Source of the DNA: Gemmatimonadota bacterium
Lineage (GTDB): Bacteria; Gemmatimonadota; Gemmatimonadetes; Gemmatimonadales; Gemmatimonadaceae
Assembly: GCA_026387935.1 (NCBI GenBank)
Contig: JAPLKU010000001.1
Location: 1 to 64,000, forward strand
Direction of reading: 5' to 3'
Length of the DNA: 64,000 nt
Shown: positions 1-64,000 of the stretch, one piece after another
Layout of the letters: every line of letters starts with the position of its first letter
Numbering within the stretch: the stretch's first letter is position 1
Notes under the pieces: generated by a model
What the model was told of the DNA's origin: nothing
The model's input: the letters and a program-made list of their open reading frames with translations, nothing else
Databases searched by the model: none
Made by a program: the position numbers and the translations under genes

Positions 1-44
1 GAGAACGAAAAAAGTGATAACGTCAGTTCACTTTTTCTGTTCTC
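1..44. repeat. Inverted repeat / hairpin at window edge
   Basis: Two 17-base arms (1-17 and 28-44) are reverse complements at 15 of 17 positions, around a 10-base loop. The arms carry an A-run and a T-run, so the hairpin would resemble a bidirectional terminator, but no clean T-tract follows the second arm. The gene it might terminate lies outside the window. It could equally be a remnant of an inverted repeat. Confidence 0.5.
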
Positions 45-292
45 ACGTTTCGCCAGAATTACAACCAGTATTTGTTTTATTCTTTATTATTTGATTAAAG
101 ATTTATTCTTTCGGAAACTTCGTCAAAACTTTCGTCATAATCGTCGTGTGAGCGGGTTTTACGGGTTTCTGTGAAATTGACGGACCGCTGTAAGTGTTGA
201 TTTGACAAGAGGTTGTGGGGTTCGACTAGACGTGTAACATTCATGGGAATTTGTTATTCTTTCATGTGCGCGAAAATACTAGAATCCCATCC
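45..292 (+). promoter_or_regulatory. AT-rich upstream region of upp
   Basis: This gap is clearly more AT-rich than the flanking genes and has no credible ORF. A TTGACA hexamer lies at 202-207, but the best -10 candidates at suitable spacing are poor. An alternative pair, TTGTTA at 251-256 and AATACT at 275-280, would start transcription just upstream of the upp ATG. The exact promoter cannot be decided by eye. Confidence 0.3.
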
Positions 293-940
293 ATGCCCAC
301 CACCCCCGACATTCCCGGTCTGTTCGTTGTGCAGCATCCGTTGGTGCAACATAAGCTCGCGCTGCTACGCGACCGCAACACGCCAACCAAGATCTTCAAA
401 GAGTTGGTTGATGAGATCGCGATGCTCATGGCGTACGAAGCAACCGCCAACCTCACCCTCGAGCCGTACCCCGTCGAGACGCCCCTGGAGACGACGATCG
501 GCCAGCGCGTCGCGGGCAAGAAGCTCGTGCTAGTTCCAATTCTTCGCGCCGGCCTGGGTATGGTCGAAGGCATTCTTCGACTGATCCCTTCGGCGCGCGT
601 GGGACACGTCGGGTTGTACCGCGACCACGACACCCTGCAGCCCGTGGACTACTACTTCAAGGTTCCGGCCGACGCGGCTGAGCGAGAGTTTTTTGTCCTG
701 GATCCAATGCTGGCAACCGGCGGCAGTGCCATCGCCGCGATCGCGAAACTCAAGAAGGCCGGCGCGACGCGCATTCGGTTCCTCTGTCTTGTTGCGGCGC
801 CCAAGGGCGTGCTGCGTGTGCGCGAAGCGCACCCGGACGTGCCCATCCTCGCTGCCGCACTCGACCGCGAGCTGAATGATGTCGGCTACATCTTGCCCGG
901 ACTTGGCGATGCGGGAGACCGGTTATTCGGCACGCGGTGA
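293..940 (+). CDS. upp: Uracil phosphoribosyltransferase
   Basis: The product (215 aa) converts uracil and PRPP to UMP in pyrimidine salvage in the cytoplasm. It shows the family pattern: an N-terminal segment with [11 protein letters not shown], a [17 protein letters not shown] segment in the middle, the PRPP-binding loop [11 protein letters not shown], and a C-terminal [12 protein letters not shown]. Length is normal. The ATG at 293 was chosen over the upstream in-frame start at 251 because the family consensus begins a few residues before the HPLVQHKL block. The gene stands alone; pyrE lies 10 kb away. Confidence 0.96.
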
Positions 941-1116
941 TTTGCGCGCAGCACAGCACGCACAGGAAATGTTCATCACAGGGCTTCGGTCACACACACG
1001 TGCTCTTGTTTGCAATCACGTGCGCCTCTACATTTTCGCGCGACTAGTGTGCTCGCCGTGAAACGAGTGTTCGTTCCGGTTGGCCGCCCCCTCTACTCCG
1101 CGACGCACCCTCCTCA

Positions 1117-2052
1117 ATGCTCATCAACCTGCTGCCCGACTTTCTTGCGGTGCTGCAGAGCTCAGAGCCGGAGGTGGCATACCATGGCTATCTCGCATCG
1201 CACCGCGACCTCCTCGAGGCGTACTGGCACAACTATGTAATCGAGCCGGTTGGCCCGCAATTCGAAGAGGTTGTTCGCGAAACCGTTCACGCAGACCGTG
1301 GTGACCTGCGCGCCATGCTTGAACGCGTCGACGTCGTCGCCCTGGCGCAAGCCACCGAACAGCGGTGCGCTGAATTGTTCGACATCGATTCTGACATCGA
1401 CGTGGTCGTCATGGTCGGCGTCGGTGCCGCGAACGCCGGGGAACTGGTCGTCAACGGACGCGGCGTGGCGTTTGTTTGCCTCGAACATTTTACCAGTGTC
1501 GCGAATCCGACGAGTCGCGGGCTGGGCTTGGACCCGGAGTTGCTTCCCATGTGGCTTGCACATGAAATCGCGCATTGCGTGCGATACACGTCGCCGCGAA
1601 GCCGCAGCAACCTGCGCGAACTCGTGGCAGAAGCGGGTGGCTACTACTCGTACTGGGAAACGGGACGTCGGGCGAATTTGCGCGAACACCTCGTCAACGA
1701 AGGTCTCGCCGTGCAGGCCGCTCGCACGTTCAGCCCCGGTCACGCGCCATGGGAATACTTCGGCTACGCACGTCGCCAATATTCGCGCATCCGGGAACTC
1801 GAGAGCGTGCTCGCCCGCGCCGTGTCCGACGACCTTGACCGGGCAGGGCTTGGGCTGCGGTTGCGCTATCTCTCGGGTGGCATGAGCGACGAAGCGCGCA
1901 CCGTACAGCAGTATGTCATGCCCGAACGCGCCGGATACTTCCTCGGCGCGCGAATGGTCGAGGCCGCGGTCGTGGAGCTCGGACTCTCGCGAGCTGTTCG
2001 CGCCTCAGCCGCCGAGCTCTGCGCCGCCGGCGACGCGGCCAGAACCGCGTAA
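1117..2052 (+). CDS. Predicted zinc-dependent peptidase (DUF2268-like gluzincin)
   Basis: The 311-residue soluble protein contains HEIAH at residues 149-153, a HExxH zinc motif, followed about 40 residues later by NEGLAVQAAR, where the Glu (about residue 195) would be the third zinc ligand. This spacing and the NEGLA signature match DUF2268-type predicted peptidases. No signal peptide or membrane segment is visible, so it is probably cytoplasmic. Its substrate is unknown. It converges on mnmE with only two bases between the stop codons and no terminator between them. A start further downstream is possible, as no strong ribosome-binding site is evident. Confidence 0.75.
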   Translation: MLINLLPDFLAVLQSSEPEVAYHGYLASHRDLLEAYWHNYVIEPVGPQFEEVVRETVHADRGDLRAMLERVDVVALAQATEQRCAELFDIDSDIDVVVMVGVGAANAGELVVNGRGVAFVCLEHFTSVANPTSRGLGLDPELLPMWLAHEIAHCVRYTSPRSRSNLRELVAEAGGYYSYWETGRRANLREHLVNEGLAVQAARTFSPGHAPWEYFGYARRQYSRIRELESVLARAVSDDLDRAGLGLRLRYLSGGMSDEARTVQQYVMPERAGYFLGARMVEAAVVELGLSRAVRASAAELCAAGDAARTA

Positions 2053-2054
2053 CG

Positions 2055-3467
2055 CTATTTCCCGACGCAGAACGTCGCGAACACGCGGCTGAACACTTCG
2101 TCCACATCGATCGCGCCGATCAGCTCGTCGAGAGCGCCGATGGCAGCACGCAGGTGCATCGCGGCGACCGGGGCAGGCAGGGTGCCCTCGCTCCACGCGG
2201 TGCGAAACAAACTCAGCTCGCGCTCGGCGAATTCCAGCGCGCTCCGCTGGCGGGCACTGACCACGAGCGGAGGAAGGTCCGCCGGCTGGCCGGCGCGCGC
2301 GGCCACAATCTCCGCGATGTGCGACTGCAGGCCGGTCAGCCCGTCACCAGAAACGGCGCTGACATGGTGCGCCGCGAGGTCCTGACCCCTCGCGCCCGGA
2401 TGCAGGTCAGACTTCGTGAGCACCCGCACAATAGGTGCGGTGGAGAGTTCCCCGATGCGCCGTTCGATTTCCAGTAGCGCTTCCTCGGTTTCGGCACACG
2501 CCACGATCGCATCGGCGGCCTTGAGATAGCGTTCGCTCACTTCGATGCCAAGACGTTCGACGGGCCCCGTCGACGTTCGCAATCCCGCCGTATCCACCAA
2601 TCGAACGGGCCATGGGTCGAGATCGAGCAACACCTCGACAGCGTCGCGCGTGGTACCCGGTTCATCACTCACGATCATTCGCGCTTCGCCAACCATCGCG
2701 TTGAGCAATGACGACTTGCCGGCGTTCGGTGGCCCGGCCAGCACGACCACGGCGCCGTCACGCGCGAGAATTGCCGCAGGCTGCGTGGCCACCAACGAGT
2801 GAATTTGCTCCGCCAGCGCCATCGCCAATTCACCGACACGCTCCCGGGCGATCGGTCCGTGGTCTTCGTCGGGAAAATCGATGTCGTACGCGATGAGGGC
2901 TTCTATTCCGATGGCGTCACTTCGCAACGTGAGGTACCGCTGCGTCAACAACCCTGACAACGCGTGCATGGCGGCGCGGTGTGACGCGCGCGTACGGGCG
3001 TCAATCACGGCGCCGATGGCTTCCGCGCGGACGAGGTCGAGTTTTCCGTTCAGTGTTGCGCGCTCGGTGAACTCGCCCGGCAGTGCCGGCCGCGCACCGG
3101 CGGCAACGAGGGCCGCTTCGATCGCCACGGGAACGTACCTCCCGCCATGTCCGTGGATCTCGATCACCGTCTCACCGGTGTACGATCTCGGACCAGCGAA
3201 AACCGCTACCAGGGCATCGTCGATCGCGTGCTCCGGATGATCAGGAGCGTGTACGCGACAACGCGTCAGCTCCCGGTCACGCGCAGGCCAGGGGGTCACG
3301 CACCGTTGAGAAATGCGAATCGCGTCGGCGCCACTGAGTCGAACAACCGACACGGCCGACCGACCAATCGCCGTCGCAAGGGCGACGATCGTATCGCCCC
3401 GCTCTCGTCCGGTTTGGCGTGGCGCCGGCGCGGCGCTACGGCTTGATCTGTGCCTTTTTTCGTTCAT
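2055..3467 (-). CDS. mnmE: tRNA uridine-5-carboxymethylaminomethyl modification GTPase MnmE
   Basis: MnmE works with MnmG to modify the wobble uridine U34 of several tRNAs. The 470-residue protein has an N-terminal folate-binding domain (TIVALATAIGRSAVSVVRLSG), a G domain with P-loop GPPNAGKSS near residue 245, DEPGTTRD, DTAGLR and TKSD, and the terminal catalytic CVGK. The start overlaps the yidC stop region by about 30 bases, so the first 20 or so residues, which are not conserved, may be spurious and a later start is possible. It is the last gene of the rpmH-rnpA-yidD-yidC-mnmE run; its partner mnmG lies 26 kb away. Confidence 0.96.
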   Translation of the reverse strand: MNEKRHRSSRSAAPAPRQTGRERGDTIVALATAIGRSAVSVVRLSGADAIRISQRCVTPWPARDRELTRCRVHAPDHPEHAIDDALVAVFAGPRSYTGETVIEIHGHGGRYVPVAIEAALVAAGARPALPGEFTERATLNGKLDLVRAEAIGAVIDARTRASHRAAMHALSGLLTQRYLTLRSDAIGIEALIAYDIDFPDEDHGPIARERVGELAMALAEQIHSLVATQPAAILARDGAVVVLAGPPNAGKSSLLNAMVGEARMIVSDEPGTTRDAVEVLLDLDPWPVRLVDTAGLRTSTGPVERLGIEVSERYLKAADAIVACAETEEALLEIERRIGELSTAPIVRVLTKSDLHPGARGQDLAAHHVSAVSGDGLTGLQSHIAEIVAARAGQPADLPPLVVSARQRSALEFAERELSLFRTAWSEGTLPAPVAAMHLRAAIGALDELIGAIDVDEVFSRVFATFCVGK

Positions 3468-5112
3468 TGGCGATCATCCACTGCTGCGGAATCGCCGCGA
3501 TCTGCTGCACGAGGTAGTAGATGCTGAGGCCGGACGCCGTGCTCAGCAGGAACGTCGTGAACATTCCAGGCATCAGGTACAGCATCATCGTTGCCTGCGG
3601 ATTCTTCGGCATGTTGCGCATGCCGATCCACGAGAGCAGAAACATCGAACCGCCGGTGACGATTGGCAGGATGTACAGGGGATCCTTGAGGGAGATATCC
3701 GCCATCCAGAGGAACGGAACGCCGCGGAATTCAATCGTGTTCTGAAACACAAAGAAGAGCGCAAAAAATACCGGCATTGGTATCAGCGCAGGCAGACATC
3801 CCGAGAGCGCTGAAAACGGGCTCATGTTATGTGCCGCGTACACCTTCATGATTTCTTCCTGCTGCTTTACGCGGTCATTCTTGTACTTCTCCTGCACGGC
3901 CACCAATTCGGGCTGAACCCGCTGCAAGCGAATGCTCGACCGCATGGCGCTCTGGTTGAGCGGCCAAAGGATGACGCGAATCGCAAGCCCGAAAATCACC
4001 AGGAGCCAACCATAGTCGAGACTGAGCGCACGCTTCATCCACAGCATGACGCGCATCACGATCGTGGCGAACGGCTGCACCAGCGGCTGCATGAACCCGC
4101 CGTACGGATTTGCCGTCTCAAAGTCCCGGCCAAGTGCCCGCATCCGTTCCCACGACTGAGGCCCTGTGTAGAGATCGAATCCGGCTCTGCCATTGACCAG
4201 CGGTACGATTACCGTGGCCGACGCACGCGTCGCCAGTTTGCTGTCGCGAACACCACCCACGACGTGCAGTTCTGAAAACGGAATCGAATCGCTTGGCGAG
4301 AGGACGCCAACAATAAAGTACTTGCTCTTGGCGACCGCCCATGAAAGCGGACCGACAATCAGTTTTTGCTCCCCTGGGTCAACGGACGTAAACGCCACGC
4401 CGCTGGCGCCTTTTGTGACGGGCTTCGCGGCGTACGACAGATGCCGGATGTCGTCCAGTGTGTCGGCTTCATGCGAAGTGAATCCGCGGGGAAGGCCGAG
4501 CATGAGATACGCACGGCCGGTGACCCGCGGTGCGTCGACCTGGACATTTGTGAGTTGGCCGCCGGACTGCAGCCGGTATGTGATCGTCGCCGGATTCGCC
4601 GAATCCGTGCTCGCGAAAGTCAGCGTCGTGTTCCCGGCCGACTCCTCCCGCGTATACCGAAAAACCGTTCGGTCGAGATGGATCGTGTCGGTTCCCGCCA
4701 GCAACGCATACTGCAACAACGGGTCTGTGCCGCCCCGCAGCTCAACCGTGCCGGGCGTGGAGCCCAGTGACTTGTACGCGGGGAGTTCGGCCGCCTTTGG
4801 CGCCGCACCCAGTGTGCTGAAGGTGAACACCGCGCCCGCGCCCGAGGCGTGAATCGTGTCCACCACATCCGCGGTGGGAATGGCGCGAACCGACGACGCT
4901 GTGCTGCCGCGCGACAGCGGAGCGGGCGTCGGCGTGGCTGTCGGTGGAACGGCTCCCGGCACCGTGTTCGCACCCCCAGACAACGCGGCGATCGGGCTCG
5001 TCACGACGGGCGCGACGGGCGCGACGGGTCGCGGCGGCGGAGCAAACAGTAAGGGCGTCACAACCAGCACGACGCCGGTCAGGAGGAGCGCGAGGAAAAA
5101 CCTCTTATCCAT
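3436..5112 (-). CDS. yidC: Membrane protein insertase YidC
   Basis: YidC inserts and folds inner-membrane proteins, alone or with SecYEG. The 558-residue product has an N-terminal membrane anchor (FLALLLTGVVLVVTPLLF), a large periplasmic domain rich in Pro, Ala and Thr at its start (a diderm-type YidC), and the conserved C-terminal five-helix core beginning near residue 345 with IRVILWPLNQSAMRSS and ending in a Lys/Arg tail. The periplasmic domain supports a Gram-negative cell plan. It follows yidD by 18 bases in the same direction. Confidence 0.96.
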   Translation of the reverse strand: MDKRFFLALLLTGVVLVVTPLLFAPPPRPVAPVAPVVTSPIAALSGGANTVPGAVPPTATPTPAPLSRGSTASSVRAIPTADVVDTIHASGAGAVFTFSTLGAAPKAAELPAYKSLGSTPGTVELRGGTDPLLQYALLAGTDTIHLDRTVFRYTREESAGNTTLTFASTDSANPATITYRLQSGGQLTNVQVDAPRVTGRAYLMLGLPRGFTSHEADTLDDIRHLSYAAKPVTKGASGVAFTSVDPGEQKLIVGPLSWAVAKSKYFIVGVLSPSDSIPFSELHVVGGVRDSKLATRASATVIVPLVNGRAGFDLYTGPQSWERMRALGRDFETANPYGGFMQPLVQPFATIVMRVMLWMKRALSLDYGWLLVIFGLAIRVILWPLNQSAMRSSIRLQRVQPELVAVQEKYKNDRVKQQEEIMKVYAAHNMSPFSALSGCLPALIPMPVFFALFFVFQNTIEFRGVPFLWMADISLKDPLYILPIVTGGSMFLLSWIGMRNMPKNPQATMMLYLMPGMFTTFLLSTASGLSIYYLVQQIAAIPQQWMIANERKKAQIKP

Positions 5113-5130
5113 GGCTTCGGACCTGTATGA

Positions 5131-5340
5131 TCACGGGACCGGGTCGAATCCGCCCGGTCTGAAGGGATGACAGCGTGCAATGCGACGCGCAGTGAGCCAC
5201 GATCCGCGAACGGCGCCATGTTTTTCGAGCGCTTCGATGGCGTATGCGGAGCACGTCGGAAAGTAGCGGCACGACGGAGGAAGCAGCGGACTGATGGCCA
5301 CCTGGTATCCGCGAACCAGGAGGATGAAGAACTGCTTCAT
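5131..5340 (-). CDS. yidD: Membrane protein insertion efficiency factor YidD
   Basis: The 69-residue product has the hallmark YidD sequence: [20 protein letters not shown] with its paired cysteines, [10 protein letters not shown], and a C-terminal [13 protein letters not shown]. YidD is a small membrane-associated protein that assists YidC-dependent insertion. It sits between rnpA and yidC, the normal place for the family, with 9 bases to the rnpA stop. The ATG start fits the family N-terminus. Confidence 0.95.
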
Positions 5341-5349
5341 GCGCCCTGC

Positions 5350-5628
5350 TTATGCCCCGGCCTTTCGAAAGAGCTTCATGAGCTCGTCGCGAAGCCGGTC
5401 GAATGACGCGTTGTATGCTGCGGGGAGCGCAAAAACCACCAGCTCGCCGCTTGTTGCGCGAGCGAGCTGTTCGGTCCGGACAATTTCGCGAAGACGACGC
5501 TTCACCAGATTCCGGTCCACCGCGGAGTGCGAGTGCCGTGGAACGATGATGCCTATGCGATGCGGAGTCGTCGCGATGGCCGTCGAGCGAACCTCGAGCA
5601 GTGCACCGCGAGTTCGCTTGCCCTTCAC
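5350..5628 (-). CDS. rnpA: Ribonuclease P protein component (start unresolved)
   Basis: RnpA binds RNase P RNA and helps mature the 5' ends of tRNAs. The RNR-like motif DRNLVKRRLREIVR is present, with the typical C-terminal FDRLRDELMKLFRKA. The first standard start (GTG at 5626-5628) gives only 92 residues and removes the N-terminal helix. Codons upstream of it, back to about 5700, still encode a plausible family N-terminus (RFPRAERLTSGAGLAAVRVKG) that overlaps the end of rpmH, but this stretch has no ATG, GTG or TTG before an in-frame stop at 5719-5721. The true start may be a rare codon or the sequence may contain an error. Confidence 0.9.
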   Translation of the reverse strand: MKGKRTRGALLEVRSTAIATTPHRIGIIVPRHSHSAVDRNLVKRRLREIVRTEQLARATSGELVVFALPAAYNASFDRLRDELMKLFRKAGA

Positions 5629-5689
5629 TCGTACCGCCGCGAGACCCGCCCCGCTCGTCAGTCGTTCGGCGCGCGGAAAGCGAAGCCGG

Positions 5690-5854
5690 CTACGCTCCGG
5701 CGTACTTCGACGGCAGCTTCACTGTCAGGAGCTTACGCCCCTTCTTGCGGCGCCGGCTCAATACCTGCCGCCCCCACTTCGTGGACATGCGAAGACGGAA
5801 CCCGTGCTTCCGGATTCTTTTCTTGTTTCGTGGGTTGTACGTCGGCTTTCCCAT
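5690..5854 (-). CDS. rpmH: 50S ribosomal protein L34
   Basis: This 54-residue ORF translates as [19 protein letters not shown], then [20 protein letters not shown] and a short tail ending in YAGA, the full L34 pattern (the usual N-terminus is MKRTYQP..., here MGKPTYNP). It is highly basic, as expected of a large-subunit protein. It is the first gene of the minus-strand run divergent from dnaA, the most conserved arrangement around bacterial origins. Its TAG stop lies at 5690-5692, and the likely rnpA coding sequence begins close to or overlapping it. Confidence 0.96.
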
Positions 5855-6026
5855 CACTACTCCTGGCGGTCCAGAAATCAGTTCTCTCGAAGCAGCTAAA
5901 CCTATTCACATCAGCGACATAGTTCAAGTCTCGACCTATTTGCTTGCCGTCACGAGTGTTGACTTATCCACATCTGTTCCCGTACGTTCGCTCCCCAAAT
6001 TTTTCTCGGCACAAAAGTCGGAGCAC
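5855..6026. promoter_or_regulatory. rpmH-dnaA intergenic region with a perfect DnaA box
   Basis: This 172-base divergent promoter region contains TTATCCACA at 5964-5972, an exact DnaA box, and a near match, CTATTCACA, at 5902-5910. A TTGACT at 5959-5964 overlaps the perfect box, so DnaA binding could repress its own promoter. With only one strong box, this is better read as the dnaA autoregulatory region than as the whole origin. Confidence 0.7.
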
Positions 6027-7415
6027 GTGACGCTTTCAGCAGCAGCAGCATGGACGACCTTACTCGATCGCGCTCGGCTCGAGCTACCAGAACACGCGGT
6101 GAGCACCTGGCTCACCCCACTGGTCGCGCAAGAGTTTGACGGTCGCATCCTGGTGGTCACGGCGCCAGACCAATGGTCTGTCGAGTGGAACGAGTCTAAG
6201 CACACCCTGCTTCTCGAGGGCCTTGGTCCGGTTTGCTTTGGACACCCGGTCTCGGTTGTTTTCCGCGTTGAACAGGAGCGCCTCAAGCGATCTCAGATGG
6301 ATCTGTTTGCACCTGCAAGCAGCGCCATTATAGCGCCACCAGAGCGCCCTCAAGGCGTCAGTGTCGGCATTCTTAGTCAAAGATATACGTTTGGTGAATT
6401 TGTTGTTGGCCGCTCCAACGAACTTGCCATGGCCGCGGCAAGCGCGGTCGCTCAGGCGCCAGGAAAGACTTACAACCCGCTTTTCCTCTACGGCGCAACG
6501 GGCCTCGGTAAGACGCACCTCATGCAAGCAATTGCACATGAGATTCTCGCAAAAAATCCTGCCTGCCGCGTCACATTCATTACCACTGAGCAATTCACCA
6601 ACGATGTAATCACTTCAATTGCGAAGCGGGCAATGCCCGATTTTCGGCGGCGCTATCGTGAAACAGACCTCCTGCTCGTTGACGATGTGCATTTCCTCGG
6701 CGGGAAGGAGGCCACGCAGGAAGAATTCTTTCACACCTTCAACGCGATCTATGAAGCTGGTCGACAGGTTGTGCTGACCAGCGACCGGCCTCCCTCTGAA
6801 ATTCCGCGGTTGGAGTCCCGCCTGGTCAGTCGCTTCGAATGGGGAATGGTTGCCGACATTGCGCAGCCGGATCTCGAACATCGGATCGCGATTCTGCGAC
6901 AAAAGTCTCGCGCCGACCGTCTTGAGCAAGCCTTTCCCGACGAGGTCCTTGAGTTCATCGCGAACCACGTTCAGGCGAACGTTCGCGAGCTCGAAGGATC
7001 TATCATCAAGCTCTTGGCGTATTCGTCGCTGCGAAATCGCCCGGTCTCGCTCGAGCTCGCCCGCGATGCGCTACGCGACAAGGTTCGGTCAAACGAGGCA
7101 AAACCAAGCCGTTCGTCACGACAGGATCGGCTTCGCACGATTCAGTTGCGCGTTGCCTCCGAGTGGGGGGTTTCCGTTGAAGGGCTGCAGGCAAAATCGA
7201 GAACCCGTGCCGTCACGGTTCCGCGGCAGGTGGCCATGTACCTCTCGCGCGAGCTCCTGGGCTTACAGCTTGTCGAGATTGGCCTCGCCTTCGGCGGCCG
7301 AGATCACTCAACCGTTATCCATAGCCTCGACAAAGTGACCACGATGATCGGCGAAAACAGTGAGTTCCGGGGCCGTGTGGAAAAACTTCGGGATAGTCTG
7401 AGGAATGAGGCGTAA
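6027..7415 (+). CDS. dnaA: Chromosomal replication initiator protein DnaA
   Basis: DnaA binds DnaA boxes and opens the origin. The 462-residue protein begins with the N-terminal DnaB-interaction domain (WTTLLDRARLELPEHAVSTWL), then a variable linker, the AAA+ domain with Walker A GATGLGKTH (about residue 156) and Walker B LLLVDDVHFLGG (about 214), sensor-2 region RLVSRFEWG, and the C-terminal DNA-binding signature GGRDHSTVIHS (about 426). The GTG at 6027 was chosen because the conserved N-terminus starts right after it; longer in-frame extensions run into rpmH and rnpA on the other strand and lack homology. A GGAG lies three bases upstream, closer than ideal. Confidence 0.96.
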   Translation: MTLSAAAAWTTLLDRARLELPEHAVSTWLTPLVAQEFDGRILVVTAPDQWSVEWNESKHTLLLEGLGPVCFGHPVSVVFRVEQERLKRSQMDLFAPASSAIIAPPERPQGVSVGILSQRYTFGEFVVGRSNELAMAAASAVAQAPGKTYNPLFLYGATGLGKTHLMQAIAHEILAKNPACRVTFITTEQFTNDVITSIAKRAMPDFRRRYRETDLLLVDDVHFLGGKEATQEEFFHTFNAIYEAGRQVVLTSDRPPSEIPRLESRLVSRFEWGMVADIAQPDLEHRIAILRQKSRADRLEQAFPDEVLEFIANHVQANVRELEGSIIKLLAYSSLRNRPVSLELARDALRDKVRSNEAKPSRSSRQDRLRTIQLRVASEWGVSVEGLQAKSRTRAVTVPRQVAMYLSRELLGLQLVEIGLAFGGRDHSTVIHSLDKVTTMIGENSEFRGRVEKLRDSLRNEA

Positions 7416-7650
7416 GACTGTGGGCTCGGTGATCAAAACAAACGTTCTTCAGATCAGATCCACAAACGGACCTCTTTTCAACGCATTTCCAACATTAAGG
7501 CAGCGAAGGAACTTGTTTGGCTGGGCCAACTTGTGTTGCTTTTGAACTTTCCACGTCTTACTACTTCTACTGTGTTATTGGATCTCTAATTCAGAGACGT
7601 CGGTTGTTGGTCCGAGTTTGCGCGATTTCTCTCGCTCCCTCAGGTCCCTA
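7416..7650. other. dnaA-dnaN intergenic region, candidate oriC
   Basis: The 235-base gap is more AT-rich than its surroundings and has no credible gene. It holds one partial DnaA box (AGATCCACA, 7456-7464, 7 of 9 matches) and several short T-runs. In many bacteria the origin lies between dnaA and dnaN or just upstream of dnaA, so this gap and 5855-6026 together are the best candidates. The low number of clear boxes keeps the call tentative. Confidence 0.4.
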
Positions 7651-8769
7651 ATGCGCTTCACAATCTCGCGGGAGAAGCTCCAGGAAGGCCTCGCCGCCGT
7701 TGCGCCGGCAGTACCCTCGAAGACGACACTTCCTGTCCTGGCGAACCTCCTGGTGCAAACCAGCGACAGGGGAATTCGGTTGTCGGGCACCGATCTCGAC
7801 ATTGCCGTCAGCACCGAGGTAACGGCCGACGTCGAAAGTGCCGGCGGAATCACGATTCCTGCTCGAAAACTGTCCGAAATAGCGCGCGAGCTGCCGCCAG
7901 CGCCAGTGAAAATTTCCTCCTCTGGCGATCAGCGAATCACACTCGAGTGCGGTCGGTCAAAGTTCAAGCTGCTCGGTCTCCCGAAGAGCGAGTTTCCGAC
8001 CTTTCCGGCGGTGCCGTTCGAAAAAGCCAGTCGAATTCCATCGGGCGATCTGCAAAAACTGATCAGCCACACCGCGTTTGCGGCTTCCACGGAAGAAAGC
8101 CGGCCAATTCTGAACGGTGTGCTCTGGGAACTTCAGGGCTCACAAATGCGAATGGTGGCCACCAATGGGCATCGTCTCGCCAAGATGGAAATCGCGGCGA
8201 AAACGGGCGCTTCAACGGGTGCCTCTCACGAATTCATAATTCCGCCCAAGGCGCTTGAACACATTCGTCGACTGTTTCCCGCCGAAGAAGAGCTTGAGGT
8301 GGCACGGGGTGAAAACCACGTCGGTTTTCGCTCGCCGTTCACCTCGGTCTTCACGCGCCTCATCGAAGGGCCGTATCCCAGTTATGAGCAGGTGATTCCG
8401 AAGGACAATGACAAGTTTGCGATCGTCGATCGCCAGGCGCTCATCGGAGCGTTGAAGCGCATGTCTGTCGTTGCTTCCGACCAGACCCACCGGATTCGGC
8501 TGTCATTCAACAGCGCCATGTTGAAGTTCAGCGTCAGCACGCCGGATCTTGGCGAAGCGCAGGATGAGCTGCCCGTTCGATACACCGGAGATCCGCTCGA
8601 CATTGGTTTCAATGCCGCGTATTTGCTCGAAATTCTTCGCGCTCTGCCGACAGACGAAGTGAAGATGACGTTCAAGGCACCAGAGCGAGCCGCGACAGTC
8701 GAGCCTGAAGGCTGGTCCGATCCCGCCAAGTATCTCTGCCTGTTGATGCCGCTTCGGCTCGTCGACTAA
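7651..8769 (+). CDS. dnaN: DNA polymerase III beta subunit (sliding clamp)
   Basis: The product (372 aa) is the ring-shaped processivity clamp of the replicative polymerase. It shows the N-terminal MRFTISREKLQEGLAAV, the TLPVLANLLVQ segment, the ATNGHRLAKME motif of the central domain and the closing LLMPLRLVD (consensus MPMRL). Length is normal. The ATG at 7651 fits the family start; the in-frame start at 7618 adds a non-conserved peptide. Its stop shares the tetranucleotide CTAA with the stop of the convergent lipoprotein gene. Confidence 0.96.
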   Translation: MRFTISREKLQEGLAAVAPAVPSKTTLPVLANLLVQTSDRGIRLSGTDLDIAVSTEVTADVESAGGITIPARKLSEIARELPPAPVKISSSGDQRITLECGRSKFKLLGLPKSEFPTFPAVPFEKASRIPSGDLQKLISHTAFAASTEESRPILNGVLWELQGSQMRMVATNGHRLAKMEIAAKTGASTGASHEFIIPPKALEHIRRLFPAEEELEVARGENHVGFRSPFTSVFTRLIEGPYPSYEQVIPKDNDKFAIVDRQALIGALKRMSVVASDQTHRIRLSFNSAMLKFSVSTPDLGEAQDELPVRYTGDPLDIGFNAAYLLEILRALPTDEVKMTFKAPERAATVEPEGWSDPAKYLCLLMPLRLVD

Positions 8770-9677
8770 GGAACGCGAACGCTGCCGCGGATCGCGCTTG
8801 TTTGTCGAGCGCGCTGAGTCTTAGTTCCGCCACGGACCGTGATGTCGAGCGAGCCCGTTCCGGAAACCGTGAGCACGTCACCGGTAGTGGCGTCAAGCTC
8901 GTAGCGCATGGAATTGTCGCCGAGCCCTTCGACGCGAGTGCTGTCAGTTCCACGAACTGAGGTGCCACGCACTCGAAGCGTCCCGGTTCTGGACACAAGC
9001 AAGACACCGAGCGCATCGCGCCGCTCGAAGCCCAGTAGCTTAAACTGACGGCGGCTCAGGACCTCAAGAAGAACCCCATCTCGGCACACAACGAACGTTC
9101 CGGAGTCGGCCCACTCGCGTCCGACGACCAGGGATTGGGGTGGCCGAATTAACACATCCCGAAGGACGCCGAACGGAACCTGCGCTGGCGTTGTGCACGG
9201 ATCCGTTGCCGGTGGCTTACCGACTGGAGCGATCTGCATTCCCGTTGGCGGTTCGGCTGCGCTGAAGGCATACGGAAGGGCAAGTCCTGGCAGCACAACC
9301 GCACTGGTGCCCGGAGCGCTCAGCACCACGGTTCGGACCAGCCCAGCGACTCCACCCGATGCCACGTTTCGTACAGAGGCTTCCACCGCAACCGCCGTGG
9401 AGTCCGAGGCGGACTCGGTACCGTCACCATTCGAGACAACGCGGGCTCGTTGTTCGAGGCGGTATTCACGCGCAATGGCGCTCGGGCGTAGCGCCCAGGC
9501 GCGTGGCGTCTCCTCTGCCGCCGCCACGACAGGTCGAGGTGCGGAGATGACCTGTTCCGGGATACGGCCACGACAGGCCGCTGCGGCGGCGAGCACGACC
9601 AGCCACCGCAGTCGGAGGAGCGAGTTTCCCGGCCTGTAAGCCGGGTTCTGTCGAAGCGAAAAGCTTCGGATGATCAT
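8766..9677 (-). CDS. Predicted lipoprotein of unknown function, start inside rnpB
   Basis: The reading frame encodes a positively charged LRLRW stretch followed by LVVLAAAAAC, which looks like a lipoprotein signal with a lipobox Cys, then about 270 residues rich in Val, Thr, Ser and Gly typical of exported beta-rich proteins (for example VSGTGSLDITVRGG near the end). I do not recognise a domain. The only ATG giving a complete signal peptide (9677) lies within the 3' part of the RNase P RNA gene; a GTG at 9596 would leave almost no signal. The start is therefore uncertain. Confidence 0.6.
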   Translation of the reverse strand: MIIRSFSLRQNPAYRPGNSLLRLRWLVVLAAAAACRGRIPEQVISAPRPVVAAAEETPRAWALRPSAIAREYRLEQRARVVSNGDGTESASDSTAVAVEASVRNVASGGVAGLVRTVVLSAPGTSAVVLPGLALPYAFSAAEPPTGMQIAPVGKPPATDPCTTPAQVPFGVLRDVLIRPPQSLVVGREWADSGTFVVCRDGVLLEVLSRRQFKLLGFERRDALGVLLVSRTGTLRVRGTSVRGTDSTRVEGLGDNSMRYELDATTGDVLTVSGTGSLDITVRGGTKTQRARQTSAIRGSVRVP

Positions 9678-9994
9678 TTCTCTCGGAGCGTAGTCGCCCA
9701 CGCCCTCTAGCAGCCTACCCGCGGCGTCTTGTTCGAAGAGGACTGCTTCTCGCCGCTTATTCGGCCTTGCTCCGACTGGGGTTTGCCGTGCCATCCGTGT
9801 TACCACGGACGCGGTGGGCTCTTACCCCACCTTTTCACCCTTACCCACGCTTTCGCGGGGCGGTCTGTTCTCTGTGGCACTGTCCGTCACCGAGGTGCCC
9901 AGGCGTTACCTGGCAGTCTGTCCATGGAGCCCGGACTTTCCTCGTCACCAACCTTACGGTTTGGTGCCGCGATCATCCGGCCGGGAAACTCGCT
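9619..9994 (-). ncRNA. rnpB: RNase P RNA (class A)
   Basis: The minus strand carries the conserved RNase P core: GAGGAAAGTCCGGGCTCC (complement of about 9926-9943) in the 5' half, an ACAGAACCCGGCTTACAGG segment (complement of about 9634-9652) near the 3' end, and a GGTAAGGGTGAAA-like segment between. The two ends form a perfect 14-base-pair P1 helix (9621-9634 with 9979-9992), which sets the boundaries to within a few bases. The RNA is the catalytic part of the enzyme whose protein is encoded by rnpA at 5.4 kb. Confidence 0.95.
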
Positions 9995-10115
9995 TCCGAA
10001 ATCTACGCTCGTCCATCAGGTGACGGGTGATTCTGCGCAAGAAAGCCCGAGAGTGACGAAACAATGACCGGAAGAGCCAACGATCTCCGCGACACCCAAG
10101 CCACGGAGCCCGAGC

Positions 10116-10997
10116 GTGAAGGAAAACGAGGGAACGCCGCAGATCGCGCCAATTGTTACGGTACTTGAACCAGCGGATCGCGGCGCGGTCGATCGCGCCG
10201 GCATCGGCCTGTACCGCACGGTGCATCGCGATTCCATTGCGGAGGTGCTCAAGGATCTTCGGGTGCGCCGGCTCAGCGCAATCCTCCTCTCTGCTACACG
10301 GTGCAAGGCCGCGGACATTCCGAGAACCATGCGAGTGGTGCGCGAGTTCCCCCGCGTGCCGGCGATGGTGCTGCTTAGTAGCAACGGCGATCCGTCGGCA
10401 GCGGACATGCTTGCGCTCGGGAATTGTGGAGTCCGGCGAATCGTCGACGTGCGTAACCCCGGCGGCTGGACACAGTTGCGCGAGGCGTTACTCAAGAGCG
10501 CTTCGCACGAACGCGACACCAAGGCCGCGGAAGCGCTCGCAGCAGACTTGAGCGGTACGACGCCTGACTTCGTTCGATTCGTTGAGGCGCTGTTTGCGAA
10601 CTACACGGGCCTGCGAACCGTCGGGGCATTGGCGACCTCACTCGGCGTGCTACCGAGCACGATGATGAGCCGGTTCTATCGGGCGCACCTGCCACCGCCA
10701 AAGCGCTACTTGGCGTTCGCGGGGCTGGTTCGCGCCGCACGACTCTTTGAGAACACAGGACTCTCCGTCGCCGACGTCGCCAACCATCTCGACCACTCGT
10801 CACCGCAGAGCTTCGGTCGACACATCCTCTCCTATCTCGGCGTTTCCGCGGGAGAGTTCAGGAAGGTGTACGACGGGGCGCGGATGATGGCGAAATTTCG
10901 TGATGACCTGATCACGCCGTATCGTGATCGCCTGGCGACGATGTCACCGCTCGTGATGCAGACGCGTGGGGCAAAGGCCAAACGACAACTGCATTAG
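10116..10997 (+). CDS. AraC-type transcriptional regulator with receiver-like N-terminus
   Basis: The 293-residue protein has a C-terminal pair of helix-turn-helix motifs of AraC type: RTVGALATSLGVLPSTMMSRF and LSVADVANHLDHSSPQSFGRHI (residues about 165-260). The first 130 residues alternate hydrophobic strands and helices (PIVTVLEP, LSAILLSA, VPAMVLLSS) like a receiver fold, but I see no clear phosphoacceptor Asp in place. The start is a GTG with GGAG seven bases upstream. It is divergent from rnpB, and its stop overlaps the stop of pyrE by four bases. The target is unknown. Confidence 0.8.
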   Translation: MKENEGTPQIAPIVTVLEPADRGAVDRAGIGLYRTVHRDSIAEVLKDLRVRRLSAILLSATRCKAADIPRTMRVVREFPRVPAMVLLSSNGDPSAADMLALGNCGVRRIVDVRNPGGWTQLREALLKSASHERDTKAAEALAADLSGTTPDFVRFVEALFANYTGLRTVGALATSLGVLPSTMMSRFYRAHLPPPKRYLAFAGLVRAARLFENTGLSVADVANHLDHSSPQSFGRHILSYLGVSAGEFRKVYDGARMMAKFRDDLITPYRDRLATMSPLVMQTRGAKAKRQLH

Positions 10998-11548
10998 GGA
11001 ACGCGGGCGAGGATTTCCGAGGCCGTGGCCAGCGCGAGCACAGGTACGCCGGTTGCGGAAAGCGCCTCACGGCCTCCCTCCTCGCGATCAACGACTGCGA
11101 GAATGCCAATCACGGTACCACCGGCTTCGCGCACGGCAGCCACGGCGCGCAGCGCCGAGCCGCCTGTCGTGATCACGTCCTCGATGATGACAACCCGGTC
11201 GCCGGAGACAAACGGCCCTTCAATTAGTTTTCCGGTGCCGTGCGCCTTTGCTTCTTTGCGAACGGTAAAGGCGCGAATGGGCGCTCCGGTCTGTGCGCTC
11301 GCATACGCGATCGCATAGGAAACCGGATCAGCGCCAAGCGTCAGGCCGCCAACCGAATCCGGACTGAGTCCGGCGGTGCGAATCCGCTCGAGCGCAAGCG
11401 GTCCAACCGTTGCGAGCCCATCCGGGCTCATCGTGGTAAGCCGCGCATCGATGTAGACCGAAGACTGGCGACCCGAAGCCAGTGTGAAATTTCCACGACG
11501 TGTTGAGCGCGTGGCTAACAATGAGATCAAGCGATCATGAGGGGTCAC
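10994..11548 (-). CDS. pyrE: Orotate phosphoribosyltransferase
   Basis: PyrE makes OMP from orotate and PRPP in de novo UMP synthesis. The protein shows the family core: RRGNFTLASGRQSSVYIDAR, LTLGADPVSYAIAY, FTVRKEAKAHGTGKLIEG (the flexible catalytic loop) and the PRPP motif VVIIEDVITTGGSA. The GTG at 11546-11548 gives 184 residues and aligns with the family start (TPHDRLISLLATRS). Longer starts, including ATG 11617, would overlap the divergent histidine kinase gene. Seventy bases or so separate the two divergent starts. Confidence 0.93.
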   Translation of the reverse strand: MTPHDRLISLLATRSTRRGNFTLASGRQSSVYIDARLTTMSPDGLATVGPLALERIRTAGLSPDSVGGLTLGADPVSYAIAYASAQTGAPIRAFTVRKEAKAHGTGKLIEGPFVSGDRVVIIEDVITTGGSALRAVAAVREAGGTVIGILAVVDREEGGREALSATGVPVLALATASEILARVP

Positions 11549-11615
11549 GACACGGAGGTTACCGGGTGGTAGTTTTGGCGTCAATGCGAATCGCGGCACG
11601 TGTGATGCGGAAACC

Positions 11616-12641
11616 ATGACCTGGCGTCGCCGATTACGGCCGTCGACGATTGCGCTGGGCACAGCCTTCATCGGAATGTTCGTCGCGCTAGCGATTGGAG
11701 ATTCCGATGTGCGGGTCGCCGGGTCGTGGCCGATCCGAGTGGCCCTCTGGAGCACCGTGCTCGTCGCGGTGGTCGCGCTCGCGCTGGTCCTGGCGTACGA
11801 ACGGCAGCAGGCGCGCAGTATTGAAGAGCGCTCATTCGAACTCGAACAATTGTCGTCGGAACTCTACCGGGCCAACCGCGCCAAGGCGGAATTTCTCGCG
11901 AGCGTGTCACACGAACTACGCACACCGCTGTCCGCGATCGTCGGGTTTGTCGACCTTTTGCGAGACGGATCCTACGGCGAGCTGAACCCGCGCCAGCGAG
12001 GTCCAGTCGAACGAATTGAATCGTCGGCCAACCATCTTCGCGATCTCGTCGAGCAGGTGCTCGACCTGGCCAAGATGTCCGCTGGCCGAATCGAGGTGCA
12101 CACGGAGTCTGTGCGGCTGCGGCCTTTTGTCATTGATATTGTCTCCGAAATGGAGCCGCTCGCGACGGAGAAGCGGTTGGCGTTTTCTATCAGCGTCCCG
12201 ACGACACTGCCGCGAATAGTGACCGACCTGTCGCATTTGCGCCGCATCCTGGTGAACCTCATCGGGAATGCGATCAAGTTCACGCCGTCGGGGAGTATTG
12301 CGATCCGGGCAATTCAGGTGGGGGAGAATGAACCGGGAAGCGCGCTGGCATCAGCGGGACGCCGACCGCTCCTGGTGGCGCACGGGTCGTGGATTGCGCT
12401 GCAAGTCGCGGACACGGGGATTGGCATCGCTCCCGCAGACCAGGAGAGAATTTTCGAAGAGTTCGAACAGGTGAACCCCGGCCCTCGTGCCGATTCGGCT
12501 CGGCGTGGAACGGGCCTGGGGCTCTCAATCTCACGGCGCCTGGCACGGCTCGTGGACGGTGACATTTCGGTGGAGAGCTCGCCGGACGTGGGTTCGGTCT
12601 TTACCGTTTGGTTGCCGGCAGACGGAACCCAGCCGTCCTAG
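11616..12641 (+). CDS. Membrane sensor histidine kinase
   Basis: The 341-residue protein has two membrane segments near the N-terminus (IALGTAFIGMFVALAIG and VALWSTVLVAVVALALVLAY) with only a short loop between, then a helical linker, the dimerisation and phosphoacceptor box SVSHELRTPLSAIVGF (His near residue 100), the N box LVNLIGNAIKFTPSG, and the G boxes DTGIGI and GTGLGLSIS. It should autophosphorylate and pass the phosphate to a response regulator, but none is adjacent. The tiny periplasmic loop suggests sensing in the membrane or cytoplasm. It converges on the Ser/Thr kinase gene with shared stop bases CTAG. Confidence 0.92.
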   Translation: MTWRRRLRPSTIALGTAFIGMFVALAIGDSDVRVAGSWPIRVALWSTVLVAVVALALVLAYERQQARSIEERSFELEQLSSELYRANRAKAEFLASVSHELRTPLSAIVGFVDLLRDGSYGELNPRQRGPVERIESSANHLRDLVEQVLDLAKMSAGRIEVHTESVRLRPFVIDIVSEMEPLATEKRLAFSISVPTTLPRIVTDLSHLRRILVNLIGNAIKFTPSGSIAIRAIQVGENEPGSALASAGRRPLLVAHGSWIALQVADTGIGIAPADQERIFEEFEQVNPGPRADSARRGTGLGLSISRRLARLVDGDISVESSPDVGSVFTVWLPADGTQPS

Positions 12642-13555
12642 TTCTTTCCCTTGAAGAGGCCCTTCATGCGGGTCAAGAGGCCGGGGTTCTCACGTGACGG
12701 CTTGTCGTCGGCGGCGAGGACGGCGGCGAGTTCCTTTGCGAACTCAAGGACACTGGAGTAGCGCGCCTTGGGGTCCTTGGAGAGACCTCGCATAACCACA
12801 GCTTCCACTGAGTTGCCAAAGACCAGCCCCGGCCTGGCCTTGTTCAGCGCGATGGGCGGTTGTGACAACAGTTGAGTAAACATTTCTCGCGGTGACTTGG
12901 CCGCGTACGGCAACGTTCCGGCGAGCAGTAAATAGGCGATGCACGCCAGGCTGTACTGGTCGGCCGCGGGCGTCACGATTTCTCCGCTCAGGGATTCGGG
13001 GGCGACGTACATCAGCGTTCCGACAAAAAAACCGGCACGCGTCAGCCGTTCGTCCGGCGCGACGTCCGTCGCCGTGGCGATGCCGAAATCCAGGAGTTTG
13101 ATGTTTCTGGCCACCGGATCGTACATCAGGTTTTCCGGCTTGAGATCACGGTGCACGATCCCGTTGGCATGAGCGGCGTGCACGGCGTCTGCGATCTGGA
13201 TTACGATCGTGGAGACCTCTTCGCGCGGTAACGGCGCACTTTTTTTTGCGTATCCTTCCAGCAGTTCGCCTGCGGCCCACTCAATCGCGAGGTAGTGGAC
13301 ACCCTCGGGCGACTGGCCGAGCTCTATGGTTCGAACAACGTTCGGGTGCTGAACCCTGGTGCCGAAGGAGGCCTCGCGAAGAAACCGCGCGACCGCGGTT
13401 CGATCCTGTCGTAACTTGTCACGTAATACCTTGAGTGCAACGATCCCATGCGTCTCGTGGGTCGCCTTATAAACCGTTGCTGTACCGCCTTCGCCGACAC
13501 GCTTTTCAAGCGAGTAGCCGGCGATGATGGTTCCCGTGAGCGGATCTTGTGTCAC
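12638..13555 (-). CDS. Soluble Ser/Thr protein kinase
   Basis: The 305-residue protein is a complete Hanks-type kinase: glycine loop VGEGGTATVY, the Lys of VALKVL, catalytic loop HRDLKPEN (about residues 134-141), DFG in LLDFGIA, and the APE motif in YVAPESL. There is no transmembrane helix or PASTA domain, only a short basic C-terminal tail (LLTRMKGLFKGKN), so it is cytoplasmic or peripherally membrane-bound. The start is a GTG. It is divergent from the GWxTD lipoprotein gene with about 70 bases between, and this neighbourhood with a histidine kinase suggests a signalling cluster, though no partner is demonstrated. Confidence 0.93.
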   Translation of the reverse strand: MTQDPLTGTIIAGYSLEKRVGEGGTATVYKATHETHGIVALKVLRDKLRQDRTAVARFLREASFGTRVQHPNVVRTIELGQSPEGVHYLAIEWAAGELLEGYAKKSAPLPREEVSTIVIQIADAVHAAHANGIVHRDLKPENLMYDPVARNIKLLDFGIATATDVAPDERLTRAGFFVGTLMYVAPESLSGEIVTPAADQYSLACIAYLLLAGTLPYAAKSPREMFTQLLSQPPIALNKARPGLVFGNSVEAVVMRGLSKDPKARYSSVLEFAKELAAVLAADDKPSRENPGLLTRMKGLFKGKN

Positions 13556-13625
13556 GGGCCGAACCTAAGTCGCGGAACACGCCGGAGCAAGCGAACGGAT
13601 CAATCGAAAGAGGGTACGCAAGACA

Positions 13626-15056
13626 ATGGCCATCGAAACCGTGCAGTTCGAAAGACCCCGAGAGCCGAAATGGAACCGGCCCAGCGCGCTCCTCGTCTCC
13701 GGAGCCCTCGCGCTTGCCACGCTTGCCGCGCTCGCGTGTGGCGGCGGTACACGCACCGGGCAACCAGCCGGCCAGACTCCCGCGCCGGATCCCGGTCCGC
13801 GGAACGTGGCGGGTCCGCAATACGACGCCGTTGGCCTGTTTAGACGAATGGGGCTCCTCGCACGAGGCGCACCGATGCCCTTTGTCGGAAGTGTCTCATT
13901 TTTTGCCGCAGGGCTCCCTGATTCAACGCACGTATTGGTCGCGGTTTCAATCGCAAATAGCTCGCTCACCTTTGCCCGAGAAAACGATCGTTTCAAGGCC
14001 GGGTATTCGGTCACGATTACGCTCAGAAACGGGCCGCTCGTCATCAGAAACATCGAAGCCCACGAATCCGTGGTAGTCACGAGCTATAAGGAAACAACGC
14101 GTAGCGACGAAAGCCTTCTTTTCGAAGAAATCATTACCGTTCCCCCTGGTCGCTATGACTTCACCGTTGGCGTTCGCGACGATGGAAGCGCACGGACTAC
14201 TGAAGACGCCGTGGCACTACAAGTTCCAGCCGTGACCGTAACAGGGTTGTCTACGCCGGTGTCCTTTGCCCGGGCCGGCGTGCGGTCGTCGCTGGCGGTG
14301 CTCCCGCAGATGATTGTCAATCCAACGGCCAGTGCCACCTTTGGCCTGGATTCAGTCATTCCTTTTTTCATCGAGTCGTACGGACCGGCCGGCGCAGAGC
14401 GGACAGTGAGGTTCGACATTCGGGCGGAAAATGGCCGCACGATGTACCGCGACAGCGCGTCATTATCGCGGCGCGGCGCGCTTTATGCGGGGACGGTGAA
14501 CGTACCGATCAACCGGGTCGGAATCGGGGGAATGAATTTTGTCGCCTGGCTCAACGCTGGGACCGACACCGTCAGAACGTCGTTTTTCGTCGGGTTTGGC
14601 GGAGACCTGCCACTGGCCTCGTTCGACGAGATGCTGAATTACCTGAAATGGTTTGCCCCACCGTTCCGCCTCCAGACGCTTCGGGATACGGCGCCGGAGT
14701 TTCGTCCCGCCGCATGGACGGCCTTTGTTCGCGACTACGCCAACACCGACGGTACCGGCGACGCCTTGCGCGAATATTTCAGCCGGATGTTCGATGCCAA
14801 CACACGGTTCCGTGAAGAAACGCTTCCCGGCTGGATGACGGATCGTGGACGCGTATTGCTCGGACTCGGCCGCCCAGACCAGATCTACGAACAGATTGGG
14901 CGTAGTATGTCGCAGCAGGGGCGCACACAGATCTGGGAGTATCGAGGCCAGGGGATTTCCCTCACGTTCTATGACCAAAACGGCTTTGGTCGTTGGCGCC
15001 TGACGAACACGGGTGAAAACGAATTCCTGACCGCTTGGCGTCGACGCGTGCGATAA
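13626..15056 (+). CDS. GWxTD-domain lipoprotein
   Basis: The 476-residue protein starts with a basic segment, a hydrophobic stretch (LLVSGALALATLAALAC) and a lipobox Cys, followed by a Gly/Pro/Thr-rich linker. The C-terminal domain contains GWMTDRGRVLLGLGRPDQI (about residues 402-420), which is the GWxTD signature seen in many Gemmatimonadota and Acidobacteriota surface lipoproteins. The central part looks like beta-sandwich material. The biochemical role of the family is unknown. It lies ten bases upstream of polA, so the two are probably co-transcribed, although no functional link is obvious. Confidence 0.85.
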   Translation: MAIETVQFERPREPKWNRPSALLVSGALALATLAALACGGGTRTGQPAGQTPAPDPGPRNVAGPQYDAVGLFRRMGLLARGAPMPFVGSVSFFAAGLPDSTHVLVAVSIANSSLTFARENDRFKAGYSVTITLRNGPLVIRNIEAHESVVVTSYKETTRSDESLLFEEIITVPPGRYDFTVGVRDDGSARTTEDAVALQVPAVTVTGLSTPVSFARAGVRSSLAVLPQMIVNPTASATFGLDSVIPFFIESYGPAGAERTVRFDIRAENGRTMYRDSASLSRRGALYAGTVNVPINRVGIGGMNFVAWLNAGTDTVRTSFFVGFGGDLPLASFDEMLNYLKWFAPPFRLQTLRDTAPEFRPAAWTAFVRDYANTDGTGDALREYFSRMFDANTRFREETLPGWMTDRGRVLLGLGRPDQIYEQIGRSMSQQGRTQIWEYRGQGISLTFYDQNGFGRWRLTNTGENEFLTAWRRRVR

Positions 15057-15066
15057 TTCGCCTGGC

Positions 15067-17916
15067 ATGGACAACCAGAAACCCCGCAGGCTCTTTCTCG
15101 TCGATGGCTACGCGCTGATCTATCGAGCGTTCTTTGCGCTCGGCGACCAGCAGCTGATCAGCAGTAAGGGAGAAAACACCGCCATCGCTCGCGGGGCGCT
15201 CGATTTTTTGCGCCGCCTGCTCGAGCGTCACCATCCCGACTATCTCGGATGGGTGCATGATGCCGGGCTGTCGTTCCGCCACGAGCGCTATCCCGCGTAC
15301 AAGGCCACCCGCGAACGACTTGACCCCGAGCAGCAGGCCGATTTCGATACTGGCATCGAGCGGACCTGTGAGATTCTCTCGGCCTATAAGGTTCCGATTC
15401 TCAAGCTCGAGGGCTTTGAGGCAGACGACGTCATTGGCACATTGACGGTGAAGGCCGGTGCGGCTGGAGTCGAGACGGTCATCGTTTCCGGTGACAAGGA
15501 TTTCGTTCAGCTCATCGGGCCCAACGTCAGAATTCTGAACCCCTGGCATGGCCGCCCGGGGCGGACCACGGAAAAGTGGTACGACGAAGCAAATGCCGTC
15601 GAGCGACTCGGCGTTCCCCCCGAGCGCGTGATTGACTACCTCGCGTTGCTCGGCGACGCGTCAGACAACGTGCCCGGGGTGAAAGGAGTCGGAGAAAAAA
15701 CCGCACACGCGCTCATCGAGAAATGGGGCCCGCTCGAAACGATCCTTGCGAACATCGCCAGTGTTGAGCCGACGCGTGCAAGGACGGCCTTGACCGAGCA
15801 TGGCGCGCTTGGCGTGTTATCGAAAGAGCTGGTGACGATACGAACCGACTTGCCGATGGAGCTCGATCTGGGCGCGCTGGCGGTTCAAGAACCGGAGTGG
15901 TCGCGCCTTCGCGACCTGTTCATCGCCCTCGAGTTTCGCACCCACGCCCACGAGGCTGCCGCTCGTGCGGGAGGGCCGCCGGCAGCTTCCGGTGGAGGCG
16001 AGGAGCGGCCTCCGACCCCACCAACGCAGTACGAAACGATCGACACGCTCGCTGGCGTCAAGCGCATCGTCGCGTTGGCGCGCAAGGCAAAAAGTATGGC
16101 GTTCGATACCGAGACAAGGCTTGAGGTCGGAGCGCCGGATGTAATCAGCGCGATGCGGTCTCGACTCGTCGGACTTTCAATGGCGACTGGTCCCGGCGAG
16201 AGTTTCTATCTCCCCTTCAGGCACCGGACGCCAGGACAGGAACAAGCCGGGTTCGACATGGATGTCGGTGGAACTGGGGCGTCCGGCGTTGAGGCCGCCG
16301 TCAAAAACCTCCCCGAGATACTGGGTGACGAACTGCAGTCGCTCCGCGAACTGCTCGCCGACCCGGCAATCCGGAAGACCGGCCACAACGTCAAATACGA
16401 CTTGCAGGTACTACGGACCGAGGGCATCGAAGTTGGCGGCGTCGACTTCGATTCTATGCTGGCCAGCTATCTCCTCGATCCAGGGCGTCGTTCTCACGCC
16501 ATTGATGCGCTGTCACTCGAAATCCTGCAGCGAGCCATGACGTCGTACGACGAAGTGGCGGGCAAAGGGAAGCAACAGGTGTCGTTCGATCGCGTCGCGA
16601 TTGACGCCGCCCGCGACTACTCGGCCGCGGACTCGGACATTGCACTGCAACTGCGCGCCGCACTCGAGCCGCGACTCAACGATGTTGGAGCAACCGCGCT
16701 CCTTCGAGACGTGGAACTGCCCCTCGTACACGTGCTGATGGATATGGAGCGCACGGGAATCACCATCGACGTCGCCTGGTTCCACTCGCTGAAAACCAGA
16801 TTCGCAAAGGAGCGAGGCGTTGTGGAAGAGGCGATCTACGAAACGGCAGGTGAACGCTTCAACGTGAATTCCAACCGGCAACTTGCGACGATCCTGTTCG
16901 AAAAAATGCAGCTACCGGTGCGGAAGAAGACGTCAACGGGACCAAGTACTGACGCCTCGGTCTTGCAACAGCTTGCTGACGAGGGCCACCAGCTTCCGTC
17001 CTTGATCATGGAGTACCGAGAACTCGCCAAACTGGAGAGCACATACCTCGACACCCTTCCGGCCTTGGTCAATCCGGCGACTGGGCGCCTGCACACGTCG
17101 TACAACCAGGCGGTTGCGGCCACGGGACGGCTGGCATCGAGCGATCCGAATCTTCAGAACATTCCCATTCGGCGAGAGCTTGGGAAGGCGATTCGTCGCG
17201 GGTTTGTACCGCGCAGGGGCTGGAAACTCCTGGCGGCGGACTATTCACAGATCGAGCTTCGACTGCTGGCCCACCTGTCGGGCGACCCGGCTTTCGTCGA
17301 GGCCTTTCTTGCAGGCGGAGACATTCACCGACAAACCGCGGCGATCATTTTTGGCGTTGCACTCCCCGACGTCACCAACGAAATGCGCGCTCGGGCAAAG
17401 ACAATCAACTTCGCCACGATTTACGGCCAGGGCGCCCACGCATTGTCCCGGCAGCTCAAGATCGAGCACGCCGAGGCCAAGACCTTTATCGAAACGTATT
17501 TCACGCGATTTGCCGGCGTGCGAGCATTTCTTGATTCAACCGTCGCGACCGCGCGCGAACGGGGGTTTGTCGAAACGATTCTCGGCCGTCGGCGCTACAT
17601 CCCGGAGTTAGCGGATCGGAATTTTAATATTCGCGCATTCGGCGAGCGAACGGCGCAGAACTCACCGATCCAGGGATCGGCGGCAGACCTGATTAAGGTT
17701 GCGATGATCCGGGTGTACGACGAAATGAAGAAAGGCCTCATGCAGAGCAAGATGCTTCTTCAGGTGCACGACGAACTGGTGTTCGAAGCACCGCCAGAGG
17801 AGCTCTCGAGCCTCCGCACGCTCGTTGAGCGCGAAATGACGACGGCCGTTGCACTGAAGGTTCCGCTGGTTGTGGACTTCGGCGAAGGAGATAATTGGTT
17901 GGACGCCAAGGGCTAA
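15067..17916 (+). CDS. polA: DNA polymerase I
   Basis: PolA fills gaps and removes RNA primers. The 949-residue protein has all three domains: a 5'-3' exonuclease/flap domain (LFLVDGYALIYRAFFA, GFEADDVIGTL, VSGDKDFVQL), a 3'-5' exonuclease with FDTETRL (about residue 345), GHNVKYDLQ and YSAADSD, so proofreading residues are kept, and a polymerase domain with motif A DYSQIELRLLAHLS (about 725), motif B RARAKTINFATIYGQG and motif C QVHDELVFE (about 900). Length is normal. Confidence 0.97.
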   Translation: MDNQKPRRLFLVDGYALIYRAFFALGDQQLISSKGENTAIARGALDFLRRLLERHHPDYLGWVHDAGLSFRHERYPAYKATRERLDPEQQADFDTGIERTCEILSAYKVPILKLEGFEADDVIGTLTVKAGAAGVETVIVSGDKDFVQLIGPNVRILNPWHGRPGRTTEKWYDEANAVERLGVPPERVIDYLALLGDASDNVPGVKGVGEKTAHALIEKWGPLETILANIASVEPTRARTALTEHGALGVLSKELVTIRTDLPMELDLGALAVQEPEWSRLRDLFIALEFRTHAHEAAARAGGPPAASGGGEERPPTPPTQYETIDTLAGVKRIVALARKAKSMAFDTETRLEVGAPDVISAMRSRLVGLSMATGPGESFYLPFRHRTPGQEQAGFDMDVGGTGASGVEAAVKNLPEILGDELQSLRELLADPAIRKTGHNVKYDLQVLRTEGIEVGGVDFDSMLASYLLDPGRRSHAIDALSLEILQRAMTSYDEVAGKGKQQVSFDRVAIDAARDYSAADSDIALQLRAALEPRLNDVGATALLRDVELPLVHVLMDMERTGITIDVAWFHSLKTRFAKERGVVEEAIYETAGERFNVNSNRQLATILFEKMQLPVRKKTSTGPSTDASVLQQLADEGHQLPSLIMEYRELAKLESTYLDTLPALVNPATGRLHTSYNQAVAATGRLASSDPNLQNIPIRRELGKAIRRGFVPRRGWKLLAADYSQIELRLLAHLSGDPAFVEAFLAGGDIHRQTAAIIFGVALPDVTNEMRARAKTINFATIYGQGAHALSRQLKIEHAEAKTFIETYFTRFAGVRAFLDSTVATARERGFVETILGRRRYIPELADRNFNIRAFGERTAQNSPIQGSAADLIKVAMIRVYDEMKKGLMQSKMLLQVHDELVFEAPPEELSSLRTLVEREMTTAVALKVPLVVDFGEGDNWLDAKG

Positions 17917-18109
17917 AGGGCTGTCGGGCGACCTTGCACCCTGCGTCAACTTGCTGCGAAACGAGGGTCCGTGTTGATCGGAAGGAGATCACCCCTGTTG
18001 CGAAAGTCTATGAAACACATAGGTTTGCGTTAGAGTTCCCCGACGGCCTCGCGATTGCCAGCTAATGGGCACGGAACGGTGTGGGCCGCTTTGGCGACGG
18101 AGAGTTTAA
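17917..18109. other. polA-pilin intergenic region with a weak hairpin
   Basis: The 193-base gap has no ORF of note. An imperfect hairpin at about 18000-18029 (core CTATG and CATAG around AAACA) might slow transcription after polA, but there is no T-tract. GGAG at 18099-18102 is the ribosome-binding site of the pilin-like gene. Confidence 0.3.
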
Positions 18110-18541
18110 GTGACCTCAATTACGTGTAGTCCAGCGCGACCTGAAGGGACGAATCGGCGCCGACGCGTGTCGACGGGATTCACCCTCATTGAGTTGCTGA
18201 TCGTTGTGGTGATTATCGGGATTCTTGCCGCCATCGCAATCCCGAAGTTCCAGAACACGAAAGGCAAGGCAAACGTGGCGGCGCTGAAGACCGACCTGCG
18301 CAACCTGTCCGCGGCCGAGGAAGCGTATTTTTTCGAGAACGCGATGTACACGAGCAGCCTGACGAACCTGCAGCTCAATCACTCGCCCGGCGTCAGCCTG
18401 ACGGTGGTGGATGCCACGACGTCCGGATGGTCCGCGTCGGCAACGCACCCGGCGTCGTTTCCGCTCACCTGCGCGTTGTTCAACGGCAATGTTACGCCGC
18501 TCGCTCCTGCTACGGTCGAAGGTCTCATCGGGTGCCAGTAG
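18110..18541 (+). CDS. Type IV pilin-like (prepilin-type) protein
   Basis: The 143-residue product has the class III signal: a basic leader RRRRVSTG, the processing site G/FTLIEL with Glu at +5, and the hydrophobic helix LLIVVVIIGILAAIAIP. After cleavage by the prepilin peptidase it would assemble in a type IV pilus or type II secretion pseudopilus. The C-terminal half contains Cys residues that could form the usual disulphide. The GTG start has GGAG seven bases upstream. No other pilus genes are in the window, so it is an orphan gene here. Confidence 0.88.
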   Translation: MTSITCSPARPEGTNRRRRVSTGFTLIELLIVVVIIGILAAIAIPKFQNTKGKANVAALKTDLRNLSAAEEAYFFENAMYTSSLTNLQLNHSPGVSLTVVDATTSGWSASATHPASFPLTCALFNGNVTPLAPATVEGLIGCQ

Positions 18542-18609
18542 GACAGCCCGACGAGAACGCGCCGCCATGGCGCGAGTTTGTCAGGTGGAGAAGTGGGGTT
18601 GAGCACGCG

Positions 18610-18840
18610 ATGTCGGGCGGGCTCTGGTTGCATCACCATACATGGAAGGGCAATCCAATGGCCCATCTCGTGTCATCGGATCGCGAGCGTCTTGAGCGCG
18701 TCGGCCTGTCGCTGGGGCTGCACCCTGCCCGCCTCCAGTATCGTCCGCTGCGCGAGCCCTCCCTAGAGTCCACCATCGAGCGGTTGACCAAGTGCCGCCG
18801 GGGCTGTCCGGGAACCGCGAAAAATGGCCATGGCCGCTAG
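18610..18840 (+). CDS. Small protein, possibly DUF4031-like
   Basis: This 76-residue ORF contains LHHHTWKGNPMAHLVSSD followed by LERVGLSLGLHPARLQY, a layout like DUF4031 proteins (a His/Trp-rich start, a HLVSDxxxEL helix, then LGL and a Trp/Gln). The expected C-terminal HYD motif is missing. The last 78 bases overlap the 3' end of the convergent permease gene, so the C-terminus may be a remnant. No good ribosome-binding site is seen. It may be a truncated gene or a non-coding frame. Confidence 0.4.
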   Translation: MSGGLWLHHHTWKGNPMAHLVSSDRERLERVGLSLGLHPARLQYRPLREPSLESTIERLTKCRRGCPGTAKNGHGR

Positions 18841-19686
18841 CGTGAGTACATAGGGTGAGGCGAGGACCAAGGTGTACGGCACGTTCCAAGCCATCGCTTG
18901 AGCGAGAAACTGCAATGCGCTCACCGCGCCGAAGACCAGCACGCCCACCACAACACCGCGCGGCGTCCATCGACCAAGCGCGACGATCGCAATCGCGATG
19001 AAGCCACGCCCGGCAGACATTCCGTCAGAAAACGTCCCCGTCTGCGCCACCACCAGGGTTGCTCCGCCGAGTCCGGCGAGAACACCTCCGAAGATCAGCG
19101 CGGCAAGCTGGATCTTCGCTGCTGAATGTCCAGCGGCAACAACGGCCAGTGGCCGCTCGCCGGTGGCCCGCAGTGCCACGCCAAACACCGTGTGGTAGAG
19201 CACCCAGCCCGTCAGCGGAAAGAGGAAATACAGGAGGTAGGTGGAGATGGGCTGAGCAAAGAGCGCATCACCGACAACCGGCAGTGTGGACAGGCCAGGC
19301 ACAGGCAGCGAGGCCAACGTCTGGACCTGCGCCGTTGATGCACCAGCGGAGACCATCGCTCGATGAATGCTTGCGCTCAATCCGATGCCGAGCATACTCA
19401 CGGCGGCTCCGACGATGATCTGCTGCGACCGGAGCGCCAACACAAAGAACGCGAACACCGCCGCGACCAGCGCGCCGGCAACGCCGCCGGCGACAAACCC
19501 GATTTCCGGCCCCGCGATTTGGGCACCAAGGAACGCCGCGAGGGCACCGGCTGCGATTGCCCCCTCCAGGCCGATATTCATCACGCCGCTTCGCTCCGCC
19601 ACGAGTTCCCCAAGCGCGGCGAACGCCAGTGGCGTTGCCGATCGAACGGTGGCTTCAAGGAATCCATCGAGAACGGCCGTCGGCAC
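18763..19686 (-). CDS. Nucleoside/BMP-family ABC transporter permease (NupQ-like)
   Basis: The 307-residue membrane protein has about eight hydrophobic helices and the family start segment PLAFAALGELVAERSGVMNIGLEGAIAAGA, which marks the second permease of BMP-type nucleoside uptake systems. It would form the channel with the neighbouring permease and take substrate from the lipoprotein encoded upstream. It is the last gene of the uptake operon. The start is a GTG that overlaps the preceding stop by one base. Confidence 0.88.
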   Translation of the reverse strand: MPTAVLDGFLEATVRSATPLAFAALGELVAERSGVMNIGLEGAIAAGALAAFLGAQIAGPEIGFVAGGVAGALVAAVFAFFVLALRSQQIIVGAAVSMLGIGLSASIHRAMVSAGASTAQVQTLASLPVPGLSTLPVVGDALFAQPISTYLLYFLFPLTGWVLYHTVFGVALRATGERPLAVVAAGHSAAKIQLAALIFGGVLAGLGGATLVVAQTGTFSDGMSAGRGFIAIAIVALGRWTPRGVVVGVLVFGAVSALQFLAQAMAWNVPYTLVLASPYVLTLAAMAIFRGSRTAPAALGQPLDGGL

Positions 19687-20738
19687 TATTGCTCACCTCG
19701 ACCAGTAATTCTCGCCCAGTTCTTCATTACACCGGGAACCGCGAGCACCCCAAGAACGACGAGCGCCGTAACGACTGTCGCAAACTCAGCCGGGACCCCG
19801 GCATCACGCTGCATGGCATCGGCGCCTGCGCCCAGGGCACCGAACAACGCAGCGGACATGATGATGCCGAGCGGATTGAGGCCACCGAGGAGCGCGGTGG
19901 CAATTGCGGTGTAGCCATAACCAGGAGAGAGGCCCTCGTAGAGCGCATAGGTAACGCCTGTGACTTCACACGCCCCGGCCAATCCAGCGATTGCTCCGCT
20001 GGCCACGAGCGACCACATCTGGACGCCGTCAACGTCGAGGCGGCCCGCACTCGCCGCCACCGTGCGGCTCGCGCCCGTGACCCGGATCTGAAAGCCCGCC
20101 GCGGTTGAACGGAAAAACCACCAGGCGGCAATTGCGAGGCCAACGGAAAACACAAATCCCACGTGCAGTCGTTGGCCGTCAAGGAGCAGCGGGAGGCGCG
20201 CAGCGGACAGGAGTGTTGCGGACGCTGGATATGCGCCGGTTGGTTCCTGCAGCGGGCCACGGACAAGGAATCCAACAAGATTGAGCGCGACGAAATTCAG
20301 CAGCAACGTGCTGACGACTTCCATGACGTTGAAGCGTCGTTTGAGCCACGCGGCCACGCCGGCCCACAGGGCACCGGCAAGAATCCCGACAGCCAGTGCG
20401 CCCAGAAGAACACTGCGTCCCACCGCATCCCCAACGGCAAGCCCAAACGCGCATGCCGCCGCTGCGCCGGCCAGGAATTGTCCGTCGGCACCGATGTTGA
20501 GCACGCCAGCCCGAAAGGCCACGGCGACCGCCAACCCGAGCATCAAAAGCGGTGTCGTGCGTTTCAGTGTTGCCGAGAACAACGCGAATTCACTACCGAC
20601 GGCTCCGCGCACAGCCGCTCGCGCGGCCGCGACGGGATCAAATCCGGTGACCATCATGACAAGCGCCACCACCGCAATTGCGGCCAGAACAACGAGGGCT
20701 GGCGCGACGCCTGCCGAGAGACGACGAAGCAAACTCAT
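19686..20738 (-). CDS. Nucleoside/BMP-family ABC transporter permease (NupP-like)
   Basis: The 350-residue polytopic protein has the family pattern of the first permease of BMP-type systems: LKRTTPLLMLGLAVAVAFRAGVLNIGADGQ near residue 60 and about nine or ten membrane segments. It overlaps the ATPase gene by four bases (ATGA) and the second permease by one, which is strong evidence for co-translation. The solute is most likely a purine nucleoside by family analogy; the sequence cannot fix it. Confidence 0.88.
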   Translation of the reverse strand: MSLLRRLSAGVAPALVVLAAIAVVALVMMVTGFDPVAAARAAVRGAVGSEFALFSATLKRTTPLLMLGLAVAVAFRAGVLNIGADGQFLAGAAAACAFGLAVGDAVGRSVLLGALAVGILAGALWAGVAAWLKRRFNVMEVVSTLLLNFVALNLVGFLVRGPLQEPTGAYPASATLLSAARLPLLLDGQRLHVGFVFSVGLAIAAWWFFRSTAAGFQIRVTGASRTVAASAGRLDVDGVQMWSLVASGAIAGLAGACEVTGVTYALYEGLSPGYGYTAIATALLGGLNPLGIIMSAALFGALGAGADAMQRDAGVPAEFATVVTALVVLGVLAVPGVMKNWARITGRGEQ

Positions 20739-22201
20739 CGGACGCCTACCATGGCGCGCCCAATGGCGTCGCTGTCCAGCGTCGTTTCATAAACCTCGCC
20801 GGCGAAACAGACCACAACACGATCGGCCGTGGCGAGCAACTCGTTGATGTCGCTGGAATACATGACGACGGCCGAACCCGCCGCGGCCGAGTCGCGGACA
20901 CGAGTCAGAATCTCCTGCGACGCCCGCACGTCGAGCCCTCGTGTTGGATTCTCGACAACGAGCGCCTGAGGAGCATCGGCGAGTTCGCGGGCCAGGACGA
21001 ATTTCTGTTGGTTGCCTCCCGACAAGGCGCTCGCCGTTGAACGGACGTCGCCTCCGCGAACATCAAACGCCGTTATCGCGGATTGTACCTGCAACGCGAC
21101 GTGTGCCCATGGCATGACACCCCGGCGCGCTTCAATCCCACGGAGTGCCATATTCTCGACAAGTGAAAAATCGGCAATCAAGGCATCGCGATGGCGATCC
21201 TCTGGAACAAATCCAACAGAAGGCGGCAGCGTAACACGTCCGCTGGTTGGTGAGATTCGTCCAGCGAGCAGTCTCAGCAGCTGATACTGTCCCGCCCCTT
21301 CAACGCCGGCAACGCCAACGACCTCGCCACCGCGAACCTCGAGCGACGTGGTCCGCAGTCGCCTCGCGCCGCCCGCATCAATCACCGACGCTGCATGCAA
21401 CGCGAGAACTGAAGTCCCCAACGTTTGCCGAACCGCGGTCGAGTGTTGTCGTGCGAACGCGAGCGGTCCCGTGTCCGTCGCTCCAAGGATCGCAGCAACG
21501 ACCTCTTGCTCGGAGGTGGACGAAATCGGCGCCGAGAGGGCGGTCTGGCCACGACGAAGCACCGTGACCTCGTCGCCGTACCCCATCGCCTCACGGATGC
21601 GGTGCGTGATGACCACGACCGTGCGCCCGCTGGAAACAAAGCCGCGAAGCCAAAGCAACAACTCGGCCGCGTCTGGCGGAGAAAGCACCGCGGTCGGTTC
21701 ATCAAGCATCAGCACCGGGGCATTGCGCGCGATTGCTTTGACGATCTCGGCGCGCTGCTGCGCGGCGACAGAGAGGTCGCCGACCATGGCGGCCGGGTCA
21801 AGGTCCAAGCCGACGTTGTTGGCGATACGGCGAACCGTATCCTCTGCTTCGCGCCGATTGTACTTGGCGCCAAGTCGAGGCCCAGCGAGCGCGACGTTTT
21901 CCGCGACCGTCATCGCGGGAACTAGCGAAAAATGCTGAGACACGGCGCTGAGACCTGCGGCGAGAGCGTCGGCACGGTGCCGCCAGACAACCGGTTGTCC
22001 GTTCAGTAGAATCGCGCCGGTATCGGGCTGCAGGTTCCCGGTGGCGATGTTCAGGAAAGTGGTCTTGCCCGCCCCGTTTTCACCGAGCAACATGTGCAGC
22101 GAGCCGGAACGGACGGCGAGCGATGCGTCGTTCAGCGCGGCGGTGGCTCCAAAGCGCTTGGTGATTCCCCGAAGCTCAAGGGCGAAGCCCTCTCCGCTCA
22201 C
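20735..22201 (-). CDS. Nucleoside/sugar ABC transporter ATPase with two ABC domains
   Basis: The 488-residue protein has a first ABC domain with Walker A GENGAGKTTF and Walker B VLMLDEPTAVLS, and a second domain whose Walker A is altered (GVEGAGQYQLLRLL) but which keeps LSGGNQQKFVLAREL and LVVENPTRGLD. This one-active, one-degenerate pair is normal for RbsA/NupO-type ATPases. It drives uptake through the two permeases encoded downstream. It overlaps the Nif3-family gene by four bases. The GTG start is set by the conserved ELRGITKRFGATAALND segment. Confidence 0.92.
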   Translation of the reverse strand: MSGEGFALELRGITKRFGATAALNDASLAVRSGSLHMLLGENGAGKTTFLNIATGNLQPDTGAILLNGQPVVWRHRADALAAGLSAVSQHFSLVPAMTVAENVALAGPRLGAKYNRREAEDTVRRIANNVGLDLDPAAMVGDLSVAAQQRAEIVKAIARNAPVLMLDEPTAVLSPPDAAELLLWLRGFVSSGRTVVVITHRIREAMGYGDEVTVLRRGQTALSAPISSTSEQEVVAAILGATDTGPLAFARQHSTAVRQTLGTSVLALHAASVIDAGGARRLRTTSLEVRGGEVVGVAGVEGAGQYQLLRLLAGRISPTSGRVTLPPSVGFVPEDRHRDALIADFSLVENMALRGIEARRGVMPWAHVALQVQSAITAFDVRGGDVRSTASALSGGNQQKFVLARELADAPQALVVENPTRGLDVRASQEILTRVRDSAAAGSAVVMYSSDINELLATADRVVVCFAGEVYETTLDSDAIGRAMVGVR

Positions 22202-22974
22202 AGACCGGTCGGCGCGTCGATGACGTGGTGCGGAATACCGAAGGTATCGGTCAGATGGGCACCAATCGCGCGCACACCAAGTGTTTCGGTGGCGTAGTGG
22301 CCGGCATAGATGATGGTCAGGTCTCGCTCGGGAGCTTCGACGGCCGTCCAGTGCGGACCCTCACCGACAATCAACGTGTCGATTCCGTCCGCGACCGCTT
22401 CAGCGAGAGTCGATACGCCCGCGCCGGCACCGCTGCAGATCGCCCAACGTCGCGTTCGCTGATTCGGCTTCGCTTCTGAAATAATGGCGGCGCCGCCATG
22501 ACTTTTTGAAAACGCCGCGACCGCCGAGAAAAGGTCGCTTGTCGAAAGATCCGAACTCCCCTGAACGCCACACGCGGTCTCCTTGTGGTACGCGAAGCCG
22601 CCGGAAACCGACAGCCGGAGATGATCGGCAAGGAGACGCGAGTTTCCGAATCGGGCATGCGCGTCAAGTGGTAAGTGCGCTGCATACACCGCCATGTCGT
22701 TTTCGAAGAGCAGACGAACGCGGGCGTAGTGATGGGCGGTCAACGGCTGCAGCCCGTTCCAGAACAGCCCGTGGTGTACGAGCAACAGGTTGGCGCCCGC
22801 GGCGGCGGCGAGCCGAATCGTGCGTGCGGATACATCGACTGCACTCGCAACCGAACGGACGGGTCCTTGGTGCGTACACTGCACCCCGTTCACGGAATTC
22901 GGATAGTCTGGAATGCGCGCGACGTCGAGCAGTGCATCCAAGTGCGCTGTGATGGCTTCGAGGGTAGCGGTCAC
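22198..22974 (-). CDS. Nif3-like dinuclear metal centre protein
   Basis: The 258-residue protein shows the Nif3/YqfO pattern: LDALLDVARIPDYPNSVNGVQC, LLLVHHGLFWNG (paired metal-binding His), VYAAHLPLDAH, and late TLIVGEGPHW and YAGHYATETLGV. Relatives bind two metal ions and some are annotated as type 2 GTP cyclohydrolase, but the physiological role of the family is not settled. Its position between the BMP lipoprotein and the ATPase, with four-base overlaps on both sides, ties it to the uptake operon and suggests a role in handling the imported compound. Confidence 0.88.
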   Translation of the reverse strand: MTATLEAITAHLDALLDVARIPDYPNSVNGVQCTHQGPVRSVASAVDVSARTIRLAAAAGANLLLVHHGLFWNGLQPLTAHHYARVRLLFENDMAVYAAHLPLDAHARFGNSRLLADHLRLSVSGGFAYHKETACGVQGSSDLSTSDLFSAVAAFSKSHGGAAIISEAKPNQRTRRWAICSGAGAGVSTLAEAVADGIDTLIVGEGPHWTAVEAPERDLTIIYAGHYATETLGVRAIGAHLTDTFGIPHHVIDAPTGL

Positions 22975-24035
22975 GGCCGTGCTCCTGTGATCGGTCGCGC
23001 AAAGGCGCCGGCACGCATCATCGCCTGCACGGAATCAACACGCTGGAGGTCGCGAGCGACGGCGCGCCGTCCGAGCAATACACTCGGCTCCCAGCGTACC
23101 ACGTTGTCGCGCGTTCCGAATCGAATGACTCGTCCAGTGAACGTACCGGACTGTACTTCGCGCGCAACGAGTAAGAAGGCATGCGGAAGGTCGATGACCA
23201 CGCTTCCGAGTACGGCCGCCGGCGCAATCTCGTTCTGATTGGAGTTGGAGCCAATGACAAAAATTCCAAGCCGTTCCTTCGCTGCCTGGAATACGCCAAG
23301 TCCGGCGGCATCGGCATTCTGGAAGATCACATCGGCGCCTCGTTGAATCAGTGCGAGCGCTTGTTCTTTGCCGGCTCCCATGTCATCCCAGTTTCCTACA
23401 TAGGTGACGATCACTTGCGCCGCTGGCTTGATGGCGTGCACTCCAGCCGTGAACGCCTCAAACGAAGCCTTCACCGGCGGGAGTTCCGTGCCGCCGATGC
23501 ACGCCACGACGCCGGACCTGGAAACCGAGGCCGCAACCATTCCGGCCAAGAACGACGGCTCGTCAAACGCAAACGACAGTGCCGCGACATTGGGGCGAAC
23601 GGTCTCTCCGCCCGTGGTCACATACACCGTGTTTGGATAATCCGGTGCGACCCGCGCGGCGGCGTCCTGAAATTCAAAGCCATGTCCGATCACAAGCGAG
23701 TATCCTGACGCGCCGTACTGGCGAAAGTTTTCCTCAAAGTCCGAAGGAGTCTTGACCTGGATGTGGCTGATCTTTGCGCCAAGACTGTCGCGTGTGCGAA
23801 GGAGGCCGTTGTAGGCGCCGCCGTTCCACGCCTGGTCGGAGATTGGTCCAGGCGTAAGCAGGGCGACGCGAAAGTCCGTCGCTTCGCCACGGCTCTTTCC
23901 ACCGCACGCCTGCTGAAGCCAGCAAACCGCGAAAAGAGTGGCGAGTTGGAACACGATCCGCGCGTTTAACAACCGGAACACGTTGTCCGGAAGCGTTTTG
24001 GCGCGTTTTGTAAACATGCGTTTGATTATAATCAC
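22971..24035 (-). CDS. BMP-family substrate-binding lipoprotein
   Basis: The product (up to 354 aa) has a membrane-type signal ending in the lipobox LQQAC, followed by a BMP/Med domain: FRVALLTPGPISDQAWNGGAY, YGASGYSLVIGHGFEF, LSFAFDEPSFLAGMVAA and DVIFQNADAAGLGVFQA. It should bind nucleosides outside the inner membrane and deliver them to the permeases. The GTG at 24035 overlaps the bactofilin stop (GTGA). An ATG at 24017 lies about eight bases downstream of a TATAAT, so a second, leaderless transcript may start there. The lipobox is kept with either start. Confidence 0.88.
   Translation of the reverse strand: MIIIKRMFTKRAKTLPDNVFRLLNARIVFQLATLFAVCWLQQACGGKSRGEATDFRVALLTPGPISDQAWNGGAYNGLLRTRDSLGAKISHIQVKTPSDFEENFRQYGASGYSLVIGHGFEFQDAAARVAPDYPNTVYVTTGGETVRPNVAALSFAFDEPSFLAGMVAASVSRSGVVACIGGTELPPVKASFEAFTAGVHAIKPAAQVIVTYVGNWDDMGAGKEQALALIQRGADVIFQNADAAGLGVFQAAKERLGIFVIGSNSNQNEIAPAAVLGSVVIDLPHAFLLVAREVQSGTFTGRVIRFGTRDNVVRWEPSVLLGRRAVARDLQRVDSVQAMMRAGAFARPITGARP
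24010..24030 (-). promoter_or_regulatory. Internal promoter and inverted-repeat operator at bmpA
   Basis: On the minus strand, TATAAT (24030-24025) is followed by AAACGCATGTTTAC (24023-24010). The same module, with two extra bases, lies before parA at 26814-26792. The predicted transcript would begin almost exactly at the ATG at 24017. The repeat makes a regulated internal promoter likely; no -35 match was convincing. Confidence 0.5.
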
Positions 24036-24454
24036 CCTCGTGCGATTCGCAGTGGTTCAACACGGGCTTCGCCGGCATCCGTCATACGCACGAGCCCGTT
24101 AATGCGAGCACCCTCGAGCACAACGATTGACCGCGTCTCGATGTCGCCAGAAATAGTTGCTGTCGCCTGCAACTCAAGTCGTTCGGCCGCAGAGACAGAA
24201 CCCTCGACATGTCCGCCGACAACCACTTCATCGGCAACCACATTTCCGTGTACGGCACCACCGCGGCCCAATAAGACTTGCCGTGCGCCGGTGATCGATC
24301 CGTTGATCTCTCCGTCGACCTTGAGTACGCCAGAAGTTTCGACATCTCCGGTGATCTTCATTCCCGCCGCAATGATCGAAAGCGCGGCCTCAACAGGCGC
24401 ACCGGGTGCTTTCGGTTCGGGACCAGCAGGAGTCTCTTTGCTGAACAGGGCCAT
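24032..24454 (-). CDS. Bactofilin
   Basis: The 140-residue protein has the bactofilin (DUF583) beta-helix core: repeated short strands such as MKITGDVETSGVLKVDGEI, VHGNVVADEVVVGGHVEG and TISGDIETRSIVV, with disordered Pro-rich N-terminal and short C-terminal ends. Bactofilins polymerise without nucleotide into filaments that anchor proteins, including ParABS components in Myxococcus. Here it is encoded just after parA, parB and a coiled-coil membrane protein, which supports a role in positioning the chromosome origin. GGAG lies six bases before the ATG. Confidence 0.93.
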   Translation of the reverse strand: MALFSKETPAGPEPKAPGAPVEAALSIIAAGMKITGDVETSGVLKVDGEINGSITGARQVLLGRGGAVHGNVVADEVVVGGHVEGSVSAAERLELQATATISGDIETRSIVVLEGARINGLVRMTDAGEARVEPLRIARG

Positions 24455-24485
24455 GGTAATCTCCGAGTCGAAAACGCCCGAGCCG

Positions 24486-24893
24486 CTAGGGAAGCGGATC
24501 CGGCGCTTGCTTTGGAACTGCCGTTGACTGAGCCGGTCGGCTCAGCATGGACTGAACTTGCTCGTAGCGGGCCTGCAAATCCTTGAGCGTCTGTTGCAGC
24601 GTGTCAACGCGAAGCGCGTCGTGTTCCATCTTCGCGATGCGCGTGTTGAGCAACGGCACTCGAACGGCCTGCATGGCGAGGAAGGCCCAACTCACCACAG
24701 CAAATACGGTAACCGCCCAGGTCCACCGGTTTGCGATCGCACGGGCCACCCGGACTTGCCACGCGCGAAACACAAAGGTGCGATGTGCCAGTCCGTTTTC
24801 TCGCTGGACGTGAACAAACATCGCCCCCATGTCAGGGGCGAACACGTCGCCATGGCCCTCGACCGGTGTCTCGATGCGCGGGGCGCCTGCCAT
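24486..24893 (-). CDS. Single-pass membrane protein with C-terminal coiled coil
   Basis: The 135-residue protein has one membrane helix (WTWAVTVFAVVSWAFLAMQAV, about residues 58-78) followed by a heptad-rich stretch (RIAKMEHDALRVDTLQQTLKDLQARYEQVQ) and a Pro-rich tail. In other bacteria the partner of bactofilin is often a membrane-anchored M23 peptidase with a similar anchor and coil; here the catalytic part is absent. It starts at TGATG with the parB stop. It may anchor bactofilin or ParB at the membrane. I do not recognise a named family. Confidence 0.75.
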   Translation of the reverse strand: MAGAPRIETPVEGHGDVFAPDMGAMFVHVQRENGLAHRTFVFRAWQVRVARAIANRWTWAVTVFAVVSWAFLAMQAVRVPLLNTRIAKMEHDALRVDTLQQTLKDLQARYEQVQSMLSRPAQSTAVPKQAPDPLP

Positions 24894-25816
24894 CAGGGAA
24901 GCTCTCGCTGCGCGCCGAGGAGAAGATCAAGCAGGCGCTCGAAATCATCGGTGGAGTAGAAGGCCATGCGGACCTCGCCGCGGTTCTCACCAGAAAGGTT
25001 CACGGTAACGTCGGTTTGGAAACGCTTCCTCAACTGATCCTCGACGCCCTTCACGGCGGCGGGCCGCGTCGGAGCCGCCATGCCCCTGCTCTTTCGTTGT
25101 GTCGGCTTCGCGGACGACCCTTCGCGCACGCGTCGCTCAACCTCTCGCACGGTGAGGCCGTCGGCGATGACTTCGGCGGCGAGTGACAGAATTTGTACTT
25201 CGTCAGCCAAGCCAAGTAATGCGCGGGCGTGACCAAGTGAGAGCTCGCCGGCGCGCACCATCTTTCGCACCGAATCCGGAAGTGCGAGCATGCGAAGCAT
25301 ATTCGCGACCGTGGAGCGCTCGCGGCCAACCGCGTCGGCGACCTGTTGTTGCGTCAATGAAAAACGTGCGATGAGCTCCTGGTAACCTTCCGCTTCTTCG
25401 ATAGGGTTGAGATCGGCGCGCTGGAGATTTTCAATCAATGCCACGGTGAGCACCGCTTGGTCATCCAGTTCGCGCACATGGACGGGGACTTCGGGCCACC
25501 CAAGCGACTGAATCGCACGGAACCGACGCTCGCCGGCGACGAGCTCAAAGCCGGCCGCCTTCGGGCGAACGAGGAGCGGTTGGAGCAAGCCGCTGGACCG
25601 AATACTCGACTTCAACTCCTCAAGATCGGCCAAATCGAAGTCCTTCCGAGGCTGAAGCGGATTGGTGGCGATTGAACTGACCGGAACAGTCCTGAAGCCG
25701 GGGGCGCTCGACGAATCGTTGCGCAATGGCGTACGCAAATCCGGAGACTGGCCCATGGTCGGAGCAAGCAGTGCCTCAAGGCCTCGCCCGAGGCGTCGAA
25801 CTTTCCCTGGTGGCAT
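24893..25816 (-). CDS. parB: Chromosome partitioning protein ParB
   Basis: ParB binds parS, spreads by CTP-dependent clamp formation and helps load condensin. The 307-residue protein shows RRLGRGLEALL at the start, NPLQPRKDFD, the CTPase motif GERRFRA (about residue 95), ENLQRADLNPIEEA, the helix-turn-helix region SLTQQQVADAVGRERSTVANMLRML, and a C-terminal dimerisation domain. It is 21 bases downstream of parA. The matching parS lies at 26703-26718. Confidence 0.96.
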   Translation of the reverse strand: MPPGKVRRLGRGLEALLAPTMGQSPDLRTPLRNDSSSAPGFRTVPVSSIATNPLQPRKDFDLADLEELKSSIRSSGLLQPLLVRPKAAGFELVAGERRFRAIQSLGWPEVPVHVRELDDQAVLTVALIENLQRADLNPIEEAEGYQELIARFSLTQQQVADAVGRERSTVANMLRMLALPDSVRKMVRAGELSLGHARALLGLADEVQILSLAAEVIADGLTVREVERRVREGSSAKPTQRKSRGMAAPTRPAAVKGVEDQLRKRFQTDVTVNLSGENRGEVRMAFYSTDDFERLLDLLLGAQRELP

Positions 25817-25837
25817 TATAGTCTTTGTTTGAGAGTA

Positions 25838-26635
25838 TTAAACCGCAAGCAGATCAACGCTACGAACAGATTCGGTTCTCGAAATAACCTCGCTTACAAC
25901 GCCGAGATAGGCTTGAGCGCCAACAGAGGCCATGTCATATGCAATAATCGGTTTTCCAAAGCTTGGTGCTTCAGCCAGGCGAATATTACGAGGAATAACA
26001 CTCTTGAAAACAAGACTGCCAAAGTGTGCCCTGGCATCCTCTGCTACTTGCCGCGAAAGATTAAGTCGAGAGTCGAACATGGTGAGCACGACTCCTTCGA
26101 CCGTGAGCGAAGGGCTCGTTCCGTTCTGGATCGCGCTGATTGTATTCATCAGCTGAGAAAGACCTTCGAGCGCGTAGTACTCGCACTGCAGTGGAATAAG
26201 CACGGAGTCTGCGGCGACGAGCATGTTCAGCGTGATCAAGCCAAGTGATGGCGGACAGTCAATGATGATGTAGTCGTATTCCGGTCGGAGCCTGTCGATG
26301 GCGTCGCGCATCCGAAGTTCACGACCTGGAACGGCTGCCAGCTCAACCTCTGCTGCAGCCAGATCTGGAGAGGCTGGGAGAATATCGAGGTTTTGGAATT
26401 GCACACCTCGAACGACTGCCGATGCCGCAAGCGTCGGGTCGAGAAGGACATCGTATGAAGTGAGCGCTTCGTCAGAGCGCCGGAGGCCAACCCCACTCGA
26501 AGCGTTTCCTTGCGGGTCACCGTCGACGAGTAGTGTACGCCGCTCTGCCGCAGCCAAGCCGGCGGCGATGTTTATGGCGGTTGTAGTCTTTCCTACCCCG
26601 CCCTTCTGGTTCGCAACGGCGATTACCCTGGCCAT
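25838..26635 (-). CDS. parA: Chromosome partitioning ATPase ParA
   Basis: The 265-residue protein has the deviant Walker A KGGVGKTTT with the signature first Lys, DGDPQGNASSG, the Walker B-like IIIDCPPSLG and the family region LLIPLQCEYYALEGLSQL-like (VLIPLQCEYYALEG). It forms ATP-dependent dimers on the nucleoid and moves ParB-bound origins. Length fits chromosomal ParA without an extra regulatory domain. The upstream 250 bases carry parS and a promoter with an inverted repeat. Confidence 0.96.
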   Translation of the reverse strand: MARVIAVANQKGGVGKTTTAINIAAGLAAAERRTLLVDGDPQGNASSGVGLRRSDEALTSYDVLLDPTLAASAVVRGVQFQNLDILPASPDLAAAEVELAAVPGRELRMRDAIDRLRPEYDYIIIDCPPSLGLITLNMLVAADSVLIPLQCEYYALEGLSQLMNTISAIQNGTSPSLTVEGVVLTMFDSRLNLSRQVAEDARAHFGSLVFKSVIPRNIRLAEAPSFGKPIIAYDMASVGAQAYLGVVSEVISRTESVRSVDLLAV

Positions 26636-26702
26636 CTCGTGTACCCGCAGTGTGAAGATGTGCCGAAGCTACCGGCTCATTCACCAGCCGCGCAAGGTCA
26701 AT

Positions 26703-26718
26703 TGTTCCACGTGAAACA
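26703..26718. other. parS centromere site
   Basis: TGTTCCACGTGAAACA matches the near-universal bacterial parS (TGTTTCACGTGAAACA) at 15 of 16 positions and lies 68 bases upstream of parA, where parS is often found. It should be bound by the ParB encoded here. No second good match was seen in the window. Confidence 0.93.
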
Positions 26719-26791
26719 TGATCGAGCAAGTTACAGGGAATGAATTCTGAATATTCGACTCTCTTCTGAGCAACTACGGGTGGAAAATCTA

Positions 26792-26814
26792 GTAAACATG
26801 CGTTTACGATAATA
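26792..26814 (-). promoter_or_regulatory. Candidate parA promoter with inverted-repeat operator
   Basis: Reading leftward, TATTAT (26814-26809) is followed after one or two bases by GTAAACGCATGTTTAC (26807-26792), a perfect 6-base inverted repeat around GCAT. The repeat would cover the transcription start. An ATG inside it (26799) opens a 22-codon frame that ends before parS. The arrangement is shared with the bmpA promoter at 24010-24030. Confidence 0.45.
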
Positions 26815-26887
26815 CAACAACTGTATCCCCTTACTGTCGTTATGCGCCTCTAGTGATTTCTTGTGTAGCACGCATGCACCGCAGCGC

Positions 26888-28963
26888 CTAGTAGCGCTGA
26901 CCTCTAACGCTATCACCAGGAACTGTTTTTCCTAGGAGCGGGATCCAGCGTAATGGCGCGACGCCATCGACGCCGTCCCGGCGCAACAAAAATACGCGAC
27001 GACCGGAAAATCGCTTCAAGAGCACAGTATCGTGTTCCTGAAAATCTCTCACATAAGTGTTTCCAGAGGCGCGCTCAAGGAGCAATGGCGGAAAGAGCGC
27101 GTACCCTTCCCTATCTGCAGCGACGCGCGCGCTGCACAGCGCGTCGTAGCGCGTGCCAGAGAGCATCCTCTCGGTGGTATCGGGCGACACCGAGCTGGCA
27201 CGAAGCAAGAGCGAGTCACGCATCAACGCGCGAAGGGTGTGTTCCGCCGTCGTGTCACGCACGCCTCGCTGTTCGAGATCACCGATGGCATGCTCGAGCA
27301 TACACGCGTCGGTGTTCGCATACAGCGCCGCGGTCGCACTTCGCGACACATCAAGGGCCCAGAGACGCGCCACGAGCTGCGCACCCCAGCTCTCTCGCAC
27401 AAACACAAGCGAGTTGCTGGCGCCCGCTCGAGCAGCCTCGGCCGAATAGTCCTGTCGCATCGACGACAAGCCGGCGCGGTACTGCGATACGCGCACTGGA
27501 ATCGAAATAGTCGCTGCCATCACCACTCCTGCGGCAAGCGCGCCGACAACGCCCGAGCGAAGCCGTGGATGTACGGCGCTCCATAACGACGCGTCGAACA
27601 GGCGAATGCACAGGATGATAAGGAGCGGCAGCCAGGGTACGACGAAGCGAGGGCCCAGAAAAAATCCGTCATGCCAATAAGCGAAATACATCGACGCGTG
27701 AACCAGCGTCGCAGCGAAGAGATACCGTTCGATGCGCGTCAGTCGCGTGATGAGTGCCAGCGCTGCGATGACGGGAAGGAGGGAAGGGAACGGTGTCTCA
27801 AAGAGATAGGCGTTCAACCGCGTCACATACGCCGAGAGCAACTCAATTCCGCGCTGCGGCGTATGCGCGTCCCCCCAAGGGGCGCCATGAAATCCCAACC
27901 CATGCGCGCTTCCCCACAGTGCCTCGTAGCCAAATCGCTGCGGAACGCCGGTGGTGTTGATGTTCACCCACATCACGAGCGCCACCGGTACCGCCAGCCC
28001 CAGCGCGGCCGCGAGAACTGCACGGACCGCCACTCGGTCATTCCGTGCGCGCCACATCAGCCACGCGCCGGCGGGAATGCCGAACGCCACGGCATCGAGA
28101 GGACGAACGGCAAACGCACAACCGGCGGCAACGCCCATCACACCGGCCCACGACCAGCGAACGGAGTCCGCTGTGGGCGCAGCATCCGTGACGTGCCAGA
28201 GTGCGAGAACGGAAATCAGGATCCACATGAGCACGGGGCCATGGCTCATGTGCGAGGAAAACTGAAATACCGCAAAGGGCGCCAGGCCAAACACGACCGT
28301 GCCCAGCGCTCGCGCGCGCGCCCGATGCGACGGCAGCACACGGCGAAGGAATTTTGCAAAGACCCAGACGGACACTCCGCCGCACAACGGTCCAGCGAGC
28401 CACGCGGTGCTGGTCAGCACGCCGAGCATGAGCATCACCGGCCAGCCAGGCGGAAATTGTGAATACACCCGCTCGCCCGTATCCACGACATGCAGCACCG
28501 AAAAGAACTCGCGTGCCGGGTCAGCAGCGGTCCAGAGTTGGCCGTCGAGATAGGTACGCGCCTGTAGTACCTGAATCAGTTCGTCAATGAGTAGCGGCTT
28601 GCCGGAAAAGACAGAGCGGGCGACGACGGCGTACAGGGCAAAACACACAGAGGCAATCGCGAGGTCGATCGCGTCTGTGCGTGCGGCCACGGTTCGGTCC
28701 ACACGATTCCACGACTCCTGCCACCACGACGGTGCGTTCCAACTCCGCGCGAAAATGGCCCAGACGACTCCAGCACCCACACAAATACCAATGCCGTACG
28801 CCCATTCGAGCCATCGATGGCCGTACGCTGGATCAGAGAGTCCGCCGGGAATCCACTCTGCGATCGGCAACAGACCAAGCGCGGCGAGCACGACGGCCAC
28901 ACTTCGCGTCAGGACGGGATCAACCAGCGCACACTTCGATTGTCCTTCAGGTCGTGATGTCAC
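26888..28963 (-). CDS. Polytopic membrane glycosyltransferase-like protein (GT-C type)
   Basis: The 691-residue protein has about ten to twelve membrane segments in its first 480 residues and a soluble C-terminal domain of about 200 residues. An extracytoplasmic loop near residue 125 carries PLLIDELIQVLQARTYLDGQL followed by YSQFPPGWPVML, resembling the catalytic DE loop of GT-C enzymes that use polyprenyl-phosphate sugars. It is likely to glycosylate a lipid or protein at the periplasmic face; donor and acceptor are unknown. The GTG start overlaps the mnmG stop by four bases. Confidence 0.7.
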   Translation of the reverse strand: MTSRPEGQSKCALVDPVLTRSVAVVLAALGLLPIAEWIPGGLSDPAYGHRWLEWAYGIGICVGAGVVWAIFARSWNAPSWWQESWNRVDRTVAARTDAIDLAIASVCFALYAVVARSVFSGKPLLIDELIQVLQARTYLDGQLWTAADPAREFFSVLHVVDTGERVYSQFPPGWPVMLMLGVLTSTAWLAGPLCGGVSVWVFAKFLRRVLPSHRARARALGTVVFGLAPFAVFQFSSHMSHGPVLMWILISVLALWHVTDAAPTADSVRWSWAGVMGVAAGCAFAVRPLDAVAFGIPAGAWLMWRARNDRVAVRAVLAAALGLAVPVALVMWVNINTTGVPQRFGYEALWGSAHGLGFHGAPWGDAHTPQRGIELLSAYVTRLNAYLFETPFPSLLPVIAALALITRLTRIERYLFAATLVHASMYFAYWHDGFFLGPRFVVPWLPLLIILCIRLFDASLWSAVHPRLRSGVVGALAAGVVMAATISIPVRVSQYRAGLSSMRQDYSAEAARAGASNSLVFVRESWGAQLVARLWALDVSRSATAALYANTDACMLEHAIGDLEQRGVRDTTAEHTLRALMRDSLLLRASSVSPDTTERMLSGTRYDALCSARVAADREGYALFPPLLLERASGNTYVRDFQEHDTVLLKRFSGRRVFLLRRDGVDGVAPLRWIPLLGKTVPGDSVRGQRY

Positions 28964-30873
28964 CGACCGATCGTGGCCGTCTCTTCGGTGCGTGCCTTTT
29001 CTATCTCGAGCACGAGATTCTGCAGATCCGAGGGACTCACGCCCGGAATCATCGACGCCTGTGCAAGTGTGACCGGCTTGCGCGCGGCCAGCTTGTGCCG
29101 CGCCTCTGTGCTGAGCGACAACATTTGCGCGTAGCGCGCGTTGGCGGGGAGCACGAACTGGCCCATGGACCGAATGCGATCAGCGTTGATCCGTTCGCGC
29201 TCAAAATACCCGGCGTACTTGATTTCGAGTTCCACCGTTATGAGCGCCTCCGCATCGACAGGCGCGCTAACGGCCGCTGCGGCAAGCAACGCACCGAGCG
29301 AGAGACCATTTCGTTTGGCGAGCTCGCTGACTTTCATTCCCTGTTTGAGTGGCCCAAAACCGGCATCAGCGAGCAACGGCGCGACATCAGTCGGCGAAAC
29401 ACTGGTGGACTCAGCCTGTTCAAACAATCGGTCTTCACTGGCGAGTCGTTCATGCATGCGACGGAGCTCGGCGACCGACAACATGCCGAGGGATTCGGCA
29501 ATTGGCCCAAGCCGCCGAATCGCGTTGTCTTGCCGAACCGTCAACCGGAATTCGCTGCGTGACGTGAAGAGCCGGTAGGGCTCGTCCACACCGCGGCTGA
29601 CCAGGTCGTCTATCAGCACGCCGATATACGATGTTTCGCGGCCGAACGTGATTGGCTCGAGTCCGAGTGCCACGCGTCCGGCATTCAGCCCAGCGACAAC
29701 GCCTTGCGCCGCGGCCTCTTCGTACCCAGTCGTCCCGTTGACTTGCCCCGCGAAAAACAATCCACCGACGTGCCGTGACTCCAACCAGGGATAGAGCCCG
29801 GTCGGTGCATAGTAGTCATACTCGATCGCATATCCTGGACGCGTCATTTCCACCTGCTCGAGTCCAGGCACCGAATGCAACAGATCGAGCTGCACCGATG
29901 CTGGGAGCGAAGTGGAAAGGCCGTTCACATACATCTCGGGTGTGTCGAGCCCTTCCGGCTCAAGAAACACCTGATGTTGTTCGGCGTCCGGAAAACGAAC
30001 GATCTTGTCTTCAATAGACGGGCAGTATCGGGGCCCACGCGTGGCGATGGCTCCTCCGTACATAGCCGACCGTCCAATGTTGTCGGCGACAAGTGCTTTC
30101 GATGCCGCCGCGGTCCATGTCAGCCAGCAGGGAAGCTGTGGCAGCGACGGGACGGCATCGGTCATCCTCGTCCATCGGTAGTGGAATGCGTCGAGCTCAC
30201 TATCCTGACGTTGCATCACCGCGTAGTTGACCGTTCGCCCGTCAATACGGGGCGGAGTGCCGGTCTTGAACCGCGCCGTCTCGAACCCGAGTGCCGCGAG
30301 CTGCTCGGCGAGTTCGCTCGTTGGTGGTTCACCGGCGCGACCGCCGGGGCTCTGCATATCCGTACCAATGAAGATCCGTCCGCGGAGAAACGTTCCGGTT
30401 GCGATGACAACGGCGGCCGACCGGATTGTCGCACCGTCCACGGTGCGCACGCCAGACACCGCGCCGTCGGCGTCAAAGACGAGCGACGCGACTGTTGCGG
30501 AGACAATCGTGAGTCCTGGCCACGTCGCCAGCGTTTCCTGCATGGCCGCCCGGTAGCGCGCGCGGTCGCACTGCGCGCGCGGCGCCCACACCGCGGGACC
30601 CTTGCCGCGATTGAGCATGCGGAACTGAATCGCGGCGGCATCGGTGACACGCCCCATAACACCGCCCAGGGCGTCGACTTCGCGGACAACCGTGCCTTTG
30701 GCGACTCCGCCAATGGCTGGGTTGCATGACATCTGTCCGATCGTCGCGCTGCTGCTTGTAACGAGTGCGACACGACGCGCGCCAGCGCGCGTGGCGGCGA
30801 CGGCAGCTTCAACGCCGGCGTGCCCACCACCAACAACGAGGACGTCGAAATCGCGTGCGCTTGCTCTAGTCAT
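28960..30873 (-). CDS. mnmG: tRNA uridine-5-carboxymethylaminomethyl modification enzyme MnmG
   Basis: MnmG is the FAD-dependent partner of MnmE in wobble-uridine modification. The 637-residue protein shows the FAD motif VLVVGGGHAGVEAA, SCNPAIGGVAKG, FKTGTPPRIDGRT, FFAGQVNGTTGYEEAAAQG and a C-terminal region ending with ALKRA-type helices (MIPGVSPSDLQNLV). Length is normal. In many genomes mnmG follows mnmE directly; here it is 25 kb away but still next to parAB. It is divergent from a small gene with 23 bases between the starts. Confidence 0.96.
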   Translation of the reverse strand: MTRASARDFDVLVVGGGHAGVEAAVAATRAGARRVALVTSSSATIGQMSCNPAIGGVAKGTVVREVDALGGVMGRVTDAAAIQFRMLNRGKGPAVWAPRAQCDRARYRAAMQETLATWPGLTIVSATVASLVFDADGAVSGVRTVDGATIRSAAVVIATGTFLRGRIFIGTDMQSPGGRAGEPPTSELAEQLAALGFETARFKTGTPPRIDGRTVNYAVMQRQDSELDAFHYRWTRMTDAVPSLPQLPCWLTWTAAASKALVADNIGRSAMYGGAIATRGPRYCPSIEDKIVRFPDAEQHQVFLEPEGLDTPEMYVNGLSTSLPASVQLDLLHSVPGLEQVEMTRPGYAIEYDYYAPTGLYPWLESRHVGGLFFAGQVNGTTGYEEAAAQGVVAGLNAGRVALGLEPITFGRETSYIGVLIDDLVSRGVDEPYRLFTSRSEFRLTVRQDNAIRRLGPIAESLGMLSVAELRRMHERLASEDRLFEQAESTSVSPTDVAPLLADAGFGPLKQGMKVSELAKRNGLSLGALLAAAAVSAPVDAEALITVELEIKYAGYFERERINADRIRSMGQFVLPANARYAQMLSLSTEARHKLAARKPVTLAQASMIPGVSPSDLQNLVLEIEKARTEETATIGR

Positions 30874-30896
30874 GTGACTACGGGTATTGTGGCGTC

Positions 30897-31187
30897 ATGC
30901 CACTCTCTCTTTCGACCGGTGCGCCGACGATCATTGTGCGGCGCGAAGCATTCGAACGCGCAGGACTCAGTCGTGAAGTGATCGATCGCGCGTTGATTCT
31001 TACTGCGGATGAATTCCGTGTTGAGCGCGAGGTGGTTGCCATCGGCCCCCTCTACAGCGACGACGGGCTCGCGGCGCTGATCAGAACGTTTGAAGACGCC
31101 GGACTGGTGTACTTCGACGACTTCTTTGAGATGAGCGGAAACTGGCCGGAGTGGCTGACGTTCCACGTCATGTCGAAAGGCACATAG
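30897..31187 (+). CDS. Small conserved-looking protein of unknown function
   Basis: The 96-residue acidic protein has no membrane segment or recognised motif. It has regularly spaced hydrophobic residues (VIDRALILTADEFRVEREVVAIGPLY, LAALIRTFEDAGLVYFDDFFE) consistent with a compact alpha/beta fold. The ATG lies only 23 bases from the divergent mnmG start; TTGCTC (30861-30866) and TATTGT (30884-30889) at 17-base spacing would give a nearly leaderless transcript. Function cannot be inferred. Confidence 0.65.
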   Translation: MPLSLSTGAPTIIVRREAFERAGLSREVIDRALILTADEFRVEREVVAIGPLYSDDGLAALIRTFEDAGLVYFDDFFEMSGNWPEWLTFHVMSKGT

Positions 31188-31206
31188 AATGGTGCAGTGG
31201 CGCGGG

Positions 31207-31236
31207 GACCGGCGCGCTTGCGATGCAACGCCGGTC
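31207..31236. terminator. Hairpin between convergent genes
   Basis: An 8-base-pair GC-rich stem (31207-31214 with 31229-31236) with a 14-base loop lies between the small gene ending at 31187 and the convergent hydrolase gene ending at 31245. There is no strong T-tract on either side, so termination is possible but not certain. Confidence 0.35.
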
Positions 31237-31244
31237 GCCTTCGC

Positions 31245-32267
31245 TTACTTCAGATTCTTCTTCAGGAACGCGACCGTCTTCGGCCAGGCGTCTCTCGTGG
31301 CTGTAAGGTTGGCCGCTGCTGCTGGGGCAGGCTGTCCCTGAGCGGTGGGATCGTCTTGTGCGCGGAGGAAACCGTGAATCGCGCCCTCGTAGTTCATCCC
31401 GACGTACTCTCTTCCGAGTGACGTCATCGCGGTTTCGATGCCGGGCATCTGCGCGCTGATGCGCGCGTCAGCTGATCCATTGAGGAGCATGACCGGAGCC
31501 TTGATCTTCGCTAACGAGTCGGTTGCGATCGGGCCCGGAACGGCTGGAGCGGTTGCCGTCGCCGGTGTACCCGGCAGCGAGTACGGGAACGCTCCATAAA
31601 ATGCGACACCACCACCGAAACCCTTTACGCCACCGTGAACCGCGTGGCCCCACACCGTCTGGCCACCCCAGCAGTAGCCGATGACACCGTAGTGTGGATC
31701 AGCTGAGGGCTGCATCATGGCGTAGTTGGCAGCAGCGACAATCGCGCGGTTGCGCTCGGGAATGTCCACGCCACGGATAAGCTTCGTTGCTGTATCGCTT
31801 GCGAGTTCAACGGTGCTCGGACCACCGCGGACGCGCGAAAGAAAATCAGGCGCGATAGCAATGAATCCTTCGGCTGCAACCTGATCGGCGACTCCACGAA
31901 CCCAGGTGGAGAGCCCGAAAATTTCGTGCACCACAACGACGACCGGCGCCTTCGTCCGCGTGACCGGGTAGACGATCCAAGCCATCAGTGAATCCTTCGA
32001 GCCGGGCTCCCATGCGATCTTCACCCACTCGCCGTGCCGCGGGCTCGCGGCCAGCCGCGCGGCGGCGGTCGAGTTGCTGGCCGGCAGGCCCGAAATTCCC
32101 TGAGACTGCGAACCACCTCGCGAAACGCTGGAAGGCGCACGGAGGTCAGCGGCCATCATGTGAGCCGTATGGTCCTCAACCGAAGTCACCTTGACCGGCT
32201 GCCATCGCTGAATCGTGCACGCCGTCAGGGAGAGTGCTGCGAACGCAAAAAATCGGCGCTGCATCAT
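31245..32267 (-). CDS. Dienelactone hydrolase family lipoprotein
   Basis: The 340-residue protein starts with MMQRRFFAFAALSLTAC, a lipoprotein signal with lipobox LTAC, followed by a low-complexity linker and an alpha/beta hydrolase domain. The nucleophile is a Cys in GYCWGGQ, as in dienelactone hydrolases, with Asp in NGSADARIS and His in GAIHGFL completing the triad. The family hydrolyses dienelactones and related esters; an exported, lipid-anchored version suggests action on external substrates. Confidence 0.85.
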   Translation of the reverse strand: MMQRRFFAFAALSLTACTIQRWQPVKVTSVEDHTAHMMAADLRAPSSVSRGGSQSQGISGLPASNSTAAARLAASPRHGEWVKIAWEPGSKDSLMAWIVYPVTRTKAPVVVVVHEIFGLSTWVRGVADQVAAEGFIAIAPDFLSRVRGGPSTVELASDTATKLIRGVDIPERNRAIVAAANYAMMQPSADPHYGVIGYCWGGQTVWGHAVHGGVKGFGGGVAFYGAFPYSLPGTPATATAPAVPGPIATDSLAKIKAPVMLLNGSADARISAQMPGIETAMTSLGREYVGMNYEGAIHGFLRAQDDPTAQGQPAPAAAANLTATRDAWPKTVAFLKKNLK

Positions 32268-32318
32268 GGGCCACCTTAGTCCTGAGAGGAATCCGCAAAC
32301 TATCGGGACGGCTTGTGC

Positions 32319-33293
32319 CTAGCGAGTCCCGGTTTCCATGGCAAGAATCGCCCGAAGCACTTCATGCTGCCGCCAGCGATTTATATCGCTACCGGAGGGC
32401 GGCGGGAACTGCGACCTCGAGAGCGCCTCCAGACCAAGCACGCGGACGGTTGCTCCCTCCCACGGAACTTTCATTGAACCGGCTTCAACCTGTTGGTATT
32501 CCCCAACATCCGGGAGCTCGCCATAAACGTTGAGGTTGGACTCCCCGCTGCGCAGGGCCAGCATGGAAGGTGCCCGAACAAGACTCGCGTCCAGCGCAAA
32601 GCCGTCTCGGACGGCAACCGCCCTCGGTTGTGAGCCGAGATCGTTAAGCACCTTCGCCAGCGTCGATGCGTGGCGCAGTGACAAGTCGGCGCAGATATCA
32701 AGCTGCCCGCCGAGGGCTGGAGCGGAATGAAATGCCGCAGCCACATCGCCGATCACCACGAAGGGAATGTTCGCGGCGCAGAGTGCGCGAACGATGCTTC
32801 GTCCCGAACCGGGCGACAAATCGGCGGCACCAATTTCACCGAGCGCCATTTCCAATCGATTCGGTGGCGCCAAGGCTTTCCGTTCGAGGACTACGGCAAG
32901 TTCCACAGGGAGCAGATGTGGCACCGTGCGCGCGCGCGACGTGAGTCGTGGCCGGCCGCGACTGCGTGGCACAGCGAGATATTGTGCGGACGCGAGCGCG
33001 AGCGCAGCGCCGTCATGAAAACGTGCCAAATCAACAAGGATGGCTACTGATTCGTCTCGTGTGGCGCGGAGCCGGACCCGATTCGGCAGCACCCCGGGGG
33101 TCAGTAGCGTGTCGGCCGCGCGCGCGGCGTCAGCGAGCGAGGCGCCGAGGCCAACGTCGAGATGGTGGACGAGCCGCCACCAGGTCGCTGCTTCAGTAGA
33201 CCGACCGACGGGTTTTCGAAGCCGTCGTGCGGAGTTGTAGAGCCACTTGATCTGGCAACCGATGGCAAGCGCCAGCGCGGCGTCTGAAAGCAA
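32319..33293 (-). CDS. HTH protein fused to a nucleotidyltransferase-like domain
   Basis: The 324-residue protein starts with an HTH-like region (DAALALAIGCQIKWLYNSAR) and a helical segment ending in SRGRPRLTSRAR; this arrangement is like the whole solitary HTH protein at 50147-50542. Residues about 175-310 resemble nucleotidyltransferase-fold (AbiEii/DUF6036-like) proteins: FVVIGDVAAAFHSAP aligns with the usual GGLAAxxHGSPR, and GQLDICADLS with the usual DLDIC. The first catalytic Asp is Gln and the GG motif is GD, so catalysis is doubtful. Start: TTG with GGGGAG six bases upstream. It lies below an AT-rich island. An autoregulated, toxin-antitoxin-like or purely regulatory role is possible. 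Confidence 0.65.
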   Translation of the reverse strand: MLSDAALALAIGCQIKWLYNSARRLRKPVGRSTEAATWWRLVHHLDVGLGASLADAARAADTLLTPGVLPNRVRLRATRDESVAILVDLARFHDGAALALASAQYLAVPRSRGRPRLTSRARTVPHLLPVELAVVLERKALAPPNRLEMALGEIGAADLSPGSGRSIVRALCAANIPFVVIGDVAAAFHSAPALGGQLDICADLSLRHASTLAKVLNDLGSQPRAVAVRDGFALDASLVRAPSMLALRSGESNLNVYGELPDVGEYQQVEAGSMKVPWEGATVRVLGLEALSRSQFPPPSGSDINRWRQHEVLRAILAMETGTR

Positions 33294-33470
33294 TATCAGC
33301 TCCCCGGAAAACCGATATTAGGAATATACATCTTGTTGAGAAAATTAGTTTAAACAAACCACGCAACTTATTAGAACGAAATAAAACAGCATTGCTTGCG
33401 AATGCCGTATTCCGAGCGACAGGAAATTAAATACAATATTATTAGCCAGTATTAAGCCATAATAAAGACA
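33294..33470. other. AT-rich island upstream of the HTH-nucleotidyltransferase gene
   Basis: This 177-base stretch is strikingly AT-rich and has no credible ORF. It contains GTTTAAAC (33347-33354) and a direct repeat of TATTAGCCA and TATTAAGCCA (33440-33448 and 33450-33459). It separates the HTH-nucleotidyltransferase gene from the YheT-like gene, which ends at 33471. The composition suggests a promoter/operator zone or recent acquisition. Confidence 0.5.
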
Positions 33471-34433
33471 CTACAAAGACAAATATTCAATAATTCTCGA
33501 TTCCATGTAATATATGCCTGGCCATCCAGTTCCTTCGATCCATCCAACATGTCCGCCCCGTGCTGTGAAGTCCAGTTCGATGGACCTGTTCGCGCCGGCC
33601 AGTGATTCGGCCTGGCTCATGACATCGGGCGGCACGAACGGGTCGTCGCGTGAGTTGAATAACAACGTTGGAACACGCACGCGCTCGATGAAGGCCATCG
33701 AGCTACTCCGTTCGTAATAATCAGCGGCTCCGTTAAATCCGTGAAGAGGAGCAGTCACCGCATCGTCAAACTCCCAGAACGTCTTCGCGCTCCGGGCCCT
33801 CCGCTCATCGAATGCGCCCGGAAACTGCTTCAGTTTGCGAAGCGCTTTCGGCACGAGGGTCGACAAGAAGTGCTTCGTATAGAAACGAGAAAACCCGCGC
33901 TCGAGGTAGCTTGCGCCGGCGCCGAGATCAAAGGGAACGCTGACCGCCGCAGCGCGGTGCACAAGTGATTTGGCGCCAGCCCCACACTCGCCGAGCCATT
34001 TGACGAGGACATTTCCACCGAGTGAAACGCCGCAGATTCTCAGCGAAACTCCCGGCGTCTTCTCGGTGAGCCAGCGCACGATGAAATCCGTGTCCGACGT
34101 TTCTCCGGAGTGATAGAGGCGTCGTGCCGAGTTGATTTCACCATCGCACGTTCGAAAGAGAAGGAGATCCGCACTCCACCCATGCGAACGCGCGAGTGCC
34201 ATCAATCCATGCGCATACTTGGCACCGATCGTTCCCTCGAGTCCGTGCAGGACAAGCAGATGCGGAACGCCAACCGTGGGCGATCCCAGTCGAGCAAGCG
34301 TCAGATGATCGCCGTCGGGAGTCGTGACGCGCTCAACGCGGTCGTGCACCATAGGCTGCCAGCGCATCTTCTTGCCCCAGATGGTAGGCAAGTGAGCCCC
34401 GGGCAGCAGCCACGAAGGTTCAAAGCGTCTCAG
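33471..34433 (-). CDS. YheT-like alpha/beta hydrolase
   Basis: The protein matches the YheT family of predicted hydrolases: FEPSWLLPGAHLPTIWG at the N-terminus, PHLLVLHGLEGT, the nucleophile elbow GVSLGGN and a late His in ARGGHVGWI. The first conventional start (TTG, 34391) cuts off the conserved N-terminal segment. A CTG at 34433 restores the family length (320 aa) and is preceded by GGAGG with good spacing, so CTG is proposed as the start. The physiological substrate is unknown. The 3' end runs into an AT-rich island. Confidence 0.85.
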   Translation of the reverse strand: MRRFEPSWLLPGAHLPTIWGKKMRWQPMVHDRVERVTTPDGDHLTLARLGSPTVGVPHLLVLHGLEGTIGAKYAHGLMALARSHGWSADLLLFRTCDGEINSARRLYHSGETSDTDFIVRWLTEKTPGVSLRICGVSLGGNVLVKWLGECGAGAKSLVHRAAAVSVPFDLGAGASYLERGFSRFYTKHFLSTLVPKALRKLKQFPGAFDERRARSAKTFWEFDDAVTAPLHGFNGAADYYERSSSMAFIERVRVPTLLFNSRDDPFVPPDVMSQAESLAGANRSIELDFTARGGHVGWIEGTGWPGIYYMESRIIEYLSL

Positions 34434-34561
34434 AAAACCCTCCGACTCAAGACAAGCAAGACCGTTCGCGGATCCGGGACCAGCTTACGCCTATGCTGGC
34501 GCTCGTGGTAGTATGCCGCCGAAGCACTTGAACAGGCGTGAGGACTGAATCGGAGAGTGTC

Positions 34562-34921
34562 GTGGAAGTTCAGGTGTTTGGGACGCACAAAAGCCAGGAT
34601 ACGCGAAGGGCGCTCCGGTTCTTCAGCGAGCGCCGAGTGAAGGTGCATTTTGTCGATCTCCGTGAGCGCCCAGCGAGCCGCGGTGAGTTGACGCGGTTCG
34701 TCCAGAAATTCGGCATCACCGCGCTCATCGACCTTGCTTCCCCGCGATATCAGGACTTGGGTCTCGGAAGCGGGCGGTACTCAGACGAAACCTGGTTCGA
34801 CAAGTTGTGTGACGAACCCATGCTCCTTCGTCAGCCGCTTACGCGGTTTGGCCAAAAACTCACAATTGGATCTGCCGAGAGTGAGTGGACGTCCTGGATT
34901 GATTCGGTCAAAGCGAAGTGA
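34562..34921 (+). CDS. ArsC/Spx-family protein lacking the catalytic cysteine
   Basis: The 119-residue product has the ArsC/Spx-type thioredoxin-like fold: VEVQVFGTHKSQDTRRALRFF at the start, VKVHFVDLRERPASRGELTRFV, and the C-terminal LLRQPLTRFGQKLTIG. In the family the first loop usually carries a Cys (as in CxxC or Cxx S); here it is THKSQ, so reductase activity is unlikely. GGAG lies six bases before the GTG at 34562, which fits the family start. It overlaps terC by four bases, implying co-translation. Confidence 0.8.
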   Translation: MEVQVFGTHKSQDTRRALRFFSERRVKVHFVDLRERPASRGELTRFVQKFGITALIDLASPRYQDLGLGSGRYSDETWFDKLCDEPMLLRQPLTRFGQKLTIGSAESEWTSWIDSVKAK

Positions 34922-35901
34922 TTTACATGTGGGGCGGGTTCCTGCTATTTGTGTTCATCGTACTTGCGGTGGATCTCGGTGTGTTCAACCGCGACGACCA
35001 TCAGCCGAGTGGCCGGGAAGCTCTCACGTTCACGGCGGTAACGGTTGTGCTGGCGCTCGCGTTTGCCGTTTTCGTATTCCAGGCCTACGAGCACCACTGG
35101 CAGGGCCTTGGACTGACGCCGGACGCGATCGATCACCGGATAAACGACGGCCACCTTGCCGTTGTGAAATTCCTGACGGGATACGTCGTCGAGCTCAGCC
35201 TCTCGATGGACAACGTGTTCGTCATCGCGCTGATCTTCACGCACCTGCGTGTGCCGATCCGCTACCAGCATCGCGTACTGTTCTGGGGTATTCTCGGGGC
35301 GCTCGCCATGCGCGGAGCAATGATCGCTGGCGGCACCGTCCTGGTTACGCGCTTTCACTGGGTGACGTACCTCTTCGGCGCCTTCCTAATGCTGACGTCG
35401 GCAAAAATGCTGCTGACCAAGGAGAAGGAAGAGTCGCCGGAGGAGCGGTGGATCGTCCGGTGGCTGAACCGACACTTTCGCGTGACCGGCGAGTTCCACG
35501 AGCAGCACTTCACGATTGTCCGTGAAGGCAAGCGATGGATCACGCCACTGGCCGTTACGCTCGTACTCGTCGAAACGACCGACCTGCTCTTTGCAGTGGA
35601 CTCGATTCCGGCAATCTTCGCGATCACCACGGATCCGTTCCTGGTGTTCACGTCAAACGTGTTCGCAATCCTCGGCCTCCGATCGCTCTATTTCGGTCTA
35701 GCCGGCCTGCTCCAGAAGTTCCGCTATCTGAATGTGTCGCTGGCCATCATCCTCGGCCTGGTTGGCGCAAAGATGCTGGCAGCGACGATCGTTGACCGCT
35801 GGCTCGGCGAATCGCAGAACACAATCATGCTCGCCACAATCGTGATGATTCTGGGAGCGGGAGCTGTGTTCAGCGTCGTGGCCGACCGGCCGCGGCGCTA
35901 A
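34918..35901 (+). CDS. TerC-family membrane protein
   Basis: The 327-residue protein has about nine membrane segments and TerC/Alx signatures: a conserved ELSLSMDNVFVIALIF and, late, LVETTDLLFAVDSIPAIFAI with its acidic residues in the membrane. Members of the family have been linked to metal export, especially manganese, and to tellurite resistance. The start overlaps the ArsC-like gene (GTGA); an ATG at 34927 is an alternative. It converges on the M1 peptidase gene and shares the stop bases CTAA. Confidence 0.93.
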   Translation: MIYMWGGFLLFVFIVLAVDLGVFNRDDHQPSGREALTFTAVTVVLALAFAVFVFQAYEHHWQGLGLTPDAIDHRINDGHLAVVKFLTGYVVELSLSMDNVFVIALIFTHLRVPIRYQHRVLFWGILGALAMRGAMIAGGTVLVTRFHWVTYLFGAFLMLTSAKMLLTKEKEESPEERWIVRWLNRHFRVTGEFHEQHFTIVREGKRWITPLAVTLVLVETTDLLFAVDSIPAIFAITTDPFLVFTSNVFAILGLRSLYFGLAGLLQKFRYLNVSLAIILGLVGAKMLAATIVDRWLGESQNTIMLATIVMILGAGAVFSVVADRPRR

Positions 35902-38531
35902 CGCGAAGCCGCGCGGATCCGCACGGTCCGATCCAGTTCGTCAGCGCTCTGCAGGACCTTTTGCCTCAGATCTGCTGGCAGGTTTGGATGCGCGGCCAGC
36001 CAGGTTTGGACGATCGCGAGGGCCTCCGACGAACGGTGGCCGCCAAGAAAGGAACTGAGCCACGAGCCGAGGAAAAAGATTCTTCGGTTCTGCTGGACGT
36101 AGGGAAGGGAATCGAGCGCTGGTCGCAGGAACCTGAGCGTCAGCTCGGAATGCTCAAGCGCATTGAAACCACCAAGCGATGAACTCGCCCAGTCTTCATT
36201 GAGCGCCTTGTCGGCAAAGAACCGGGAGAAGTAGTCCGCCTTGCTTGTCGCGGTACGCCGCGCGGCACCCGCAGTGAATGCTCGGCGCCGTCCGTCCGCG
36301 GTGGTGTCCCGGGCAACCTGAGTCGCAAGCAGGGACGGCGCGCGCGCGTCATCGAGCACGATCAGCCGGTCGATGACTGACCACCTTGTTGGATCGCGCA
36401 GCGGTTCGCCAGCAACCGAATCAGCGGAGAGAAGGCTCATCAATTTGATCCGTCCGGCGTCGGTAGCTGCGACGGTGATGAACGCGTCAAGCAATCCGCG
36501 GCGAACACCAAACGGACGCGACGAATCACTGAGACCGGTCCAGAGCACCGTTTCGGCCGTCGCACGGAGTCGTGCGGCGTCAGCGTCGGAGACGTATGCG
36601 CGGATCGCACGGTCCAAACGTCCGGTCAACGACGGAATCAATTGTTCGTCGCGCTCTTCAGGCAACTCGCGCAACACCAGATCGGCGAAACGGGTTGGTG
36701 GCATACGCGTGTCGCGCACCTGGTCCCAGAGGGCGCCCCACACCATGCTGCGAAGCAGCGGCTCGCTGATCGCTCGAATCGCGCCGCCCTCGAGTGATCG
36801 GACACTTGCCGTGTCGAGCAGCGAGAGGAAGTATCCATAGTCGTCCGCATTCGGAAAGACGAACAACGGTGCAGGTTTTCCGGCGGCGGCCGCCACATTC
36901 GTGACCGGACCGGATAGATCGACATCGAGGCGTTCGGACGGCGCGTCAGCATACGCAAGAAGGACGCGGGTGCGCATCGGCCACGCACCGACACCCGAGA
37001 GTGTCGGCTGCGCCGCGCGTTGTACCAACTCGAGTCGCGCAATCTTTCCGTTCACTATCTGGATTCGCGGCTCAACAATGGGCAGTCCAAGTCGTACCAT
37101 GAAGTTCGCGCCGAATGCGTCCAGCGATCGCCCCGAGGCCGTGCCTATGGAGGCGAGAAGATTCTGCCAGGTGGCATTCGCGTACGCATGCGTCGAAAGA
37201 AACTCGCGTACCCCACGCTTGAAACCATCCTCTCCAACCAGGTGATTGAGCTGTTTCAGGACGCTCGGCGCTTTGTTATACACAATTGCGCCGTATGCGC
37301 TCTTGGCCTGGTCGAGATTGGCGAGCGATTGCCAGAGGGGCGTGGTGCCCAGGGTCTGGTCTACTGCGTATGCCGTTGGCTTGTTGCCCTGATAGAACGA
37401 CTTCCAGGAATCGCTTGTCGGTTCGAGGTCTGCGAGGGCTTTCGCACCCATATAGGTCGCGAAGCCTTCCTTCAGCCACAGATCGTCGAACCAACGCATC
37501 GTCACGAGGTCGCCAAACCACTGGTGCGCGGTTTCATGCAGAATCGTGGAGAAGCGTCCTACGCGTCGCGCCAGCGTCGGACGATCGCGAAAAATGAATC
37601 GATCCTCGTTGTACATCACGAGGCCTGGGTGTTCCATGCCGCCAAACGGAAACGCCGGCGCAAGCATCAGGTCGAACTTTTCAAACGGATACGCACGGCC
37701 GAAATAGTCTTCCATCCAGGACAGCGCCCGGTGCGACAACGTGAGCAGTGTATCGGCATCCACTTCGCGTGCCCGCGATTTGCGCACGTACAATCCGATG
37801 GTCCGCCCCTTCACCGTGCTGGAGAACCGCGTCCATGGGCCGGCCGAGAATCCGATGAGGTATGTGCTGATCGGCTTTGTCTCAGTGAAGTGCGTCGTCA
37901 CGCGGTCTGCCGTGCTGTCCGCGGTGCGAACAGATCCGTTGGCGAGGGCCGCCCACGCGCGCGGTGCCGTGAGGCTGAGCGTTACACGGGCCTTGAGGTC
38001 CGGTTGATCGAAGCTTGGAAAGAGCTGGTTGGCGTCTGCGGGCACGAGCAGTGTGTACAGGTACTCGCTTCCGTCTACGGCATCACGCGTACGGATGATG
38101 CTCGCGCCACTCGGCGCGACCTCGGATACGAAGTCCGCATCAATGATGTTTTCGCCGGTGCGCAGATCGCGGTTTGCGACCCGCAGATGATTGCCGTTGA
38201 ACGATGGCGTGACGAGCGTCTTGCCATTGGCCACGACGGTGCCAAGTCGCCGGCCGCGGAAATCAATGATCAGGTCGTCGTGTCCCGTTCGGGCGAAGGT
38301 GATTCGTACCCGGCCGGTCGCGCTGTCCGCTGACGAGAGTGCGAGCGTGAGGTCGTACCGGACGTCGCGAATCGTTCGCGCGCGGAGGCGGGCCAGTTCA
38401 AGCGAAACGCCGTGGCCATCAAGCGGCGCCTGGGGACTGGCTTTCCCGCGTTGCTGTGCGCCAACAGGAAACGGTACCACTAGTGGCAGGAGCAGCGCGA
38501 AGGCGAGCGGGCGGGCGAGTGTCTTGATCAT
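35898..38531 (-). CDS. Exported M1-family aminopeptidase
   Basis: The 877-residue protein starts with a Sec signal peptide (MIKTLARPLAFALLLPLVVPFPVGAQ, given here for position only in part: LAFALLLPLVVPFP). It has the substrate-recognition GGMEHPG (about residue 297, in place of GAMEN) and zinc motif HETAHQWF (about 331) with the third ligand in WLKEGFATY. M1 enzymes remove N-terminal residues from peptides, so this one probably works on peptides in the periplasm. The ATG at 38531 overlaps the tag stop by four bases; a longer in-frame reading adds non-homologous residues over tag. Confidence 0.92.
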   Translation of the reverse strand: MIKTLARPLAFALLLPLVVPFPVGAQQRGKASPQAPLDGHGVSLELARLRARTIRDVRYDLTLALSSADSATGRVRITFARTGHDDLIIDFRGRRLGTVVANGKTLVTPSFNGNHLRVANRDLRTGENIIDADFVSEVAPSGASIIRTRDAVDGSEYLYTLLVPADANQLFPSFDQPDLKARVTLSLTAPRAWAALANGSVRTADSTADRVTTHFTETKPISTYLIGFSAGPWTRFSSTVKGRTIGLYVRKSRAREVDADTLLTLSHRALSWMEDYFGRAYPFEKFDLMLAPAFPFGGMEHPGLVMYNEDRFIFRDRPTLARRVGRFSTILHETAHQWFGDLVTMRWFDDLWLKEGFATYMGAKALADLEPTSDSWKSFYQGNKPTAYAVDQTLGTTPLWQSLANLDQAKSAYGAIVYNKAPSVLKQLNHLVGEDGFKRGVREFLSTHAYANATWQNLLASIGTASGRSLDAFGANFMVRLGLPIVEPRIQIVNGKIARLELVQRAAQPTLSGVGAWPMRTRVLLAYADAPSERLDVDLSGPVTNVAAAAGKPAPLFVFPNADDYGYFLSLLDTASVRSLEGGAIRAISEPLLRSMVWGALWDQVRDTRMPPTRFADLVLRELPEERDEQLIPSLTGRLDRAIRAYVSDADAARLRATAETVLWTGLSDSSRPFGVRRGLLDAFITVAATDAGRIKLMSLLSADSVAGEPLRDPTRWSVIDRLIVLDDARAPSLLATQVARDTTADGRRRAFTAGAARRTATSKADYFSRFFADKALNEDWASSSLGGFNALEHSELTLRFLRPALDSLPYVQQNRRIFFLGSWLSSFLGGHRSSEALAIVQTWLAAHPNLPADLRQKVLQSADELDRTVRIRAASR

Positions 38532-39142
38532 CGGTGTTTCCGGTTGTGATTTGCGGCGGAACGAACGTCGCATCCATCGAGGTGGTCGTTCACCAGCCCC
38601 ATAGCCTGCATGAAGGCGTAAGCAGTTGTTGGGCCGAGGAAGCTCCAGCCGCGGCGTTTCAACTCTTTCGCCAGCGCCATCGATTCGGGAGTGCTCGGCA
38701 TCTGCCTCAGTGCTGACCAAGTGAGCGTCTTCGGTCGCGACTTCGCGTTCGGCTCAAACTGCCAAACAAAGCTTGAAAGCGATCCAAATTCTTCCACGAG
38801 CTCGATGCACCGTTTGGCATTATTGATTGTACTCTCCACCTTGCCACGGTGGCGGACGATTCCGGCGTTCCCCAGCAGCCGGGTGACATCCCGCGCGCCG
38901 AAGCGGGCAACCTTTGAAAAGTCGAAATCCGCGAACGCATTCCGGAAGTGTTCGCGTTTTCGGAGAATCGTTAGCCAGGACAGGCCGCTCTGAAATCCTT
39001 CAAGTGAGAGTTTCTCGAACAGTCGGATATCATTGTGGACCGGAAAGCCCCACTCCCTGTCGTGGTAGGCGGCGTACAGTGGATCGTCGCCGCACCACGC
39101 ACAACGGGTGCGACCAGCGGAGACACGCAGCCCGTTCTTCAC
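38528..39142 (-). CDS. tag: DNA-3-methyladenine glycosylase I
   Basis: Tag removes 3-methyladenine from alkylated DNA. The protein shows the zinc-binding N-terminal CAWCGDDPLYAAYHDREWG, LFEKLSLEGFQSGLSW, and late GWSFLGPTTAYAFMQA and GLVNDHLDGC. The GTG at 39140-39142 gives 204 residues with a short lead before CAWCG; the in-frame ATG upstream would overlap the divergent peptidase gene and is not supported by homology. It is followed by the M1 peptidase with an ATGA overlap, although the functions differ. Confidence 0.93.
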   Translation of the reverse strand: MKNGLRVSAGRTRCAWCGDDPLYAAYHDREWGFPVHNDIRLFEKLSLEGFQSGLSWLTILRKREHFRNAFADFDFSKVARFGARDVTRLLGNAGIVRHRGKVESTINNAKRCIELVEEFGSLSSFVWQFEPNAKSRPKTLTWSALRQMPSTPESMALAKELKRRGWSFLGPTTAYAFMQAMGLVNDHLDGCDVRSAANHNRKHR

Positions 39143-39234
39143 GGCTCGAAAATACCATCGGTACCGGAGTGCGACTTCCGGTGCGGCCGCGCGAACGCGA
39201 GATTCACCCACATCCCCGGCCTTGGAAAGTGCAG

Positions 39235-40509
39235 ATGTCATCACGTCGCGATTTTGTAGCCCTCTCAGCCGTTGGCGCACTTGGCATCGCCGCACGCCCA
39301 ACCGAGCTGGTGAGCGAAGCCCAGTCGCCCGTGCTGCCGCCAGCGATCCAGGCGCTGACATCCATGAAGGCGCAGGCCAAGGCGATCACAATTGATGAGC
39401 GAAAGACCCGGCTCGAAAAGGCGCGTGGCCTGATGCGCGCGAACGGCATCGACGCCCTCATGCTCACCGGCGGCACTTCGATGGAGTATTTCACTGGAAT
39501 TCGGTGGGGACTTTCAGAGCGACTGCTGGCGGCCGTGATTCCGTCAAAGGGAAGTGCGTTTCTCGTGACACCGAAGTTCGAGGAAGGACGGGCGATGGAG
39601 CAGGCGCACCAAGGGCCGCTCGGATCCGATGCGGATGTCTACGCGTGGGAGGAAGATGAAAGTCCCTATGCGCTTGTTGCAAAAGGACTTAAGGCGCGGG
39701 GTCTGTCGACTGCGACGATCGGCACAGAAGAAACGGTGCGCTTTGTGTTTGCGGACGGCGCCGCGCACCTACCTGGCGTGAAGGTCGTGAGCGGCACACC
39801 GGTGACTGCCGGCTGCCGTACCATCAAGGATGCCCATGAGATCGCGCTGATGCGGCTTGCGAGCCAGGTCACGCTGAAGGCGTATGAAGCGGCCTGGAAA
39901 TCACTGAAAGAAGGGATGACCCAGTCGGACTTTGCGAAACTTGTTGAATTGGCGCATCGCCAGCTCGGTTTTGAAGGCTCGGCCGGCGTGCAGGTTGGGA
40001 CGTACTCGGCACTGCCGCACGGATCCGCGACGCCGCAGGTTGTTCGCGAGGGGACGATTCTCTTGATAGACGGCGGCTGCAAAGTTGAGGGGTATAGCTC
40101 TGACCTTTCACGCACGTTCGTGCTCGGCAAAGCCACTCAGCGGATGAAAGACGTGTTTGAAGTTGAACACAAAGCGCAGACGACCGCGGTGAAAACAGCC
40201 CGGCCTGGACTTGCCTGCGAGGCGGTTGATGCCGCCGCGCGAAAAGTGATTACTGATGCTGGCTTCGGCCCGGACTACAAGTTCTTCACGCACCGTGTTG
40301 GGCACGGAATGGGCATGGATGGCCACGAATGGCCCTATCTGGTGCGCGGAAACAAGCTTCCGCTTGCACCAGGCATGGTCTTCAGCGATGAGCCTGGGAT
40401 CTACATCCCGGGTGAGTTTGGGATCCGGCTTGAAGATGATATGGTCATCACGGAGGCTGGCGCAGAGCTCATGACTCCGCAGTCGAACAGCCTGGAAAAG
40501 CCGTTTTAG
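39235..40509 (+). CDS. Tat-exported M24-family Xaa-Pro-type peptidase
   Basis: The 424-residue protein starts with SSRRDFVALSAVGALG, a twin-arginine signal, so it is exported folded. The N-terminal creatinase-like domain is followed by the pita-bread catalytic domain with metal ligands in LIDGGCKVEGYSSDLSRTF (two Asp), HRVGHGMGMDGHE (His), DEPGIYIPG (Glu) and RLEDD (Glu). It is likely to cleave Xaa-Pro bonds in the periplasm, possibly with the nearby M1 peptidase. The ATG at 39235 has GGAAAG just upstream. The longer reading frame from 38914 is antisense to tag and was not used. Confidence 0.9.
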   Translation: MSSRRDFVALSAVGALGIAARPTELVSEAQSPVLPPAIQALTSMKAQAKAITIDERKTRLEKARGLMRANGIDALMLTGGTSMEYFTGIRWGLSERLLAAVIPSKGSAFLVTPKFEEGRAMEQAHQGPLGSDADVYAWEEDESPYALVAKGLKARGLSTATIGTEETVRFVFADGAAHLPGVKVVSGTPVTAGCRTIKDAHEIALMRLASQVTLKAYEAAWKSLKEGMTQSDFAKLVELAHRQLGFEGSAGVQVGTYSALPHGSATPQVVREGTILLIDGGCKVEGYSSDLSRTFVLGKATQRMKDVFEVEHKAQTTAVKTARPGLACEAVDAAARKVITDAGFGPDYKFFTHRVGHGMGMDGHEWPYLVRGNKLPLAPGMVFSDEPGIYIPGEFGIRLEDDMVITEAGAELMTPQSNSLEKPF

Positions 40510-40540
40510 GCAAAGAAAAGCAGTAAGCCAAGATAAATTT

Positions 40541-40570
40541 ACAATCTAGAAAACATTGCCAAAAGATTGT
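40541..40570 (+). promoter_or_regulatory. Inverted repeat upstream of the wHTH gene
   Basis: ACAATCT (40541-40547) and AGATTGT (40564-40570) form a perfect 7-base inverted repeat with 16 bases between, inside an AT-rich gap (40510-40596) just upstream of the wHTH gene. Such a site would suit autoregulation by that protein. No promoter hexamers are convincing. Confidence 0.4.
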
Positions 40571-40596
40571 AGCACAATAGGTTTCACGTTTCATAG

Positions 40597-41115
40597 ATGA
40601 AAAATCAACAATCGCTTCGGCCAGGCGACTTGGTTGTCGCCTTACAGCTGTCTCTCACGCCTGACGCACCCCTCGCCGCTGTCGCCGCTGACTCCTATCG
40701 AAGCATCGGCGAGGTGCATAATGCCGTGAGGCGGCTCCGCGGTGCCAGGCTCGTTGACCCGTCAACCCGGCGGGTGGAGCGAGAACCGCTGCTGCAGTTC
40801 ATACGCTCGGGAGTGCCTTTTTCGTTCCCAGCGACCGTCGGGTCTGGCACCGTCGGCGTCGCGACGGCCGTCCACGTTGGACCGGCGGGTTCGGCAGAAC
40901 CGGCCTCAGCCGAGTTCGTTTGGCCCCGATCAAGCGGCCAGTCGCGAGGCCAGTCGCTCGTGCCACTCCATCCACGCGTCAGCGAACTCGCTGAAACGAA
41001 CCGCGATCTTCGCGCACTACTGAGCCTGGTTGATCTCGTACGCGTCGGAGGCGTGCGAGAGCGAGCAGCGGCGGTTGCCGAGTTGGAGCGGCTGATGGGC
41101 GGGGGGGTCCGGTAG
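40597..41115 (+). CDS. Winged-HTH regulator paired with a nucleotidyltransferase-like gene
   Basis: The 172-residue protein shows a winged-helix N-terminus (LRPGDLVVALQL, SYRSIGEVHNAVRRLRGARLV), then EREPLLQFIRSGVPFSFPATVG, a linker, and LVPLHPRVSELAETNRDLRALLSLVDLVRVGGVRERAAA. I recognise this as a family that is commonly encoded directly before a nucleotidyltransferase (AbiEii-like) gene, and that layout is present here: its TAG stop overlaps the GTG of the next gene by one base. It may repress the pair through the inverted repeat at 40541-40570. Confidence 0.7.
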   Translation: MKNQQSLRPGDLVVALQLSLTPDAPLAAVAADSYRSIGEVHNAVRRLRGARLVDPSTRRVEREPLLQFIRSGVPFSFPATVGSGTVGVATAVHVGPAGSAEPASAEFVWPRSSGQSRGQSLVPLHPRVSELAETNRDLRALLSLVDLVRVGGVRERAAAVAELERLMGGGVR

Positions 41116-41804
41116 TGGACCAGGAGACCATGGCGCGGTTCACGCCGGCTGCATCAGCGATGAAGCCATTGCTCAACCGTTTCGTCTTTCACGGTATCCA
41201 GACCTGCCGCGGACAGCTGAGTTCGACGGCGGCTCGAGTGAGGTTCACGTCGCCCAGAGTGATGACGCTTCAGGCGCTGACCACAGCGGCACCGGAGCGC
41301 GTTGCACCAGAGTTGAAGGCCGCCGGACTCGTGCGAGTCTCGCGCACGGCCGATTGCGAAGAGTGGGCGCATGGCAGCGATCTGCGTCTTGTCCTGAGTT
41401 CCGCCGCCAGCGACCAACCCGAGTCTCCCAATTCGGTTGCGCGCGATTTTGCAGTATTACTCACGCGCACTCTCGCGTTGGCCGACGACTGCGCCGTGCG
41501 GGTGAGCGCGCTAGTTCCACAACTCGCGCTCTACTGGCAGGCTCACGACGCGAGCAATTCTTCAGTCGGTGAGAGCGAGTGGCTCGAAGACGTTATTGAA
41601 CTGGTTGTACGCCGCGACACGATCGTTGACGAGGTCGGTGCGGCACCGCAAGAGCTGAGCGAGATCATTGCGAACGCGTCGGCGCGCTTCGTCGCGTCGG
41701 ATTCCTGTCGCTGGGTACTGCGGCGGGCGTTGCCAGACGCGCGCGAAGTACCCGGGTTTGTCGAGCACGCGCGGGACCGGTTCATCAGGCTCGCCGCGCT
41801 CTGA
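41115..41804 (+). CDS. Degenerate nucleotidyltransferase-like protein (AbiEii-like)
   Basis: The 229-residue protein resembles AbiEii-type nucleotidyltransferases in its C-terminal two thirds: SDLRLVLSS in place of the usual RLDLLP segment, LALYWQAH for the ATKLEAF segment, WLEDVIELVVRRDTIVDEVGAAP for the HDLEDIVxxVDGRPELxxEV segment, and a matching helical end. The segment that normally holds the GG and DxD catalytic residues reads RFTSPRVMTL, with no Asp, so it is probably inactive as a transferase. It is co-translated with the wHTH gene. It could be a toxin remnant or a regulator. Confidence 0.6.
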   Translation: MDQETMARFTPAASAMKPLLNRFVFHGIQTCRGQLSSTAARVRFTSPRVMTLQALTTAAPERVAPELKAAGLVRVSRTADCEEWAHGSDLRLVLSSAASDQPESPNSVARDFAVLLTRTLALADDCAVRVSALVPQLALYWQAHDASNSSVGESEWLEDVIELVVRRDTIVDEVGAAPQELSEIIANASARFVASDSCRWVLRRALPDAREVPGFVEHARDRFIRLAAL

Positions 41805-41820
41805 GCAGATCGCGAGTGGC

Positions 41821-42786
41821 TCAGAAGTCTCCCACGAATCCAATCTCCGGATCGAGTTGTTGTCCAAACTGGTCGAGCACGCGGGCCTGCACATGCGCAA
41901 TCAGCGCTCGCACGTCCGCAGCAGTTGCTCCGCCACCGTTGACAATGATGTTGGCGTGGAGATGTGACACCTGTGCGCCACCGATGCGATAGCCCTTGAG
42001 CCCGCACTGGTCGATGAGTCGCCCCGCGCCAACGCCCTCGATCTTCTTGAAAATCGAACCTGCACTGGGGTGGATGTCGAGCCAGGGATGCCGCGCTCCA
42101 CGCCAGCCAAGATTTTCCTGGATCGTGCGGTCGAGCACGGCCGGGTCGGTTGGTGCGAGTCGCATCACCGCAGACAGTGCGATTTCGCCAGACCCATGCA
42201 GGCGACTAATGTCATAGCCGAACCGCATTTCCGCACCCGACACGCGCGCCCGTGAGTTGTCGGGCATCAACAACTCGACCGACTCCACCACTTCGGCGAT
42301 GAACATTGTGCGTTCACGGCTGGGAGCCGGTGACAAGAAGTGGAGGTTCTGCCAAAGCGCTCCGCCAAGGGTACTCGGAATGCCTACGTAGTGCTCCAGT
42401 CCGCCCAATTCCCGATCAACGGTTACTCGAATGAGATCCCGCACAACAACACCGGAGTCGGCTGTCACGAATGAACCTTCAAACGCAGTTCGGCCCTCCA
42501 CGTTCCGTATGATCAGGCCGCGAATGCCCCGATCACCGACCAGGATGTTGGCGCCGAGTCCCAGCACCATCCAGGGAATCCCGGCCCGGCGCGCCGCGAT
42601 CACGATGTTTGCCAGATCGTCACCCGATGTGGCATCGTACAATGCGTCAGCCGGCCCGCCAATGCGGAACGTGGTGAACGGTGCGAGCGGAACGCCGGCG
42701 CGAATGCGGTTCCGGTCTACGGAGCCCGCCAACACCGAGATCAGTTCTTCGCCCGCGCGGTGCGCGGCTGCAACCTCAGAGGTCAT
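41821..42786 (-). CDS. murB: UDP-N-acetylenolpyruvoylglucosamine reductase
   Basis: MurB reduces UDP-GlcNAc-enolpyruvate to UDP-MurNAc, a committed step of peptidoglycan synthesis. The 321-residue protein shows APFTTFRIGGPADAL, MVLGLGANILVGDRGIRGLII, GIPSTLGGALWQN and the late PSAGSIFKK and GGAQVSHLHANIIVN segments. The ATG at 42786 fits the family; the extended reading to 43200 covers the divergent peptidase gene and is rejected. The start codons of murB and the peptidase overlap (42784-42790), so their promoters must lie inside each other's coding sequence. Confidence 0.95.
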   Translation of the reverse strand: MTSEVAAAHRAGEELISVLAGSVDRNRIRAGVPLAPFTTFRIGGPADALYDATSGDDLANIVIAARRAGIPWMVLGLGANILVGDRGIRGLIIRNVEGRTAFEGSFVTADSGVVVRDLIRVTVDRELGGLEHYVGIPSTLGGALWQNLHFLSPAPSRERTMFIAEVVESVELLMPDNSRARVSGAEMRFGYDISRLHGSGEIALSAVMRLAPTDPAVLDRTIQENLGWRGARHPWLDIHPSAGSIFKKIEGVGAGRLIDQCGLKGYRIGGAQVSHLHANIIVNGGGATAADVRALIAHVQARVLDQFGQQLDPEIGFVGDF

Positions 42787-42787
42787 G

Positions 42788-44242
42788 ATGCTGGAAATCA
42801 ATGGGCGGCCCAGGGCAACCGCCAGCGGGCTGGCCGGGAAAGTTGCCCTGGCGTTTGGCCGGCTGGTCGCGAGCCTGCTGGTGGTGGCGGTGTTGATTGG
42901 CGTCCCAAACACCAGTGAGGCGCAGCGCGCCCAGCTGCAAAAGGTGGTGCAGCGGCGCACCCTCGCCAACGGGCTCGAAGTGATCGTGATCGAAAACCAT
43001 GGCGTTCCGCTCGTGACCACGGAGGTCACGGTCCGGAATGGTGCCTTTACGCAGTCGCCCGAGTACGCCGGACTCGCGCACCTGTATGAGCACATGTTCT
43101 TCAAGGCGAACGACCAGTTTCCCGATACCGACGAATACATCGACGAAATGTCGAGACTCGGTGCGGTCTTCAATGCGTCCACACGTGAAGAACAGGTCAA
43201 CTATTACCTGACGTTATCGGCTGACTCGCTCGAGACCGGACTGAAGTTGCTGGTCACAGGCTTCCTCTCGCCGAAGTTTCGAGCGGACGAACTGGAGCGT
43301 GAACGGCAGGTGGTGATCGGCGAGTATGACCGAAACGAATCCAGTCCGTTCTTTCGCATGGAACAGGAAACAGGAAAGAAGCTCTACTCCACGCAGTGGA
43401 GCCGGAAGAACGTGATTGGCGACCGCGACGTGATTCTTGGCACGACGCCAGCAAAGATGCGCGCCATTCAGCAGCTCTATTACGTCCCAAACAATTCCGT
43501 TTTGATTATTGCGGGTGATGTGGATCCAGTAAAGGCGTTCGCGCTCGCCGAACGCATCTTCAGCCCCTGGAAGCGCGGGGACGATCCGTTCGTGAAGGCT
43601 CCGGTCGCGCGGATTCCGGCACTGACTGCGCCACAGGCCGTGATTCTCGAAGAGAATGTGAATGCCATTACCGTGCTGATTCAATGGCACGGCCCGAGCG
43701 TTCGGCGCGACGAGGTGTCGACATTCGCGGCCGATGTGTATTCCGACGTATTGAACAATCCGCAGTCGCGATTCCAGAAGAAACTCGTGGACAGCGGACT
43801 CTGGCAAAGCGCGGGCGTGAATTATTACACGCTCGACAACACCGGACCCATTTCGGTGAGTGGACAGACGACTCCGGAACGCCTCCGCGAGGCGATTCGA
43901 GCGATGCTCGCCGAATTGCGTGCGTCGGTTGAGCCCGGGTATATCGTCGCGCAAGAACTTGAGGCGATCAAGGCCAACCGTGCACTGACGACAGAACTCG
44001 GGATGGAGCGCAGCTCCGAGTTTGCGCACACGATTGGATTTTGGTGGAGCGTGTCGGGACTGGAGTACTACATGAACTACGTCGATCAGATGGCGACACG
44101 AACGCCGGCCGACCTCCAGCGATACGCCAGCAAGTACATCGTCGGAAAGCCATTCGTGATCGGCGTCGTCATTCCGCCGGCGGATCGTCGGCGCATCAAC
44201 CTGACCGAACGTGAACTCGTGCTGATGGGAGCTCCCAAGTGA
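42788..44242 (+). CDS. M16-family zinc peptidase, catalytic subunit
   Basis: The 484-residue protein has a signal-like hydrophobic segment (LVASLLVVAVLIGVP) after a basic N-region and the M16 core: RTLANGLEVIVIENH, the inverted zinc motif HLYEH (about residues 98-102) and ERQVVIGEYDRNE with the third ligand. It keeps the full catalytic set. It is followed by a homologous gene without the motif, a pair typical of processing-peptidase-like heterodimers. The ATG at 42788 has AGAGG five bases upstream and is favoured over the ATG at 42785. It is probably periplasmic. Confidence 0.92.
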   Translation: MLEINGRPRATASGLAGKVALAFGRLVASLLVVAVLIGVPNTSEAQRAQLQKVVQRRTLANGLEVIVIENHGVPLVTTEVTVRNGAFTQSPEYAGLAHLYEHMFFKANDQFPDTDEYIDEMSRLGAVFNASTREEQVNYYLTLSADSLETGLKLLVTGFLSPKFRADELERERQVVIGEYDRNESSPFFRMEQETGKKLYSTQWSRKNVIGDRDVILGTTPAKMRAIQQLYYVPNNSVLIIAGDVDPVKAFALAERIFSPWKRGDDPFVKAPVARIPALTAPQAVILEENVNAITVLIQWHGPSVRRDEVSTFAADVYSDVLNNPQSRFQKKLVDSGLWQSAGVNYYTLDNTGPISVSGQTTPERLREAIRAMLAELRASVEPGYIVAQELEAIKANRALTTELGMERSSEFAHTIGFWWSVSGLEYYMNYVDQMATRTPADLQRYASKYIVGKPFVIGVVIPPADRRRINLTERELVLMGAPK

Positions 44243-45546
44243 TTTTCGCCTCTGCAGCACTTGCGCTGGTTTTGGGCGGTCCGAGCCGCCCGCCCGTAAA
44301 ACCGGCGCCGGTCGACACCATGACGAGCACGTACACCGTCGGTGGAGTCAAGGTCATTCACCGGCGCGCGACACTCAACACGGTCGTGACCAACCTGTAT
44401 TTACTCGGCGGCGTTCGAGCCGCACCGCCTGCCCATGCGGGGCTCGAGCATTTCCTGCTTCAGGTGTCGGAACGCGGGACAACGCGGTATCCCCGCGATG
44501 TGCTTCGTCGGTCGATGGCGCGTACCGGGAGTGAGTTTGTAATTGAGGCGCGCGAAGATTGGACGATGGTCGGCGCCCGGACCACCCTGGCCGAACTGGA
44601 TTCAACCTGGGCCATCTTCGCCGAACGGGTGATGCATCCGCGGCTCGACTCCACCGATGTGGAGTTTCTTCGCGGGCAGATGCTGGCCGCCGTCCGCCAG
44701 CGCGATGACAGCCCTGATGCCGTACTGGCCTTCGCGGCCGATAGCACCACGTTCGCCGGCCATCCGTACGCACTCTCACCAGTTGGCACCGCGCGAACGC
44801 TCACCGCGATTTCACGCGCAGACCTCCAGCGCTACCATCGCGAGCAGTTTGTCACGTCGCGGATGCTACTGGTGGTGGTGGGAAATGTGGATCGGGCGAC
44901 GGTCGAACGGCTCGTGCGGTCTACGCTGGCGACGCTTCCGGCCGGTACGTACGCGTGGACCATGCCTGATACGATGGAAACGCCCAAACCGGACGTTGCG
45001 ATGGTGCGACGGATCCTCCCCACGAATTACTTGCAAGGGTTCTACCGCGGCCCACCGGCCAACAGTCCAGATGCGGCGGCCCTCCGCGTGGCGTCTGCCG
45101 TGTTGTCCGGTCGCCTCTTCGGTGAGATTCGGTCCAAGCGCAACCTGACATACGCTGTGAGCGCCAACTATCGCGACCGCGCGCTGACCTCGGTCGGTCT
45201 TTATGTCACAACGACGGCCCCGGATACGGTGCTCGCGATCATGCTGGCCGAAGTGAAGACGCTCAAAACGTTTCCGATTCAGACGGAAATGCTTCGGCCA
45301 ATCGTGCAGCAGTTCATCACCGAGTACTTCCTCGACAATGAGACGTCAACGGCGCAGGCGGACTTCCTTGCTCGCGCCCAGCTCTACCGGGGTGACTACG
45401 CGGCGGGAGAAAAGTTCGTGTCTGAGCTGCGTGCCGTCACCGGGGCGGACGTGCGCCGCGTGGCGCTGCGGTATTTCTCGAATGCGCGCTGGGCCTATGT
45501 CGGAGATCTGAACAAGGTGACGCGGGATCGCCTGATCGCATTTTAA
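44239..45546 (+). CDS. M16-family non-catalytic subunit
   Basis: The 435-residue protein is homologous to the preceding peptidase, but the zinc motif region reads AGLEHFLLQ, so the first His of HxxEH is lost. The two M16 lobes are otherwise recognisable (FLRGQMLAAVRQRDDSPD, RLFGEIRSKRNLTYAVSANY). Inactive M16 partners form the closed chamber with the active subunit. The N-terminus starts with a hydrophobic stretch (FASAALALVLGG) that may be a signal. The GTG overlaps the previous stop (GTGA), so the subunits are co-translated. Confidence 0.88.
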   Translation: MIFASAALALVLGGPSRPPVKPAPVDTMTSTYTVGGVKVIHRRATLNTVVTNLYLLGGVRAAPPAHAGLEHFLLQVSERGTTRYPRDVLRRSMARTGSEFVIEAREDWTMVGARTTLAELDSTWAIFAERVMHPRLDSTDVEFLRGQMLAAVRQRDDSPDAVLAFAADSTTFAGHPYALSPVGTARTLTAISRADLQRYHREQFVTSRMLLVVVGNVDRATVERLVRSTLATLPAGTYAWTMPDTMETPKPDVAMVRRILPTNYLQGFYRGPPANSPDAAALRVASAVLSGRLFGEIRSKRNLTYAVSANYRDRALTSVGLYVTTTAPDTVLAIMLAEVKTLKTFPIQTEMLRPIVQQFITEYFLDNETSTAQADFLARAQLYRGDYAAGEKFVSELRAVTGADVRRVALRYFSNARWAYVGDLNKVTRDRLIAF

Positions 45547-45556
45547 TTTCCGCCGG

Positions 45557-46588
45557 CTAGGCAGCGGTGCGGAGTACGGCCAACACACGTTCCATGATTG
45601 GCCACGGCGCAATAGTGATGCGAATCGCATCACCAAAGCGCGCGGTGTTCACGAACAATCGCACACCGATCCCGGCCGTTTCGAGGGCCAGCGTCAACGT
45701 GGCTGCACGGGGTGTGGGAACGAAAACAAAATTTGCCGCCGATGACAACGGCGGCAGTCCGAGTTGACGAAGCGCCGCCGCAAATCGCTCGCGGTGCTCG
45801 ATGGCGTCCGCTGCCCGGGCCATCACCCAATCCCGGTCGTGCGAGAGCGCGGTGACCGCAGCGCGCTCGGCGAGGAGGTTGAGTTTGAATGGGCCACGGG
45901 ACTTTTCGATGCTCTCGATGACATCCGGATGCGCCACGCCGTAGCCGATCCGGAGGCCGGCCATCCCGTATGCCTTTGAGAGCGTTCGGCAGACCAGAAC
46001 ATTCGACCGCGACGCGGCCTCGCGCGCAAAGCCGGTCGTTGTCGTGAAATCGATGTACGCCTCATCAAGGATGACGAGGCCGGTCGCATTATCCAACACG
46101 CGACGAATCGCGTTCTCTGGCGTCGCCGTGGCTGTCGGATTATTCGGGGAGCAGAGGTAAATGATCGGCGCTTTTGTCGCGAGCAAGGCGTCCACATCCA
46201 TCGCGCCGTCCGAATCAACGGGAACCGGAACCGGTACCACGCTGTTCAGGCGCGAGAAGACCGGAATCATCACAAACGTCGGATCCGGATAGGCGAGTCG
46301 GTCACCAGGCGAGCCGAACGCACGAATCGCGCAGTCAAGCACGTCGTCGGAACCGTTTCCAGTCACCACCGACTGAACGGAGCAACCGACCACGCGGGCG
46401 ACGGCGTCCTTCATCGCCGCGCCATACATGTCTGGATACCGGGCAACAGCGCCGCCCTCGCGGAGGATCTCCGATGCAGCCGGTGGTGATCCCCATTGAT
46501 TCGTATTGTCAGTCAGGTCAACGGGTTGCGCCGTCGCATCGGCGTATCGGCGAAGGGCGTCGAGATCAGAACGGGCAAAGGTTTGCAT
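45557..46588 (-). CDS. hisC: Histidinol-phosphate aminotransferase-like enzyme
   Basis: The 343-residue PLP enzyme shows VDLTDNTNQWG, GNGSDDVLD, the CSPNNPTATATP segment, ILDEAYIDF and the PLP Lys in TLSKAYGMAGLRIGY, followed by the C-terminal Arg region FGDAIRITIA. HisC converts imidazole acetol phosphate to histidinol phosphate. No other his genes are near, so a related aromatic or phosphonate aminotransferase cannot be excluded. The ATG at 46588 has AGG seven bases upstream; the longer start would include a CRP-like site. Confidence 0.85.
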   Translation of the reverse strand: MQTFARSDLDALRRYADATAQPVDLTDNTNQWGSPPAASEILREGGAVARYPDMYGAAMKDAVARVVGCSVQSVVTGNGSDDVLDCAIRAFGSPGDRLAYPDPTFVMIPVFSRLNSVVPVPVPVDSDGAMDVDALLATKAPIIYLCSPNNPTATATPENAIRRVLDNATGLVILDEAYIDFTTTTGFAREAASRSNVLVCRTLSKAYGMAGLRIGYGVAHPDVIESIEKSRGPFKLNLLAERAAVTALSHDRDWVMARAADAIEHRERFAAALRQLGLPPLSSAANFVFVPTPRAATLTLALETAGIGVRLFVNTARFGDAIRITIAPWPIMERVLAVLRTAA

Positions 46589-46599
46589 TTCTACCTGTT

Positions 46600-46615
46600 T
46601 GTGAATAATTTCACA
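46600..46615. promoter_or_regulatory. CRP/FNR-like operator
   Basis: TGTGAATAATTTCACA fits TGTGA-N6-TCACA, the CRP consensus, as a perfect 6-base inverted repeat around TAAT. It lies between the divergent hisC and cupredoxin genes, 12 bases from the hisC start and 69 from the other. No crp-like gene is in the window. Confidence 0.55.
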
Positions 46616-46683
46616 TTCGACTGACGGAAGCCCCGTTTGTCGATCTACATCACTCATTCAGAACGTATTTGGAGGACTTGGCG

Positions 46684-47184
46684 ATGCAGTTCAAGGGCAT
46701 GGCATTTGTGGCGAGCGTGTTGGTGCTTGGCGCGTGTGGCGGTGAGAAGAAGGCGGAGACCCCGCCGCCGGCGACCCCGGCTCCCGCTGAGGCCGCCCCT
46801 GCGGCTGGCGCTGCGGCTGCCGGCACGGCAATGCCGATTACGGGCAAGACGATCGAAGTCAAGATGGTTGGCGACGCGAAGGGTTATCGCTTTGAGCCGG
46901 CCAACATCACCGCCAAGGCTGGCGACGGCATCAAGTTCATCGTCGAATCGATGGGTCCGCACAACGTCGCATTCGCCGTCACGATGGTCCCGGCCGATTC
47001 GAAGGCGCAGCTCGACGCGAACTTCGGTACGGACCGCATGGGCGAGCTTTCGAGCGGCCTGAAGATGAATACCGGCGACGCGTTCACGCTGTCGCTCGGC
47101 GGCCTGAAGGCCGGCAAGTATGAGTTCAACTGCACGCCGCACCTCGCAATGAACATGAAGGGAACGCTAACGATCACGCCGTAA
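46684..47184 (+). CDS. Cupredoxin-like lipoprotein
   Basis: The 166-residue protein begins with MQFKGMAFVASVLVLGACGG, a lipoprotein signal with lipobox LGAC, then an Ala/Pro-rich linker and a plastocyanin-type domain. Copper ligands are visible: His in GPHNVAF, and Cys, His and Met in FNCTPHLAMNMKG. It is probably an electron carrier anchored in the periplasm. GGAGG lies eight bases before the ATG. A strong terminator follows. Confidence 0.9.
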   Translation: MQFKGMAFVASVLVLGACGGEKKAETPPPATPAPAEAAPAAGAAAAGTAMPITGKTIEVKMVGDAKGYRFEPANITAKAGDGIKFIVESMGPHNVAFAVTMVPADSKAQLDANFGTDRMGELSSGLKMNTGDAFTLSLGGLKAGKYEFNCTPHLAMNMKGTLTITP

Positions 47185-47205
47185 GGTTGGTTGATCGAAG
47201 GTTCT

Positions 47206-47244
47206 GGCGGGCGCCCGGTTCATCCGGGCGCCCGCCTTGCTTTT
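47206..47244 (+). terminator. Rho-independent terminator after the cupredoxin gene
   Basis: A perfect 13-base-pair GC-rich stem (47206-47218 with 47224-47236) and a 5-base loop is followed by TTGCTTTT. It lies 22 bases after the cupredoxin stop and should end its transcript before the HD hydrolase gene. Confidence 0.92.
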
Positions 47245-47319
47245 CTCCCACGCACCGCTCAACGCACAAGCAGCCAGGGCGATAGGTTTGAAGTTCATGC
47301 CACTGCTGATCCCAAGGCG

Positions 47320-47919
47320 ATGAACGGCTATTCCGATCGCATCAACCATGCGCTCGCGTTCGCGGCGAAGCACCACGACCAGCAGGTGCGCAAAGGCACG
47401 CGACTTCCGTACGTCACGCACGCCGCCAATGTCGCGTTGATTCTCACGCGCTACGGCTGTGACGAGTCCACCGTAACGGCCGGCATTCTTCATGATGTCG
47501 TTGAAGACTGCGTTCGCGATGGCTGGACACCTGCGATGCTCGAGTCACGCATTGCCGAAAAGTTTGGCGACGATGTGCTGGCTGCCGTGCTCACCATCAC
47601 CAAGCGCCGAATCGACGACGATGGCAACGAGATGGATCGCGACGAACGAAATGCGGACTATCTGGCACGCCTGGCAATTGCGGACGATCGCGCGCGCTGG
47701 GTCTGTGCGGCGGACAAGGTCCACCATGGCAATTCGACGCTCGCGGATTTGCATCGGACGGGAGATCCGGGATCGGTCTGGATCCGGTTTACCGGCGGAC
47801 GCGCCACGATAGTCGCTTGGTACCGTGCGGTGTATGATCGGATGAGTGATGCGGGATTTGCCGCACCGATCATGACCGAGTTCCTCACCACCGTCGAGCA
47901 GCTCGAAGGCGCGCCCTAG
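47320..47919 (+). CDS. HD-domain phosphohydrolase (SpoT/MESH1-like)
   Basis: The 199-residue protein has the HD pattern of RelA/SpoT hydrolases: AFAAKHHDQQVRKGTRLPYVTHAANVA with its HxxQxRK, then GILHDVVEDC with the HD and ED, and a late ADKVHHGN. It lacks synthetase, TGS and ACT domains, so it resembles small alarmone hydrolases or general HD phosphohydrolases; (p)ppGpp degradation is possible but not shown. The ATG at 47320 fits the family start, after the terminator of the preceding gene. It converges on ispG with six bases between the stops. Confidence 0.85.
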   Translation: MNGYSDRINHALAFAAKHHDQQVRKGTRLPYVTHAANVALILTRYGCDESTVTAGILHDVVEDCVRDGWTPAMLESRIAEKFGDDVLAAVLTITKRRIDDDGNEMDRDERNADYLARLAIADDRARWVCAADKVHHGNSTLADLHRTGDPGSVWIRFTGGRATIVAWYRAVYDRMSDAGFAAPIMTEFLTTVEQLEGAP

Positions 47920-47925
47920 GAACCG

Positions 47926-49146
47926 CTAGCGTACCGCCGAGTATCGCTTGACGACGTAGTCGTTGAGCAGCCCGAGAAACTCCGGAACGATGGCGTCGCC
48001 CTTGAGTGTGACGCGGAGCTTTCCGTCCACATAGACAGGGGCCTTGGGTTCTTCGAACGTGCCCGGGAGCGAGATGCCGATGTCGGCGTGCTTGCTCTCG
48101 CCGGGACCGTTCACGATGCAGCCCATTACCGCCACCTTCATCTCTTCCACGCCGGGATACTGATCGCGCCAGATGGGCATCTGGGTGCGCAGATATTCCT
48201 GAATGTCTTCTGCCATCTTCTGGAAAAATGTGCTCGTCGTACGTCCGCAGCCGGGACAGGCACTGACCTGCGGAGCAAAACTGCGGAGGCCAAGCGACTG
48301 CAACACCTGCTGCGCGATGTAGACCTCTTCGGTGCGGTCGCCACCGGGTCGTGGCGTGAGTGACACGCGAATCGTGTCGCCGATGCCTTCAGCAAGAATC
48401 AGTGAAAGCGCAGCGGTGGTTGCGACGGTTCCCTTCATTCCAAGGCCAGCTTCGGTCAGTCCAAGATGCAGCGGATAGTCGCAGCGGCTCGCGAGGCGCC
48501 GATAGCAGTCGAGCAAATCCTGCACCTGAGAGATCTTCGCCGAGATGACGATCTGGTCGTGGCGAAGCCCAGTTTCTTCGGCGAGCGCCGCTGATCGAAG
48601 CGCGCTCTCGATCATGGCTTCCATGTAGACGTCTTTGGCGTCGAGCGGTTCCGAGCGCGACGCATTCTCATCCATCATTGATGTCAGCAGATCCTGATCG
48701 AGCGAACCCCAGTTCACCCCGATACGAACCGGCTTTGCATGTTCGACGGCGACCTTGACAATGGTGCGGAAGTTCTCGTCGCGACGCTTGGCGCCGACGT
48801 TCCCGGGATTGATGCGATACTTGGCGAGCGCTGCGGCGCATGCAGGATGGCGCACCAACAGCAGATGGCCGTTGTAATGAAAGTCGCCGATGATTGGAAC
48901 AACCACGCCGGCGTCAGCAACGCGCGTCACGATTTCCGCGACAGCCTTGGCGGCTTCATCGGTATTCACGGTGATTCTGACCAACTGCGATCCGGCAGTG
49001 GCCAGAGCGACTACCTGCGCAGCAGTTCCGACCGGATCGGCCGTGTCCGTGTTGGTCATGGACTGCACGACGATCGGCGCGGACGACCCGATTGGGACGC
49101 CGCCGATGGTGGCTGTGGCAGTTTGCCGGCGAGGCTTGAAGATCAA
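47926..49146 (-). CDS. ispG: 4-hydroxy-3-methylbut-2-enyl diphosphate synthase (IspG)
   Basis: IspG is the iron-sulphur enzyme that makes HMBPP in the methylerythritol phosphate pathway of isoprenoid synthesis. The 406-residue protein has the TIM-barrel start [43 protein letters not shown] and the cluster-binding CPGCGRTT with the third Cys in [10 protein letters not shown]. The start is a TTG, and the family N-terminus ([16 protein letters not shown]) follows at once. It is divergent from the next gene with 90 bases between. Confidence 0.95.
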
Positions 49147-49236
49147 GTGTTGGTCGGTTGCAGGCTGGTAAGGTGCAACTTAATCCACGAGCCGGTAAAC
49201 TTGTGGTTTCACGGAACATCTGCTGGGAGGAACCTG

Positions 49237-49683
49237 ATGGCTGAAGCCCCTGAAACGCCGAGTATCCCAACCACAGGGGATGCCGCTGGGCCGGCGGTGC
49301 CGCGCGGGTTCATTCGCCGTCACTGGCTGGCGACAACGATGCTGATCCTGATTGGGATCCCGACCTTCGTATTCACGGTCTGGGCCGGGGTCGCACTCAA
49401 GTTCAGCTATTCCGAGGGCACCCGAACCGGTTTTGTTCAAAAGCTTTCGAAGAAGGGTTGGGTCTGCAAGACATGGGAGGGTGAAATGGCCATGACCGCA
49501 CAGCCCGGTGTTGCGCCGACACTCTTTCAATTCACCGTGCGATTGGACTCGGTCGCCGGCGAGGTTACGAGGCTCGAAGGAAAGCAGGTGACGCTCACTT
49601 ATGCTGAGCACAAAGGCGTTCCGTCGAGCTGTTTTGGAGAGACTGGACACTACGTAAGTGGTGTCAGCGCCGTGCTCAAGTAG
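49237..49683 (+). CDS. Conserved single-pass membrane protein of unknown function
   Basis: The 148-residue protein has a short hydrophilic N-terminus, one membrane helix (WLATTMLILIGIPTFVFTVW) and a conserved outer part: YSEGTRTGFVQKLSKKGWVCKTWEGEMAM, FTVRLD and HKGVPSSCFGETGHYV. I recognise this as a family often labelled 6-phosphogluconate dehydrogenase in error; it has no such domain. Its function is unknown. GGGAGG lies six bases before the ATG. Confidence 0.85.
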   Translation: MAEAPETPSIPTTGDAAGPAVPRGFIRRHWLATTMLILIGIPTFVFTVWAGVALKFSYSEGTRTGFVQKLSKKGWVCKTWEGEMAMTAQPGVAPTLFQFTVRLDSVAGEVTRLEGKQVTLTYAEHKGVPSSCFGETGHYVSGVSAVLK

Positions 49684-49889
49684 GGTCCGCATAAGACTCT
49701 TGCCGAACCGTCAAGGCCAACGTAGCTTCGATGCGAGATACGGCATCAGGAGGGGGGCTGGAAGTTCAGGTCCTCTTCGTCGTATCGGCCCAGCGTGGGG
49801 GGCCACATTGGACCCGCGAGGACACAGATTGTCTTGTCAGGGTACGGCGTGTTCCGCTCCCGGCGACAATCATCACACAGGAGTTTGGA
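49684..49889 (+). promoter_or_regulatory. Long upstream region of the cold-shock gene
   Basis: This 206-base gap has no supported ORF. Cold-shock genes often have long structured 5' leaders that control translation, and the purine-rich run at about 49748-49770 could be part of one. AGGAG at 49879-49883 is the ribosome-binding site of the csp gene. No classical cold-box was recognised. Confidence 0.35.
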
Positions 49890-50102
49890 ATGCGTACGAC
49901 CGGCAAGGTGAAATGGTTCAACGACGCGAAGGGCTTTGGTTTTATCACCCCGGATAACGGGACCAAGGATTGCTTCGTGCACTACAGCGCGATTCAGGGC
50001 AGCGGCTTCAAGTCGCTTGCGGAAGGCGACGTGGTCGAGTTCGACATCGTGCAGGGCCAGAAAGGCCCGGCGGCGGAGAACGTGACGAAGCCGGGCGCGT
50101 AA
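49890..50102 (+). CDS. Cold-shock protein
   Basis: The 70-residue protein is a single cold-shock domain: [19 protein letters not shown] with RNP1 and DCFVHYSAI with RNP2, followed by [24 protein letters not shown]. It binds single-stranded RNA and DNA. It is intact, unlike the second copy at 63711-63920, which lacks an E codon at the SLAEGD position. A strong terminator follows. Confidence 0.96.
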
Positions 50103-50135
50103 AGACCGCGGTCACGCTGTTCACCAGGCTGCGAA

Positions 50136-50172
50136 AGCGGGGTGCCTCAGAGCGAGGCACCCCGCTTCTTCC
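50136..50172 (+). terminator. Terminator between csp and the convergent HTH gene
   Basis: A perfect 13-base-pair GC-rich stem (50136-50148 with 50154-50166) is followed by a short pyrimidine stretch with TTCTTCCTTT. It lies 33 bases after the csp stop. It also encodes the last residues of the convergent HTH protein, whose stop codon is within the hairpin. Confidence 0.85.
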
Positions 50173-50542
50173 TTTCGGCGAGGGATGGCCGGCCGCGGCG
50201 CGGACGATTTCGATCCTCTACCGCATCACCTAACGCGTTGGTCAGGACCAACCTGAGCTTGGCGACGTCGAAATGAAGTGAACCAAGCGTTCCGACTGGT
50301 ACGGAGCTGTTTGTGTCCGCGATGAGTTCACGGGCCGTTATCAGTCCGCGCGCGATCGATATTCCGAGATCGCGCTCCAAGAGCAGTGCGATTGCAATCG
50401 ACTCGATTATTTCCTGCCCGAGCGCTCGGGAGCGCCCGTTTCTGTCGGCAGGAACTAGTGCTCGTCCAGGTCCGGTTAGGATATTGTCGAGCCGCTTGGG
50501 CTTGATTCCAAGTGAATCAGCGGCCTCGGCGGTTGTGTACAT
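50147..50542 (-). CDS. Solitary HTH protein
   Basis: The 131-residue protein begins with MYTTAEAADSLGIKPKRLDN, a MerR/excisionase-like HTH, then a helical region (ESIAIALLLERDLGISIARGL), GSLHFDVAKLRLVLTNALG and the tail RGRPSLAERKKR. The same order of segments occurs in the first half of the 32319-33293 protein, where it is fused to a nucleotidyltransferase-like domain. Here no such gene is next to it. It is the only gene in its transcript. An inverted repeat touches its start codon and may be its operator. Confidence 0.7.
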   Translation of the reverse strand: MYTTAEAADSLGIKPKRLDNILTGPGRALVPADRNGRSRALGQEIIESIAIALLLERDLGISIARGLITARELIADTNSSVPVGTLGSLHFDVAKLRLVLTNALGDAVEDRNRPRRGRPSLAERKKRGASL

Positions 50543-50561
50543 TTATTATCCCGGTTAATAA
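50543..50561. promoter_or_regulatory. Inverted repeat at the HTH gene start
   Basis: TTATTA (50543-50548) and TAATAA (50556-50561) form a 6-base inverted repeat with 7 bases between, next to the start codon at 50542 and inside an AT-rich gap that runs to about 50632. It is a plausible site for autoregulation. The gap holds nothing else that I can name. Confidence 0.4.
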
Positions 50562-50632
50562 GGAAAATATAATGTACGACGTAAATTATTGATTTACAAC
50601 GCTATACATGCTGCAGTAAACAGATGTTCAGG

Positions 50633-52033
50633 CTATCTAACTCTTAGGCTGCGCTTGGCGTTTGCGAGTTGGACTGCCACAGCACGCGCGCCCGTGCCGC
50701 CGGGGATTTCGCGGTTGGCAAGCGACCTTTCCGGCTCGAGCTCGCGACGCGCGCGCTTACCGAACAGAGGGTGTGCCGCTCGAAACGATGAATCGGGAAG
50801 CGATCCGATGTCAACGCCGGCATTTTCGGCTTCGCGAACGAGGGACCCGACCGCCGAGTGCGCATCCCGGAATGTCACTCGACTGCGCACCAGCGAATCA
50901 GCCAGGTCCGTTGCCATCATCGAACCCGACACCGCGTCGCGCATGCGCTTTCGATTGAACTTCAGCGTGCGCACGGTGCCGGCGACGGCTGGCAGCAGCA
51001 ACAGCATTGCGTCGATCGCGTCGAACAGCGGCCGCTTGTCGTCCTGAAAATCTTTGTTGTAGCCGCTGGGCGTTCCCTTGATGGTCGCGAGAAGCGCGAA
51101 CAGGTTGCCCCCCATCCGGGCCGGCGACGAACGGGCGAGTTCAAGGGCGTCCGGGTTTCGTTTCTGCGGCATCATGGAGCTGCCGGTGCTGAAGGCATCG
51201 CCGAAACGAACGAACCCAAACTCGCTGGAGCCGTAGAGAATCAGATCTTCGGCAAGTCGCGAGAGATGCAGAGCGACGCCCGAGATGGCAAAAAGCGCGT
51301 CGAGCATGAAGTCGCGATCGCCCACCGCGTCAATGCTATTCGCCGAGATGGAATGAAAGCCGAGTTCACGGGCCAGGCGCGGACGATTTACGCGAAAGGC
51401 CGACCCGGCGACCGCTCCCGATCCGAGCGGCATGACACCAGCTGATCGGCGCGCAGCGGCAAGTCGAACTCGGTCGCGCTCCAGCGCCCAGAAATGGGCG
51501 AGCATCCAATGCGCACCGGTGACCGGCTGCGCGCGCTGCATGTGCGTGTACGCCGGCATGATGGCGTCGGTGAGGCCGCTCGCCCTTGCGACATAGACTT
51601 TCTGCAAGTCGCGAACGCCAGCCAATACGCGGTCTAGGGCATCCATCGTCAGCAGTCGCGACGCCGTGGCCACCTGATCGTTGCGGCTCCGACCCGTATG
51701 CAGTCGCGAAGCTACTTCACCGATCTCGTCGTGGAGGAGCCGATCGATCAGCGTGTGAACATCTTCGTCGGATCGAATAGGCTTCGCTCCGCCGGCGATA
51801 CGCCGCCCAACCCGGTCGAGTCCGCGGCGCATGGTTGCACCCTCGGCACGCTTCAACACGCGAGCGCCGACGAGTGCCCTTGCCCATGCCTTCGAGAGGG
51901 CGATGTCAAATGGCCAGAGCCGGAAATCGACGTCAATCGAACGATTGACGGCCTCGAGCGCCGGATGCGGTCCGCTCGAAAATCGCCCGCCCCAGAGTGC
52001 GTGCGTTTGCTTTTTTGGCTTTCTGGCCGGCAC
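50633..52033 (-). CDS. argH: Argininosuccinate lyase
   Basis: ArgH splits argininosuccinate into arginine and fumarate, the last step of arginine synthesis. The 466-residue protein shows LWGGRFSSGP, EDVHTLIDRLL, LHTGRSRNDQVAT, MPAYTHMQRAQPV and the mobile catalytic loop GSSMMPQKRNPD. The GTG start lies one base after the argG stop, so it is in one operon with argG. The C-terminal tail is basic. Confidence 0.96.
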   Translation of the reverse strand: MPARKPKKQTHALWGGRFSSGPHPALEAVNRSIDVDFRLWPFDIALSKAWARALVGARVLKRAEGATMRRGLDRVGRRIAGGAKPIRSDEDVHTLIDRLLHDEIGEVASRLHTGRSRNDQVATASRLLTMDALDRVLAGVRDLQKVYVARASGLTDAIMPAYTHMQRAQPVTGAHWMLAHFWALERDRVRLAAARRSAGVMPLGSGAVAGSAFRVNRPRLARELGFHSISANSIDAVGDRDFMLDALFAISGVALHLSRLAEDLILYGSSEFGFVRFGDAFSTGSSMMPQKRNPDALELARSSPARMGGNLFALLATIKGTPSGYNKDFQDDKRPLFDAIDAMLLLLPAVAGTVRTLKFNRKRMRDAVSGSMMATDLADSLVRSRVTFRDAHSAVGSLVREAENAGVDIGSLPDSSFRAAHPLFGKRARRELEPERSLANREIPGGTGARAVAVQLANAKRSLRVR

Positions 52034-52034
52034 G

Positions 52035-53309
52035 TTAGACGCCCGCCCGTTCGCCCGGTTTCGGCGTGTTCGAGTTCTTCACGTTTCCGGCCTTTGCCGC
52101 CTTCACGTCACCAGCCATCTCGAGATCCTTGAGCGCGCGAACGCGTGCGGCGAGACCGAAGAGGCGAATAAAGCCGGCGGCATCGCTCTGCTGGTAGACG
52201 TCGTCTTCGCCGAACGTGACGAAGCGTTCATCGTAGAGCGCGTGCACGCTGTTGCGCCCGGCGATCGTGACCGTACCGCGGCAGAGGCGCAACGTGATGC
52301 TGCCAGTTACACGACCCTGGGTGGCATTCACGAACGCATCGTAGGCTTCACGCTCCGTCGTCCACCAGCGTCCTTCGTAGACGAGATCGGCATATCGCGG
52401 CGCGATAAGATCTTTGGCCGCAAGGGTACGACGGTCGAGGACGAGCATTTCGAGTTCGCTATGCGCCGTATACAGCAGCGTGCCGCCCGGCGTCTCGTAG
52501 ACGCCGCGCGACTTCATCCCGACGAGGCGGTCTTCGACGATGTCGGCGCGTCCGATGCCGTGCTTACCGCCGATCTCGTTGAGCTTCGTGAGCAGGGCCA
52601 CGGGCGTCAGCGTTGTTCCGTTCACCGCGACGGGCGCACCATTCTCAAAGCCGATGGTCACGTCTTCAGGCGTCATCGGCGCGTCGGCGGGATCGGTCGT
52701 AAGCATGAACAGGTCCTTCGGTGGCACGCTGTTCGGATCCTCGAGGACGCCACCTTCGTGCGAGATATGCCAGATGTTCCGGTCGCGCGAATAGATCTTC
52801 GCCGCTGTTGCGGCGACCGGGACACTGTGTGCTGCCGCATACGCGAGACAGTCCTCGCGCGAGCGAAGGTCCCAGATGCGCCAAGGCGCAATGACCGGAA
52901 GATCCGGGGCCATCGACATGTAGGTCAGTTCGAAGCGCACCTGATCGTTGCCCTTGCCGGTGCAGCCGTGGGCAAGCGCGTCGGCGCCGACTGCGCGAGC
53001 GACTTCGACCTGCTTCTTGGCGATGAGCGGACGCGCCATAGACGTGCCGAGGAGATACTTGCGGTTATAAATCGCGCCGGCGCGCAGCGTCGGCCAGATA
53101 AAATCGCGCACATATTCTTCGCGCAGGTCCTCGACGTAGCACTCCGCCGCGCCCGATGCAATTGCCTTCTGCTTTACGCCGTCAAGTTCTTCGCCTTGTC
53201 CAATGTCCGCCGCGACGCAGATGACGTTCGCGTCGTAGTGCTCGCGCAGCCAGGGAACGATGATCGAGGTATCGAGGCCGCCAGAGTAGGCGAGGGCAAT
53301 GGTCTTCAT
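52035..53309 (-). CDS. argG: Argininosuccinate synthase
   Basis: ArgG joins citrulline and aspartate using ATP. The protein shows the nucleotide motif LAYSGGLDTSIIVPWL, GADALAHGCTGKGNDQVRFE, and DRNIWHISHEGG with VLEDP. The ATG at 53309 matches the family start (MKTIALAYSGG, 424 aa). A GTG at 53366 would add 19 residues and lie inside an ARG-box candidate; it is less likely but would suit a leaderless transcript. It precedes argH in an operon and follows argR on the same strand. Confidence 0.95.
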   Translation of the reverse strand: MKTIALAYSGGLDTSIIVPWLREHYDANVICVAADIGQGEELDGVKQKAIASGAAECYVEDLREEYVRDFIWPTLRAGAIYNRKYLLGTSMARPLIAKKQVEVARAVGADALAHGCTGKGNDQVRFELTYMSMAPDLPVIAPWRIWDLRSREDCLAYAAAHSVPVAATAAKIYSRDRNIWHISHEGGVLEDPNSVPPKDLFMLTTDPADAPMTPEDVTIGFENGAPVAVNGTTLTPVALLTKLNEIGGKHGIGRADIVEDRLVGMKSRGVYETPGGTLLYTAHSELEMLVLDRRTLAAKDLIAPRYADLVYEGRWWTTEREAYDAFVNATQGRVTGSITLRLCRGTVTIAGRNSVHALYDERFVTFGEDDVYQQSDAAGFIRLFGLAARVRALKDLEMAGDVKAAKAGNVKNSNTPKPGERAGV

Positions 53310-53353
53310 CGGAGGAGCACCGGGTAGCGCGGTTGACTGGCTATTCAGATAAC

Positions 53354-53377
53354 TGCATTTAGGCACATAAATATGCA
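53354..53377. promoter_or_regulatory. Candidate ARG box upstream of argG
   Basis: This 24-base imperfect palindrome has TGCATTTA at one end and the complement of TGCATATTTA at the other. The TGCAT half-site is the same as in the argR-argC region (53922-53954). ArgR binds such AT-rich palindromes in many bacteria. It lies 45 bases upstream of the argG ATG. Confidence 0.5.
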
Positions 53378-53430
53378 GAGAATGCCTCGCACAGGCAACT
53401 GCCGGACGCTGCCGGACAGCGGCTTTTCGA

Positions 53431-53892
53431 CTAGCGGCGGGCCAAGCTGAGCAGCCGCTTGGCCACGCGATCGCGCGCGGCGTCGGAGCGGCAAATGATC
53501 AGGATCGTGTTCTCTCCGGCAATCGTGCCGAGGATGTCCGGACTGTCTTCGGCATCAATCGCCTCGGCGATCGGTTGCGCGCCAGCGATTTTCGTGCGCA
53601 CGACGAGAAACTCGCGGACGGAGTCAAGGCGGGAAAAAAACTGAGGGAAAATCGACGCCAGTGTCGCACGACCCTCATCGTGTCCGCCCCCGTCCGCCGT
53701 GGTGTAGCGCGTGCCGGCGGCGGTGGGAATGCGCGCAATTCGGAGATCGCGCATATCGCGTGAGAGCGTGCTCTGTGTGACCTCCCACCCACGTTCGGCG
53801 AGAAGTTGACGGAGCTCTTCCTGGCTCGCGACGGCGCGCGACCCGATAATTTCGCGAATGGCGCTTTGGCGGTCCTGCTTGGCGGCGGTCAC
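53431..53892 (-). CDS. argR: Arginine repressor
   Basis: ArgR represses arginine genes when bound to arginine. The 153-residue protein shows the winged-helix N-terminus (DRQSAIREIIGSRAVASQEELRQLLAERGWEVTQSTLSRDMRDLR) and the C-terminal hexamerisation and arginine-binding domain (VRTKIAGAQPIAEAIDAED, LGTIAGENTILIIC). The GTG at 53890-53892 fits the family length; a TTG at 53931 is less likely. It is divergent from argC with TGCATA-type half-sites between them, so it probably controls both. Confidence 0.94.
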   Translation of the reverse strand: MTAAKQDRQSAIREIIGSRAVASQEELRQLLAERGWEVTQSTLSRDMRDLRIARIPTAAGTRYTTADGGGHDEGRATLASIFPQFFSRLDSVREFLVVRTKIAGAQPIAEAIDAEDSPDILGTIAGENTILIICRSDAARDRVAKRLLSLARR

Positions 53893-53911
53893 AAAACAAC
53901 GATAACACCAG

Positions 53912-53954
53912 TTGACAACGGTATGCAGCAAACTTATGCATTAAGCATGCATAA
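53912..53954 (+). promoter_or_regulatory. argC promoter with ARG half-sites, leaderless start
   Basis: TTGACA (53912-53917) and TATGCA (53935-53940) are 17 bases apart. Transcription would then begin near 53947, which is the A of the argC ATG. TATGCA half-sites at 53922-53927 and 53935-53940 and the palindrome TTATGCAT-TAAGC-ATGCATAA (53934-53954) cover the promoter, so ArgR could block it. Confidence 0.6.
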
Positions 53955-54915
53955 AATCCCGATCGGAGTGATGGGGGCGAGCGGCTATGCCGGTCGGGAG
54001 CTCTGCGCGTTGGTACATGGGCATCCGCAGATGGAACTCGTGTTCGCGACCGCCAACAGCCAGAGCGGTTCGTCGATGGAAATTCCAAATGGCAAACGCA
54101 TTACGTTCGTCGCGACCGAAGACGCGCCGCTCAACAGCGCAAAACTTATTTTCAGTTCACTTCCGCACGGCGCATCGGCGACATGGGCTGAGCGCGCGCG
54201 CGACGCTGGCGCGCGCGTGGTGGATCTTTCCAGCGACTTGCGCATCGGAAACGGTCCGGCGTCGAACGGAATTCCTTACGGCCTGACAGAGGTGCGCCGC
54301 GATCAGGTGCGTGGCGCACAGGTGGTGGCCAATCCAGGCTGCTATCCTACGGCCATTCTTCTCGGCCTGCTTCCGCTGTTCGAGCGGAAGCTCGTCGCTC
54401 CCGGCGCGACGATTTCCATTGCCGCAGCAAGCGGCGTCACGGGTGCGGGATTGTCGCCGCGGCTCGACCTGCTGTTCGGCGAGATCACGGAAAGCTTCAA
54501 AGCGTACGGCGTGGGCAACACGCACCGCCACCTGAATGAAATGCGCGCGCTCGTGAATGAACTTGGCGGCGACGTGGATCTGTTGTTCACGCCACATCTG
54601 TTGCCGACCGCGCGCGGCATTCTGGCGACGATGACCGTGCCGCTGACGCGCGCACTGGAGCACCCGATGGAACCGTGGCACACACGGTTTGCCGGTGAGC
54701 CGTTCATTGAACTTTCCGACACGCCGCCCGAACTGCGCCATGTCAATCGACGGAACGTCGCGCGCATCCACGCGACACCGGTTGCCCATGTGCGGACGCC
54801 GACGCTGCTCGTGTTTTCCGCGATAGACAACCTCATGAAAGGCGCCGCCGGCCAAGCGGTGCAGAACGCGAACCTGATGCTCGGGCTCGATGAAACGATG
54901 GGGCTGCCCGCCTGA
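53947..54915 (+). CDS. argC: N-acetyl-gamma-glutamyl-phosphate reductase
   Basis: ArgC reduces N-acetylglutamyl phosphate to the semialdehyde with NADPH. The 322-residue protein shows the nucleotide-binding IGVMGASGYAGRELC, FSSLPHGAS, VANPGCYPTA with the catalytic Cys, and GVTGAGLSPRL. The ATG at 53947 follows a promoter so closely that the mRNA is likely leaderless. It overlaps argB by one base (TGATG). It heads the argCBD operon. Confidence 0.96.
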   Translation: MHKIPIGVMGASGYAGRELCALVHGHPQMELVFATANSQSGSSMEIPNGKRITFVATEDAPLNSAKLIFSSLPHGASATWAERARDAGARVVDLSSDLRIGNGPASNGIPYGLTEVRRDQVRGAQVVANPGCYPTAILLGLLPLFERKLVAPGATISIAAASGVTGAGLSPRLDLLFGEITESFKAYGVGNTHRHLNEMRALVNELGGDVDLLFTPHLLPTARGILATMTVPLTRALEHPMEPWHTRFAGEPFIELSDTPPELRHVNRRNVARIHATPVAHVRTPTLLVFSAIDNLMKGAAGQAVQNANLMLGLDETMGLPA

Positions 54916-55688
54916 TGCGCCGCGTCGTGAAAATCGGAGGACGCGCGCAGGCCGATCCGGCGCTGGTTGGCGCGGTTGCCGCGGCCGTGGACTCAGGCGA
55001 TTCCGTGTGTCTCGTGCACGGCGGGGGCGACGAAGTTTCGATACTGCAACGCCGGCTCGGCATGGAGCCGAAATTCCTCGGCGGACGCCGCGTGACGAGC
55101 GCGGAAGACATGGATATCGTGCGCATGGTGCTCTCAGGCACCACCAACAAGCGGCTCGTGGCGCAGTTGATCTCGGTTGGTGTGCGTGCCGTTGGAATTT
55201 CCGGCGAGGATGCCGGCCTCTTCAAGGCGCGCGTGACGGATCCACAGATGGGGCGCGTGGGCGGTCGGGTTGACGTCGATGCGTCGATCATCACGCATCT
55301 CCTTGCCGGCAATTTTGTCCCGGTGGTGTCGCCCGTTGCTCGCGACGCCACCGACGCCACCGGCCTGGGACTCAATGTCAACGGCGACGATGCCGCCGCG
55401 GCACTTGCCGCCGCCGTCGGTGCCGAGGATCTCGTGCTCGTTGCCGATGTGCCCGGTGTGCTGGACAACGATGGCGTGATTCCAACGCTCAACCTGGAAG
55501 CGGCGCGCGTTCTGGTCGAGCGTGGTGTGGTGACCGGCGGCATGGCGGCAAAACTCGAGGCCGCCGCTTTTGCGCTGACACATGGTGTTCCGTGTGTGCG
55601 CATTGCGGGGATCACGGGAATTTCTCGTATTTCCTGCGGGACGCGAATCGTACTGACGGCCTCGGCAACTCCTTCACCTCTGCGGTAA
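54915..55688 (+). CDS. argB: Acetylglutamate kinase
   Basis: ArgB phosphorylates N-acetylglutamate, the second step of the acetylated route to ornithine. The 257-residue protein shows KIGGRAQADP at the start, VCLVHGGGDEVS, GRRVTSAEDMDIVRMVLSG, LGLNVNGDDAAAALAAAVGAEDLVLVADVPGVLD and GGMAAKLEAA. The length and residues fit the kinase. It is translationally coupled to argC and followed by argD after 15 bases. Confidence 0.95.
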   Translation: MRRVVKIGGRAQADPALVGAVAAAVDSGDSVCLVHGGGDEVSILQRRLGMEPKFLGGRRVTSAEDMDIVRMVLSGTTNKRLVAQLISVGVRAVGISGEDAGLFKARVTDPQMGRVGGRVDVDASIITHLLAGNFVPVVSPVARDATDATGLGLNVNGDDAAAALAAAVGAEDLVLVADVPGVLDNDGVIPTLNLEAARVLVERGVVTGGMAAKLEAAAFALTHGVPCVRIAGITGISRISCGTRIVLTASATPSPLR

Positions 55689-55703
55689 GCGGGGATTCCT
55701 TTC

Positions 55704-56888
55704 ATGACAGCCACTTTGAGCGCCTCCACGACCGAAGCCCTCTTGGGCGTGTACCGCAAGCCGCCGATGGAGCTGGTGCGAGGCGCGGGCGTGGAGTTGT
55801 TCGACACCGACGGCAAGTCGTATCTCGACTTTGTCGCTGGAATCGCCGTCAATGCGCTCGGGTACGGCGATCCCGGTCTCGAACAGGCGATGCGCGATGC
55901 CATGGAAGGATCGCTGATCCACACGTCGAATCTCTATCGCACGCAGGCCGGTGAACGGCTGGCCGAGCGCTTGGTGGACATCAGCTTCGCGGAGCGGGTG
56001 TTCTTCTGCAATTCCGGAGCAGAAGCAAATGAAGGCGCGTTCAAGCTTGCGCGTCGTTGGGGCCGCGCGAAGGGAGGCACTGCAAAGCATGAAATCATTG
56101 CGTTGCGCGGTGCATTCCATGGACGGCTCTTCGGCACGCTCGCGGCTACAGACCGCCCATCGTATCGCGCGCCGTTCCGGCCGCTGGCCGGCGGCATCTC
56201 AATTGTTGAGCGCGACTTGGACGAACTTGACGCCGCGTTGAACCCTGAAACCGTGACCGCCGTAATTGCGGAGCCGATTCAGGGAGAAGGCGGTGTGCGC
56301 GTGCTCGACCCGAAGTTCTTGCAGGCGCTGCGCGCGATGACACTCGAGCGCGGGATTCTGCTGATCCTCGATGAGATCCAGTGCGGCTACGCCCGCACAG
56401 GAAAGTTTTGGGCACACGAGCATTCCGATATCACCCCCGACATCCTGACGACGGCGAAGCCGATGGCGGGCGGACTTCCGATGGGAGCCATTTTGACGAC
56501 GCGTGAAGTCGCCGATACCATGCAGCCCGGCGATCATGGCACGACGTTCGGTGGCGGGCCCTTCATCTCGGCGGTCGCCTTGCATGTCCTGGGTCGACTC
56601 TCGGATGCCAGTATGCTGAAGCATGTGCGCGAGCGCGGTATGCAGGTCAAGAAAGGACTCGATGCGATCGCGAAATCGAGTTCCAAAGTTCGCGCGGTAC
56701 GGGGAACAGGACTCATGTGGGGTATCGACGTCGCCGACCCCGCGAAGGACATCGTCGGACGCGCAATGGAACTCGGGCTGTTGATCTGTTCGGCCGGCGA
56801 GCACACGCTTCGGCTGCTTCCGCCGCTGGTTGTGTCGAAGGCCGATGTGGATCGAGGGCTCGGACTGCTGAAGCACGCGATCGGCTGA
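55704..56888 (+). CDS. argD: Acetylornithine aminotransferase
   Basis: ArgD transfers an amino group to N-acetylglutamate semialdehyde. The 394-residue class III PLP enzyme shows YLDFVAGIAVNALGYGDP, FFCNSGAEANEGAFKLAR, AVIAEPIQGEGGV, LDEIQCGYARTGKFWAHE and the PLP Lys in TTAKPMAGGLPMG. Succinyldiaminopimelate use is also possible, as in other ArgD proteins. No argJ, argA or argF is in the window, so the pathway is completed elsewhere. Confidence 0.95.
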   Translation: MTATLSASTTEALLGVYRKPPMELVRGAGVELFDTDGKSYLDFVAGIAVNALGYGDPGLEQAMRDAMEGSLIHTSNLYRTQAGERLAERLVDISFAERVFFCNSGAEANEGAFKLARRWGRAKGGTAKHEIIALRGAFHGRLFGTLAATDRPSYRAPFRPLAGGISIVERDLDELDAALNPETVTAVIAEPIQGEGGVRVLDPKFLQALRAMTLERGILLILDEIQCGYARTGKFWAHEHSDITPDILTTAKPMAGGLPMGAILTTREVADTMQPGDHGTTFGGGPFISAVALHVLGRLSDASMLKHVRERGMQVKKGLDAIAKSSSKVRAVRGTGLMWGIDVADPAKDIVGRAMELGLLICSAGEHTLRLLPPLVVSKADVDRGLGLLKHAIG

Positions 56889-56902
56889 CCGTTCACGACC
56901 GC

Positions 56903-56936
56903 AAAACGGCGCCCCGTTCGACTGAACGAGGCGCCG
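56903..56936 (-). terminator. Terminator of the DsrE-like gene
   Basis: On the minus strand a GC-rich stem (56936-56907, about 12 base pairs with one bulge, loop GTC-like) is followed by TTTTGC (56906-56901). It lies 18 bases after the stop of the Tat-signal gene. It may also end the argD transcript from the other side, where the T-tract is absent. Confidence 0.7.
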
Positions 56937-56953
56937 TGTGTTGCTACCGTTGG

Positions 56954-57640
56954 TCAGCTGGCGCGAACGTACGCGCAGCCGACATGCTGGGCACGCACCG
57001 CAGCGAAGACTCCGGAGGGCTGCAGAATCACACCGGGGATGAGCATGGCCGTAGCGGCTTTGTGCGCAGCCGCTTCAGTGGACTTGTCGCGCTTCTGGAA
57101 CTTGGGCACGACGTCGAGGTTCAGCGCGAGGTTGCAGGCCAGCACGATGCCGCCGCCCGCGATGAACTGGGGAATGGACAAGCCATCAAACTTCGGCGGC
57201 AGTCCCGACTTGCCGTCGAGAAGGCCGGGATTCTTCGTTGTCGGCTTGCCGTCGGCAGGATGCGTCGCGTTCATCTCTTTGCCGATGCCAAAGGCATCCC
57301 AGTAGGCCTGATTCATGGCGAGGTTCACGCCATTGTGTCGGAGGACGAGCACCATGGACACGTCTTTTGGGGTGACCTTCAGTGCGTCTGCGAGCTGACC
57401 CTTCGTGATGCCGGCGCGCCAGACACCGTAGCCGCTGTCGATTTCGGGCACATCCATCACGGCTTTGTACTTGCCAGTGACTTTGCCGGCCCAGCTCATA
57501 TCGAAATCTTCTGCGGGCGCAGCAGCAGTGGTGGCTGCCTCAAGTTCGCGCAGGCCGCCATCGAACATGAGAGGAGCGCTGCTGAACAACACGGCGCTAC
57601 CGGTGAGCCGTTCTACGAACTCGCGACGAGACGTGGGCAT
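56954..57640 (-). CDS. Tat-signal protein, DsrE/F-like
   Basis: The 228-residue protein starts with MPTSRREFVERLTGSAV, a twin-arginine signal. The mature part matches a family of exported DsrE/F-like proteins: VMDVPEIDSGYGVWRA, VLVLRHNGVNLAMNQAYWDAFGIG, GGGIVLACNLALN and PGVILQPSGVFAAVRAQHVGC. Related DsrE proteins handle sulphur, but the function of this subgroup is not known. GGAGG lies five bases before the ATG at 57640. Confidence 0.78.
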   Translation of the reverse strand: MPTSRREFVERLTGSAVLFSSAPLMFDGGLRELEAATTAAAPAEDFDMSWAGKVTGKYKAVMDVPEIDSGYGVWRAGITKGQLADALKVTPKDVSMVLVLRHNGVNLAMNQAYWDAFGIGKEMNATHPADGKPTTKNPGLLDGKSGLPPKFDGLSIPQFIAGGGIVLACNLALNLDVVPKFQKRDKSTEAAAHKAATAMLIPGVILQPSGVFAAVRAQHVGCAYVRAS

Positions 57641-57735
57641 GGAAACCTCCAAGAGGGCGGGCAACGCCGGACGACGCAACGTGAGGGATCAATTCGAAAT
57701 GTACGGATTTCGGATGGAACGTCCATCGTCCCTGG

Positions 57736-58119
57736 CTACCTGGACGCGAGGATCAAGCCTTGGTGGCCGATCCAGACCGCCGCGATTCCGAGCGTGACTT
57801 GAGCGACGATGTTTGCTCCCGCCAATAGCCACGCATGCTCGTGACCGAGGAACCATGTTTCGAACGCAAATGCCGAAAACGTCGTGAACCCTCCCAAAAC
57901 ACCGGTGAAGAGTAGGAGTCGCACGTTCGGCGTGAAGACGCCGCTGTGCTCCGCCAGTCCAGAGAGGACTCCGATTACCAGGCACCCCACCGTGTTGACC
58001 GCCAGGGTGCCGAACGGGAATCGCGAACCGGCCGATGCGTGTGTCACGACGCCGGCGAGGAGGAAGCGGGCGACCGACCCGACAAATCCTCCAGAACCGA
58101 CCAGCAGGAGCTCGCGCAT
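57736..58119 (-). CDS. crcB: Fluoride-specific ion channel CrcB/Fluc
   Basis: The 127-residue protein has four membrane segments and the family motifs GSGGFVGSVARFLL, FPFGTLAVNTVGCLVIG and GGFTTFSAFAFE. Fluc channels export fluoride as dual-topology dimers. A single crcB gene is enough for that. I looked for a fluoride riboswitch upstream and did not find one. The start is an ATG with weak ribosome-binding sequence. Confidence 0.94.
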   Translation of the reverse strand: MRELLLVGSGGFVGSVARFLLAGVVTHASAGSRFPFGTLAVNTVGCLVIGVLSGLAEHSGVFTPNVRLLLFTGVLGGFTTFSAFAFETWFLGHEHAWLLAGANIVAQVTLGIAAVWIGHQGLILASR

Positions 58120-58324
58120 TGGTGTATGGGGTATAAGTGAAGGTGCTGGAATAAGTTAGCATTGCTAGCGGGCCGTCGTTTTCCCATGGCAGGAAATGCA
58201 CGATTCTGGCAAAATCGTCCATCGGTTGTCACCGGGTTGGCGTTGCCGTGACCTCTAGCGGCAATTGTGGCCTCCGCGCATCGTTCGCACGTCGGTCGTT
58301 ATCCACCTCAGATGCAAATTTTCA
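58120..58324. other. crcB-phosphatase intergenic region
   Basis: This 205-base divergent gap has no supported gene. It contains TTATCCACC (58299-58307, one mismatch to a DnaA box) and TATACC (about 58133-58128 on the minus strand), a weak -10 for crcB. Nothing else is recognised. Confidence 0.3.
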
Positions 58325-59962
58325 ATGAAGTCACTACGAGCCTTCATAATCCTGACGCGTCGTGCGCGGACCATTGTTGCTGCGACCACTGTCTTGTGCG
58401 CCTCTGCGTTCGCGCAGCCTGTTGCACGTCCAGCCGGAACGGCGAAGCCGGCGCTGGTGGTGTTCATCACCGTTGACCAGATGCGTGCGGACTACTTCAA
58501 TCGGTTTGAGAAGCAGCTCACGGGCGGACTCAAGCGGCTTCGAACCGGTGGCGCATTCTTTGTAAACGGCTTTCAGGATCACGCGATTACGGAGACAGCG
58601 CCAGGCCACGCGGCAACCATGTCCGGCCGTTTTCCGGTTCACACCGGAATCGTGATGAATTCGCAGGGCGTGAACGGCGTGTCCGACGGACAGGTGATTG
58701 GCGGTCGGCCGACTGAGACGGCCTCGCCGGCGCGCTTCAAGGGAACCGTGCTCACCGATTGGATGCGCACCGCAGATCCAGCCACCAAATGGCTTTCCGT
58801 CAGCCGCAAGGATCGTGGCGCGATTCTTCCGCTCGGAAAGAACAAGGGCAACGTGTACTGGTACGGCGGCTCGGGAGACTTCACGTCGAGCACGTACTAC
58901 ATGGACACGCTGCCTGGCTGGGTGAAGGAATTCAACGCGAAGAAGATTCCACAGTCCTACGCCGGAAAGTTGTGGGACCTGTTGAAGCCGGCCGCGGAAT
59001 ACATCGAACCCGACAGTGTCGGAATAGAAGCGAACGCCGCCGGATTTGACTACACCTTTCCGCACGCGTTCCCAAGCGATCCGGCGCGGACGGCGGCAGC
59101 GTTTCCGAATTTTCCGGCGATGGATGAGTACACGATGCGATTCGCGCTGCAAGGGGTGCGCACCTTGCAGCTTGGCGCGGATCCGAATCGCACCGACATG
59201 CTTGCCGTGTCGTTCTCGACGACCGACGCCGTTGGCCACCGATGGGGTCCGGATTCACGCGAGCTGCACGACCAGATCCTTCGGCTCGACCAGACGATCG
59301 GTGAGCTGCTCGATTCTCTCGAGGCAATGCGTGGTGTCGGGAAAATCGTTGTCGCACTGACGGGTGATCACGGCATGTCGCCATTTCCGACGATCAAGTC
59401 GCCGAACTACCCGAATGGCGATGCCAAGCGGGTGTCGCTCGATCTGCCCTGGCGCGCGTTTGTACAGCGCCTCGGCGACAACGGTATCGACACCAGCGCG
59501 GTCGTAATGGAAGAGAATATGGTCGTGGTCGTGAAGCCCGATGCGTTCGGGTACGGTCCTCGCAGCGCTGACTCACAGTTGGGCGAGCTCGGCAAGGATC
59601 TTCTGCGGATGCAGGGAGTGATGCGGGTGGACTTCATGAAGGACATGGCCAAGGCCGACACGGTCAAGGACATGATCGCCCGTCGATGGCTGCACATGAT
59701 GGCGCCGAACTCGAACGTCCGGATGGTTGTCACGCTGACGCCGTATAGTTACTGGCTCTCGACGGCCATCGCGACGCATGGTTCTGTGCACGACAACGAC
59801 GCCAACGTTCCTGTGCTGTTCTGGGGAGCGGGTGTCGCGCTCGGCCAATTCATGGACACCGTCCGTGTAGTGGACATGGCGCCAACACTCGCCGCGATTC
59901 TTGGCATTAAGCCAACCGAAACGCTCGACGGGCATGTGTTGACTCAGGCCATCGCTCGGTAG
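58325..59962 (+). CDS. PafA-like alkaline phosphatase
   Basis: The 545-residue protein has a signal peptide (IVAATTVLCASAFAQ) and an alkaline-phosphatase-superfamily domain: VVFITVDQMRADYFNRF with the metal-binding Asp, the Thr nucleophile in AITETAPGHAATMSG, DAVGHRWGPDS and TGDHGMSPFP. The layout matches the PafA phosphatases and related phosphodiesterases that release phosphate from organic esters in the periplasm. Monoesterase or diesterase preference cannot be told from the sequence alone. Confidence 0.9.
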   Translation: MKSLRAFIILTRRARTIVAATTVLCASAFAQPVARPAGTAKPALVVFITVDQMRADYFNRFEKQLTGGLKRLRTGGAFFVNGFQDHAITETAPGHAATMSGRFPVHTGIVMNSQGVNGVSDGQVIGGRPTETASPARFKGTVLTDWMRTADPATKWLSVSRKDRGAILPLGKNKGNVYWYGGSGDFTSSTYYMDTLPGWVKEFNAKKIPQSYAGKLWDLLKPAAEYIEPDSVGIEANAAGFDYTFPHAFPSDPARTAAAFPNFPAMDEYTMRFALQGVRTLQLGADPNRTDMLAVSFSTTDAVGHRWGPDSRELHDQILRLDQTIGELLDSLEAMRGVGKIVVALTGDHGMSPFPTIKSPNYPNGDAKRVSLDLPWRAFVQRLGDNGIDTSAVVMEENMVVVVKPDAFGYGPRSADSQLGELGKDLLRMQGVMRVDFMKDMAKADTVKDMIARRWLHMMAPNSNVRMVVTLTPYSYWLSTAIATHGSVHDNDANVPVLFWGAGVALGQFMDTVRVVDMAPTLAAILGIKPTETLDGHVLTQAIAR

Positions 59963-59974
59963 GGCGGCGTGATC

Positions 59975-60592
59975 ATGGCGCGCCGGACTCTCACCACCTT
60001 TCCTTCGCTCGCTCGTGCATTCGACGAGGCCAGGTTTGGTCCAGCGCGAACGCTCAACTTGCGCACGGGATTGCCGACGACAGCAGAGGCGGTTCGGCGT
60101 GCGGAACCATGGTTACGCGAACGGCAAATGGCGCGCGCCGGCGAAGTCCTGATCGTCACCGGGCGAGGGCGCGGTAGTCCTGGCGGCGTTGGTGTCGTGC
60201 GCGAAGCGATTCACAAGGTGCTCTTGCGGTTGAAGCGAATGGGCGTCGTCGCGCGCATCAATGAGCAGAATCCGGGCGCATTCGTGGTTGAGTTGGCGTC
60301 GATCCGCGCGCTCTTTGAGCCGCCACTGCGTTCGCGCGGCCCGGTAATTCGCACCGAACCCGATGCTGCTGAGTTGCTTGCGTTAGACCCGCAGACCCGA
60401 GCCGAGCTGCGTCAGCTCGCCGAGTACTCACTCCGGCACCTTGGTGCGCCGGTGGATCCGCCGTTCGTGACCGACGAGATGCGCCGGCAGTTCGCCGTGC
60501 TGGCGCGAGGAATTGCACCGGAAGAAACCGATCGCGAAGCACGACTGCGATTCCTGATCGCGGCATCGCGGGCGGCGTTCGAAGACGACTGA
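59975..60592 (+). CDS. Smr-like protein
   Basis: The protein (205 aa) contains LNLRTGLPTTAEAVRRAEPWL and VLIVTGRGRGSPGGVGVVREAIHKVLL, which resembles the Smr domain (DLHG... and IHGKGxxSxGGxVL), though the DLHG and HGKG motifs are altered. Smr domains cleave or bind nucleic acid, and the changed residues make nuclease activity uncertain. The rest is helical without known motifs. The ATG at 59975 and GTG at 59969 are both possible starts. It lies just after the phosphatase gene and may share its transcript. Confidence 0.7.
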   Translation: MARRTLTTFPSLARAFDEARFGPARTLNLRTGLPTTAEAVRRAEPWLRERQMARAGEVLIVTGRGRGSPGGVGVVREAIHKVLLRLKRMGVVARINEQNPGAFVVELASIRALFEPPLRSRGPVIRTEPDAAELLALDPQTRAELRQLAEYSLRHLGAPVDPPFVTDEMRRQFAVLARGIAPEETDREARLRFLIAASRAAFEDD

Positions 60593-60619
60593 GCTCTATC
60601 CTCCTCTTACCCACTCCCG

Positions 60620-61537
60620 ATGCCAAAGGCGCCGCAGGTTCTGGAGCAACGCCCACTAGGTCGTGGCGGACACATGGTCTCGATTCTTGCCCTCGGCACA
60701 CGGCGTCTGGCTGCGGCCGGCCAGCGTGCGGCAATTCAGATTGTGCGCGAGGCGATTGACCATGGCGTGACCGTGATCGAAACGGGCTATGAGTTCGGCG
60801 ATGGACGCACCGAGCGATGGCTCGGGCTTGCCTTGCGAGACGGCTATCGCGAGCGCATTACGCTCGTCTGGCAATGCTGCGCACACCTGCGTGACTACAA
60901 GACGTCCATGCAGCAGTTTGAGGAGTCGCTCAAGCGGATTCGCACGCCGATGTTCGACCTCTGGAACTTCCATGACATGATCTATGACAACGACCCGGAT
61001 TGGCTGTCCGACCACGGCGGGCTCGATGCGGCACAGGAGGCGCGTGACCAGAAACGCGTGAAGTGGATCGGTTTTGGCGGACACAAGTCGCCGCACATCC
61101 ACGTGAAGCTGCTCCAGAAGGGGTTTGCCTGGGATGCGGTGACCATGCCATTGAATCCACTGGACGCGACCTTCCGGTCATTTGAAAAGCAGGTGTTGCC
61201 AGAGACGATTCGGCGAGGCGCGGCCGTCTTCGGGTGCAAGTCGATTGCCGCCGGTGGGCTCGCGACCGCGAAAATCATAAAACCAGAAGAGTCCCTGCGA
61301 TATTGCTTCTCGCTGCCCGTGAGCACGGTGTTCTGCGGGATGGACAGCGTTGCGATGCTGCGCAAGAACCTGAAGGTCGCTGCCGGATTCCAACCGTTCC
61401 ATGCTGGCGAAATGGATGCGCTGCGACAGCGGGCCAAGGCCGCCGCTGGCGACGGACGCTTCGAGCGATACAAGACGACGCTCGACTACGACGGAATTCC
61501 AGGACAGGTGGCGCACGGGTTTCGACGCAACCCGTGA
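60620..61537 (+). CDS. Aldo/keto reductase-like protein with altered catalytic Lys
   Basis: The 305-residue protein has the AKR barrel: REAIDHGVTVIETGYEFGDGRTERWLG near residue 45 and WNFHDMIYDND near 113, with the Tyr and His of the tetrad. The Lys that normally follows the next strand (consensus VFLTTK) is replaced in LVWQCC. The Asp at the usual DTA site is Glu. It may be inactive or use a different mechanism. It is followed by the glycosyltransferase and esterase genes in the same direction. Confidence 0.78.
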   Translation: MPKAPQVLEQRPLGRGGHMVSILALGTRRLAAAGQRAAIQIVREAIDHGVTVIETGYEFGDGRTERWLGLALRDGYRERITLVWQCCAHLRDYKTSMQQFEESLKRIRTPMFDLWNFHDMIYDNDPDWLSDHGGLDAAQEARDQKRVKWIGFGGHKSPHIHVKLLQKGFAWDAVTMPLNPLDATFRSFEKQVLPETIRRGAAVFGCKSIAAGGLATAKIIKPEESLRYCFSLPVSTVFCGMDSVAMLRKNLKVAAGFQPFHAGEMDALRQRAKAAAGDGRFERYKTTLDYDGIPGQVAHGFRRNP

Positions 61538-61583
61538 TGGTGGCCCCCGGGTTCAGTGAGGAACGGCCGTTGAGGATCGCGGC

Positions 61584-62423
61584 GTGACGCCTAGTTCGAC
61601 GAGCTTGTTGATCGCGACGTACAACTGGCACGAGGCCCTTTCGGTTGTGCTCGGGAGCGTCCGCGGTCAGCGGGTGCTCCCGTTGGAAGTGATGATCGCC
61701 GACGACGGGTCTGGCGAGGCGACCCGCAAAGTCATCGCGGATCTCGCACCGAATTTTCCCGTGCCACTGCGCCATGTGTGGCACGAAGACCGCGGCTTTC
61801 GACTCGGAACAATTCGCAACAAGGCGATGGCCGCGGCGAACGGGGAATACCTGATTCAGCTCGATGGCGACATGGTGTTGCATCCAAAGTTCGTCGAGTC
61901 GCACGAACGGTTTGCCCGACGGGGCAGCTACGTGCAGGGGAGTCGCGCCATGCTCGATGCGGCACGAACGGCAACCTGCCTCGCTGCGGGAAGAATTGTG
62001 ACGAATGCCGTTTCCGCCGGAGTGCGCAATCGGGTGAATGCAATTCACGTTCCATTCCTCTCCGGCCTCGTGCGAGGCCCGACCGATCCGCTCCGCCGCA
62101 CCCGCGGCTGCAACATGGCTTTCTGGCGTGATGATATCGTCCGCGTGAACGGTTACAACGAAGCCATCGAGGGATGGGGGCGCGAGGACAGTGAGTTGGC
62201 CGCCCGCCTGCAACAGAGCGGGGTGACCCGTCGCAACCTGAAGTTCTCGGCGGTGGCGTGGCACCTGCATCATCGCACCCGCTCACAGGACGCTCTTGAC
62301 CGAAACCACGACGTGTTCGAACACACCGTTGCTCACCGATTGACGCGGTGCGAGCGCGGCATTGACCAGTGGTTGCCGGCGCGCGACCAATCACCGGGCT
62401 CGGCGGCAGGCCGCGGGGCATGA
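61584..62423 (+). CDS. Family 2 glycosyltransferase
   Basis: The 279-residue protein has a GT-A fold of family 2: SLLIATYNWHEALSVVL, VMIADDGSGEATR, the DxD-like metal site in LIQLDGDMVLHP, RGCNMAFWRDD and the acceptor/catalytic WGREDSELAARL. The second half fits the galactosyltransferase-like C-terminal module of family 2. It probably adds a sugar to a surface polysaccharide. The GTG at 61584 is used. Its stop overlaps the next start (ATGA). Confidence 0.9.
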   Translation: MTPSSTSLLIATYNWHEALSVVLGSVRGQRVLPLEVMIADDGSGEATRKVIADLAPNFPVPLRHVWHEDRGFRLGTIRNKAMAAANGEYLIQLDGDMVLHPKFVESHERFARRGSYVQGSRAMLDAARTATCLAAGRIVTNAVSAGVRNRVNAIHVPFLSGLVRGPTDPLRRTRGCNMAFWRDDIVRVNGYNEAIEGWGREDSELAARLQQSGVTRRNLKFSAVAWHLHHRTRSQDALDRNHDVFEHTVAHRLTRCERGIDQWLPARDQSPGSAAGRGA

Positions 62424-63313
62424 CTGTTCCCGAGTTCGCGGGTGTGCTTGCATCGCTTGGCGTCGTGATCGCCGTCTGGTGGCCGATTCGACTGGCTATT
62501 GCGCAGCACATCGAGCGCAGGTTCGAAGCGACGCACCCGCGGAACGCCGACGGAGTGATCATTGGCGCCGAACCGATTCGGGCTCGTGGCACACGCCCGG
62601 GCGCGGTGTTGGTGCTACACGGGTACAACGATTCGCCACAATCCGTGGCGCCTCTCGCGGCCGCGCTGCATGACGCCGGATGGACCGTCAGCGCACCCCT
62701 GCTCGCGGGGCATGGACGGACACTTCAGGCCTTCGCGAATTCCGGTGCGAACGATTGGTTGAATTCGGCCCGCGAGCACTACCGAATACTTCGTGCCGAC
62801 CACGCGCAGGTGGCGGTCTGCGGCATGTCGATGGGTGGAGCGCTCGCCTTTATTCTCGCAGCAGAGCATCCCGACATCACGGCGGTCGTCGGAATCGCGC
62901 CGTACCTGCATCTGTCTCGCCCCATGGAGGCGTTGCTCGTGCTCGCGCCGATTGCGGCGATTGGCGCCCGGTACATGTCCGGTGGCCGTGGCAAGTCGAT
63001 TCACGATCCGCTCGCGGCGGCAAACATCGTTGCGTACAAGCGATCAACCCCCGGACTGCTCATTGAGCTCACCAAGCTCACCCGCGTCGCGGACCGTGCG
63101 CTGCCATTCGTCCGCCAACCAGTTCTCATGATTCAGTCGCGCGAAGACAACCGGATTCCCGTTCGCTCGGCGTCGCGGGCATTCAGACGGATTGGGTCGG
63201 CAGGCAAGACCCTCGACTGGGTGACCGGGACTGGGCATGTGCTCACGCTCGACTACGGCCATCAGGCCATGGAGCGGCGGGTCATCGCCTGGCTCAACGA
63301 GCGAATGTCGTGA
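62420..63313 (+). CDS. Membrane-anchored alpha/beta hydrolase (esterase-like)
   Basis: The 297-residue protein starts with a hydrophobic helix (FAGVLASLGVVIAVWWPIRLAI) that may anchor it, and then shows an alpha/beta hydrolase of the monoglyceride-lipase/carboxylesterase type: AVLVLHGYNDSPQS, nucleophile GMSMGGA, Asp in QSREDNRIP and His in GTGHVL. It is translationally coupled to the glycosyltransferase gene (ATGA), suggesting joint work on a lipid or glycolipid, which is inference only. Confidence 0.85.
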   Translation: MTVPEFAGVLASLGVVIAVWWPIRLAIAQHIERRFEATHPRNADGVIIGAEPIRARGTRPGAVLVLHGYNDSPQSVAPLAAALHDAGWTVSAPLLAGHGRTLQAFANSGANDWLNSAREHYRILRADHAQVAVCGMSMGGALAFILAAEHPDITAVVGIAPYLHLSRPMEALLVLAPIAAIGARYMSGGRGKSIHDPLAAANIVAYKRSTPGLLIELTKLTRVADRALPFVRQPVLMIQSREDNRIPVRSASRAFRRIGSAGKTLDWVTGTGHVLTLDYGHQAMERRVIAWLNERMS

Positions 63314-63356
63314 ACGCAGGCGGCGCGCAGCCGCGAGCCACATGATAATTTGAAGC

Positions 63357-63635
63357 ATGCCGACAATTACCTGCGCGCGCTGCGCCAAGAGCAAAGAGGC
63401 GTTTGACCGTGCGCCATTTCCCGGCGCTGTCGGAGCGCGCGTCCTGGAAGGAATCTGCCGCGAATGCTGGGCCGACTGGCTCAAGCAGCAGACGATGTTG
63501 ATCAATCACTACGGATTGAACGTGATGGATCCACAGGCCCGTCAGTTTCTGACGCGGAACATGGAAGCGTTCCTGTTCAAGGCCGGGCAGGCCGACGATG
63601 TGGACATCTCAAAGCAGGGCACCATCGCGTACTGA
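63357..63635 (+). CDS. YggX-like Fe(II)-trafficking protein with extra cysteines
   Basis: The 92-residue protein aligns with YggX: FPGAVGARVLEGICRECWADWLKQQTMLINHYGLNVMDPQARQFL matches the PGELGKRIYNEISKEAWAxW...QTMLINExxLNxM pattern in order (shown here only for location; the key blocks are ECWADWLKQQTMLINHYGLN). YggX protects against iron-dependent oxidative damage. Here the N-terminus has CARC and a second pair CREC, which could bind a metal. The ATG at 63357 follows a short gap after the esterase gene. Confidence 0.8.
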   Translation: MPTITCARCAKSKEAFDRAPFPGAVGARVLEGICRECWADWLKQQTMLINHYGLNVMDPQARQFLTRNMEAFLFKAGQADDVDISKQGTIAY

Positions 63636-63656
63636 GTTACCGGCTTCGCCTGAGCG

Positions 63657-63696
63657 ACAGAGCCCCGGTTCCGCGATAGCGGAACCGGGGCTCTGT
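63657..63696. terminator. Strong hairpin between YggX-like and csp genes
   Basis: A perfect 18-base-pair stem (63657-63674 with 63679-63696) with a GATA loop lies between two convergent genes. Neither flank has a T-tract. It may act in both directions as a Rho-independent-like terminator or stop for 3' exonucleases. Confidence 0.75.
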
Positions 63697-63710
63697 GCAA
63701 ACTGGAAGTG

Positions 63711-63920
63711 CTACGCGACGTTCGTGACGTCGGCCGCCTGCGCCCCCTTGGCGCCCTGTATGATCTCGAACTCCACCGTGTCACCCTAGGCGAGCGACTT
63801 GAAGCCGCTGCCGGAGATGGCACTGAAGTGGACGAACACATCGGGTCCGCCTTCGCGCTGAATAAAGCCGAACCCCTTTGCGTCGTTAAACCACTTCACC
63901 GTCCCACTGATGCGTGCCAT
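63711..63920 (-). pseudogene. Cold-shock protein gene with an internal amber codon
   Basis: The frame from ATG 63920 encodes [17 protein letters not shown] and [18 protein letters not shown], then a TAG at codon 45 (63786-63788 on the plus strand, CTA), then GDTVEFEIIQGAKGAQAADVTNVA and the normal stop. In the intact copy at 49890 this codon is the Glu of LAEGD, so a G-to-T change (GAG to TAG) would break it. Only 44 residues would be made. Both conserved RNP motifs are before the stop. It is either a recent mutation or a sequencing error. Confidence 0.8.
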
Positions 63921-64000
63921 GGAACTCGCCCCTTACTCGAGCAAAAAAATGGCACGCCCCGGCCGCCGGTTGGCAAACCGGAAGTTCTAACAGCCTCGAA

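Follow-up and report, generated by a model that had tools for sequence, protein, structure and literature searches.

A putative tandem ARG operator over a probably leaderless argC start in Gemmatimonadaceae

Introduction

How an arginine biosynthesis operon might be transcribed, translated and repressed from a gap of 54 bp is the question raised by the argR-argC region described here. The window, that is, the whole stretch of 64,000 nucleotides analysed, belongs to a 2.8 Mb genome of the Gemmatimonadaceae and carries on its plus strand, all running rightward, argC (53947..54915; TIGR01850, 272.4 bits), argB, encoding acetylglutamate kinase (54915..55688; TIGR00761, 199.7 bits), and argD, encoding acetylornithine aminotransferase (55704..56888; TIGR00707, 431.2 bits). 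The arginine repressor gene argR (53431..53892, minus strand; PF02863) is divergent from argC and starts with GTG at 53892, the DNA to the left of 53893 being argR coding sequence; argG, encoding argininosuccinate synthase (52035..53309, minus strand; TIGR00032, 476.8 bits), and argH also run leftward. Each of these profile matches lies over its cut-off. In this work, we argue that the gap likely holds a sigma70-type argCBD promoter giving a leaderless or nearly leaderless argC mRNA, with a tandem ARG operator for ArgR placed over the -10 and the start codon.

Methods

Loci of argC were taken from the best 80 among the matches listed, many of them from other phyla; the nearest named relatives among these matches were Gemmatimonadetes/Gemmatimonadaceae MAGs. 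A second source consisted of 80 genomes including the window's own, 73 of which had an argC match; loci were drawn from 30 of them and 20 more were fetched afterwards. Further argC start regions came from argG loci extending to argC. Loci were kept when argC was at least 55% identical, the match began at residue 1 and 60 bases upstream were present (81 loci, own copies included), and were collapsed at 90% identity over 90 bases to 52 non-redundant family loci, the window among them. Some loci stand outside this count, among them L122, L124 and the order-level loci L125-L131, which are described apart. The 52 loci share ancestry, and codon probabilities derived from them are not independent tests.

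The weight matrix was trained on 39 relatives in the commoner register, excluding the window's own locus, and was run over 464 kb of the window's own genome and over three of its arg loci. For argF, argJ and carA, 31, 21 and 21 genomes were searched and 29, 14 and 21 upstream rows inspected, respectively; one argF row (L213) is a match of only 26%, and the own argJ was inspected separately.

Results

A probable promoter next to the argC start codon

Upstream of argC the window reads TTGACA (53912..53917), 17 bp, TATGCA (53935..53940), 6 nt and the ATG (53947..53949), all on the plus strand and exactly as an earlier note on this DNA had it. This arrangement recurs throughout the family. TTGAC sits at -35 in 38 of the 52 loci and at -36 in 11, and a -35/-10 pair spaced by 17 bp is present in 49, in two registers one base apart that leave 6 or 7 nt between the -10 and the start codon; three loci (L006, L117 and L119) have no standard pair. 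The start codon is ATG in 24 loci and GTG in 28, and 51 of the 52 have no Shine-Dalgarno-like tetramer within -20..-5. Family argC thus combines a candidate -10 ending 6-7 nt before the start codon with the lack of a Shine-Dalgarno site, as expected of a leaderless gene. The conservation has sharp borders: among the 51 relatives, no column between -60 and -36 exceeds 0.42 bits and none between -29 and -21 exceeds 0.15 bits, and upstream conservation rises clearly only at -35..-31 (TTGAC), at -19, -17 and -16, and at -13..-6, which reads TTATGCAT. It is high again from +1 onward (RTG[C/A]ATAAA). A conserved block therefore adjoins unconserved DNA in the 52 family loci.

The kept -35/-10 spacing and the absent Shine-Dalgarno site, together with the codon 2 bias described below, indicate that argC probably has little or no leader and starts within the operator. 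Since the -35 sits 35 bases before the start codon, transcription would begin on this codon or no more than about one base away from it. The earlier note had placed it on the A of the ATG; the leaderless or nearly leaderless mRNA is supported. The block lies one base further upstream in 11 of the 52 loci, so 0 or 1 nt of mRNA may precede the start codon. An in-frame ATG at 53923 was considered as an alternative argC start and rejected: it would sit between the -35 and the -10 and, by eye, few near relatives have it.

The best surviving alternative accepts the operator and gives the argC mRNA a short leader or a start further upstream, the -10 likeness of TATGCA being a by-product of the ARG half-site. 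We consider it unlikely, although it has two points in its favor. TATGCA is a poor -10 with no T at -7, which is the main weakness of our assignment, and in six order-level relatives a -10-like hexamer lies, by eye, some 11 nt ahead of the argC start. Against it, 49 of the 52 loci retain TTGAC at -35/-36 even though it lies outside the ARG boxes, and a 17-bp spacing from it points to TATGCA as the -10; moreover, the window DNA to the left of 53893 codes for ArgR, and a Shine-Dalgarno-like tetramer occurs in a single locus of the 52.

Leaderless starts appear to be a normal minority in this genome, because the pattern TAnnnT peaks at -12: among 274 first-start candidates in 464 kb, which rest on crude gene calls, it occurs 12 times at this offset versus 0-4 at the others, except for 8 at -4. 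Shine-Dalgarno-like tetramers in the same 464 kb peak at -12 and -11, with 16 each. All 15 TAnnnT leaderless candidates have the T at -7 that argC lacks, as the pattern itself selects for it. Unlike argC, they mostly have no good -35; a -35 of at least 4/6 beside TAnnnT was found at one place for -12 and at one place for each of eight other offsets, that is, without enrichment at the leaderless position. The own argF (L209) and the gene L266 have TAnnnT hexamers 9 and 6 nt before their starts and look leaderless or nearly so. L266 is presumably a carB-like gene.

Two putative ARG boxes, one of them over the argC start

The -10 region and the argC start share an 8+5+8 inverted repeat, TTATGCAT-TAAGC-ATGCATAA, spanning 53934-53954. 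The earlier note had read it as a palindrome that would place ArgR over the -10. The relatives and the matrix support the idea that an ArgR-type operator covers the -10 and the start of argC, yet the repeat is not one box: it is better described as the junction of two tandem boxes, given that, by our half-site arithmetic, two 18-bp ARG boxes separated by 3 bp have inner halves spaced as ATGCA-N7-TGCAT. Box 1, GCAGCAAACTTATGCATT (53925..53942, plus strand), shares its right half with the putative -10, and box 2, CATGCATAAAATCCCGAT (53946..53963, plus strand), covers the start codon and codons 2-6.

Each box has one weak half in the window: AGCAA on the left of box 1, and TCCCG, within codons 5-6, on the right of box 2. 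The left half of box 2 is conserved in the relatives as TGCAT or TGAAT. For the outer left half of box 1, in the -20..-16 register, 14 of the 52 loci have TGCAA or TGCAT and further loci are one base off or carry one change; complete boxes 1 are present in L014 and L106. Symmetrised over the relatives, box 1 becomes AATGCATAATTATGCATT, an 18-bp TGNAT-N4-ATNCA palindrome. The 3 bp between the boxes of the window fall within the 2-3 bp of tandem ARG boxes. Across the 52 loci the inner gap is 7 (3 bp between boxes) in 32, 8 (4 bp) in 9 and 3 or 4 in 10, in the last case apparently owing to an additional ATNCA closer to the start; one locus was unmatched.

It could be argued that the conserved unit is a single inverted palindrome, ATGCA-N7-TGCAT, and that the outer half-sites are irrelevant. 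At argC the inner halves do show stronger conservation than the outer halves, and TATGCA-N6/7-TGCATAA recurs, by eye, at argG of many relatives. Nevertheless, the columns -19, -17 and -16, which form the outer left half TGCAW, hold 0.8-1.2 bits and give TGCAW-N4-ATGCA together with the right half, and the ARG boxes described so far are N4-spaced and come in tandem pairs in the parts of the reports available (PMC6245113, PMC4865122). We therefore regard the single palindrome as improbable and retain the tandem operator.

A possible minus-strand promoter for argR was seen by eye at 53892-53935, its -35 lying under ARG box 1. If it were real, ArgR could also repress argR itself.

Codon 2 of argC within the proposed operator

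With box 2 lying over the start codon and codons 2-6, the second codon of argC would be part of the operator. It is CAT in 43 of the 52 loci, AAT in 7, AAC in one and AAA in one. Histidine at this position is thus encoded by CAT in 43 of 43 cases, versus 152 of 436 elsewhere in the same argC genes; for asparagine, AAT makes up 173 of 586 codons over the rest of these genes. Independent draws would give the CAT bias a probability of 2e-20, a figure that is too strong given the shared ancestry, although the bias itself is plain.

The loci outside the family count show how far the arrangement reaches. In L122, ArgC is longer by about 22 residues near its N-terminus, yet the gene starts with GTG-CAT within the same block, TTGACA-17-TATGCA-6-GTG. 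L124, from the window's own family, breaks the pattern: its ATG follows a TGCATAA element and no TTGAC-17 pair was seen. Six of the seven order-level loci L125-L131 matched with a start RTG[A/C]AT, followed in five of the six by AATCAT, and therefore have a box inside codons 1-6; the seventh, L129, was seen separately.

Uniqueness of the site in the genome

The 2.8 Mb genome contains a single copy of the exact dyad TATGCA-N7-TGCATA, the one at argC, and no place has exactly one mismatch. Only the exact match is telling, because allowing up to 2 mismatches gave 12 places, whereas the control, the pattern written backwards, gave 24. The looser TGCAT-N4-ATGCA, again with up to 2 mismatches in the whole genome, gave 754 places against 578 for its control and was too unspecific to help. 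The weight matrix scored the argC site of the window at 44.2 bits, its own antisense strand at 26.9 and the next best place at 3.2; with the start-codon columns set to zero, these values became 39.0, 21.6 and 12.7. As single boxes, box 1 was the top place in the 464 kb with 18.7 bits, by a small margin over an unrelated-looking site at 46600 with 15.9, and box 2 scored 6.0 bits (rank 21 of the window positions).

That promoter and protein constraint alone produced this conservation, with ArgR uninvolved, seems very improbable: argF, argJ and carA have no visible box and we infer ArgR binding at argC from the sequence, but CAT at codon 2 is invariable where histidine is encoded, the exact dyad has no second copy in the genome, relatives have the same motif at argG, and argR is adjacent.

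ARG boxes at argG and the remaining arginine genes

The TGCAT half-sites that the earlier note reported upstream of argG are present (TGCAT at 53354-53358 and TATGCA at 53372-53377). The best single box in this region, box A, is TCTGCATATTTATGTGCC (53362..53379, minus strand; 9.3 bits, rank 7 of the window positions); box B, TCTGAATAGCCAGTCAAC (53332..53349, minus strand), is of the TGAAT type and weak by the matrix (2.1 bits, rank 70). In the same genus, argG has a TGCAT-like box upstream and in some genomes a TGAAT-type box further down, the copies of the window being weaker; L087, for instance, has TGAAT-AGTC-ATTCA at the position of box B. Outside the genus, the argG element of many relatives reads TTATGCA-N6/7-TGCATAA and is followed, by eye, by a leader, often with a Shine-Dalgarno site, in contrast with argC; it was not clearly visible in L102, L104 and L108.

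At argF, argJ and carA no tandem ARG box was seen by eye and half-site highlighting in 125 bases upstream, and the own copies of these three genes gave nothing in the top list of the matrix scan. The own argF, which has the TAnnnT hexamer mentioned above, likewise showed no ARG box. Seven same-genus genomes have argG matches of only 32-33% identity, so a replacement of argG by a different type may have taken place in this genus.

Discussion

Taken together, these results point towards the following model. The argR-argC gap would hold a sigma70-type promoter for argCBD, whose mRNA would have neither leader nor Shine-Dalgarno site. ARG box 1 would cover -22 to -5, including the spacer and the -10, and ARG box 2 would cover -1 to +17. 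By analogy with the known family, ArgR, most likely as an arginine-bound hexamer, would occupy both boxes and block RNA polymerase. Because the first two codons together form one operator half-site, the repressor would also largely fix their letters, as RTG and then CAT or AAT. The operator probably lets ArgR shut off arginine synthesis, which is a known kind of switch. What appears to be new is that, at argC of Gemmatimonadaceae, a tandem ARG operator and a leaderless start are joined in a fixed arrangement, the parts being of known kinds.

The box sequence is among those known parts. The earlier note had suggested a variant unlike the TGAAT type of E. coli; this claim to novelty does not hold. 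TGCAT is in the published Streptomyces consensus AWTGCATRWWYATGCAWT, as given in the portion of the report available (PMC4865122), and AATGCATAATTATGCATT fits it fully. The relatives also use TGAAT, which alternates with TGCAT at their argC (AAT as codon 2 in 7 of 52), and the argG region of the window contains TGAAT-AGCC-AGTCA.

Several described systems resemble this one in part, as far as the available portions of the reports go. In Streptomyces, argC, argG and argH have TGCAT-N4-ATGCA boxes in adjacent pairs (PMC3293853, PMC4865122), and a table footnote mentions one predicted ARG box that overlaps a start codon (PMC3293853); in the Gemmatimonadaceae, however, the pair is locked to the -35/-10/start block of argC in nearly all loci examined, with the start codon within a half-site. 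At E. coli carAB P2, two 18-bp boxes 3 bp apart take up one ArgR hexamer and overlap a promoter element (PMC6245113), but that element is the -35, whereas here the boxes lie over the -10 and the start codon and are more often of the TGCAT than of the TGAAT type. The argC operators bound by AhrC in B. subtilis also include one ARG box inside the argC coding region; there, however, 11 bp separate the boxes of the high-affinity pair, and the box in the coding region is an operator of its own (PMC3293853). Finally, the acuR-acuI-dddL operon of Rhodobacter sphaeroides is leaderless and has a repressor operator adjoining its start, although the repressor is the TetR-family AcuR instead of ArgR and the 5' end, predicted here, was mapped there (PMC3017554). 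Our literature search returned no paper joining ArgR, leaderless mRNA and the ARG box, and none joining Gemmatimonad bacteria with ArgR and arginine. According to the model, ArgR would have two or more targets in this phylum, argCBD and argGH among them, and the argC site offers a clear natural case of an operator, a leaderless start and codons under joint constraint that is open to base-by-base testing.

The repressor itself belongs to the expected family. The window ArgR matches PF02863 over its cut-off, it has the helix-turn-helix of the family, the alignment with 1f9n and 1b4a takes in residues 6-150 of its 153, and its relatives in the PDB are the ArgR/AhrC structures 1f9n, 1b4a and 3ere; against TIGR01529 it scores 127.2 bits, slightly under the cut-off of 130.45. 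The GDD turn of ArgR contacts L-arginine. According to the part of the report available, no other stretch longer than two residues is fully conserved in four ArgRs, while the first Asp of the turn is missing in some ArgRs (PMC7248756). The window ArgR, encoded at 53434-53892 on the minus strand, has GEN at this turn. GEN is found in 20 of 20 distinct ArgR sequences that include the turn and are at least 65% identical (the own one included), in 14 of 35 at 48-65% and in 0 of 9 below; the L088 ArgR, missed by the search pattern and outside the 20, also has GEN, and those of L083 and L089 end before the turn. It is tempting to speculate that a block of about 50 bp unites promoter, tandem ARG operator and argC translation start, that the repressor dictates the start context and codon 2, and that the GEN shared by the nearest relatives may mean a weaker dependence on arginine or a different co-repressor; as a whole we hold this extended proposal to be doubtful, and rather unlikely to be right in all its parts.

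A further palindrome came out of the single-box scan. The place at 46600-46615 is a perfect TGTGA-N6-TCACA lying between a minus-strand and a plus-strand gene, the latter starting at about 46669. We take the site to be of the CRP/FNR-like type, and its neighbors to be a hisC-like aminotransferase gene (minus) and a gene for a cupredoxin-like lipoprotein (plus).
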